The translations under genes were made by a program, and so were the position numbers. Below the pieces are notes generated by a model. It made no database searches, was not told the origin of the DNA, and saw only the letters and a list, made by a program, of their open reading frames with translations. A stretch of DNA of 31,240 nucleotides from a virus: positions 1 to 31,240 of the IMG/VR virus record IMGVR_UViG_3300025085_000111. One strand, 5' to 3'. This document shows, piece after piece, positions 1 to 31,240 of this stretch. The stretch's first letter is position 1. Every line of letters starts with the position of its first letter.

Positions 1-2
1 CC

Positions 3-152
3 TACATAGAGGACGAAATAAAGGCCGTGGAGAGGGCATTGGACGAGGCCATGTGGGAGGGTGAGGCAGATCGGTCTAGGCTACTCACAGATGAGCTAAG
101 GATCTTACAAACATCTCTTAGACTTGGGGAGGAATATGTCACAAGCTGGTGA
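3..152 (+). CDS. 3' end of an unidentified early gene (partial)
   Basis: An open frame enters the window at its left edge and ends at TGA 150-152, giving 49 visible residues. The fragment is highly charged, with many Glu, Asp and Arg, and probably helical, ending in the residues SW. No catalytic motif is visible and I do not recognise the family. Its last 17 bases overlap the next small gene, which starts at ATG 136, so it belongs to the same + strand operon as the replication genes. The start lies outside the window. Confidence 0.6.
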   Translation, partial: YIEDEIKAVERALDEAMWEGEADRSRLLTDELRILQTSLRLGEEYVTSW

Positions 153-258
153 GGTAGTCGGGGTGGTGGTGTTGTTGGCATTACTGATGCGGTTTGATCT
201 GATACTTTATGTGCTGTATCTTTTTTCTAGGTATGTGAAGAAAGTTGTTGACAGATGA
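136..258 (+). CDS. 40-aa membrane microprotein
   Basis: This 40-residue frame starts at ATG 136, three bases after a strong GGAGG at 128-132. It has one long hydrophobic stretch, about residues 7-30, broken by a single Arg-Phe-Asp, followed by a basic tail (residues 32-40, rich in Lys and Arg). That is the pattern of a single-pass or hairpin membrane protein with a cytoplasmic basic end. It overlaps the preceding gene by 17 bases and the next short frame by ATGA. The function is unknown; tiny membrane proteins in early phage regions can act on the host envelope or on superinfection, but nothing here proves that. Confidence 0.55.
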   Translation: MSQAGEVVGVVVLLALLMRFDLILYVLYLFSRYVKKVVDR

Positions 259-329
259 AAGATCGTGGATATAATAGACTTGTTCTGGCCCCCCGGATAT
301 ATATCTATAAGGATAGATGCTATGAATAG
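255..329 (+). CDS. 24-aa microprotein upstream of primase (possible leader peptide)
   Basis: A short frame begins at ATG 255, overlapping the previous stop as ATGA, and ends at TAG 327-329. The product is 24 residues, basic and rich in Tyr and Arg. Its end overlaps the likely primase start at ATG 322 by eight bases, so ribosomes finishing it could restart on the primase. It may be a real microprotein or only a coupling device. The alternative reading is that these bases encode the N-terminus of the primase from GTG 265; that extension lacks a good ribosome site and adds no recognisable domain. Confidence 0.35.
   Translation: MKDRGYNRLVLAPRIYIYKDRCYE
309..313 (+). promoter_or_regulatory. Ribosome binding site that decides the primase start
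   Basis: AAGGA at 309-313 lies eight bases before ATG 322. The longer alternative start, GTG 265, has only a weak purine stretch upstream. This supports ATG 322 as the true primase-helicase start. Confidence 0.5.
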
Positions 330-1914
330 ATTAACACATCAACCATGTCCCTTTGAGGATTGCTCTAGTAGTGATGCCTTTACATACTGGACGGATGATA
401 TGAATGGTAAATGCTTATCTTGTGATAGATCATACCCACATAGAGGTATGGTGTTGCAGGATTGGGCAAGAGATAAATACCCCTTGAAAGAAAGAGAGGA
501 CAACGTGACAGTATTACAGACACAACTTCTAACACCTAAGATCATGCAGTATAGAGGTGTTAAGGAAAAGACTATGGATTTCTATGGGGTGCAAAGCTTT
601 GTAGATGCAGAGGGAGAGATACAGAAACAAGCTTACATCTATCCATCAGGTGGACGTAAGATGCGTACCATGCCCAAAGACTTTAGGACAGAGGCAGGGT
701 TCAAGAGTGATGAACTGTTTGGCATGGATAAGTTCAATGCTGGATCTGCTAGGCTTGTTGTTGTAACAGAGGGAGAGGTTGATACCCTGTCTGCATTCCA
801 GATGCTTGACCATAAATATCCATGTGTATCCTTACCATCTGCGTCACCATCCAAGAAGTTATGGCAAGGTGCTGCAAAAGAATGGCTCAATAGCTTTGAT
901 AAGATTGTGTTGTCGGTTGATACGGATGATGCAGGGAATGCAATAGCAGATAAGATAGCCAACCTGTTTCCGAATAAGGTGTATCGAATACCGCATGACA
1001 AGTACAAGGATGCCAATGAGTTCCTAGAGTCTGGTGCTGCAACGTCCTATCGATCTGCATTCTACAACGCAAAGAAGTATACACCACAGAATGTATGGAA
1101 TACACCTGAACAATTCTTAGGCATCCTGCACGAAGAAGACGATGCAATGTACCTACCCACAGGTATTGCAGCCTTTGACGAGGTAGCCTTAGGGCTAATG
1201 CAAGGACACTTGACAGTGTTCCAAGCACCCGAAGGTATTGGTAAGACAGAGTTCATGAGGTACCTAGAGTATCATATGTTGTCCAAGCACACAGATATTC
1301 CCATTGCTATCTGTCACCTTGAGGAGACAAAGAAACGTGGGTTGCTGGGGCTAGTGTCCTACAAGCTACAACGTAACCTTACCCGCAAGGATCTGATCGA
1401 CGAGGCACAGATGGGGGAGGAAGTGGATCAGGCATTGATTGAATTGACAGAGAAAGAAAACCTTTACCAGTTTACTATCGGGGTGGACGAAGATCCAATG
1501 GAGATACTAAACAGGATCAGATACTTTAGTCAGGCATGTGGTGTGAAGTATGTATTCTTCGAACCTATCCAAGACTTGGCCTACTCAAGGCAGGGTGACG
1601 AGAGTATCGAGAAGTGGTTGTCGGCTTTGTCCGTACAGCTATCCCGTATGGCGGCTGAGTTAAACGTAGGTATCGTAACCATCGCCCATGAGAACGATGA
1701 CGGGCAGATAAGGGATTGTCGGACGATTGGTAAACGTGCTAGTGTTGTTGTCAAGTTAGAGAGGGATAAGATGTCGGAGGATGACGATGACAGAAACACC
1801 ACCAAACTCTTGGTCACAAAGAACAGACCAGCAGGAACAACAGGACATGCAGGATCACTCACCTTCGACGGAGACACCTTCATGCTCAGAGAAAAGTTTG
1901 ATAGATTCTCCTGA
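322..1914 (+). CDS. T7 gp4-like DNA primase-helicase
   Basis: This bifunctional replication protein would make RNA primers and unwind DNA ahead of the phage polymerase. Numbered from ATG 322 (530 aa), it has an N-terminal zinc ribbon with Cys9, Cys14, Cys31 and Cys34. A TOPRIM primase domain follows, with the acidic motif TEGEVDTLSAF and then VDTDDAGNAIAD. The C-terminal half is a DnaB/RecA-type helicase: Walker A APEGIGKTEF near residue 310, an H1a-like CHLEE, a Walker B-like VFFEPIQDL, and a C-terminal TKNRPAGTTG like the DNA-binding part of T7 gp4. The size is close to T7 gp4A (566 aa). A GTG at 265 would add 19 residues but has a poor ribosome site. The DNA polymerase gene follows 39 bases later. 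The first zinc pair is CX4C, not CX2C as in T7. Confidence 0.93.
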   Translation: MNRLTHQPCPFEDCSSSDAFTYWTDDMNGKCLSCDRSYPHRGMVLQDWARDKYPLKEREDNVTVLQTQLLTPKIMQYRGVKEKTMDFYGVQSFVDAEGEIQKQAYIYPSGGRKMRTMPKDFRTEAGFKSDELFGMDKFNAGSARLVVVTEGEVDTLSAFQMLDHKYPCVSLPSASPSKKLWQGAAKEWLNSFDKIVLSVDTDDAGNAIADKIANLFPNKVYRIPHDKYKDANEFLESGAATSYRSAFYNAKKYTPQNVWNTPEQFLGILHEEDDAMYLPTGIAAFDEVALGLMQGHLTVFQAPEGIGKTEFMRYLEYHMLSKHTDIPIAICHLEETKKRGLLGLVSYKLQRNLTRKDLIDEAQMGEEVDQALIELTEKENLYQFTIGVDEDPMEILNRIRYFSQACGVKYVFFEPIQDLAYSRQGDESIEKWLSALSVQLSRMAAELNVGIVTIAHENDDGQIRDCRTIGKRASVVVKLERDKMSEDDDDRNTTKLLVTKNRPAGTTGHAGSLTFDGDTFMLREKFDRFS

Positions 1915-1953
1915 TGATCCGCATGATGAAGTCATACATTGGATAGGTAAGTT

Positions 1954-3840
1954 ATGAAGATAGTAGCAATGGACATAGAAACAGATAGCTTAGATGCTAA
2001 ACACATCTGGGTTATCTGCTCAAAGGATGTCAACACAGGTGAGGCCCATGTGTTTAGGAACCTTACCTCTGATGCTGCAGAGATGCAGAGATTTAAAACC
2101 TACTGCAAGGGGGTGAGCAAATATGTTTTTCACAATGGCATTGGTTTTGATGTGCCTGTCATTAATCGTTTACTTGGAGATACCATTCAACCCAGTGCTG
2201 TTGTTGACACTCTTGTTGTCTCTCGTCTTGCTGACTACAATATATCTATGGGTCATAGCCTAGATGCATGGGGCAAGAGACTTGGACTGTACAAGGGTGA
2301 CTTCAAAGACTTCGAAGGTGGCTTGACACAAGAGATGGAAGACTACTGCATCAATGATGTAGAGGTGACTGTTAAATTGTTCAACAAATTCAAGGGTATG
2401 ATCTTCGACAAGCAATGGTCTAAGGCTCTACGCATGGAGCATGACATTCAGATCATCTGCCATGACATGCACACCAATGGGTTTAAGTTTGACGAGGACA
2501 TGGCAGAGGAATATCTGGGCGGTGTGCTAACACGCATGGCAGAGTTAGAGGCACAGTTCCAGATCGACTTCCCGCCTAAGCTTGTCGAGGTCAACCGTAT
2601 CAAGTATCGGATGAAGGCAGATGGTAGCCTGTACAAGAATGTAACGGATGCCCTTGGCAAGTACAGTAAGACATACAAGGATGGGGAGGATCTGGTATGC
2701 ATGGAGTATGTACCATTCAATCCCGGATCTACACCACAGAGGATCGACAGGCTGTGGGATGCAGGGTGGCAACCAGTGGACAAGACCAAGGGGTATCTAA
2801 AGTTTGAACGTGAACGGATACCAGATCAAACACGGTCAGCTAAGTTTGCCAAGTATGGGTGGATGTGCAATGAGACTAATCTCAACACACTACCTGATGA
2901 TGCACCCTCAGGGGCTAAGGCATTGGCTGAGTGGTTGACACTAGAAGGTAGACGATCCAGTCTTGACGAGTGGTTGAAGTGTGTAGGCAAGGACGGTAGA
3001 ATACATGGTAAGTTCCATCACATTGGGGCATGGACGGGTAGGCTGTCACACTCTGCACCTAACCAAGCAAACATCCCTGCAGCCTTCCACGGCACACCGA
3101 AGACAGATGTGGAGAGGGTGAAGGCTAAGTATGACGGACCATTCAGAGGATTGTGGACGGTAGAAGAAGGCAACTATCTTGTGGGTACAGATGCAGAAGG
3201 TATCCAGCTACGCATACTGGCAGACCTGATGGAGAGCCAAGAGTACATAGATGCTATCATCACAGGTAAGAAGGAAGACGAGACAGACATCCACAACCTA
3301 AACCGTAAGGCTCTTGGCCTACCACATATCACCAGAGATATGGCTAAGACTTTCATCTACGCCTTCCTGCTAGGTGCAGGTACTAACAAGATCGGGCAGA
3401 TCCTCAAGACATCTACGGGTCAGGCTGGTCAGGCTGTTAACAACTTCATGGATAGTATCACTGGCCTCAAGAAACTAAAGACTAAAGTAATTCCTGCCAT
3501 TGCAGAGAGAGGCTACTTCAGAGGGTATGACAGTCGCAGGGTTGTTGTCCCGAATGAACATAAGACCTTGGCAGGTATGTTGCAGAATGGTGAAAGTACC
3601 ATCATGAAGTGGGCTACCCGCAAGTGGATAGAGGATGCAACAAAAGAAAAGATTAAGTTCAAGCTGGTCACATGGCCGCATGATGAATGGCAGACAGAGG
3701 TAGAAGGATCGTTAGATGCAGCAGAAAGATTAGGGGAAATACAACGTAACTCTATTGAGTGGACAGGCTTAGAGCTAAACATCATGTGCCCCCTTGCAGG
3801 TTCTACAGATATTGGTAAATCTTGGCTTGACACACACTAG
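1954..3840 (+). CDS. Family A DNA polymerase, T7 gp5-like, with 3'-5' exonuclease
   Basis: This is the phage replicative polymerase. The 3'-5' proofreading domain shows Exo I (Asp7, Glu9), Exo II (NGIGFD, residues 61-66) and Exo III (Tyr131, Asp135). The polymerase domain shows motif A DAEGIQLRILADLM with Asp413, motif B RDMAKTFIYAFLLGAG with Lys465 and Tyr469, and motif C PHDEW with His576, Asp577 and Glu578. The length (628 aa) is slightly under T7 gp5 (704 aa). Tyr469 aligns with T7 Tyr526, the position of E. coli Pol I Phe762, and is associated with efficient dideoxynucleotide use. Four residues on, T7 has Tyr530 but this protein has Leu473. No thioredoxin-binding loop could be judged by eye. 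It lies between primase-helicase and the ssDNA-binding protein. Confidence 0.96.
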   Translation: MKIVAMDIETDSLDAKHIWVICSKDVNTGEAHVFRNLTSDAAEMQRFKTYCKGVSKYVFHNGIGFDVPVINRLLGDTIQPSAVVDTLVVSRLADYNISMGHSLDAWGKRLGLYKGDFKDFEGGLTQEMEDYCINDVEVTVKLFNKFKGMIFDKQWSKALRMEHDIQIICHDMHTNGFKFDEDMAEEYLGGVLTRMAELEAQFQIDFPPKLVEVNRIKYRMKADGSLYKNVTDALGKYSKTYKDGEDLVCMEYVPFNPGSTPQRIDRLWDAGWQPVDKTKGYLKFERERIPDQTRSAKFAKYGWMCNETNLNTLPDDAPSGAKALAEWLTLEGRRSSLDEWLKCVGKDGRIHGKFHHIGAWTGRLSHSAPNQANIPAAFHGTPKTDVERVKAKYDGPFRGLWTVEEGNYLVGTDAEGIQLRILADLMESQEYIDAIITGKKEDETDIHNLNRKALGLPHITRDMAKTFIYAFLLGAGTNKIGQILKTSTGQAGQAVNNFMDSITGLKKLKTKVIPAIAERGYFRGYDSRRVVVPNEHKTLAGMLQNGESTIMKWATRKWIEDATKEKIKFKLVTWPHDEWQTEVEGSLDAAERLGEIQRNSIEWTGLELNIMCPLAGSTDIGKSWLDTH

Positions 3841-3887
3841 AATATAAGATACAAACGAATCACGAAACGCCAGCATAGGAGATTAGC

Positions 3888-4376
3888 ATGGCAAAATATC
3901 AAGACGTAACAACTACAGGCACCATCGAGTGGGCACGAATCTTTGAGAACAACCGTGACATGAATGGTTACGAAGGTTCCTATGTGGAATGTGAAGGTGC
4001 ATACACATTGAACCAGATCTTATCTAAGGATGAGTTCACAAAGCTTCAGGCCACAGGGTCACAGAAGAAGCCTAACCAGAAACGACTGATGGAAGGTCAA
4101 CTGTCTATCAAGTTTGAACGTAAGCACAAGGTCACTCGTCGTGATGGTTCTGTCTTACCTCAAGCAGGTGGAGCACCAAAGGTAACTGATGCTGATGGTA
4201 ATCCTTGGACAGAAGAGATGGGTCTGATCGGCAATGGATCTACTGCAGAGGTGACTAACCTTATCACCACCTTCAAAGGTCAGGATGGTAAGATGTATAG
4301 TCGTACCACACTGACTGGTCTTAAAATCCTTGAGCACATCAAGCATGAGGAGAAAGCAGAGGAGATGGGTTGGTAA
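3888..4376 (+). CDS. Single-stranded DNA-binding protein, T7 gp2.5-like
   Basis: The 162-residue product probably coats single-stranded DNA during replication and recruits the polymerase and helicase. The segment with GLIGNGSTAEV followed by a basic/aromatic strand resembles the core of T7 gp2.5 (PIIGGGS). The C-terminus is acidic and ends in an aromatic residue (EEKAEEMGW), matching the acidic, aromatic-ended tail by which gp2.5-type proteins bind their partners. It follows the polymerase gene after 47 bases with a good ribosome site (AGGAGA, about 3877-3882). The family call rests on the tail, length and neighbourhood, not on a full alignment, so another DNA-binding fold is possible. Confidence 0.7.
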   Translation: MAKYQDVTTTGTIEWARIFENNRDMNGYEGSYVECEGAYTLNQILSKDEFTKLQATGSQKKPNQKRLMEGQLSIKFERKHKVTRRDGSVLPQAGGAPKVTDADGNPWTEEMGLIGNGSTAEVTNLITTFKGQDGKMYSRTTLTGLKILEHIKHEEKAEEMGW

Positions 4377-4489
4377 TGGAAAACATTATCCTGAATATAA
4401 TTGCTGCCTTTGTATTGGGGATGACAGTAGCATTCCTGATTGAGACACATCAACTGAAGAAGAAAATTAAACAGATATTGGAAGACTAA
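4376..4489 (+). CDS. 37-aa single-pass membrane microprotein
   Basis: ATG 4376 overlaps the previous stop as TAATG. The product is 37 residues: a hydrophobic stretch from about residue 4 to 22, then a basic/charged tail (HQLKKKIKQILED). It looks like one transmembrane helix with a short cytoplasmic amphipathic tail. It sits between the ssDNA-binding protein and thyX, and its stop is two bases before the thyX start, which suggests translational coupling. Function is unknown. It is too short for most gene callers and is likely to be missed in relatives. Confidence 0.5.
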   Translation: MENIILNIIAAFVLGMTVAFLIETHQLKKKIKQILED

Positions 4490-4491
4490 AA

Positions 4492-5151
4492 ATGATTGTA
4501 GCATCTTACATTGATCACATGGGTACTGACTTGTCGGTAGTCAACAGTGCACGAGTTTCCTTCGGTAAGAAGTCTGACTTCATGCCAAGGGTGCATAACG
4601 GTGAGGCTAAGGTGCTACAACCAAAGGACGCCAAGTTGATCAAGTACCTAGCTAAACACAAGCACCTCTCACCCTTCGGACATGCCTTTGCATCGTTCCA
4701 CGTTAAGGCACCTGTGTTCGTAGCTAGGCAACTTGTCAAGCATAAGTTCTTACGTTGGAATGAGATTAGTCGTAGGTATGTGGACAGTGAAGTTGAGTTC
4801 TTCTCACCTAAAGAATGGAGAGGACGTAGTGCTGACAAGAAGCAAGGGTCTGCTGGTGTCGTGGAAGTTAGAGGTAGTGTACCAGTTGGTAGGGCTATGT
4901 ATGCTTGCAAAGATGCTTATGAAGGTTTACTTAAAGCTGGTGTCTGCCCAGAGCAAGCCCGGATGGTGCTACCCCAGAGCATGATGACTGAGTGGTACTG
5001 GTCAGGTAGTTTGGATGCATTTGCTGACATGTGTAACCTACGATGTAAGCCCGACACACAAGCAGAGACAGCAGAGGTAGCATGGGATATTGATCGTATG
5101 ATGATTAAATTATTTCCTGTAAGTTGGAAAGCATTGAGGGATAGTGACTGA
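4492..5151 (+). CDS. thyX: Flavin-dependent thymidylate synthase ThyX
   Basis: ThyX methylates dUMP to dTMP using FAD, NADPH and methylene-tetrahydrofolate, supplying thymidine for phage DNA. The product is 219 aa, in the usual ThyX range. The signature motif is KHKFLRWNEISRRY at residues 83-96; it matches the family RHRX7S pattern except that both arginines are lysines (Lys83, His84, Lys85, Ser93). Further ThyX-typical stretches are ARMVLPQ and the later TEWYWSGSLDAFADMCNLR. The gene starts two bases after the upstream microprotein gene and is followed by microprotein genes at an ATGA junction. It works in the same pathway as the ribonucleotide reductase at 7844-9754. Confidence 0.93.
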   Translation: MIVASYIDHMGTDLSVVNSARVSFGKKSDFMPRVHNGEAKVLQPKDAKLIKYLAKHKHLSPFGHAFASFHVKAPVFVARQLVKHKFLRWNEISRRYVDSEVEFFSPKEWRGRSADKKQGSAGVVEVRGSVPVGRAMYACKDAYEGLLKAGVCPEQARMVLPQSMMTEWYWSGSLDAFADMCNLRCKPDTQAETAEVAWDIDRMMIKLFPVSWKALRDSD

Positions 5152-5306
5152 TGAGAGGTAATATCAACGGAGCAATCAAGGCGTCAGCTATTGTAGCATT
5201 ACTTATAGCTGCACCGCCCGTACTAATAGCAATGACATACGATGAGTATCCAAAGTACTGCAAGCTATCGATCTTACTACCATGTATAGGAGTTAGTAAT
5301 GACTAA
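5151..5306 (+). CDS. 51-aa small protein with hydrophobic N-terminal segment
   Basis: ATG 5151 shares its first base with the thyX stop. The 51-residue product has a short basic start, a hydrophobic stretch of about 17-18 residues (11-28), then DEYPKYCK and a second hydrophobic patch with a second Cys. It could be a membrane-anchored or exported small protein with its two cysteines outside the membrane. Its end overlaps the next microprotein gene (ATG 5299) by eight bases. No family recognised. Confidence 0.5.
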   Translation: MRGNINGAIKASAIVALLIAAPPVLIAMTYDEYPKYCKLSILLPCIGVSND

Positions 5307-5382
5307 GAAACTAAAGAAATGTGTAAGCTGTGGTGGACCTGCCAAAGAAGACTTCTGTGATTTTTGTTTAAGGGAAGAGTGA
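5299..5382 (+). CDS. 27-aa zinc-ribbon microprotein
   Basis: This 27-residue frame starts at ATG 5299 inside the end of the previous gene and stops at TGA 5380-5382, which overlaps the next start as TGATG. It contains two CXXC pairs, CVSC (Cys8, Cys11) and CDFC (Cys20, Cys23), within a Lys-rich sequence: a minimal zinc ribbon or knuckle. Such a small zinc module could bind nucleic acid or a host protein. The paired cysteines and the tight overlaps on both sides argue that it is a real gene, although it is very short. Confidence 0.55.
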   Translation: MTKKLKKCVSCGGPAKEDFCDFCLREE

Positions 5383-5618
5383 TGTACACTGTAGAGTTTG
5401 AATCTGATGCATCTGTTGTCACAACCTTAGATGATAACAACAAGTTTGAGGATGTTGAGTTGGTGATTGCAGAGGATGGTACTGTCTACCTCAGACAATT
5501 CGATGAGGCTATGCAAGAACATCAGATAATTTACATGTCCTACCAACAGATGATGGATCTTATGGCATCCCTTCAGTCACCAGAGGGTGCCTTTAGATTG
5601 CATATGCAAAACAAATGA
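5382..5618 (+). CDS. Hypothetical acidic protein, 78 aa
   Basis: ATG 5382 is preferred over the in-frame TTG 5364 because it makes a TGATG junction with the zinc-ribbon gene and has AGGGAAG at 5371-5377. The product is acidic, with an N-terminal half predicted by eye to be beta-rich and a Met/Gln-rich helical second half (residues about 40-65). No catalytic motif is seen. It overlaps the next gene by ATGA. Its place among tiny genes between thyX and a nuclease gene suggests an accessory early function, not core replication. Confidence 0.65.
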   Translation: MYTVEFESDASVVTTLDDNNKFEDVELVIAEDGTVYLRQFDEAMQEHQIIYMSYQQMMDLMASLQSPEGAFRLHMQNK

Positions 5619-5797
5619 TAGATACAACAAATGCAATACTACTTATCAATCTAGTTATCAGCCTATACTTAGCTTGGAAACTCTACATCATTGAAGAAGA
5701 GCTTGACGAGTTAGCTGGTTGGTCTATAATAAGCATCATAAACATAGCAAAGAAGTTAGGAATACTAGATGAAACAGATAACGACACTCGTAGATGA
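5615..5797 (+). CDS. 60-aa membrane protein
   Basis: The start overlaps the previous stop as ATGA. Residues about 7-24 are a hydrophobic, leucine/isoleucine-rich segment typical of one membrane helix. It is followed by an acidic patch (EEELDEL), a second moderately hydrophobic stretch around residues 36-45 and a charged tail. It overlaps the downstream nuclease gene by 29 bases. Function unknown; it is the third small membrane protein in this 1.5-kb stretch. Confidence 0.6.
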   Translation: MIDTTNAILLINLVISLYLAWKLYIIEEELDELAGWSIISIINIAKKLGILDETDNDTRR

Positions 5798-6626
5798 TAT
5801 GTATGAAGTGATCCGGGGTGAAGGTGGCTGGGATGGTACCTCAGGCAGTCTCCTTGGTAATGGTATTGCATTGACTGCGAACCAAAGGTTTAGCAAACCA
5901 CAGGAACCCAGAGGATACCTCTCCCTGTCCTCTGTCGGTACAGCCTGTAGACGTAAGCTTTGGTACAAGGTCAACAAGTCTACCGAAGCAGAGCCTCTGG
6001 GTGCTAACACACTCTTGAAGTTCTTCTTCGGGGACATGATTGAAGAGCTTGCCTTGACGGTAGCTATGGCTGCTGGTCATGATGTAAAGGGGCTACAGGG
6101 CAAGCTAAACGTACACGGTATCAAAGGACATCGTGACGCAGTGATCGACGGTATGACAGTGGATGTTAAGTCAGCCAGTCCATACGCCTTCAAGAAGTTT
6201 AAAGATGGTACACTTCGGGATGACGATCCCTTCGGTTACATCTCACAGCTATCTTCCTATGTCTATGCAGGTAAGGATGATCCTCTTGTCACTAACAAAA
6301 CTGCAGGTGCATTCCTTGTTATTGATAAAGTTAACGGACACATCTGCTTAGATGTCTATGACTTCGAAGAAGAGTTGAAGACCAAAGAAGAAGAGATGGA
6401 AGCAGCTAAGGCCATGGTCAAAGGGGAGATCCCAGAAGAACGTATCCCACCTGTACCTCAAAGCAAGACATCACCCAACACACGCCTTGATGTTTCCTGT
6501 AGCTACTGTGAGTTCCGTAAGCTATGCTGGCCTGAGGTTCGTACCTTTCTCTACGCCAATGGCCCTCTCCATCTGGTGGATGTTGTCAACACACCCCAAG
6601 TGTACGAGGTGCAGAATGAAAGTTAG
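5769..6626 (+). CDS. PD-(D/E)XK nuclease with Cas4/RecB-like cysteine cluster
   Basis: A 285-residue nuclease of the RecB/Cas4/AddB type. Visible motifs: KGHRDAVIDG with Asp123, then VDVKSAS with Asp132 and Lys134 (motif II), and motif III QLSSY (Gln160, Tyr164). Four cysteines are placed as in Cas4 and AddB iron-sulfur domains: Cys60 before the nuclease core, and Cys244, Cys247 and Cys253 after it (CSYCEFRKLC). This predicts a [4Fe-4S]-stabilised exonuclease for recombination or host-DNA degradation. There are no cas genes nearby, so a CRISPR role is unlikely. It overlaps its neighbours by 29 and 11 bases. A DNA end-processing role resembling T7 gp6 exonuclease is plausible but inferred. Confidence 0.85.
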   Translation: MKQITTLVDDMYEVIRGEGGWDGTSGSLLGNGIALTANQRFSKPQEPRGYLSLSSVGTACRRKLWYKVNKSTEAEPLGANTLLKFFFGDMIEELALTVAMAAGHDVKGLQGKLNVHGIKGHRDAVIDGMTVDVKSASPYAFKKFKDGTLRDDDPFGYISQLSSYVYAGKDDPLVTNKTAGAFLVIDKVNGHICLDVYDFEEELKTKEEEMEAAKAMVKGEIPEERIPPVPQSKTSPNTRLDVSCSYCEFRKLCWPEVRTFLYANGPLHLVDVVNTPQVYEVQNES

Positions 6627-6969
6627 AAGTGCAAAGGATAAGGGACGTAGGCTGCAGAACCTAGTAAGGGATAGGATCTTGCAGTCCTTCCCTGAATTAG
6701 AGCTTGACACTGACATCCGTTCTGCTATCATGGGTGAGACTGGTGAGGATATAAAGCTGTCAAAGAAGGCTAGACTTTTGTTTCCGTACAGTGTTGAATG
6801 TAAGTCACTAAAGAGTATGGCAGTGTTTAGATACTTGGAGCAAGCACAAAGTAATTGTCCTACAACTGCAATGCCTCTAGTGGTTATAAAAGAAAACAGA
6901 AAGAAACCTCTGGCAGTCATAGACTTTGAATACTTTATGGGGATGATCGATGATACTAAAGATACATAG
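6616..6969 (+). CDS. Small PD-(D/E)XK nuclease, Holliday-junction-resolvase-like
   Basis: The best start is ATG 6616 (117 aa), just after GAGGT and overlapping the upstream nuclease gene by 11 bases; the frame is open further upstream but those codons duplicate the upstream gene. The core has Glu/Asp motifs at GETGEDIKLS (Asp45) and VECK (Glu61, Lys63), then a conserved-looking Gln76. The N-terminus is basic (KDKGRRLQNLVRDRI). This arrangement resembles Hjc/VRR-type endonucleases that cut branched DNA. It may do the job of T7 gp3 endonuclease I in resolving replication intermediates, but the exact family is uncertain. Confidence 0.65.
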   Translation: MKVRSAKDKGRRLQNLVRDRILQSFPELELDTDIRSAIMGETGEDIKLSKKARLLFPYSVECKSLKSMAVFRYLEQAQSNCPTTAMPLVVIKENRKKPLAVIDFEYFMGMIDDTKDT

Positions 6970-7150
6970 AATAGTCGAAGGACCATTTGAAATGGAAGAG
7001 ACAATGTGTTATAATTTGTGTCTTGTTGAATATCCTAACGGCTATACGGCACACGAGGAAATCATCTACGAAAGTTTCGATGAAGCTTACGAAGACATCA
7101 AGAAACTTTCTTCAACAATAGATCCCATAGAGATAGAGTTCGATGTTTGA
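6950..7150 (+). CDS. Hypothetical acidic protein, 66 aa
   Basis: ATG 6950 overlaps the nuclease gene by 20 bases. The product has a beta-like N-terminal half (residues 1-35), then an acidic helical segment with FDEAYEDIKKL. No catalytic motif is visible and I do not recognise the family. The tail overlaps the next gene by eight bases, so it is in the same tightly packed operon. Confidence 0.65.
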   Translation: MILKIHRIVEGPFEMEETMCYNLCLVEYPNGYTAHEEIIYESFDEAYEDIKKLSSTIDPIEIEFDV

Positions 7151-7328
7151 TTTTGAGAGTAAGTTACGGGCATTGGTAGAGAACTATGGATTAGCCTATC
7201 TACTAGAAGACAACGAGATCACCGAAGAGTTTGTCATTAAGTTCTTAATAGAAGAAAGAATGATAAGCTTTGAAGATTACTTTAACACAGATGCAGAGAT
7301 GCAATATTGGAAAGAGATGGAAGAATGA
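7143..7328 (+). CDS. Hypothetical acidic protein, 61 aa
   Basis: A small acidic product (many Glu and Asp), helical by eye throughout, with the repeated pattern ITEEFVIKFLIEE and ISFEDYF. There are no cysteines and no membrane segment. It overlaps the gene before it by eight bases, and its stop shares bases with the mazG start. Possibly a regulatory or inhibitor protein, but nothing in the sequence shows a target. Confidence 0.6.
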   Translation: MFDFESKLRALVENYGLAYLLEDNEITEEFVIKFLIEERMISFEDYFNTDAEMQYWKEMEE

Positions 7329-7663
7329 TGAGCTTTAAAGAATATAAAGAATACTTGGACATGTACTCTGATTGGGTAGAAGGTAAGATTATGACCAAAG
7401 GTAATGATCGTATCTTTGAGAACACCCTTGGATTGGTGGGCGAAGCTGGGGAAGTAGCAGAGAAAGTCAAGAAGATGTTACGTGACAAGGCCCGTTACAG
7501 CAATGAAGAACTGCTGCACGAGCTAGGGGATGTGTTGTTCTACACTACAGCATTGGCTAATATCTACGGTGGTACACTCAAGTCTGTCATGGAATTGAAC
7601 ATGGAGAAATTAGACGGACGTGTAAAACGTGGCACACTACGGGGATCAGGTGACAAACGATGA
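7328..7663 (+). CDS. mazG: MazG-like nucleotide pyrophosphohydrolase
   Basis: MazG-type enzymes hydrolyse nucleoside triphosphates to monophosphates; in phages they may lower host (p)ppGpp or recycle nucleotides. The 111-residue product shows the family metal-binding pattern: LVGEAGEVAEKVKKML (the EXXE helix) followed by LLHELGDVLFYTTALAN (the EXXD helix), both near the middle. ATG 7328 is chosen because GGAAG at 7319-7323 gives a workable spacing; ATG 7325 is also possible. The length fits a single-domain phage MazG. It precedes the DUF1127 gene (ATGA overlap) and the ribonucleotide reductase gene, a nucleotide-metabolism cluster. Confidence 0.88.
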   Translation: MSFKEYKEYLDMYSDWVEGKIMTKGNDRIFENTLGLVGEAGEVAEKVKKMLRDKARYSNEELLHELGDVLFYTTALANIYGGTLKSVMELNMEKLDGRVKRGTLRGSGDKR

Positions 7664-7854
7664 GATGGATCTGGCGATACTGGAATTATCTACGGACATG
7701 GCGACAACACCGTGAGACAATCAAACAACTAAACCAACTGACAGACAAAGAACTAAATGACATTGGAATATCTAGGACAGATATTGATAGATTAGTTTGG
7801 TTACAAGAAGACTTAACAATGCGGGCACGAGGAAGAAATACTTATGGCGAATAA
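7660..7854 (+). CDS. DUF1127 (YjiS-like) small protein
   Basis: The 64-residue product starts with an aromatic and basic segment (WRYWNYLRTWRQHR) and continues with a typical DUF1127 core: a helix with LNQLTDKELNDIGISR, then TDIDRL. DUF1127 proteins are abundant short proteins of alphaproteobacteria, and several act as RNA-binding regulators of small-RNA maturation and stress or phosphate responses. A phage copy could bind host or phage RNA or mimic a host regulator; that part is inference. It overlaps mazG by four bases and the reductase gene by 11, so it is firmly part of the operon. Confidence 0.82.
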   Translation: MRWIWRYWNYLRTWRQHRETIKQLNQLTDKELNDIGISRTDIDRLVWLQEDLTMRARGRNTYGE

Positions 7855-9754
7855 CTACCTACCAACAGACTACCAATCTTTTATCCATACTTCTCGTTAT
7901 GCCCGTTGGCTTGAGGACGAAGGACGTAGAGAGAATTGGGGTGAAACAGTTAAGAGGTACATGGACAATGTTGTTCGTCGTGCCTTAGACATTGACACCA
8001 TTGCTATTGCCTCTGAGCTTGAGGAAGCTATCCTAGACCTATCTGTCATGCCTTCTATGAGGGCCATGATGACTGCTGGCCCAGCCTTAGATCGTGACAA
8101 CACAGCAGGTTACAACTGTAGTTACCTACCCGTAGATGACCCTAAGTCCTTCGATGAGGCTATGTTCATCTTGTTGTGTGGTACTGGCGTTGGCTTCAGT
8201 GTCGAGAGGCAGTTCGTTCAAAAGCTTCCAGAGATCCCTACGTTGTTCGATAGTGAGACTGTTATAGTCGTAAAGGATAGCAAGGAAGGTTGGGCTAAGG
8301 CTCTCCGTCAATTGATTGCACTCCTGTACAGTGGTGAGATTGCTAAGTGGGACACAACTCGTGTTCGTCCAGCAGGTGCCAAGCTAAAAGTATTCGGTGG
8401 CCGGGCCTCTGGACCTGCACCTCTGATAGACTTGTTTAACTTTGTTGTCAAGGCTTTCAAGGATGCACAGGGACGTAAACTATCTTCAATCGAATGCCAT
8501 GACATCATGTGTAAGATCGGTGAGGTTGTTGTTGTAGGTGGTGTACGTCGATCAGCAATGATCAGTCTATCTAACCTAAGTGATGATCGTATGCGTCATG
8601 CTAAGTCAGGCAAGTGGTGGGAGAATGAACCTCAACGTGCCTTAGCTAATAACTCTGTGAGCTACACAGAAAAACCAGATGCTGTCTCATTCATGCGAGA
8701 GTGGATGGCCTTAGTAGAAAGTGGGAGTGGTGAACGTGGCGTATTCAATCGTCAAGCAAGTAAAGTCCAAGCTGCAAAGAATGGGCGGCGGGATACTGAC
8801 TATGAGTTTGGGACTAACCCATGCAGTGAAATCATCTTGCGTCCTAATCAGTTCTGTAATCTTACGGAAGTTGTTGTCCGTGCTACGGATAGTGTGGAAG
8901 ATCTGGAACGTAAGGTCCGTCTGGCAACTATTCTGGGAACAATCCAATCAACCTTCACCAAGTTTCCGTATCTGCGAAAGGTGTGGACTACCAACACAGA
9001 AGCAGAACGCCTGCTCGGTGTGTCACTCACAGGGATAACAGACAATCCCTTGATGACAACAAAGAACAAAGGCTTGGAGAAGACACTTGAGCACTTACGT
9101 TCCGTGGCTGTTGATACTAATGCTGAATGGGCTGACCGCCTTGGTATACCTGTTGCTGCTGCTATTACATGCGTCAAACCGTCAGGGACGGTCAGTCAGT
9201 TGGTGGATAGTGCCAGTGGCATACATGCTCGCCACAGTCCCCATTATATCCGTACTGTCCGTGGTGACGTTAAAGATCCCTTGACACAGTTCATGAAGGA
9301 TCAGGGTGTACCAAGTGCTCCTTGTGTCATTAAACCAGACCAGACTGTTGTATTCAGTTTCCCAGTGAAGTCTCCCAAGGGTGCTTTAGTTACTACTGAT
9401 CTTACTGCTATCGAACAGTTAGAGATGTGGTTAGCCTATCAACGTCATTGGTGTGAACACAAACCTAGTGTGACTATCAACGTCAAGAAGGATGAATGGT
9501 TCGAGGTGGGTGCCTTTGTGTACAAATACTTTGATGAGATGAGTGGTGTATCATTTCTTCCATTCAACGAACATACTTACCAACAAGCACCATACCAAGA
9601 TGTAGGTAAGCATGACTATGAAACTCTGTTGTCCTGTATGCCAGATGCTATTGACTGGTCAAAGCTTTCAGAGTATGAACAAGAAGACAACACCGTAGCC
9701 ATGCAGACGATGGCTTGTTCAGGTGATGTTTGTGAAATCGTAGATCTAACATAA
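7844..9754 (+). CDS. nrdJ: Adenosylcobalamin-dependent (class II) ribonucleotide reductase
   Basis: This enzyme reduces ribonucleotides to deoxyribonucleotides for phage DNA using a B12-derived radical. The 636-residue product resembles the monomeric triphosphate reductase of Lactobacillus leichmannii. The first redox cysteine is Cys92 in YNCSYLPVDDP. The active-site loop is NPCSEI, with Asn325, Cys327 and Glu329. The C-terminal shuttle pair is CSGDVC (Cys625, Cys630), close to the end as expected. An acceptable ribosome site (GAGGAAG) lies inside the overlapping DUF1127 gene. Dependence on adenosylcobalamin ties the phage to hosts that make or import B12; this gene type gives the cobavirus group its name. 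Confidence 0.93.
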   Translation: MANNYLPTDYQSFIHTSRYARWLEDEGRRENWGETVKRYMDNVVRRALDIDTIAIASELEEAILDLSVMPSMRAMMTAGPALDRDNTAGYNCSYLPVDDPKSFDEAMFILLCGTGVGFSVERQFVQKLPEIPTLFDSETVIVVKDSKEGWAKALRQLIALLYSGEIAKWDTTRVRPAGAKLKVFGGRASGPAPLIDLFNFVVKAFKDAQGRKLSSIECHDIMCKIGEVVVVGGVRRSAMISLSNLSDDRMRHAKSGKWWENEPQRALANNSVSYTEKPDAVSFMREWMALVESGSGERGVFNRQASKVQAAKNGRRDTDYEFGTNPCSEIILRPNQFCNLTEVVVRATDSVEDLERKVRLATILGTIQSTFTKFPYLRKVWTTNTEAERLLGVSLTGITDNPLMTTKNKGLEKTLEHLRSVAVDTNAEWADRLGIPVAAAITCVKPSGTVSQLVDSASGIHARHSPHYIRTVRGDVKDPLTQFMKDQGVPSAPCVIKPDQTVVFSFPVKSPKGALVTTDLTAIEQLEMWLAYQRHWCEHKPSVTINVKKDEWFEVGAFVYKYFDEMSGVSFLPFNEHTYQQAPYQDVGKHDYETLLSCMPDAIDWSKLSEYEQEDNTVAMQTMACSGDVCEIVDLT

Positions 9755-9763
9755 GGAGTTAAC

Positions 9764-9832
9764 ATGACAGGAATAGAAGTATACGCAGTAGTCGTTACTG
9801 TAATTGCCTTGCTAGAAATCTTCGCAACATGA
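9764..9832 (+). CDS. 22-aa membrane microprotein
   Basis: ATG 9764 has one of the best ribosome sites in the window (AAGGAG at 9753-9757, six bases upstream). The 22-residue product is almost entirely a hydrophobic helix (YAVVVTVIALLEIF) with a short polar N-terminus. Its TGA overlaps the next start as ATGA. It may be a true single-helix protein or a leader that sets translation of the next gene. Confidence 0.45.
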   Translation: MTGIEVYAVVVTVIALLEIFAT

Positions 9833-10269
9833 TCAAACGACCATTCAACAGAGCCTTGTATGAAGCTTACGATGCTAAGGCTAAAGAAACTCTGGTGTCC
9901 CTTCTCAAGAAGAAGGGGCATACCATCGTCAACACAGAAGAGAACTACAACGTAGATGTGGTGACAAAGAAGAAGGACTACACATACTTCAATGAAGCTG
10001 AAGTTAAGGTAGCTTGGAAAGAAGATTGGCCTACCCATTGGGCAGAGATCCGTATCCCTGAACGTAAGGGTAGGCTTGTTAAGATGTACCAGAAGCAGAA
10101 GGGTGTACTAAACTTCTACATCTTTCGTAATGACATGAAGCAGGTGTGGAGAATCAAGGATACCCTACTGACTGAGGACAACCTCAAGGAAGCTAAGGGT
10201 AGATATATCACCAAAGGTGAGAAGTTCTTTCACATTCCATACACTGCAGCAGAGTTAATAGACATCTAA
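9829..10269 (+). CDS. Probable PD-(D/E)XK-type endonuclease
   Basis: A 146-residue basic protein. A candidate catalytic core reads Asp43, then 14 residues later EVK (Glu58, Lys60), the spacing of PD-(D/E)XK nucleases, within NEAEVKVAW. The rest is rich in Lys, Arg and aromatic residues, as expected for a DNA-binding enzyme. It lies between the ribonucleotide reductase and PhoH genes. It may be a Holliday-junction or other structure-specific nuclease. The motif is short, so an unrelated DNA-binding protein cannot be excluded. Confidence 0.5.
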   Translation: MIKRPFNRALYEAYDAKAKETLVSLLKKKGHTIVNTEENYNVDVVTKKKDYTYFNEAEVKVAWKEDWPTHWAEIRIPERKGRLVKMYQKQKGVLNFYIFRNDMKQVWRIKDTLLTEDNLKEAKGRYITKGEKFFHIPYTAAELIDI

Positions 10270-10967
10270 TGGTACAACAAGAACCTAAACGTACTCGACG
10301 TAAGACTAACTATAAAGGGGCGGCTCAGAAGAAAACTTCTGGGCTGCTTCCTCGTACACAAAAACAGAAAGAGTTTATAGATGCCCTCAAAGACTTCACC
10401 CAAATCTTTGTCCTTGGTCCTGCGGGGACTGGCAAAACGTATGTCACTGCTACTATTGCTGCCGACCTCTACACGACGAAAGAAGTTGATAAAATCGTCA
10501 TCACAAGACCTCACGTTGCCGTAGGTAAAGAGCTAGGGTTCCTCAAGGGTGACTTGACTGAGAAGACTATGCCTTGGGCATTGCCCGTATTAGATGTATT
10601 GGAGAAGCACCTTGGAAAAGGAGCAGTTGAAACAGCAATCAAGAATGGTAACATTGAAATGGCACCTCTTGCTCTTATGCGGGGCCGTAGCTTCGATGAT
10701 GCTTTTATAATTGTAGACGAGACACAGAACATAACAACACATGAACTTAAAATGTTGTTGACAAGGGTGGGAGAAAATAGTACAATCGTTCTTAACGGTG
10801 ACGTACAACAGTCAGACTTGAAGGAAGCTGATGGCCTGTCTAAAGTTATTCACCTAGCTAAGAAGCATATGCTACCTGTTCCTATTATTGAGTTTGGTGT
10901 AGAAGACATTGTACGGTCAGACATATGTGCTCAATGGGTTAAAGTATTTATGAAGGAGAACCTATGA
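10269..10967 (+). CDS. phoH: PhoH-like ATPase
   Basis: The 232-residue product has a P-loop ATPase core: Walker A GPAGTGKT (residues 50-57), a sensor-like VITRPHVAVGKELGFLKG, Walker B IIVDETQN (Asp150, Glu151), and VLNGDVQQSDL. These are the hallmarks of PhoH. The protein is common in marine phages and is often linked to phosphate stress in hosts, although its action during infection is unproven. The basic first 25 residues precede the core. The start overlaps the nuclease stop as TAATG, and the next gene overlaps its end as ATGA. Confidence 0.93.
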   Translation: MVQQEPKRTRRKTNYKGAAQKKTSGLLPRTQKQKEFIDALKDFTQIFVLGPAGTGKTYVTATIAADLYTTKEVDKIVITRPHVAVGKELGFLKGDLTEKTMPWALPVLDVLEKHLGKGAVETAIKNGNIEMAPLALMRGRSFDDAFIIVDETQNITTHELKMLLTRVGENSTIVLNGDVQQSDLKEADGLSKVIHLAKKHMLPVPIIEFGVEDIVRSDICAQWVKVFMKENL

Positions 10968-11188
10968 CTGATGTTGTAAATAGACCAGCACACTACGGTG
11001 ATGGACAGATAGAATGCATAGACTATATGAAGGACAACATGGATGCGATGATGTTCTTGGGATACTTGGAAGGTAATACTAAGAAGTATCTCCATCGTTA
11101 CAGGTATAAGGGAAAGCCTGTTGAGGACTTGAAGAAAGCACAATGGTACTTGAATAGACTTATACTTGAAATGGAAGGAGAGAACTAA
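10964..11188 (+). CDS. DUF3310 family phage protein
   Basis: The 74-residue product carries the DUF3310 pattern: VNRPAHYGDGQIECIDYMKD at the N-terminus, GYLEGNTKKYLHRYRYKG in the middle and EDLKKAQWYLNRLI near the end. The family is widespread in phages of many hosts and sometimes annotated as nucleotide-kinase-like, but the biochemical role is not established. It overlaps phoH by four bases and is joined to the next gene by TAATG. Confidence 0.85.
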   Translation: MTDVVNRPAHYGDGQIECIDYMKDNMDAMMFLGYLEGNTKKYLHRYRYKGKPVEDLKKAQWYLNRLILEMEGEN

Positions 11189-11373
11189 TGATAGCAGCTT
11201 TAGTATTAGCCTGTCTTACAGATGGCTCTGTCTGTAAAACATTTACTGGCCCAGAGATGTACAAGACAAATGCAGAATGTCAACAGAGCTTAGGGATTGG
11301 CATCACACTTATCGAAGAACGAGGGTGGCTTGTTGTAGACTACTCTTGTTATGATTGGGGTGAGTCTACATAA
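11188..11373 (+). CDS. Small cysteine-containing protein, last gene of the + strand module
   Basis: The 61-residue product begins with a short hydrophobic segment (MIAALVLACL) and has four cysteines at 9, 16, 31 and 54, plus Trp residues near the end. The N-terminus could be a weak export signal, in which case the cysteines may form disulfides in the periplasm. It lacks the positive charges of a classic signal peptide, so a cytoplasmic location is equally possible. GGAGAG just before the TAATG junction serves as the ribosome site. No family recognised. Confidence 0.6.
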   Translation: MIAALVLACLTDGSVCKTFTGPEMYKTNAECQQSLGIGITLIEERGWLVVDYSCYDWGEST

Positions 11374-11401
11374 AAAAAAGAGGAGCTTAACGGCTCCCCT
11401 T
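11372..11401 (-). terminator. Terminator between converging modules, best fit to the - strand transcript
   Basis: The arms 11378-11386 and 11393-11401 can pair across a six-base loop. In the - strand RNA all nine pairs form (one is G-U at 11381/11398), and the stem is followed by a run of U from the A-tract at 11372-11377, a classical rho-independent terminator. In the + strand RNA that pair is an A-C mismatch and the downstream tract is only pyrimidine-rich, so termination of the early operon would be weaker. The stop codon of the last late gene (11387-11389) lies in the loop. Confidence 0.75.
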
Positions 11402-11611
11402 CCTTTTCTTACCTGATGCTGTTGTGGACCAAGATACTCTCTTCGGTCCTTTCTTTTTGGCAGCTTCCTTCTTACTGATGCTACCTGCTACCGCCTTGGG
11501 TCTGCAAGCAGGGTATCCCCGTTTCTCACCCTTGGATCTGCCACAGGGCTTACCTGTCTTGACATCGACCCATTGCTCACCGAACCATTTACCTAGACCA
11601 CCCTTAGCCAT
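11387..11611 (-). CDS. Small basic protein with paired-cysteine motif, 74 aa
   Basis: The first half reads GKWFGEQWVDVKTGKPCGR, followed by a second Cys in YPACRP. The second half is a Lys/Arg/Ser-rich tail. This W-V-D...PCGR...YPAC pattern is seen in short basic proteins of many phages and large viruses (DUF5872-like in my recollection), with no known function. It may bind nucleic acid in the virion or during packaging; this is inference from composition. It is the last gene of the late operon and its stop is in the terminator loop. Confidence 0.65.
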   Translation of the reverse strand: MAKGGLGKWFGEQWVDVKTGKPCGRSKGEKRGYPACRPKAVAGSISKKEAAKKKGPKRVSWSTTASGKKRKGSR

Positions 11612-11778
11612 TACTTCTTCACCCTGTTGTCTTTGCCCCGCCAGCCACCACCTTTAGACTTATACCACTTGGATGCCCAAGCATTAGCATAAGCTGATGG
11701 GTAGACTTTGAACTTCTTCTTTGCCTCTGACTTAGCTCTTGACCATAGAGCAGGTTTAGTTGGTGTAGGTCCAGCCAT
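11611..11778 (-). CDS. Small basic protein, 55 aa
   Basis: The frame is open further upstream, but ATG 11778 is preferred because it has a strong GGGGAAG ribosome site and begins one base after the previous stop. The 55-residue product is very basic, with the segment YPSAYANAWASKWYKSKGG, a pattern I associate with short basic phage and virus proteins of unknown role. It is joined to the next gene by TAATG. Confidence 0.65.
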   Translation of the reverse strand: MAGPTPTKPALWSRAKSEAKKKFKVYPSAYANAWASKWYKSKGGGWRGKDNRVKK

Positions 11779-11779
11779 C

Positions 11780-11992
11780 TTACTTCCCCTTAAAGCTCTT
11801 AATAGTTTTCTTTTGGGTTTCATACTTACTAAAAGGCATTTGACGAGCAGGTACCGGGGGGCCAACGGGAGTTGTTTTCCCAAGACTTTGTGAAATCTTA
11901 CGTTTGTAAGGAAGTTGGAATAACTTTTGACCACCTAATCCTGCAGGAGATTTAGGGTCTTTTTTAATCTTTGGTGTACGTGGTGCTTTCAT
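11780..11992 (-). CDS. Small basic, proline-rich protein, 70 aa
   Basis: A 70-residue product rich in Lys and Pro with no hydrophobic core, probably disordered or a nucleic-acid or capsid-binding tail (for example TTPVGPPVPARQMPF near the middle). AAGG upstream of ATG 11992 can serve as ribosome site. It is one of a run of small basic proteins closing the late operon. No family recognised. Confidence 0.6.
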   Translation of the reverse strand: MKAPRTPKIKKDPKSPAGLGGQKLFQLPYKRKISQSLGKTTPVGPPVPARQMPFSKYETQKKTIKSFKGK

Positions 11993-12012
11993 TAGATTAA
12001 CCTTTCTTAGTT

Positions 12013-12465
12013 TTATAATCTATCCATGTAGTAGAGAAGTGCTAGTAAACCAAGACCACAAGTGATGATGGTTACAATGAATATCAAACCCCACAACAAC
12101 ATAGATTCCCAGAACTCTTCAGATCGTTTTCTCTTATCTTCCAGTTCTTTCTTACGTTTAACCCGTATATCTTTCCTAAGGTTTAACAATTCTTGGTAAG
12201 CTGAGTAACCTCTAGTGGCTATGATAATCTCTCTTAGTTGGTTCTCAAGATCCTCTGCTTGCTTCCGAGCAACAAAGGTATCTAAAGCTTCCTCATTCGC
12301 AGATGAAAAGATACTACTTCTCTTCTTCTCGTGGTCCCCTTTAACCTCATCAATAGCATCGAAGAGACTTCCTAAGTCCTTAGCCAGTGAGGTTATCTCT
12401 TTACCTGCTGCCACACCAGCCTTCACAGCACTGAAACTTGCTAGTGCAATACTAATCGGGTCCAT
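12013..12465 (-). CDS. Coiled-coil protein with C-terminal membrane segment, 150 aa
   Basis: The N-terminus MDPISIALASFSAVKAGVAA is hydrophobic/amphipathic. A long charged helical region follows (about residues 40-118, rich in Glu, Lys and Arg), then a strong membrane helix (about 122-145, LLWGLIFIVTIITCGLGLLA). Similar N-termini (MDP-I/L followed by Ala-rich amphipathic residues) occur in late proteins of other marine podoviruses, of unknown role. It could be a minor virion protein that enters the cell membrane, or a lysis accessory. Its place close to the spanin genes is compatible with either. Confidence 0.6.
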   Translation of the reverse strand: MDPISIALASFSAVKAGVAAGKEITSLAKDLGSLFDAIDEVKGDHEKKRSSIFSSANEEALDTFVARKQAEDLENQLREIIIATRGYSAYQELLNLRKDIRVKRKKELEDKRKRSEEFWESMLLWGLIFIVTIITCGLGLLALLYYMDRL

Positions 12466-12475
12466 CTAACTTACC

Positions 12476-12712
12476 TCAGGCAATAACGAAATTAACTATC
12501 TGACCAGTTGGTTGTCTAAGCTTAGTGTAGTCAGGGCCGTAAGCATAGGGTTTATTCATTTCTATTTTCTGGACTATCTCTGCAGGACTGAGTTCTTTAG
12601 CTTTCTTCTTCAATGGCTCTTCACCCCTACCATTCTCAAAGACTACATTGGTATGTGTCTGAAATGGCATGTTGGGTAGAGGGAAGTAGGATATAAGTGT
12701 GTTGTTTACCAT
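12476..12712 (-). CDS. Hypothetical protein, 78 aa
   Basis: A 78-residue product with a Pro/Phe-rich N-terminal third, a charged middle (EEPLKKKAKELSPAEIVQKI) and a C-terminal segment ending in NFVIA. No known motif is visible. It overlaps the upstream basic-protein gene by seven bases, and its stop is ten bases before the next start, which has GAGG as ribosome site. Confidence 0.55.
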   Translation of the reverse strand: MVNNTLISYFPLPNMPFQTHTNVVFENGRGEEPLKKKAKELSPAEIVQKIEMNKPYAYGPDYTKLRQPTGQIVNFVIA

Positions 12713-12954
12713 TTGACTTTGTTAGCCCAATAGGCTGCACTCATCTTACCCTTCTTGATGTTCTTAGCATGACGGGCTTTGAATGCTTTGTTCCGGGCTG
12801 ACCCAGCAGGGCTACCCTTCACACCTTGTTGTCCAAACCTAATGATCTTTTCCTTACCACCTTCACATGCTTTGACAACATGAGACTTCTTAGGGTGATT
12901 AGGAGTGCTCTTAGGCTTGTTGCACTTCATCTTTGACTTATCTAGTTTAGCCAT
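12706..12954 (-). CDS. Small basic protein with KKSHVVKACEGGKEKIIRFG motif, 82 aa
   Basis: The 82-residue product contains KSHVVKACEGGKEKIIRFG, then GQQGVKGSP, and ends KGKMSAAYWANKVKW. This combination recurs in short basic proteins of many phages and some eukaryotic viruses; I recognise the pattern but not a function. The high Lys/Arg content suggests nucleic-acid contact. It overlaps the outer-membrane spanin gene by eight bases and the next gene by seven. Confidence 0.7.
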   Translation of the reverse strand: MAKLDKSKMKCNKPKSTPNHPKKSHVVKACEGGKEKIIRFGQQGVKGSPAGSARNKAFKARHAKNIKKGKMSAAYWANKVKW

Positions 12955-13126
12955 TACAAGCTGCCCTCCACTTAGCAGAGAAGTTGTCTACCTCTAGGAT
13001 AGTTTGTGTTGTATCATCCCGTGATACAGTTGGCAGGGGTATGCTACAAACAGCATCAACGGAGTTGATCGTTGTCCCGCAACCTGTCAAGAGCAGCATC
13101 CCTATCAGTGTTAACTTCAACTTCAT
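12947..13126 (-). CDS. Outer-membrane spanin lipoprotein (o-spanin, Rz1-like)
   Basis: A 59-residue lipoprotein. The signal peptide (KLKLTLIGMLLL) ends in the lipobox LTGC, so Cys16 would be lipidated and the mature protein would be about 44 residues, with further cysteines. It would sit in the outer membrane and join the i-spanin across the periplasm to fuse the two membranes at lysis. ATG 13126 is chosen over the in-frame TTG just before it. Its first 71 bases lie in another frame inside the end of the i-spanin gene, the classic Rz/Rz1 arrangement. Confidence 0.85.
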   Translation of the reverse strand: MKLKLTLIGMLLLTGCGTTINSVDAVCSIPLPTVSRDDTTQTILEVDNFSAKWRAACNG

Positions 13127-13295
13127 CAATCTTCTCTCTCGTTTCTTTGTAAGCCTTTAGGTTCTGCACCTTCTGCTTCGTCTTCTCTTTCTGGCGTCCA
13201 AACTGAATCGCCCCAAAGAGCACCACTAAGACACCTAAGGCACCTGCCACAAGGCGTTGTACTCGTGAGCCAACAATCAGGTTGAATAGCCACAT
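13056..13295 (-). CDS. Inner-membrane spanin (i-spanin, Rz-like)
   Basis: ATG 13295 is preferred: it has GGGG upstream and begins one base after the stop of the transglycosylase-protein gene. The 79-residue product has one N-terminal membrane helix (residues about 15-33, LVAGALGVLVVLFGAIQFG) and then a charged, coiled-coil periplasmic part ending in DRDAALDRLRD, typical of Rz proteins. It would pair with the lipoprotein encoded in the overlapping frame for the last step of lysis. It is far from the amidase and putative holin genes. Confidence 0.85.
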   Translation of the reverse strand: MWLFNLIVGSRVQRLVAGALGVLVVLFGAIQFGRQKEKTKQKVQNLKAYKETREKIDEVEVNTDRDAALDRLRDNDQLR

Positions 13296-13296
13296 C

Positions 13297-15648
13297 TTAT
13301 TCCCCTGTTGGTCTAGCCATCGGGCGTAGAGATTCCATTGGAGCACTTGATACAGGTTCCACAGCTATTTGATCCTGAGGTACACCAAAGGAACTAGCTC
13401 TTGCGATAGCTTCTCTACGTGTAACTGTACCATCTTTACTAATATCTAAGCTTTTGTTAGCATCGTAAGCATCAGAACCTCTACGGTATAGAACATAGTC
13501 ATCGTCTTTACCTATGCCTCTAGGGTAGTGGATAGCCATGTACAGATCACCGAAGTTTTTAATTCTGTTTTTGTAAGGCTTCAGGTAAGCTTCTACAAAC
13601 TTCATCTGTTCCTCACGAGACATTGCAGCTAGTTCTGATGTTGTTGTACCCAGACCCTCTGCTGTGCTTTCTAAGAACTGGATCAAGCCTGTTGCAGAGG
13701 ATGTCCTAGACTTCTCACTTGGAGAGAATGATCCGATAGTCTCAAACCCTATGATCCGTAGTAGATCTGTTGAGTCAATACCCGGAATACCTTCAGCCAC
13801 CCGATTAACTTCATTAAGGAATGGTGCATCTATTCGTACATCTTCTGGTACATTAATTCCTTCTACTGCAGGTGGTACAACAGCCTCTTGCACATCTCTC
13901 ACAATTGCAGAGACTTCTTCATCTGTTGACAGAGCATTCAGAGTTTCGTTAATAACTCCGATAGAAGTACGACGATCAAGAGCTTGTTCAAGATTGTATA
14001 GACCAGCTACTTGAACTACGTCCGTAACGTCTGTCATACGTTTGAAACCATCTTCAACTGCTACAGCTAAGTCACCTCCGTAGTATCTGTCTAAAGATCT
14101 GGTGAACTCTTGGATACGGATGCCAGAAGCACGTTGAGATAGAGCTTCCATGTCAAGATCGTAGTTATTCCCATTCCAAGATGCTAGGCTATTACCTTCG
14201 ATAGAAGCAAGGTTACGTTCCTGACGTACCAGTTCTGTATTCAAGCCACTGCGTACATAAGTACGGGCAACAGCAGCACCTTCAGGATCTACACCGTCTA
14301 AATTGCTAATGTTCTGGATGAAGTTAGGGTTGGCAACAAGCTGACGTAGGAACGAAGATGATAAGAACTCATCATTTTCCATTGACATCATAACTGCACC
14401 AATACTTGCAGCATTCTCTACAAACTGTTGACGTCCTTCTGGACGTTGTAAAGAGTTGTTGTCGGTCAAGCTAGTTAGTTTACCTGATGCCTTCAGTGCA
14501 TCGAAGTGTTCTTGTGGGGATAGACCAGAAATCTTAGCTTCTACTTCTGGTGGTAAACTCTGGATGGTTGCATCACCCTCTATTGCACCGCCTAATGGTA
14601 CTTCATTCTGCTCAAGGATATGGCCGAAGAGTTGAGGTTGTGCAATGTCAAGATTAATACTCTTGCTAACATCCATTATAAATGTTTGTGCATCGGCACC
14701 CATCAAGCTCATCAGAGATGTCGGGTCTTTGATTGCAGATGCTGCAGCAAGGATAGATTGAGTAGAACCACCACCTTCTGCGAGTAGAGCATCAGAGAAT
14801 GCTGTTGTAATTTCTTCAAACAATACATCAGAACTTGAAGCTTTAGTCAGCATTGTAAACATATTGTCTACATTGGTGATCTTAGCTTGTGTAGCTTTCC
14901 ACTGATCATCAGTTATTGCAGTAGGACGAGACAACTGTACTTTGTATTGTGCCCATTGAGCTTGTAGGTTAGCAATACTTTGTGGGCCTACTCTTTGACC
15001 AGACTGTGTGGTTTGAACTAGACCACCCATACCTACGTTTACAAAAGTATCAACAGCCTCTGCATATGCAGCCTCAGTTTGCACTGACCACTTGTATCCA
15101 GCCTCTGCTTTAGAACGAGCAATAACATCTGCTGCAGCCTGAACAGTAGCCTTCTGGCCGATAGCATACTCAATCCGTTGGTCATCTGTAGCATCTTCTG
15201 GAAGTACAGCATAAGAGGCTATAAAGGATGCTTGCACATCAGAATCCTGTAGTGCATTCTCCATCATGAATGCTTCTGGATCTCTTCCATAACCAGCCCA
15301 TTGCCGACCAGTTGTTGTTGTATAAACAGATTGGAAGTCTGTATCAAACTCAATACCTGCTGTAGCAAAGTTCTTGGCAAGTTGACGTTCTGCAATAAGA
15401 GCAGCACTCTCTCCCTTTTGATCCCGGATAGCTTCGATACGTTCTAATCCCTGCTGGAATACTGCAAGGTTAGGATCAATAGAAGTAGCTCGTTTAGACC
15501 CACCACCAGCTTGCTCTCTGCCATACTGAGATACAAAGAACTCACCAAGGCCAGCTAAGGCACCTATAGCAGATGGAGTTTCTACGGGTTGTATAGGACG
15601 TTCATAAGCTACTTCAGCCTGTAGTTTTGGGGCAAAGAGATCAGCCAT
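13297..15648 (-). CDS. Internal/ejection virion protein with C-terminal lytic transglycosylase domain
   Basis: A 783-residue protein close in length to T7 gp15 (747). Most of it is Ala/Gln/Ser-rich and helical, as in podovirus core proteins ejected into the cell with the DNA. Residues about 629-710 form a lytic-transglycosylase-like domain: IIGFETIG with the likely catalytic Glu636, then SSATGLIQFL, matching the E...GLMQ-type pattern. It would open a local hole in peptidoglycan during DNA entry. Residues 735-746 (DISKDGTVTRRE) fit a 12-residue EF-hand loop. The first base of its ATG is shared with the upstream 1446-aa gene (TAATG). Confidence 0.82.
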   Translation of the reverse strand: MADLFAPKLQAEVAYERPIQPVETPSAIGALAGLGEFFVSQYGREQAGGGSKRATSIDPNLAVFQQGLERIEAIRDQKGESAALIAERQLAKNFATAGIEFDTDFQSVYTTTTGRQWAGYGRDPEAFMMENALQDSDVQASFIASYAVLPEDATDDQRIEYAIGQKATVQAAADVIARSKAEAGYKWSVQTEAAYAEAVDTFVNVGMGGLVQTTQSGQRVGPQSIANLQAQWAQYKVQLSRPTAITDDQWKATQAKITNVDNMFTMLTKASSSDVLFEEITTAFSDALLAEGGGSTQSILAAASAIKDPTSLMSLMGADAQTFIMDVSKSINLDIAQPQLFGHILEQNEVPLGGAIEGDATIQSLPPEVEAKISGLSPQEHFDALKASGKLTSLTDNNSLQRPEGRQQFVENAASIGAVMMSMENDEFLSSSFLRQLVANPNFIQNISNLDGVDPEGAAVARTYVRSGLNTELVRQERNLASIEGNSLASWNGNNYDLDMEALSQRASGIRIQEFTRSLDRYYGGDLAVAVEDGFKRMTDVTDVVQVAGLYNLEQALDRRTSIGVINETLNALSTDEEVSAIVRDVQEAVVPPAVEGINVPEDVRIDAPFLNEVNRVAEGIPGIDSTDLLRIIGFETIGSFSPSEKSRTSSATGLIQFLESTAEGLGTTTSELAAMSREEQMKFVEAYLKPYKNRIKNFGDLYMAIHYPRGIGKDDDYVLYRRGSDAYDANKSLDISKDGTVTRREAIARASSFGVPQDQIAVEPVSSAPMESLRPMARPTGE

Positions 15649-18600
15649 TATTCAGTACCTTTCAGGATAGATCTTGCTGCTTGTAAAGCATACAACTTGT
15701 CTTGTTCGATTAGATTGTTTTGTATTTTCTGCCAACTCTTCTCAAGTGAAGTACCTGTAGATTTACGAAGACTTGCCATTTGAGAAGCAGAGAAACCAGA
15801 GAAGGCTATACGTTCATGCAACTCAGTCATCAACTGGATAGCTAGGTCAACATCACCACGATCACCCTCCATCAAGGTAAAGATACGTTCTGCATCTCTG
15901 TTGACTTCCTTACGGAAAGTAGAGAACTTCTTACCACTGGTGTAGATCTTATTCAGGCGGGTGTAGTTCTCGACTACTTCAAGAGGTGTGAAACCAGTTA
16001 GGGCAACAATACCATCTCCGATAGTCATTTCACTTTCTAGCTCAATACCATTCTTACTTCGATACACACCGTTGTTAAAGATGCCATAGGCTTTAGCTAT
16101 GTTGTCCAGACCTGAGGGTTGACGTAGAAGCTTAATGCTTTCCTCAGTAAGTGTAGCTGTCTGCCCATGTACGAGGGCAGTGATGGCACCCCATGCTGCA
16201 GAGAACACACCCCCTGCAATCTCACCAGAAGGACCACCAAGAGCAGTGATTGTTTCTTCTTGGAATATCTTCTTGTATGTATCTGTGATGGCGTTTACAG
16301 GAGCAAGACGTTGACCTAAACCAATCTCTACATCACCACCTAGAGTAGCAACTAATCCGTCAAGCATACCATATTTCATTGTGATATACAAGTCACTATC
16401 TGGTGCAATGCCTAACTTTTCTCCAACATAGTCTGCTGCATTTGTAAGACCAAAACCTGTTAGACCATACATAGGAGCTAAAGCTACAAACAATCTAGCT
16501 CTTTCTGCTTTAGAGAAGTTACGGCCAACAAAGATACTTTCCATAGACCGTAGAGTGTAGGACAACCACTGTGTGGGTACTTTCATGAAGCCAGCTTGGA
16601 TCTTACCACGAGACAGAGATGACATGTTGAATGTCAGATCCTGCTCACGACGAGTAATCCAAAGTCTAGCTTCATCAGATAATGCAGATACTTTAGGGAA
16701 TTTAGCTTTGAACTCAAAGAATGCAGTGTTAATACCAGTTAGACGGGCGAGACGTTCACCCTGTTTAAATGGCATAAGACCTAGATCCAAACCTTTTGTT
16801 GTCAGCTTCCGTACATTGTACCCTGAACCCATGAGGGCAGAATACTTCATGTTCTCTCCATTCCAACCAGAGATACCAAAGCCAACTCCTGTACCATCTT
16901 CGATAGCATCACCATCTACAACAGAACGACCAGAGGTTTTGATGAACTCAATCAACTCTCCTGCATCTTTCTCAGAGATACCTGCAGCTTTAGCCACACG
17001 TTGTAGTGCAAGCTGTTGTAGCTCAGGTGTAGTGGCTCGTAAGGCACCACGCATGGGGATTGTCAGGGCAGCACCCTTGAAGCCGTGTACAGGGCTGATA
17101 GCCATAATTGTTGTGGCATGGAAAGACTGCATCATAAATTGAGAAATGTTACCAAAACCAAAGGCAGACTGGAAACCAATCTTCAACAAGCCGTTAGATG
17201 GATCACCAAGGTTTAGTTGCTTGCCTGTCTTGTCGAAGATATATTCTGCAACAGCCTGACCTTGACGTTCCATGAAGGTAGAAGCCTCATCCTTCATGTT
17301 CAACCTACGCATGGTAATGTCACGTAGTTCAGACATACGATTGGCAAACTCATCTGTACCAGAGATGTTAGCAGTACGGAACAAAGTCTCATAGTCTGTG
17401 GGTGAGACACCATCTGGGAACCAGTTACGTCCCTTCTCTTGTGCTCTCTTAACCCAGCCAACCATAGCATTCTGAGCATAAGCTCTGTTGCTGTAAGTAA
17501 AGATAGAGTTACCCATCTGTGCTAAGACAGAGTTGATAGGATCTTCGTTGTAGGCTCTACCACCGCCGAAGTCCATAAGCACATCATCATTACGGCGCAT
17601 GTCAGCACCGATATAGTCTTCCATCTTCATGCCAGTGAAGACATCAGATCCATCTACATCACCTGACAAGATGTCATCGTTACGTCCACGGTAGGCAATG
17701 TTACCACGAGTTAGATCCCAACCTTCATTGGTAGCTAATTCCTGCAGATCATCGAAGCTTTGAATGCTGGGATTCCATTCGTTGTTAGCTCTAATCAACT
17801 CATCTATGTTGTTGTCACCATCAACGATAGCACGTTGAATACGACCCAACTGCTCAACAGCAGTACGAGCTTGCTTCTCAGAGAATGTACCCATCAAAGC
17901 TTTAAGACGTTTGTCACCCAACACAACGAAGTAATTAAGGTTAGGGTTAGATCTGGAACCACCGGGGTTGTAACCCATAACATCTGTTGGCTCAATGATA
18001 CGAACCTGTTTAGGCTTGACAACATACTCTTGACCATCAGCCGTAGGTTTGTCTATCTTCCAGATCGGTATCTCTGTAGTTTCTAAGTCTTGCTTACGGA
18101 TCTTACCGCCGAACTCACCATCGACTAGCTTGGCATCATCAGGTACGTCAGCAATGTTGACCTTTTTAGCAGGAGCATAGTAACCATCGAACACTTCTAC
18201 TGAGTTACGATAACCCTTCTCAATGTATCTGTTGAGCATTGTAGAAGTCTTGAGCAAGTAGTCTGCTTCTTCAACAGCAGCTAATGCGTTGTAGGCTTCT
18301 TTAGCTTTCTCACTAGGAGCTAGACCACGAGGATGCATCTGTTGATACTTAACAGCAAACTCACCTTCTGTGTAACGAACACGAAGCTTAGAATCAACAC
18401 CATCACGTAGTTGTGTGTAGACAGATTGAAGTGTGTATCTCTCTTGGGCGTTAAGACGTTGTAGTGACCTAGTGTACGGATCAACAAGTTCTTTGACAGC
18501 AGCACGACCAGACTCACTCATCTGAGCTATACGTGTCAGTCGGTCAACATCCCTAGCAGCAGAAGAACCCATCACTGAGTTGTTCATAACCTTGCCGACA

Positions 18601-19988
18601 GTATCCCGAATGATACCTGCCTCAAGACCTAAGCCCTCATCAAATGCCTTAGGCATACCTGACAAGTTAATACGTTCTGCCACCTCAATGACATATCCTT
18701 TAGACAGATCATTGACATCAACAGGAGCTACACGAGCACTCTCTACTTTCTCACCAATCTCTGCAGCTAGATCCTTGATACCCTGTGGGGCTGATCCATC
18801 TGCTAGTGGTTTGTAAACAGAACCATCAGAAGCTTTACCGAAACGAATGGTTGTAACGAAGTTACCCAATCCTTCATCAACTATTCTGTAGTCAAAGACT
18901 GGGTTACTAACATTCTTACGATACTTGTTGGCAATGTTCTTACCAGCAACCTTAATTGATCGTGGATCTGCAATACGACCAAACGTACCCTTCTGATACA
19001 GATCGTCAATGCCTTTGATAATCTCGTTCTCTGCAAACTTCTCTGTGAACTTGGCAGCAGAGGGACGTACAGGTTGTGGTGCTAGATCAAGATTAGAGGG
19101 TGCTACGTTACCCAAAACTTCTGGGTCAGGGGTAACAGCCAAAACTTTCTCTGCCGACTCAGACGCAGCCTCAGAGCCTCTGATGGCCCCTACTCTACCA
19201 ATAGCAGTAGAAGACTTCATGGCAGTCTTGACACCAGCCTTAACACCGATTGCCAGTAACTCACCAGCACCGATAAGATCTAGGGCAACAAGAGCCTGAT
19301 TGATACCTTTGTTTGGATCGTAACCTGCAGATATTGTTTCTGCTGTCAGAGCTTCCAGAGCACCAAGAGTGTCTTGGGCAAAGATACCTTCTTGACCTAC
19401 TTCATCAGCATATGCTTCAAACCAAGCTCTGAACTCAGGGGCAGTCTTTGTTGCAGCAGCCGTAAGGATCTCTCTACTTTGTCTCTCAGTCTTATTAGTC
19501 AAGACTTCGATAGTACCGATAGGAGATACTTCCCGTAGGAAACGATCAATAGTATTCATCGTCCGTTGGAAAGGAGACTTAGTTGCTGCAACCTCAAACT
19601 TACGATCACTCAAGATCTCATGAGCAATCTGATAGTTCGTAGCTACACGAGCATCTGCTGCAGAGTAGTCGTAGTTATTTACAGCTAGAGCCTGTTCAGA
19701 GATAAAGTCTGGGTTGCTGTTAAACTCATTGTTCTTCTCACCAATGTCAGAAGCTTCGAGAGTTAGTTGGTCAACAGTCTTACCCTGCTCATAACCTTGC
19801 TGGAATACTTTGTAGTACGGGTCTGTTTCTGATTGACGTACTTTAGTCTTAGCCGCCTCAGTATCTAACTCTTCCCCGGTTACTGCAACAATATCCTCTG
19901 TTCTGTCGGTACGTTTTTCAACCATACCAAATTGTTCATCTAATGATTCGAAACTAATGTTGTAACCTAAAGGAAGAGAGTTAGCCAT
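15648..19988 (-). CDS. Large internal/ejection virion protein, T7 gp16-like
   Basis: At 1446 residues this is the largest protein in the window and similar in size to T7 gp16 (1318 aa). It follows a gp14-like gene and precedes the transglycosylase core protein, the internal-core block of podoviruses. It is Ala/Arg/Glu-rich with scattered hydrophobic stretches, for example around AFGFGNISQFMMQSF and the segment with LFVALAPMYGLTGFGL, which could enter the membrane in the ejection channel. The usual gp16 N-terminal transglycosylase motif is not seen. The call is from size, position and composition, not from a firm sequence match. Confidence 0.75.
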   Translation of the reverse strand: MANSLPLGYNISFESLDEQFGMVEKRTDRTEDIVAVTGEELDTEAAKTKVRQSETDPYYKVFQQGYEQGKTVDQLTLEASDIGEKNNEFNSNPDFISEQALAVNNYDYSAADARVATNYQIAHEILSDRKFEVAATKSPFQRTMNTIDRFLREVSPIGTIEVLTNKTERQSREILTAAATKTAPEFRAWFEAYADEVGQEGIFAQDTLGALEALTAETISAGYDPNKGINQALVALDLIGAGELLAIGVKAGVKTAMKSSTAIGRVGAIRGSEAASESAEKVLAVTPDPEVLGNVAPSNLDLAPQPVRPSAAKFTEKFAENEIIKGIDDLYQKGTFGRIADPRSIKVAGKNIANKYRKNVSNPVFDYRIVDEGLGNFVTTIRFGKASDGSVYKPLADGSAPQGIKDLAAEIGEKVESARVAPVDVNDLSKGYVIEVAERINLSGMPKAFDEGLGLEAGIIRDTVGKVMNNSVMGSSAARDVDRLTRIAQMSESGRAAVKELVDPYTRSLQRLNAQERYTLQSVYTQLRDGVDSKLRVRYTEGEFAVKYQQMHPRGLAPSEKAKEAYNALAAVEEADYLLKTSTMLNRYIEKGYRNSVEVFDGYYAPAKKVNIADVPDDAKLVDGEFGGKIRKQDLETTEIPIWKIDKPTADGQEYVVKPKQVRIIEPTDVMGYNPGGSRSNPNLNYFVVLGDKRLKALMGTFSEKQARTAVEQLGRIQRAIVDGDNNIDELIRANNEWNPSIQSFDDLQELATNEGWDLTRGNIAYRGRNDDILSGDVDGSDVFTGMKMEDYIGADMRRNDDVLMDFGGGRAYNEDPINSVLAQMGNSIFTYSNRAYAQNAMVGWVKRAQEKGRNWFPDGVSPTDYETLFRTANISGTDEFANRMSELRDITMRRLNMKDEASTFMERQGQAVAEYIFDKTGKQLNLGDPSNGLLKIGFQSAFGFGNISQFMMQSFHATTIMAISPVHGFKGAALTIPMRGALRATTPELQQLALQRVAKAAGISEKDAGELIEFIKTSGRSVVDGDAIEDGTGVGFGISGWNGENMKYSALMGSGYNVRKLTTKGLDLGLMPFKQGERLARLTGINTAFFEFKAKFPKVSALSDEARLWITRREQDLTFNMSSLSRGKIQAGFMKVPTQWLSYTLRSMESIFVGRNFSKAERARLFVALAPMYGLTGFGLTNAADYVGEKLGIAPDSDLYITMKYGMLDGLVATLGGDVEIGLGQRLAPVNAITDTYKKIFQEETITALGGPSGEIAGGVFSAAWGAITALVHGQTATLTEESIKLLRQPSGLDNIAKAYGIFNNGVYRSKNGIELESEMTIGDGIVALTGFTPLEVVENYTRLNKIYTSGKKFSTFRKEVNRDAERIFTLMEGDRGDVDLAIQLMTELHERIAFSGFSASQMASLRKSTGTSLEKSWQKIQNNLIEQDKLYALQAARSILKGTE

Positions 19989-20467
19989 TACTGAACACCC
20001 GTTAGTAGTTGACTAGCTGTTGGTGGGGTTGGCCCTGCACCGATTCCAAGTGCCTTAAAACCTCCACCAGCTTGGAAGATTTGACCACCAAGACCTGCTA
20101 TAGCTTGACCTGTTTGTGCTTGTGTACCAAAGGTTGTTGCCCTCTGACCTAAAGCAGTGATCTGTCCAGATAGTCCAGACATCTGACCTGCAAAGCCTTG
20201 AGTAGCACCAAGTTGAGAAGACAAAGAAGACAATCCACCGCCTAAGGCAGACCCACCAGTAACACCTAAAGCACCTGCTGTTGTTAAAGCCTGTGCTCTT
20301 TGTAACTGTGATTGACGAATAGCTGCCCGTTGAGAACGTCTAGTCTGTAATTGTTGTTGTCTCTGCTGAACAGCAGCAGCTTTTCTCTGTGCACTAGCTG
20401 CCTTTTGTTGTGCAGATATTGAAGAGACTGTTCCTACCACTGAGGCAATAGCACCTACAACCGCCAT
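19988..20467 (-). CDS. T7 gp14-like internal virion protein
   Basis: A 159-residue protein rich in Gln, Ala and Gly. The N-terminus is hydrophobic (VVGAIASVVGTVSSISA). It is followed by a Gln/Arg/Ala helical repeat-like region (about residues 18-65) and a Gly/Leu-rich second half. Short, N-terminally hydrophobic, Ala/Gln-rich proteins placed before the two large core proteins are the gp14 class, which forms the outer-membrane part of the ejection channel. It shares one base (TAATG) with the next gene. Confidence 0.72.
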   Translation of the reverse strand: MAVVGAIASVVGTVSSISAQQKAASAQRKAAAVQQRQQQLQTRRSQRAAIRQSQLQRAQALTTAGALGVTGGSALGGGLSSLSSQLGATQGFAGQMSGLSGQITALGQRATTFGTQAQTGQAIAGLGGQIFQAGGGFKALGIGAGPTPPTASQLLTGVQ

Positions 20468-20468
20468 G

Positions 20469-20939
20469 TTATTCTCCTATGTATTTAGTATAAAGCCGTT
20501 CTGTGTTCTCGAAACCAAGTCTTTCAAGGACTGCATCGAATGGCTTATGTACTTTAGTGTTTACTGCAATAACAGATACACCCATTTTCTTTAAGTCTTG
20601 TTCAACAAACTTTATTAGTTTAAAGCCTACCAAACCTTTACGATACTTTGGATCGATATAGATAATGTCGTTAACTGCAAAGAGATGGTCTTTATAATGT
20701 GGATGAGGTCTAGCAACAACGATAAAGTAACCTACAAGCTGTTCATCCTTACGAACTGTATAGACACCTAAGTTGCCTGATGTATATAAAGCTTCATAGA
20801 AAGACCAATCAGGGTTTAGTTTAATCTTATCTTTGTTTAAAGCTATCTCTTCCCAATGTTTGTAGAAGAGTTCATCCACTTCTTCTTTTACTTTATAAAA
20901 GTCTTCTCTACTATAATTAAAACCGTTGGTTGACTGCAT
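20469..20939 (-). CDS. GNAT-family N-acetyltransferase within the structural operon
   Basis: The 156-residue product has the GNAT signature: a beta-strand (NDIIYIDPKYR) running into the acetyl-CoA loop YRKGLVGFKL, a helix, then a later strand and AVLERLGFENTERLYTK, the usual C-terminal GNAT segment. It would transfer an acetyl group from acetyl-CoA to an amine; the substrate is unknown and could be a virion protein, host protein or small molecule. ATG 20939 overlaps the nozzle gene by 23 bases, and its stop is one base before the gp14-like gene, so it is co-expressed with virion proteins. Confidence 0.85.
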   Translation of the reverse strand: MQSTNGFNYSREDFYKVKEEVDELFYKHWEEIALNKDKIKLNPDWSFYEALYTSGNLGVYTVRKDEQLVGYFIVVARPHPHYKDHLFAVNDIIYIDPKYRKGLVGFKLIKFVEQDLKKMGVSVIAVNTKVHKPFDAVLERLGFENTERLYTKYIGE

Positions 20940-23109
20940 TAATTATTCCAAAGCCTAGTAGTACGAAGTCTTTACCCTGTTCACTCTCGAACCTGAGCCT
21001 CATACTACGGCCATGCCCTCTCATTTTTAATCGTGTGGTTACGACCTTCTCAGGATAGTCCCAAGTGCCTAAGTCAGATTCATTTACAACAGGTGTGTAT
21101 TTTAAACGATAAGCCTGTTGTGGCGAAGATGAAGTGTTAGTACGGAAGTCCCAATAAGATGAGACAAGTAATGATGATTCCCTTACAGGTGTATATCCAG
21201 TTTCATCAGTACCAGAGTATCCTGTTTCAGTTGGACGTAGATACACTTGTATATACGGGGCATTCTTCTTGAGGATTAAGTCTCCCATAAAGTCATAGCC
21301 AGCTTCGGCATATGAACTATAGTTAGAATCACCCCAATCTAGGAAGGTTGTTCCTGAGAACAAACCCATTGTCATCTTACCTGTTGCACCATCGTAAACC
21401 ATAAGAACGATAGCTGCATCAGCCTGTGATAGTTCTGTCTGTGTTGAGATGACAACATCATCTCCTGCACTGGTTATAACATCATCACCATCAAATGTAA
21501 GAACATCGTTGTTTACAAAGTTAGAACCAAAGCCGGGGTAGTATTCTGCTCCCATGATATAGTCTGGACTTGCAGCACTGTCCGATACTGTCCAAGGGTA
21601 GAAAGACTGCAACGTAACATCAAGAGTTAATACTTTATTTTTCTTGTTGGCTACTGTCTCACCGTTACTAGGGTAGAACCAGTGTACTCTTTTGTTTGTC
21701 TGATCGTATACTGCAGTACATTCCCGTCTAGCATTACCGTCGATAGCCTCAAAGAAAGTCTGGATAGAACCGATAGATAAGTTTTGTTCCTGTGCTCTAC
21801 CTGATACCTGATCAAAACCTAACGTATGTATTCCATGTTTAGACCACCAGAGAGGTACACCTTCAACACTTACAAATGCCTGTGGGTTAGTCAGACCAAT
21901 CTGTGATACCCTTGAGATGGAATACTCAGTAGCTTTGAAAACATTATCAACACCACTAACTTGCCATACACCATTCTCAGCAAATACAAAGATAGAACTT
22001 CCATACACATGAAGCTTCTGAATGTTCATAGCTTCTGGTATTGATATAACACCACCATCAGAAGCAAGAAGATCACTAATCTCTTCAGAGGTAGGATCAT
22101 TCTGTTGATAACACCTATCAACTTCTGTAATGTTATCTAAGTATTTACTGAAAAGTATTTTACCAGCATTCTTTGAACTTGTCAACCCTGCATAGAACAC
22201 ACGACCAGAAAAAGCTGCAACTGCTTTAAATCTACTTGTCTCTAGTTCTGTTGTAATACCAGAGATACCAGAGGCTGCACTACGGTTCTTGGAAAAGAAG
22301 TCTAGGATAAAGCTACCGTTACCTGTGAGGGTAGATCCAGTAAATACTTTTTCCCACTCTTCAGGATCGAAGTCACCATCAGCATCTTTACCTGAGTACC
22401 AAGGATGTGTGAGGGGTGGGTATTCGTTATCTGCAGTTCCATCACCATCACTGTCGTAAGCTAGGTAATCTGTTAGAGCAGCCTCACCTTTCTCACCAGA
22501 CCAACCTGAGTTAGCTGTATCATACTTACGTTTCTTACCCGGAGAAGAAGCACCATCTGTGTAGTTTGTTGTAGTACCCTGCCATTCAAAGTCTCTTACA
22601 CGAGGTGAGATTTGAGTTGTTGAGATGGTGTTAGCATCTGCATCATAGGTAATATAAATAGGTTCAATAGCTTCAGAACTTACAACAAGATTACCGTTGA
22701 TCGTATCCATCTGGACCTTAGCTAGTCCAGCACCTATACTGCCTGCAAACTCATAGGATACAAGGTTAACAGAGAAGCTTTCCTGATTACCTGAGTATGG
22801 CTCTGCTGCTGTGTTGTAGAAACGTAAACGAGTACCTTGTTGTACAACAACAAAGTCTAACCCAGCTACACCAGCCGCATTCTTCCACCGACCAGTGGTG
22901 AATACAAAAGAGTTATTGATTATGAATGTAGAGTTAACACTGCTTGTCTCTAACTCTACTGCCAGTCTACGGCGGCGAGAACCATCCCTCTCTAAGAGAC
23001 AGTTCAGTTCGTCAATGGATGCATCTTCGGGGAATGTTAGTTCACCAGCCTCAGTTATCAGACCCTTGATGAACGTGTTCACTACCTTTTGACTTATTCT
23101 TTGCGGCAT
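20917..23109 (-). CDS. Tail tubular protein B / nozzle protein, T7 gp12-like
   Basis: The 730-residue product (T7 gp12 is 794) forms the lower tail tube in podoviruses. The N-terminus, with FIKGLITEAGELTFPEDAS and then DELNC and RDGSRRRR, is the pattern found in marine podovirus tail-nozzle proteins. The body is beta-rich, with repeated Trp and Tyr as in a propeller-like fold. Two Asp-rich calcium-type loops lie at residues 219-230 (DSDGDGTADNEY) and 242-253 (DADGDFDPEEWE). It overlaps the preceding 110-aa gene by 59 bases and the acetyltransferase gene by 23. Confidence 0.85.
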   Translation of the reverse strand: MPQRISQKVVNTFIKGLITEAGELTFPEDASIDELNCLLERDGSRRRRLAVELETSSVNSTFIINNSFVFTTGRWKNAAGVAGLDFVVVQQGTRLRFYNTAAEPYSGNQESFSVNLVSYEFAGSIGAGLAKVQMDTINGNLVVSSEAIEPIYITYDADANTISTTQISPRVRDFEWQGTTTNYTDGASSPGKKRKYDTANSGWSGEKGEAALTDYLAYDSDGDGTADNEYPPLTHPWYSGKDADGDFDPEEWEKVFTGSTLTGNGSFILDFFSKNRSAASGISGITTELETSRFKAVAAFSGRVFYAGLTSSKNAGKILFSKYLDNITEVDRCYQQNDPTSEEISDLLASDGGVISIPEAMNIQKLHVYGSSIFVFAENGVWQVSGVDNVFKATEYSISRVSQIGLTNPQAFVSVEGVPLWWSKHGIHTLGFDQVSGRAQEQNLSIGSIQTFFEAIDGNARRECTAVYDQTNKRVHWFYPSNGETVANKKNKVLTLDVTLQSFYPWTVSDSAASPDYIMGAEYYPGFGSNFVNNDVLTFDGDDVITSAGDDVVISTQTELSQADAAIVLMVYDGATGKMTMGLFSGTTFLDWGDSNYSSYAEAGYDFMGDLILKKNAPYIQVYLRPTETGYSGTDETGYTPVRESSLLVSSYWDFRTNTSSSPQQAYRLKYTPVVNESDLGTWDYPEKVVTTRLKMRGHGRSMRLRFESEQGKDFVLLGFGIINAVNQRF

Positions 23110-23383
23110 CTTTTTTCTTCCGTTCTTCTCTGGCTTCTGTGAAGTAGTTTCGACGGGCTGTCTTAGACATCTTCTTCTTATTTAGATAACTTCCTACAGC
23201 TTTCTTAGCTGCTGGTATTCCTGAGTACCTGCCTTTTAATTCTTCAGGTAGAATACCCTTTTCAAATTTAATCTCAAAGAAGATAAAACCATCGTTGGTT
23301 TTTTGTATTATGATGTCTGTAGCAAGTTTGTCTGTCTTACAAACACACCGTTGGTTAACAGTGTCTTCTATAAACTCGACCAT
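23051..23383 (-). CDS. Hypothetical tail-region protein, 110 aa
   Basis: A 110-residue protein between the adaptor and nozzle genes. Its first half is beta-like and contains CVCK. The second half is strongly basic (KKKMSKTARRNYFTEAREER, then KKKDAAKNKSKG) and ends in a polar tail. It has no obvious T7 equivalent. The position suggests a tail assembly factor, but the sequence does not prove this. It shares one base with the adaptor gene, and its last 59 bases also encode the start of the nozzle protein. Confidence 0.6.
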   Translation of the reverse strand: MVEFIEDTVNQRCVCKTDKLATDIIIQKTNDGFIFFEIKFEKGILPEELKGRYSGIPAAKKAVGSYLNKKKMSKTARRNYFTEAREERKKKDAAKNKSKGSEHVHQGSDN

Positions 23384-24114
23384 TAATTTCTCCCGTAATG
23401 AGGTCTTATGTTAGCTTTCTTTGTTTTGTACATATCATTCTGTACGAATGACTTTAAACGACGAGCAGACTGTTCGATCTTAGGATCTGAACCAGACTTA
23501 AACAAAGAGAAGCAAGTTGATTTAGCTTCAGCCAATAGGTATGGAAGCATAGTGTCATCCAAGTCAGGCTGGAAATCATCGTCAATAGTAAATGTCGGAT
23601 AGATGTAACCAAAGGCTCTGGTTTTGCTGTTCTGCAACACAGAGTCAACAGTGGATTTGTAAGAATCCATGACGATGTGAGTGTCATCAAAGCTAGTGTA
23701 GTATGATGGTTGACGATCATTGTTGATGAACAATGGTGTACCACCTAGAACATCAGTTACATTTGTTGTTGTAGCTGTGTCTTGATTCATACGATCAATA
23801 AACTGCATAGGCTCTACAAACACTATCTCCTGATAGGTGGAACCTGTGTCTGCTGTGTTGTAGTCTACTCGACTAAGTTGGCGGGTATTAGCTGGATACA
23901 AGAAGTGAGTAGGCTTAGTGCTATCAGCTAATGAAGTAAGTTTAATAAGTTGTCTGTGCTCCGGGATGTCCCTTGCTGCAACAATATTAAAGAATGTATC
24001 TTGGATAACAGAAGCAACTTGTTCAGCTTCAACTGTATCACTAATGGAGTTCACAGCCTCTGAGTCCATGTCACTCAGAATAGACTGAACCATTTGAAGA
24101 AGTGTGTTTCTCAT
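23383..24114 (-). CDS. Tail tubular protein A / adaptor, T7 gp11-like
   Basis: The 243-residue product lies between the capsid genes and the nozzle gene, the gp11 position, and has a size close to T7 gp11 (196). It starts with a helical segment (LLQMVQSILSDMDSEAVNSI), then VIQDTFFNIVAARDIPEH, a pattern typical of podovirus adaptor proteins, and ends in a helical region (LPYLLAEAKSTCFSLFKSG). It would form the ring joining portal and nozzle. It is joined to both neighbours by single-base TAATG overlaps. Confidence 0.8.
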   Translation of the reverse strand: MRNTLLQMVQSILSDMDSEAVNSISDTVEAEQVASVIQDTFFNIVAARDIPEHRQLIKLTSLADSTKPTHFLYPANTRQLSRVDYNTADTGSTYQEIVFVEPMQFIDRMNQDTATTTNVTDVLGGTPLFINNDRQPSYYTSFDDTHIVMDSYKSTVDSVLQNSKTRAFGYIYPTFTIDDDFQPDLDDTMLPYLLAEAKSTCFSLFKSGSDPKIEQSARRLKSFVQNDMYKTKKANIRPHYGRN

Positions 24115-24572
24115 TATGCACCATCCATTGCAATTACGATAACTGTGTCAACGTGAGAGGAAGGCCCACCATCACAGTTTATTCTTATGAATGAAGGGGC
24201 TGTTATTACATTGTTTGAACTAGGGTTCAGAGTGTCTATGTCCCCAGCAGCAGATCCTGACTGGGTAACAGTAAGAGTTCCCATAGAAGATCCACCGTTG
24301 TTATAGACAGTAAATACAGCATCTGCACCAGCTATAGCACCTGAGAGTACACTCTGTACTTTAACAACAGTTCCATCATAAAGAACTGGAACATAGATGT
24401 TACCTGCAGTAGAAATATCACTAAAATGAACAGTAAGAAGCTGTTGCCTAGAAGTCCAAGCTCCTGATCCTGCACCGTTAGCAACATATACATCCCCTGA
24501 GGATGCTGATGCTGCGCCCTTAGGTTCATGCAAGTAAGGGTCTGTTAGTGTACTGTGGTTTACGTTTGCCAT
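24114..24572 (-). CDS. Putative capsid decoration / head-surface protein
   Basis: A 152-residue Gly/Ser/Thr/Ala-rich beta protein directly after the major capsid gene. Its N-terminus, with LHEPKGAASASSGDVYVANG followed by AGSGAW, resembles the N-terminal segments of phage head-fibre or decoration proteins that dock on the capsid. The rest looks like a small beta-sandwich. An AGGAGA ribosome site precedes it, after the hairpin at 24593-24616. It could instead be a minor tail protein, but its place beside the capsid gene favours a head role. Confidence 0.6.
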   Translation of the reverse strand: MANVNHSTLTDPYLHEPKGAASASSGDVYVANGAGSGAWTSRQQLLTVHFSDISTAGNIYVPVLYDGTVVKVQSVLSGAIAGADAVFTVYNNGGSSMGTLTVTQSGSAAGDIDTLNPSSNNVITAPSFIRINCDGGPSSHVDTVIVIAMDGA

Positions 24573-24592
24573 TGCAATCTCCTAAGGTGGAA

Positions 24593-24616
24593 GGAAGGGG
24601 ACCGAAGCCCCCTACC
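24593..24616 (-). terminator. UUCG-capped hairpin between the capsid and decoration genes
   Basis: Read on the - strand, these bases form a stem closed by C(UUCG)G, an exceptionally stable tetraloop. Seven pairs (one G-U) are followed by a U-U mismatch and two further G-C pairs. Only the - strand gives the G-U pair and the UUCG loop. No U-run follows, so it may be a partial terminator, a pause site or an mRNA-stabilising or processing hairpin. T7 has its T-phi terminator at the same place, after the major capsid gene. Confidence 0.65.
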
Positions 24617-24623
24617 AATTAGT

Positions 24624-25586
24624 TTATACGTCTGGGTTTGTCGCAACACGAACAATACCTTCAGGACGGTACAACTTAACACCGTAACGAGATGATGTTA
24701 CATACTCGTGACGTTGGAAGTCTTTGTTGTACTCATAGTCCACCTCAGGCATCTGACGCCATGCACCCACGAATGGGTTGGCAACAGGTGTTGCTGAGAA
24801 GAACAAGTTCACTTTACCGTTATTGGACGAGAAGTCGTTGGTAGTTGTACCATCACGTTCTGCCAATGCGGAGTCAGTGTTGTCTGCGAGGTAGTTAGAT
24901 GTGTATACATCGAAGCCATAGACGTTAGCTACGAAACGCATACCAGTTGCGATACCTTGTGATACGACACCTTCGAACTTAGGGTTGTTAGAAACATTAA
25001 CCAAGTTTGAGAGTGTGTTGATTGTAAACTCAACTGACGGATCAACAATAGCAACCATTGCTTGATCAGGAACATTTGACTTTTTCAATGCATAACGAGC
25101 ATATGCAAAGTCTTCCAGTTCGATCTTACCTGCGTTACCACCAGCAATACGGTGTGCAATACCGTTGATAGCTTCTGCAGAGTTAGCAGATACACCAGCT
25201 TCAGGAGAAGCAAAAGTTGTTGCTTCGAAGTGCTCAAGGATAGCACGTTCCTGCTCAGGTACAAAACGAGACATCAGTTCGTTTGCGTAGAAGAAGTCCT
25301 GTTCAGCTTTCTTAGTGATATAAGTAGCTGAAGTGAGGTACTTGTCTACAGTAAACGTGAAGTCTGCTGTCGCAAGTGGGTCATATGTGACCTGTGTATC
25401 TTCAGTGTAGTTGTTAGTTGTAATCTCACCGATTTGTGGGATGTGGAAAGTATCTCCGTCTGGGAAACCTTCAAGCATACGGACGTACCGTTGTGCCATC
25501 ATTTCATCACGAAGAAGTTCTTTTAACTCTTGGCTCCATACATCAGAACGAGTCAAGTAGTTAGTGGCAGAAGTCATACCAGCCAT
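24624..25586 (-). CDS. Major capsid protein
   Basis: A 320-residue protein directly after the scaffold gene, close in size to T7 gp10A (345). The sequence resembles HK97-fold capsid proteins of marine podoviruses: an N-terminal arm with WSQELKELLRDEMMAQRYV, a segment FHIPQIGEIT, the strand/helix region with DKYLTSATYITKKAEQDF, and later VANVYGFDVYTSNYL and a C-terminal SRYGVKLYRPEG. It is followed by a stable hairpin and a decoration-protein gene. The family is inferred from context and sequence character; no fold search was run. Confidence 0.88.
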   Translation of the reverse strand: MAGMTSATNYLTRSDVWSQELKELLRDEMMAQRYVRMLEGFPDGDTFHIPQIGEITTNNYTEDTQVTYDPLATADFTFTVDKYLTSATYITKKAEQDFFYANELMSRFVPEQERAILEHFEATTFASPEAGVSANSAEAINGIAHRIAGGNAGKIELEDFAYARYALKKSNVPDQAMVAIVDPSVEFTINTLSNLVNVSNNPKFEGVVSQGIATGMRFVANVYGFDVYTSNYLADNTDSALAERDGTTTNDFSSNNGKVNLFFSATPVANPFVGAWRQMPEVDYEYNKDFQRHEYVTSSRYGVKLYRPEGIVRVATNPDV

Positions 25587-25607
25587 TTTATTTACTCCAA
25601 ATTAAAA

Positions 25608-26381
25608 CTACAAACCAAACTTATTGCCCAAACGCATCTTGTCATCCATTAATTGGCGTTGGATCTTAGGTGTGTAGTAGAGGTTTTTGTTTTCCCGACG
25701 AAGGTTCTGGTAATAAGACCAATCACGTTCTGTCGAGGCTTGCATATTAACACCTTCTGTGCGAACCGAACCTTGCACCATAGGTTTAAAGTCTTTCTTT
25801 GGTTCACCAAGGAGACTAAAGAAAGCCGTAGGTGATTCAGCAGCAATCTCCTGCATACGTTGGAGACTAATACCTAATTCCTTTGACTTCTCTTGGATCT
25901 TAGCATTGGCTTCTGTGCCATAGCTCTTCTCCAACTCTCCGTTCACAAGATCAAGATTTTGTTTGACAACAGACTCTTTATCTCGTTCAGTTAGTGTACG
26001 TTCAACAAGGCTCTTCAGGTCTTCCTCACTCAGAGCAGGGTTGGTATTCCCTTCCGTAGTGCCACCAGTATCATTATTGGGCATTGCAGTATTCGCAGTG
26101 GTGGGTTCTGCGGCCTTATTTTGCAACTGGTCCAGAAGACTCTTAGCATAATCCTGTTTACTCAAGTCTTCTCTCATCTGCGAGAGTTGTCCTTCGAGTT
26201 GTTGTATGTAGGTATCAGCCTCTAGTTTCCCTTTAGCTAGTACCTCAGGATCTTTCCAATTATCTCCCTTGGCCTCAACGAGCTTGGCTACAAAAGAATC
26301 CTGTGGTGGGGTACTCTCAGTAGTTTGTTGCTCTGGCTGAGTAGTGTCCGTGGTTTGACTACTCTCAGTAAACACATCCAT
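25608..26381 (-). CDS. Capsid assembly scaffolding protein
   Basis: The 257-residue product is acidic, Gln/Glu/Thr-rich and mostly helical: a disordered Thr/Gln/Pro-rich N-terminus, coiled-coil stretches (residues about 55-90 with IQQLEGQLSQMREDL, and 120-160), then a short basic C-terminus (RRENKNLYYTPKIQRQLM). This is typical of podovirus scaffolds, which guide the procapsid and whose C-terminus contacts the capsid protein. It lies directly before the major capsid gene with a 21-base gap. Confidence 0.82.
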   Translation of the reverse strand: MDVFTESSQTTDTTQPEQQTTESTPPQDSFVAKLVEAKGDNWKDPEVLAKGKLEADTYIQQLEGQLSQMREDLSKQDYAKSLLDQLQNKAAEPTTANTAMPNNDTGGTTEGNTNPALSEEDLKSLVERTLTERDKESVVKQNLDLVNGELEKSYGTEANAKIQEKSKELGISLQRMQEIAAESPTAFFSLLGEPKKDFKPMVQGSVRTEGVNMQASTERDWSYYQNLRRENKNLYYTPKIQRQLMDDKMRLGNKFGL

Positions 26382-26384
26382 GTT

Positions 26385-26624
26385 TTATTCCTTGTTTAAA
26401 GTTATCACTTTCAGCATATCATCAAGCACTTGGTTGTACTCGTTGACTGCCACTTGTCGTAGTTCCCAATTGGGTACTTCGTAATCACGAACTGCTTCTT
26501 TCTTCTTGAAGTTCTGTTCGAGAATTTCTTTAAGAGCATCGAAGGCATTTCGATAACCTAGTATCTCAGCCTTACGTTTCTCTTTCTCTGGTCCGTTAAG
26601 ACCTTTTAACCAAATAGATTTCAT
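26385..26624 (-). CDS. Hypothetical protein between portal and scaffold genes, 79 aa
   Basis: A 79-residue charged helical protein with GYRNAFDALKEILEQNFKKK and VPNWELRQVAVNEYNQVLDD. I have the impression of similar proteins in the same place of other marine podoviruses, but the function is not known to me. It starts on the TAATG junction with the 30-aa Lys-rich gene and stops three bases before the scaffold start. It may assist head assembly. Confidence 0.65.
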   Translation of the reverse strand: MKSIWLKGLNGPEKEKRKAEILGYRNAFDALKEILEQNFKKKEAVRDYEVPNWELRQVAVNEYNQVLDDMLKVITLNKE

Positions 26625-26716
26625 TACTTCTTCATTGGTTTCTTAGGTTTCTTTTTCTCTACTGGTTTTTTTGTTGTATTCTTATATGGTTTAACTTTAC
26701 CGTTTTTATAAGGCAT
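26624..26716 (-). CDS. 30-aa lysine-rich microprotein
   Basis: ATG 26716 follows the portal stop after one base, and the TAA overlaps the next start as TAATG. The product is 30 residues, nearly half Lys (YKNGKVKPYKN, then KKPVEKKKPKKPMKK). It has no fold of its own by eye and could bind DNA, RNA or the acidic scaffold. The exact fit between two gene boundaries supports it as a real gene, though it is too short to test by composition. Confidence 0.5.
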   Translation of the reverse strand: MPYKNGKVKPYKNTTKKPVEKKKPKKPMKK

Positions 26717-26717
26717 T

Positions 26718-28463
26718 TTAGATCCCCATCTCTTGTGCAACCATTAGTTGCTCTTGGTTAATAGCTTCTGCCTCTTGCATCTGCTGTTGTGTTTCTAGCT
26801 GTTCAGATACAGAAATATTCTCTGAGAACAACTCTGGTTCACCGAGTTCTTCAGACAAGATACGAGCAAACTCTTTACCCGACAAGTGAGCAGACACGGT
26901 AGGATCAGATAACTTGATCTGATAGAGTTGAGTAAGGTTCTGAATACGACGAGCACGTTCAGCAAAGTGACGAGCACCGACAGGAACAATCTTACCCTTA
27001 GCTGTAATGTCATCCTTCGTGATAGTCTGGAACAACACAGCACCTGTGGCATCATCCAGTACACGAATTGTATCTGACATATTCATATAACGACGAGACA
27101 CTTCAAGCATGGCATTGAGGATTGGTTCAAGGAATACACGTTCAAAGTGGGCAGTCTTATGTTCGAAGATACGAGAGGCAGAGTTCTGTAGGGATTGTAC
27201 CTCAAAGGCTGTCTTCTCGCCCGGTGTACGGATACCCATAGCTTGACGGGGTGCCCCTGCCATTTCTTCCATCTTGTCTTCCAGCACTCTAATTTGCAGG
27301 TCTGCTTGCAATGCAGTTGCATCAGGTGCCATGTAACCTACGTCACCCTCTTCTCCCATGTATATACGAGATCCGGGTTCGAAGTCGAAGTCCTCTACGT
27401 CACCACGGATCTTGAGGATCGGGTAAGCAATCTGATCGAATACATCTGACTTCAGGTTCTCTAGGTGGTCAATGCGGTACTGCATACCAACCAAGTTATC
27501 TAGTGGACCCATTGCATATAGGTTATCTGGGCGTGGCCTCCATCCTGCGTGGAAGATAGGAGCATTGCCTAACCAGCTAGGGTTCTCTTCGTTAGCTAAG
27601 ACGTAAGCACGATCAGCAACAGTAATGATACGGTTCTTATACAGCACACCGTTCTCAGTGTCGTAGTAGTCTCCGTAGAATGTCAGGATCTCCACATAGT
27701 CTGATCCATAATACTGTTGAATGGATGTGAAGCCATCAGCAATATAACCATCAGCTTTGTTGTAGGTAGCATCAGAACCAGTTACAGCAGCCCTAGCACT
27801 CATCATCTTATCGAAGACACCTTCCATATATTTCTTGGAAGGGTCACTGTCGATCATCCCTCGGATCTCTCCAAGTGTCTTGATAGACTTAATGACCTTA
27901 GGAGAACTAGCAAAACTAGGGGCAGTAGGATTGAAACAGATGTCGTAGGGTGAGATACGAACCATCTTAGGGCCAACATAGTTTACAACTAGATCGCCTT
28001 CTGCTTTCACCTGATAGTTATCTTCCCACACCACAGTAGCAAAGCAATTGCCGTACTGGATGTAATCATATAACAAATCACTAGAGATGTTTACAAAGTC
28101 AGACTGACGAACCTTGTTGTCCATATATGCTTGGATAACAGATCGTTTGGCTTTGGTATTAGCATCTTTAGTCTCTGCTTCAAACCGCATCCACTTAGAC
28201 TGTGGGAACAAAGTAGCAAAGTAGTTAGCATGGAGATTGTCCATGATCTGTGTAAGCTTAGGAGTAGTGGTGCTGTTAGACCAAGGCAACATAGCATTCT
28301 TTGTTGTCTTAGTGTCTGTAGCATACAGATAGTTCCGTAGCTCTTTCCACTCTTCTACTTTCTTCTCACGAAGGTTAGACCACTCACGCCACCGATTAGC
28401 CACCTCTACAGCCATAGAATCTGGACCTAGCAAGTACTCTAGTTCTATTGTTTCACCTGCCAT
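26718..28463 (-). CDS. Portal (head-tail connector) protein, T7 gp8-like
   Basis: The 581-residue product is the size of podovirus portals (T7 gp8, 536) and lies between the terminase and scaffold genes. Recognisable segments include the N-terminal helical part with WREWSNLREKKVEEWKELRN, the LPWSNSTTTPKL stretch, GNAPIFHAGWRPRPDNLYAM, and the later GAPRQAMGIRTPGEKTAFEV, as in podovirus head-tail connector proteins. The C-terminus is Gln/Glu-rich and helical. It forms the ring through which DNA is packaged and ejected. It shares one base with the terminase stop (TAATG). Confidence 0.9.
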   Translation of the reverse strand: MAGETIELEYLLGPDSMAVEVANRWREWSNLREKKVEEWKELRNYLYATDTKTTKNAMLPWSNSTTTPKLTQIMDNLHANYFATLFPQSKWMRFEAETKDANTKAKRSVIQAYMDNKVRQSDFVNISSDLLYDYIQYGNCFATVVWEDNYQVKAEGDLVVNYVGPKMVRISPYDICFNPTAPSFASSPKVIKSIKTLGEIRGMIDSDPSKKYMEGVFDKMMSARAAVTGSDATYNKADGYIADGFTSIQQYYGSDYVEILTFYGDYYDTENGVLYKNRIITVADRAYVLANEENPSWLGNAPIFHAGWRPRPDNLYAMGPLDNLVGMQYRIDHLENLKSDVFDQIAYPILKIRGDVEDFDFEPGSRIYMGEEGDVGYMAPDATALQADLQIRVLEDKMEEMAGAPRQAMGIRTPGEKTAFEVQSLQNSASRIFEHKTAHFERVFLEPILNAMLEVSRRYMNMSDTIRVLDDATGAVLFQTITKDDITAKGKIVPVGARHFAERARRIQNLTQLYQIKLSDPTVSAHLSGKEFARILSEELGEPELFSENISVSEQLETQQQMQEAEAINQEQLMVAQEMGI

Positions 28464-30001
28464 TAAGAGGCTCCTCTAAATCTATTATTAGCCCAAACGA
28501 TATTAGTACTTCTATCTCTACGAACACTCTTGAAAGGCTTGACAGCAATGTCAATAGCAGAAGCAAGAGCATCCTTAATATCGTCGTGTGGTGGGTTCCT
28601 TGACTGTAGTTCTTCTTCTAGTGTCTGTGTGTTACCACCACGGTAGTGCCAGATCTGCATGTTATCATAACGAGGCTCAAGTGTAGCAGCTATACGTTCT
28701 TCTTTATTACCCTGATGTTTGTTGGGTCTGTACTCGTCAATGCTAATAGCTAACCCATGTTGCTTGACAAGTTCTTTGAGTTGCTTAACGATTGCCTGTT
28801 GTGCTACTGTAACCTCTGCTCGCATCTTACGGAAAGACCACTTGGTTGATAACTGCAGAATGTGTTCGAAGTATTCTGTAATACGGTCTGTACGGAAACG
28901 ATCAATGTCTAGGACATAGATATTATTGTCTGAGTCAACGCCTACAATTACAATAGCTGTGTAGTCAGCTTTCTTTGATAAACTAAATGCGAAGTCAACT
29001 GCAGCAAATACATTTAACTTAGCACCTTTGTAAAACCAAAACCCGTTCTCTTGATTTAGGTGTTTACGTTCATAGTACTGAAACCTGTTACTCTCAATCG
29101 GTACGTTGTCTGGATCAGTCGGATCGTTGTAATACTGTGCTCTGAACTGAGACTTGTCTAAATACTGACCACGTTTCTTAGCTAGGATCTGACGATTGAA
29201 GCCAAAGTATTTACCGTCTTTACGTTGTTGTTGAGGCCATAGAAACTCACCGACACCATCTCCTCGGTCTTCTACTGCCCTCTCCATAACCTCGTAGATC
29301 TGTTCCTCAGATACCTTGTTACCATCTTCGTCATATTGATCTTCAGTCATCTGCATCAGATCGTTGTATAAGTCTGCAGGGTGGTAACGAGTACCTACGA
29401 TCCACTCCTTTGCATTAGCCCCTTCGATAGAGGACAACAAAGAATATTGGCTCTTAACTTTATTACGTCCCTCACCTGTGTATGCATTCTCATAGACAAC
29501 AACATCATCTAAAACTGCAATGTCACAGTGCATCCCTGTGAGAGAAGTGGTAAGACCACCAGTAAAGACAGAAGGGTCACGAACATTCTCTCTCTTACGA
29601 AGAGGGTGGTCTAACATAATCTCTGATGTTGTCCACCGTACTCGTTTACCTTCGTCCTTGTTAACATGCTCAGGCCAGTAACGACTATAAGTCTCTGAGG
29701 TTAGGATACCCTTGATAAACCCTAGTTGCTTCTCTGCAAGGTTTGCAGTGGCTGAGATGTACAGTATCCGTAACGTAGGATCTTTGGTTAGTTCCCATGC
29801 AACCCTGTAAGCTACCAACCTAGACTTGCCGTGGTCACGAGGGAAGAGTAACAATTGGTGAGACTTAGAACCCCCTCTAGTCCACCAGTTACACACATCC
29901 TCGTGACATTGGCCTAACACTTGCTCTGGTGAGACAAGCTTAATAAATGTGGCTAGATCATTCTCAGCAGCTTGTCTAATCTGATCTAAAGTTACACTCA
30001 T
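28463..30001 (-). CDS. Terminase large subunit, T7 gp19-like
   Basis: This is the DNA-packaging motor and headful/end nuclease, 512 residues (T7 gp19, 586). The ATPase part has a Walker A-like LFPRDHGKS (ending at Ser60) and Walker B IAVLDD (residues 161-166). The nuclease part begins with AAVDFAF (Asp336), then ADYTAI with Asp346, and a C-terminal HDDIKDALASAID supplying further acidic residues. It overlaps the putative holin gene by four bases (ATGA) and the portal gene by one. A small terminase subunit was not identified in the window. Confidence 0.93.
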   Translation of the reverse strand: MSVTLDQIRQAAENDLATFIKLVSPEQVLGQCHEDVCNWWTRGGSKSHQLLLFPRDHGKSRLVAYRVAWELTKDPTLRILYISATANLAEKQLGFIKGILTSETYSRYWPEHVNKDEGKRVRWTTSEIMLDHPLRKRENVRDPSVFTGGLTTSLTGMHCDIAVLDDVVVYENAYTGEGRNKVKSQYSLLSSIEGANAKEWIVGTRYHPADLYNDLMQMTEDQYDEDGNKVSEEQIYEVMERAVEDRGDGVGEFLWPQQQRKDGKYFGFNRQILAKKRGQYLDKSQFRAQYYNDPTDPDNVPIESNRFQYYERKHLNQENGFWFYKGAKLNVFAAVDFAFSLSKKADYTAIVIVGVDSDNNIYVLDIDRFRTDRITEYFEHILQLSTKWSFRKMRAEVTVAQQAIVKQLKELVKQHGLAISIDEYRPNKHQGNKEERIAATLEPRYDNMQIWHYRGGNTQTLEEELQSRNPPHDDIKDALASAIDIAVKPFKSVRRDRSTNIVWANNRFRGAS

Positions 30002-30219
30002 TTATTACTGATGTTCCATTGTTTAACTACTGAGTCTAAACCAAAGGCTGCACCAGCAAAGGTAAAGATTGGCAGGTTAAGTACCTTTACTGCCTCACCT
30101 GCTAAGGAGTTTCCGAAGAAGACCCATAAGCAAATCAGCAATAGAAGGACTACCAACAATAGGGCTGCCACTTCCCTCTTCAAGGTCTTTTGCTTCTTCG
30201 GTAAGGCTTGATCTGTCAT
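29998..30219 (-). CDS. Putative holin (two membrane segments)
   Basis: The 73-residue product has a basic N-terminus (KKQKTLKRE), a strong membrane helix (about residues 17-36), a short loop, and a second weaker hydrophobic segment (about 46-62), ending in a charged tail. Two-helix size and position between an amidase and the terminase match class II holins such as T7 gp17.5, but the family is not proven. ATG 30219 lies inside the amidase gene: 125 bases are shared in different frames, covering the whole first helix. Its end overlaps the terminase start as ATGA. Confidence 0.65.
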   Translation of the reverse strand: MTDQALPKKQKTLKREVAALLLVVLLLLICLWVFFGNSLAGEAVKVLNLPIFTFAGAAFGLDSVVKQWNISNK

Positions 30220-30643
30220 TGAGGTAATCCTTTACGTTAAAACCGGGACAGGCTTTTGAGGACACTTCGTTATGTCCACGTATTATAGCACCTGAGTATT
30301 CTGCTGTCAAGCTATCTAGTAACTTATTTAATCCTTTTTTCTGATCTTCTGTATAATGTTCTTCGAACTTATCATTAGCATCAGAACCAAAACCACCTAT
30401 GAGGCAAACACCGATAGAGTTTTTGTTGTGGCCTTTAGCATGAGCACCTGCTTTCTCTACAGGTCTGCCGGGACAAACATCACCATTACGATCTACGACG
30501 AAATGATAACCTATATCTGCCCACCCTCTTTCCTCTACGTGCCACCTACGGATTTCAGCAACCTTTGCAGCACAGCTAGATTTCTCTGTCCATTTAGGTT
30601 TAGTTGCACTGCAGTGTATAAAGATTTCGTTGATGTTTCTCAT
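30095..30643 (-). CDS. N-acetylmuramoyl-L-alanine amidase, T7 lysozyme-like endolysin
   Basis: Cleaves the amide bond between muramic acid and peptide in peptidoglycan at lysis. The 182-residue product has the zinc amidase motifs: FIHCSAT with His10, GYHFVVDRNG with Tyr46, IIRGHNEV with His124, and SSKACPGF with Lys130 and Cys132. These match the T7 lysozyme residues His17, Tyr46, His122, Lys128 and Cys130. The amidase fold ends near residue 143; a roughly 38-residue tail follows, with an acidic stretch and a C-terminal amphipathic helix (SIADLLMGLLRKLLSR). That tail is encoded over the putative holin gene in another frame. No signal peptide is seen, so release depends on a holin. Confidence 0.93.
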   Translation of the reverse strand: MRNINEIFIHCSATKPKWTEKSSCAAKVAEIRRWHVEERGWADIGYHFVVDRNGDVCPGRPVEKAGAHAKGHNKNSIGVCLIGGFGSDANDKFEEHYTEDQKKGLNKLLDSLTAEYSGAIIRGHNEVSSKACPGFNVKDYLNDRSSLTEEAKDLEEGSGSPIVGSPSIADLLMGLLRKLLSR

Positions 30644-30897
30644 TGACTAGCCATCTTTTCTACTGAGTCTCTAATAGCTTTAATATTCTCATCCATACGA
30701 CCAAGAGTTACAGCTTGGCTTTGAACGATAGTTTCAAGAGATTCTAAACGAGTTTCATTACGGATGATGTCTCTTGCATTGGCCTTTACGGCACTGTCTA
30801 AACTGGAGATATACCAGACAAGGGCTATTGTCTGTGCAACGATAGCTAGTACCAGAGTTACAGGTACTGACTTACTGAGGTGCCAATTATCTTCCAT
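30640..30897 (-). CDS. Membrane-anchored coiled-coil protein, 85 aa
   Basis: Residues about 11-32 form one membrane helix (VPVTLVLAIVAQTIALVWYI), followed by a coiled-coil with heptad-like Leu, Ile and Val to the end. The layout resembles an i-spanin or an XhlA-type lysis accessory protein. A separate, better spanin pair exists at 12947-13295, so this may be a second lysis component or a holin partner. It overlaps the amidase gene by ATGA and is probably co-translated with it. Confidence 0.65.
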   Translation of the reverse strand: MEDNWHLSKSVPVTLVLAIVAQTIALVWYISSLDSAVKANARDIIRNETRLESLETIVQSQAVTLGRMDENIKAIRDSVEKMASQ

Positions 30898-30905
30898 GGC
30901 ACCCT

Positions 30906-31202
30906 CTAAGCTACGAAGACGTCTTTGGAACCGAAGTCACGATTATCCGATAGACGGATGACAACAGAGCCTGAGGAATACCCTGAGACAGTTGCTCGGT
31001 AGTAGACTTCCTCTGCATCAAACCCTACACCTTCATAGTTAGATGTAAAGGTATCAGCATCGAACCATGTGCTGTTGTCCCAGCTACGTTGTACTGTAAC
31101 TGTAGCAGACCATGTACCAGAGATAGAAAGGTTGAAGTGACCAACTACCTGCAGAGAGGCTGTGCTTGCGTTAGAGCTAATTGTTTCTGTTACAGCAACC
31201 AT
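30906..31202 (-). CDS. Small beta-rich structural protein, 98 aa
   Basis: The 98-residue Ser/Thr/Val-rich product has no Lys-rich or membrane segments. It has alternating polar/hydrophobic strands: LQVVGHFNLSISGTWSATVT, then VQRSWDNSTWFD, and VYYRATVSGYSSGSVVIRLS. This composition and length suggest a small beta-sandwich virion protein, perhaps for tail or fibre. GGGAGAG seven bases before the ATG is a good ribosome site. No family recognised. Confidence 0.65.
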   Translation of the reverse strand: MVAVTETISSNASTASLQVVGHFNLSISGTWSATVTVQRSWDNSTWFDADTFTSNYEGVGFDAEEVYYRATVSGYSSGSVVIRLSDNRDFGSKDVFVA

Positions 31203-31204
31203 GA

Positions 31205-31240
31205 TTACTCTCCCTCTGCTTGAGCAGCCGCATAAGCAGC
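31205..31240 (-). CDS. 3' end of an unidentified late gene (partial)
   Basis: The frame enters at the right edge and ends at TAA 31205-31207, giving 11 visible residues, AAYAAAQAEGE. The Ala-rich end is similar to that of several tail-fibre or structural proteins, but too little is present to identify it. The next gene starts two bases after its stop. Confidence 0.4.
   Translation of the reverse strand, partial: AAYAAAQAEGE

Follow-up and report, generated by a model that had tools for sequence, protein, structure and literature searches.

The window analysed here, a virus record of 31,240 bases that is likely a fragment of a genome, carries three ejection genes in a row on its minus strand, each overlapping its neighbour by 1 base. 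These encode a gp14-like protein (159 aa, 19988–20467; phrog_8168; the ICBM2 gene at the same place is named internal virion protein B), a 1446-aa ejection protein in the gp16 position (15648–19988) and a 783-aa ejection protein in the gp15 position that is fused to a predicted lytic transglycosylase (13297–15648). ORF coordinates therefore agree with the order of these genes given in an earlier annotation made from the letters of this DNA (the sequence-only reading). The window belongs to a podovirus of the Cobavirinae (Zobellviridae), as its 1446-aa protein is 26–36% identical (71–98% of length) to cobavirus counterparts, namely internal virion protein D in the SIO1 group, P12053L, ICBM1-3, CRP-4 and CRP-5. 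The plus-strand arm (primase/helicase, polymerase, ThyX, Cas4-like exonuclease, RNR and PhoH) agrees with this placement, and together with the minus-strand arm (terminase, portal, coat, tail, GNAT, ejection and lysis genes) it forms a Cobavirinae-like two-arm layout; by analogy with the cultured relatives, the host is probably a marine member of the Rhodobacteraceae. The GNAT acetyltransferase gene (20469–20939, minus strand), which has tail tube B on one side and the gp14-like gene on the other, is kept in the family. Neither an Rfam scan nor a tRNA scan found anything in the window.

An AF2 model of the 783-aa protein, built with 45 members of the family and reaching a mean pLDDT of 80.9, gave a helical core (residues 57–573), a disordered segment (580–596, pLDDT <50) and a separate enzyme domain (601–755). 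Combining this model with the family alignment, we delimit an all-helical conserved core at residues 1–573 (13930–15648, minus strand; residues 1–56 are disordered in the model), a linker at residues 574–600 (13849–13929, minus strand), which in relatives is the site of cassette exchange, and a lytic transglycosylase (SLT-type) domain at residues 601–755 (13384–13848, minus strand), with the codon for Glu636 at 13741–13743. The core folds like the corresponding ICBM2, CRP-4 and ICBM3 proteins. Both Glu636 and the motif SSATGLIQFL (at residue 650) are present as the sequence-only reading had claimed, and its placement of a lytic domain at the C-terminus of this gp15-sized protein is borne out by PHROG, PDB and fold matches. 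Specifically, the C-terminal domain matched phrog_4928 (1.3e-35), phrog_196 (2.2e-34) and the PDB entry 9udh, a “lytic transglycosidase” (1.3e-32), and fold comparison placed it nearest to 9udh (Z 18.9 over 147 residues, rmsd 2.6), with phiKZ gp144 (Z 9.8) and SLT70 (Z 8.5) also matched; the Pfam SLT match reached only 12.8 bits, below the cut-off of 21.3. A catalytic Glu in an FET or ES context was read by eye in all 18 SLT-class proteins. Judged from sequence and model, the domain has the SLT/LT lytic transglycosylase fold with a catalytic Glu. Among the proteins compared, its closest relative is the stand-alone transglycosylase of CRP-5, to which window residues 595–752 are 54% identical (164 aa); in CRP-5 a 658-aa ejection protein is followed by this 224-aa transglycosylase gene, at the same place as the fusion in the window. 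A near-identical record (L012) carries an additional ~300 nt, corresponding to a ~100-aa C-terminal tail, that is missing from the window at 13297, and the aligned flanks of the two have ~8 nt in common at the break.

Directly behind the fused gene lie the spanin genes, all on the minus strand. The i-spanin gene (Rz-like, 79 aa, 13056–13295; phrog_1026, 3.5e-6) starts 1 nt past the stop of the 783-aa gene and is overlapped in another frame by the gene for a probable o-spanin (Rz1-like, 60 aa, 12947–13129), so named from its LLTGC lipobox. A 150-aa protein with C-terminal hydrophobic segments (12013–12465, minus strand; phrog_32327) is conserved near the lysis genes across the family. At the other end of the window, beside the terminase gene, an Amidase_2 gene (182 aa, 30095–30643, minus strand; PF01510, 3.8e-18; phrog_822, 8.6e-57) likely encodes an endolysin, and its presence rules out the fused domain as the sole peptidoglycan hydrolase of the virus represented by the window. 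It is flanked on the same strand by a 73-aa ORF with a hydrophobic stretch, a possible holin, between amidase and terminase (29998–30219) and by an 85-aa ORF before the amidase (30640–30897) with an N-terminal hydrophobic stretch and a weak match to phrog_739 (Rz-like, 0.005).

In T7, the transglycosylase lies at the N-terminus of gp16, the largest ejection protein, and has a presumed role in entry. No lytic domain was found by Pfam and PHROGs scans in the 1446-aa protein of the window, including its N-terminus, and neither fold comparison nor BLASTP matched the core of the 783-aa protein to gp16. The C-terminal domain itself aligned with T7 gp16 by BLASTP over 69 residues around the active site only (E 2e-4), a similarity that, at the level of sequence, places it and the gp16 N-terminus in the same broad SLT superfamily. 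Beyond the SLT domain, hhalign, a PDB profile search and BLASTP found nothing linking the 783- and 1446-aa proteins to T7 gp15 or gp16; T7 gp15 and gp16 were also not among the matches listed by Foldseek and VIA-align, which rules out nothing. The core of the 783-aa protein showed no sequence match or clear fold match to T7 gp15 or phiKMV gp36, and for the first 1200 residues of the 1446-aa protein, modelled at pLDDT 66.8, no fold match reached significance, the best phage row being 9vvp_L, a core protein of phage E1004 (Z 3.8 over 217 residues, rmsd 5.5). The labels “gp15-sized” and “gp16-sized” thus hold for size and position, homology of either large protein to T7 gp15 or gp16 was not shown, and we accordingly use “gp15” and “gp16” for roles assigned by size and position.

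The order gp14-like, ~1450 aa, ~560–680 aa is found in SIO1, P12053L, ICBM1-3, CRP-4, CRP-5 and the Vibrio phage ICP2, and a gene list published for the Zobellviridae phage Klyazma agrees, its internal virion proteins running A, B, D, C (PMC9960094). The view that core genes had been rearranged in the window finds no support in this comparison, since the order is old, common to the whole family and therefore not peculiar to the window.

To place the fusion among its relatives, we scanned IMG/VR and retrieved 105 proteins in the slot position, of which 67 were complete and unique; with ICBM1 added, 68 were compared. An enzyme-sized C-terminal extension follows the core in 37 (fused), and the remaining 31 end at ~585–680 aa (unfused), most of them with an enzyme gene directly behind. 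The plan of the locus in the family is thus a conserved ~573-aa helical core, a disordered linker and an interchangeable muralytic cassette. Pfam, run on chosen representatives of which many gave no match, identified CHAP, GH108 with PG_binding_3, Peptidase_M15_3, SLT, NlpC/P60 and NlpC/P60 with PG_binding_1 among fused modules, and SLT, Amidase_2, Phage_lysozyme, GH19 and PG_binding_1 among stand-alone slot enzymes. Slot enzymes without a Pfam match that were labelled after a sequence motif (“YDT” class) include ICBM1 gp36, annotated by its depositors as an endolysin with a lysozyme-like domain. When assigned by phmmer against exemplars, the two classes occurred in both states: SLT in 16 fused proteins (two of a second subtype) and four stand-alone ones, YDT in nine fused and 11 stand-alone. 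The module of one fused protein (L061, with L074 a near relative) had a weak GDSL-lipase/acylhydrolase Pfam match below the cut-off, which may mean that the carrier also bears a chemistry not directed at peptidoglycan.

The state of the slot and the class of its enzyme both change along a tree built from the adjacent 1446-aa family (64 of the 68 rows, those long enough; quick IQ-TREE, LG+G4; two long-branch joins flagged). At least 5 changes between fused and split were counted, every one of them required by starred branches (mean after shuffling ~21), and at least 19 changes in enzyme class with unclassified rows excluded. The nearest row to the window (L016, 89% identical) is split and carries a YDT-class enzyme, so that the latest step in the window lineage is compatible with re-fusion as well as with retention; of further rows, L010 is split, and L035 and L036 are fused. 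Exchange is seen most directly in L019 and L020, which are ~1% apart in the 1446-aa protein, yet carry CHAP and YDT modules, respectively. Their DNA is 96% identical up to codon 572 and 99% identical again exactly from the stop codon and spanin start, and the exchanged block of L020 contains an additional 297-aa gene. Identity likewise resumes at the stop in the pair L112/L118, and in L040/L044 a common 3′ tail is retained.

The stand-alone enzymes may start further upstream than annotated. Where the enzyme is a separate gene, its reading frame usually continues upstream without a stop, running within the ejection gene in the +1 frame as far as an ATG 67–104 nt before the ejection-gene stop (among others in L001, L002, L005, L010, L016, L091 and L149). 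This extension specifies basic amino acids as well as a hydrophobic stretch, ending in CRP-4 with a lipobox-like LLMAGC. The ribosome site at the upstream start is sometimes strong (AAGGAG in CRP-4, AGGAGG in P12053L), and a second start lies ~2 nt past the ejection-gene stop. This pattern was present at 20 of 21 split loci tested (20/24 including L106, L108 and L113, where the enzyme starts at the stop in another frame and without a hydrophobic extension) and in 0 of 33 fused genes, counts that are not independent trials because the loci are related. As controls, the pattern turned up at 107 of 9542 internal positions and, when frame +2 was read, at 0 of 21 loci, and random synonymous versions recreated it in 1.4–20%. 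The test omits SIO1 (whose protein looks truncated), ICP2, L080, L097, L098, L105 and L117, and the fused set excludes the near-duplicates L036, L037, L074 and L078. As a gauge of constraint on synonymous sites, differences at 4-fold sites over the overlap were 0.44 in the last columns versus 0.51 upstream. On sequence grounds, the hydrophobic extension is likely an export leader belonging to a genuine endolysin; in the Cobavirus paper, these endolysins are described as free of membrane anchors (PMC6775973). The annotated endolysin starts in the family may therefore be too short, concealing an export leader. Separately, the short form of the stand-alone enzyme and the next protein (~200–300 aa) have an N-terminal motif in common in L001, L004, L016, L091, L110 and L149 (for example SSWNKG, or MDFS.QA.E.KP in CRP-4). 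All six pairs picked by eye scored 27–51 against a shuffled mean of 16.5, with two pairs scoring no higher within than between viruses; the motif is perhaps a shared address tag, a suggestion from sequence likeness.

Besides the window with its amidase, most other fused genomes carry a second endolysin unrelated to the slot enzyme. Six of seven fused records of 40–45 kb do: G001 has a GH19 enzyme (phrog_181), G002 a homologue of it, G003 a phrog_465 enzyme and G004–G006 a phrog_465 enzyme behind the fused gene. No second enzyme was seen in the seventh (G007, 40.6 kb) or in the fragments G008 and G009, and in these three lysis might still be a task of the fused enzyme. A Pfam scan of 110 of 135 representative unknown ORFs from seven fused genomes covered the best 25 of 34 families and a PHROGs scan the best 25 of 204, a coverage with which the scans could not exclude endolysins; the GH19 and phrog_465 enzymes came from further searches. 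A 28.5-kb record (G010) contains, near the terminase, a homologue of the window amidase with two in-frame TGA codons, which is either broken or a sequence error. Among split genomes, an exemplar search of ICBM1, ICBM2, CRP-4, CRP-5, SIO1 and P12053L found the slot enzyme only (6/6); because this search used exemplars, plus three Pfam families for CRP-5 and ICBM2 only, an unfamiliar enzyme could escape it.

We propose, with a probability of roughly 0.7, that the window carries an endolysin-slot enzyme on its gp15-position ejection protein for use in entry, with a separate endolysin for lysis. The C-terminal transglycosylase (residues 601–755) is, in this view, an exchangeable cassette of an “endolysin slot” between ejection gene and spanins. 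In relatives, this slot is occupied by muralytic enzymes of very different kinds, encoded separately (the annotated endolysin) or fused in frame to the ejection protein, with recombination between the conserved flanks replacing the cassette. Once fused, the enzyme would most likely be carried in the virion and, while the genome enters, would open the peptidoglycan that surrounds the periplasmic channel. Another endolysin would then be responsible for lysis, presumably in the window the amidase (30095–30643) acting with the spanins (12947–13295). Architecture, exchange, switching and the second enzyme are shown here; we infer the virion location by analogy, as well as the enzymatic activity and this division of labour, and the entry mechanism from homology, architecture and the second endolysin; the occurrence of a second enzyme in fused genomes fits a split of roles in which the fused domain serves entry and the other enzyme lysis. 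More tentatively, and at well under even odds, a single locus may serve both ends of infection and alternate between them. The stand-alone gene would have two starts, giving a long form that begins within the ejection gene in the +1 frame and bears a hydrophobic leader (signal-anchor or lipoprotein) for lysis, and a short form, tagged at its N-terminus like the neighbouring protein, perhaps for the virion. Fusion would remove the leader, turning the product into an entry enzyme, with an unrelated endolysin recruited elsewhere in compensation.

Against the entry reading, the slot directly precedes the spanin genes, as an endolysin would. This endolysin-like place before Rz/Rz1, and the absence of any other enzyme seen in G007, would suit a dual use in which the fused domain, freed by proteolysis or internal initiation, is also the lysis enzyme, besides any role in entry. 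We regard such dual use as improbable: the window has a separate amidase, as six of the seven fused 40–45 kb records have a second endolysin, the hydrophobic leader of stand-alone genes is missing from every one of the 33 fused genes tested, and a free transglycosylase made from an internal start was rejected for the window, whose junction has no convincing ribosome site. Somewhat less doubtful, although still unlikely, is that the C-terminal lytic domain is ancestral and of the type seen in phiKMV gp36, the fusion being old in the larger clade of the window and the stand-alone genes there being secondary splits. That 32 of the 36 rows in the clade holding the window are fused and that phiKMV gp36 and the PhiM1 OEP have the same placement argue for it, but 25 of the 27 rows in the other large clade are split, no fused enzyme was seen on the 660-aa protein of the outgroup ICP2, enzyme classes differ throughout, and the window and its nearest row differ in state, so that the last switch can be read in either direction.

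The sequence-only reading had instead supposed a move of the transglycosylase within one core, out of the gp16-like protein and into the gp15-like one. Beyond the short active-site match to the T7 gp16 N-terminus, little speaks for such a move, which we consider very improbable, as the stand-alone CRP-5 gene is a far closer relative, the 1446-aa protein of the window shows no remnant of a lytic domain in the Pfam and PHROGs scans and the gene order is family-wide. Finally, the contigs are metagenomic and an assembly artefact could in principle have joined two genes; the same fusion recurs at 96–100% identity in other samples (L012 from 3300028844; L007 and L008 from 3300025084) and fused relatives occur in many metagenomes, making this explanation negligible.

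The entry reading bears on a distinction usually upheld, that between entry lysins on ejection proteins and endolysins, as here one locus alternates between both. Many enzyme chemistries occur on one conserved carrier in close relatives, and the split cousins CRP-4, CRP-5, ICBM1 and ICBM2 are cultured, so the family may serve as a natural experiment on two questions, whether entry demands one particular enzyme chemistry and by what route an endolysin turns into a virion protein. Several elements are already known, namely gp15-like proteins with a lytic domain at the C-terminus, the variety of endolysins among cobaviruses and the gene order. For fused/split switching of the slot or an overlapping leader, nothing was found in the open-access literature searched, which is weak evidence of absence; the legend of an RCA-phage map lists a lytic transglycosylase among its genes (PMC6918029).

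Among characterized systems, cobavirus endolysins (ICBM1 gp36, ICBM2 gp34 and CRP-5 gp37) occupy the same locus before the spanins and share enzyme classes with the fused modules; they are described as diverse (lysozyme-like, amidase or peptidase; PMC6775973), but are stand-alone, and the passages of that paper on them do not mention fusion to an ejection protein. The internal protein of cyanophage A4 (Anabaena A-4L; PDB 9k2v), for which the literature searched yielded no publication, belongs to the pre-ejectosome and is 1058 aa long. Close to its C-terminus lies a transglycosylase-like stretch, matching the window domain by phmmer (5.6e-5 at 883–952) and by fold (Z 8.9 at 809–1010), whereas the whole-protein fold match is insignificant (E 0.5–0.6). 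T7 gp16 differs in its N-terminal lytic domain and in the short, weak match of that domain to the one in the window. The nearest functional parallels are the virion lysin phiKMV gp36, a gp15-like protein with a C-terminal lytic domain tested in vitro, the virion lysins of SP6 (gp36) and K1-5/K1E, which likewise have lytic domains on gp15-like ejection proteins (PMC5380687, PMC8954989), and the PhiM1 OEP, with a lytic domain at residues 718–903 (PMC11440229). As in the window, a peptidoglycan-cutting domain sits on a gp15-like ejection protein (C-terminally in phiKMV), and phiKMV has a separate endolysin (lysozyme) gene as the window has a separate amidase. The cores of the window protein and phiKMV gp36 have no sequence match, however. 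The order is 14-15-16 in phiKMV but 14-16-15 in the window, which is why we class the 783-aa protein as working like phiKMV gp36 rather than as a member of its group. Unlike phiKMV gp36 and the PhiM1 OEP, the family of the window swaps enzyme class between near-identical viruses and alternates with a stand-alone gene, and it is this locus, with one conserved carrier and an exchangeable muralytic cassette, fused or stand-alone, that is unusual.
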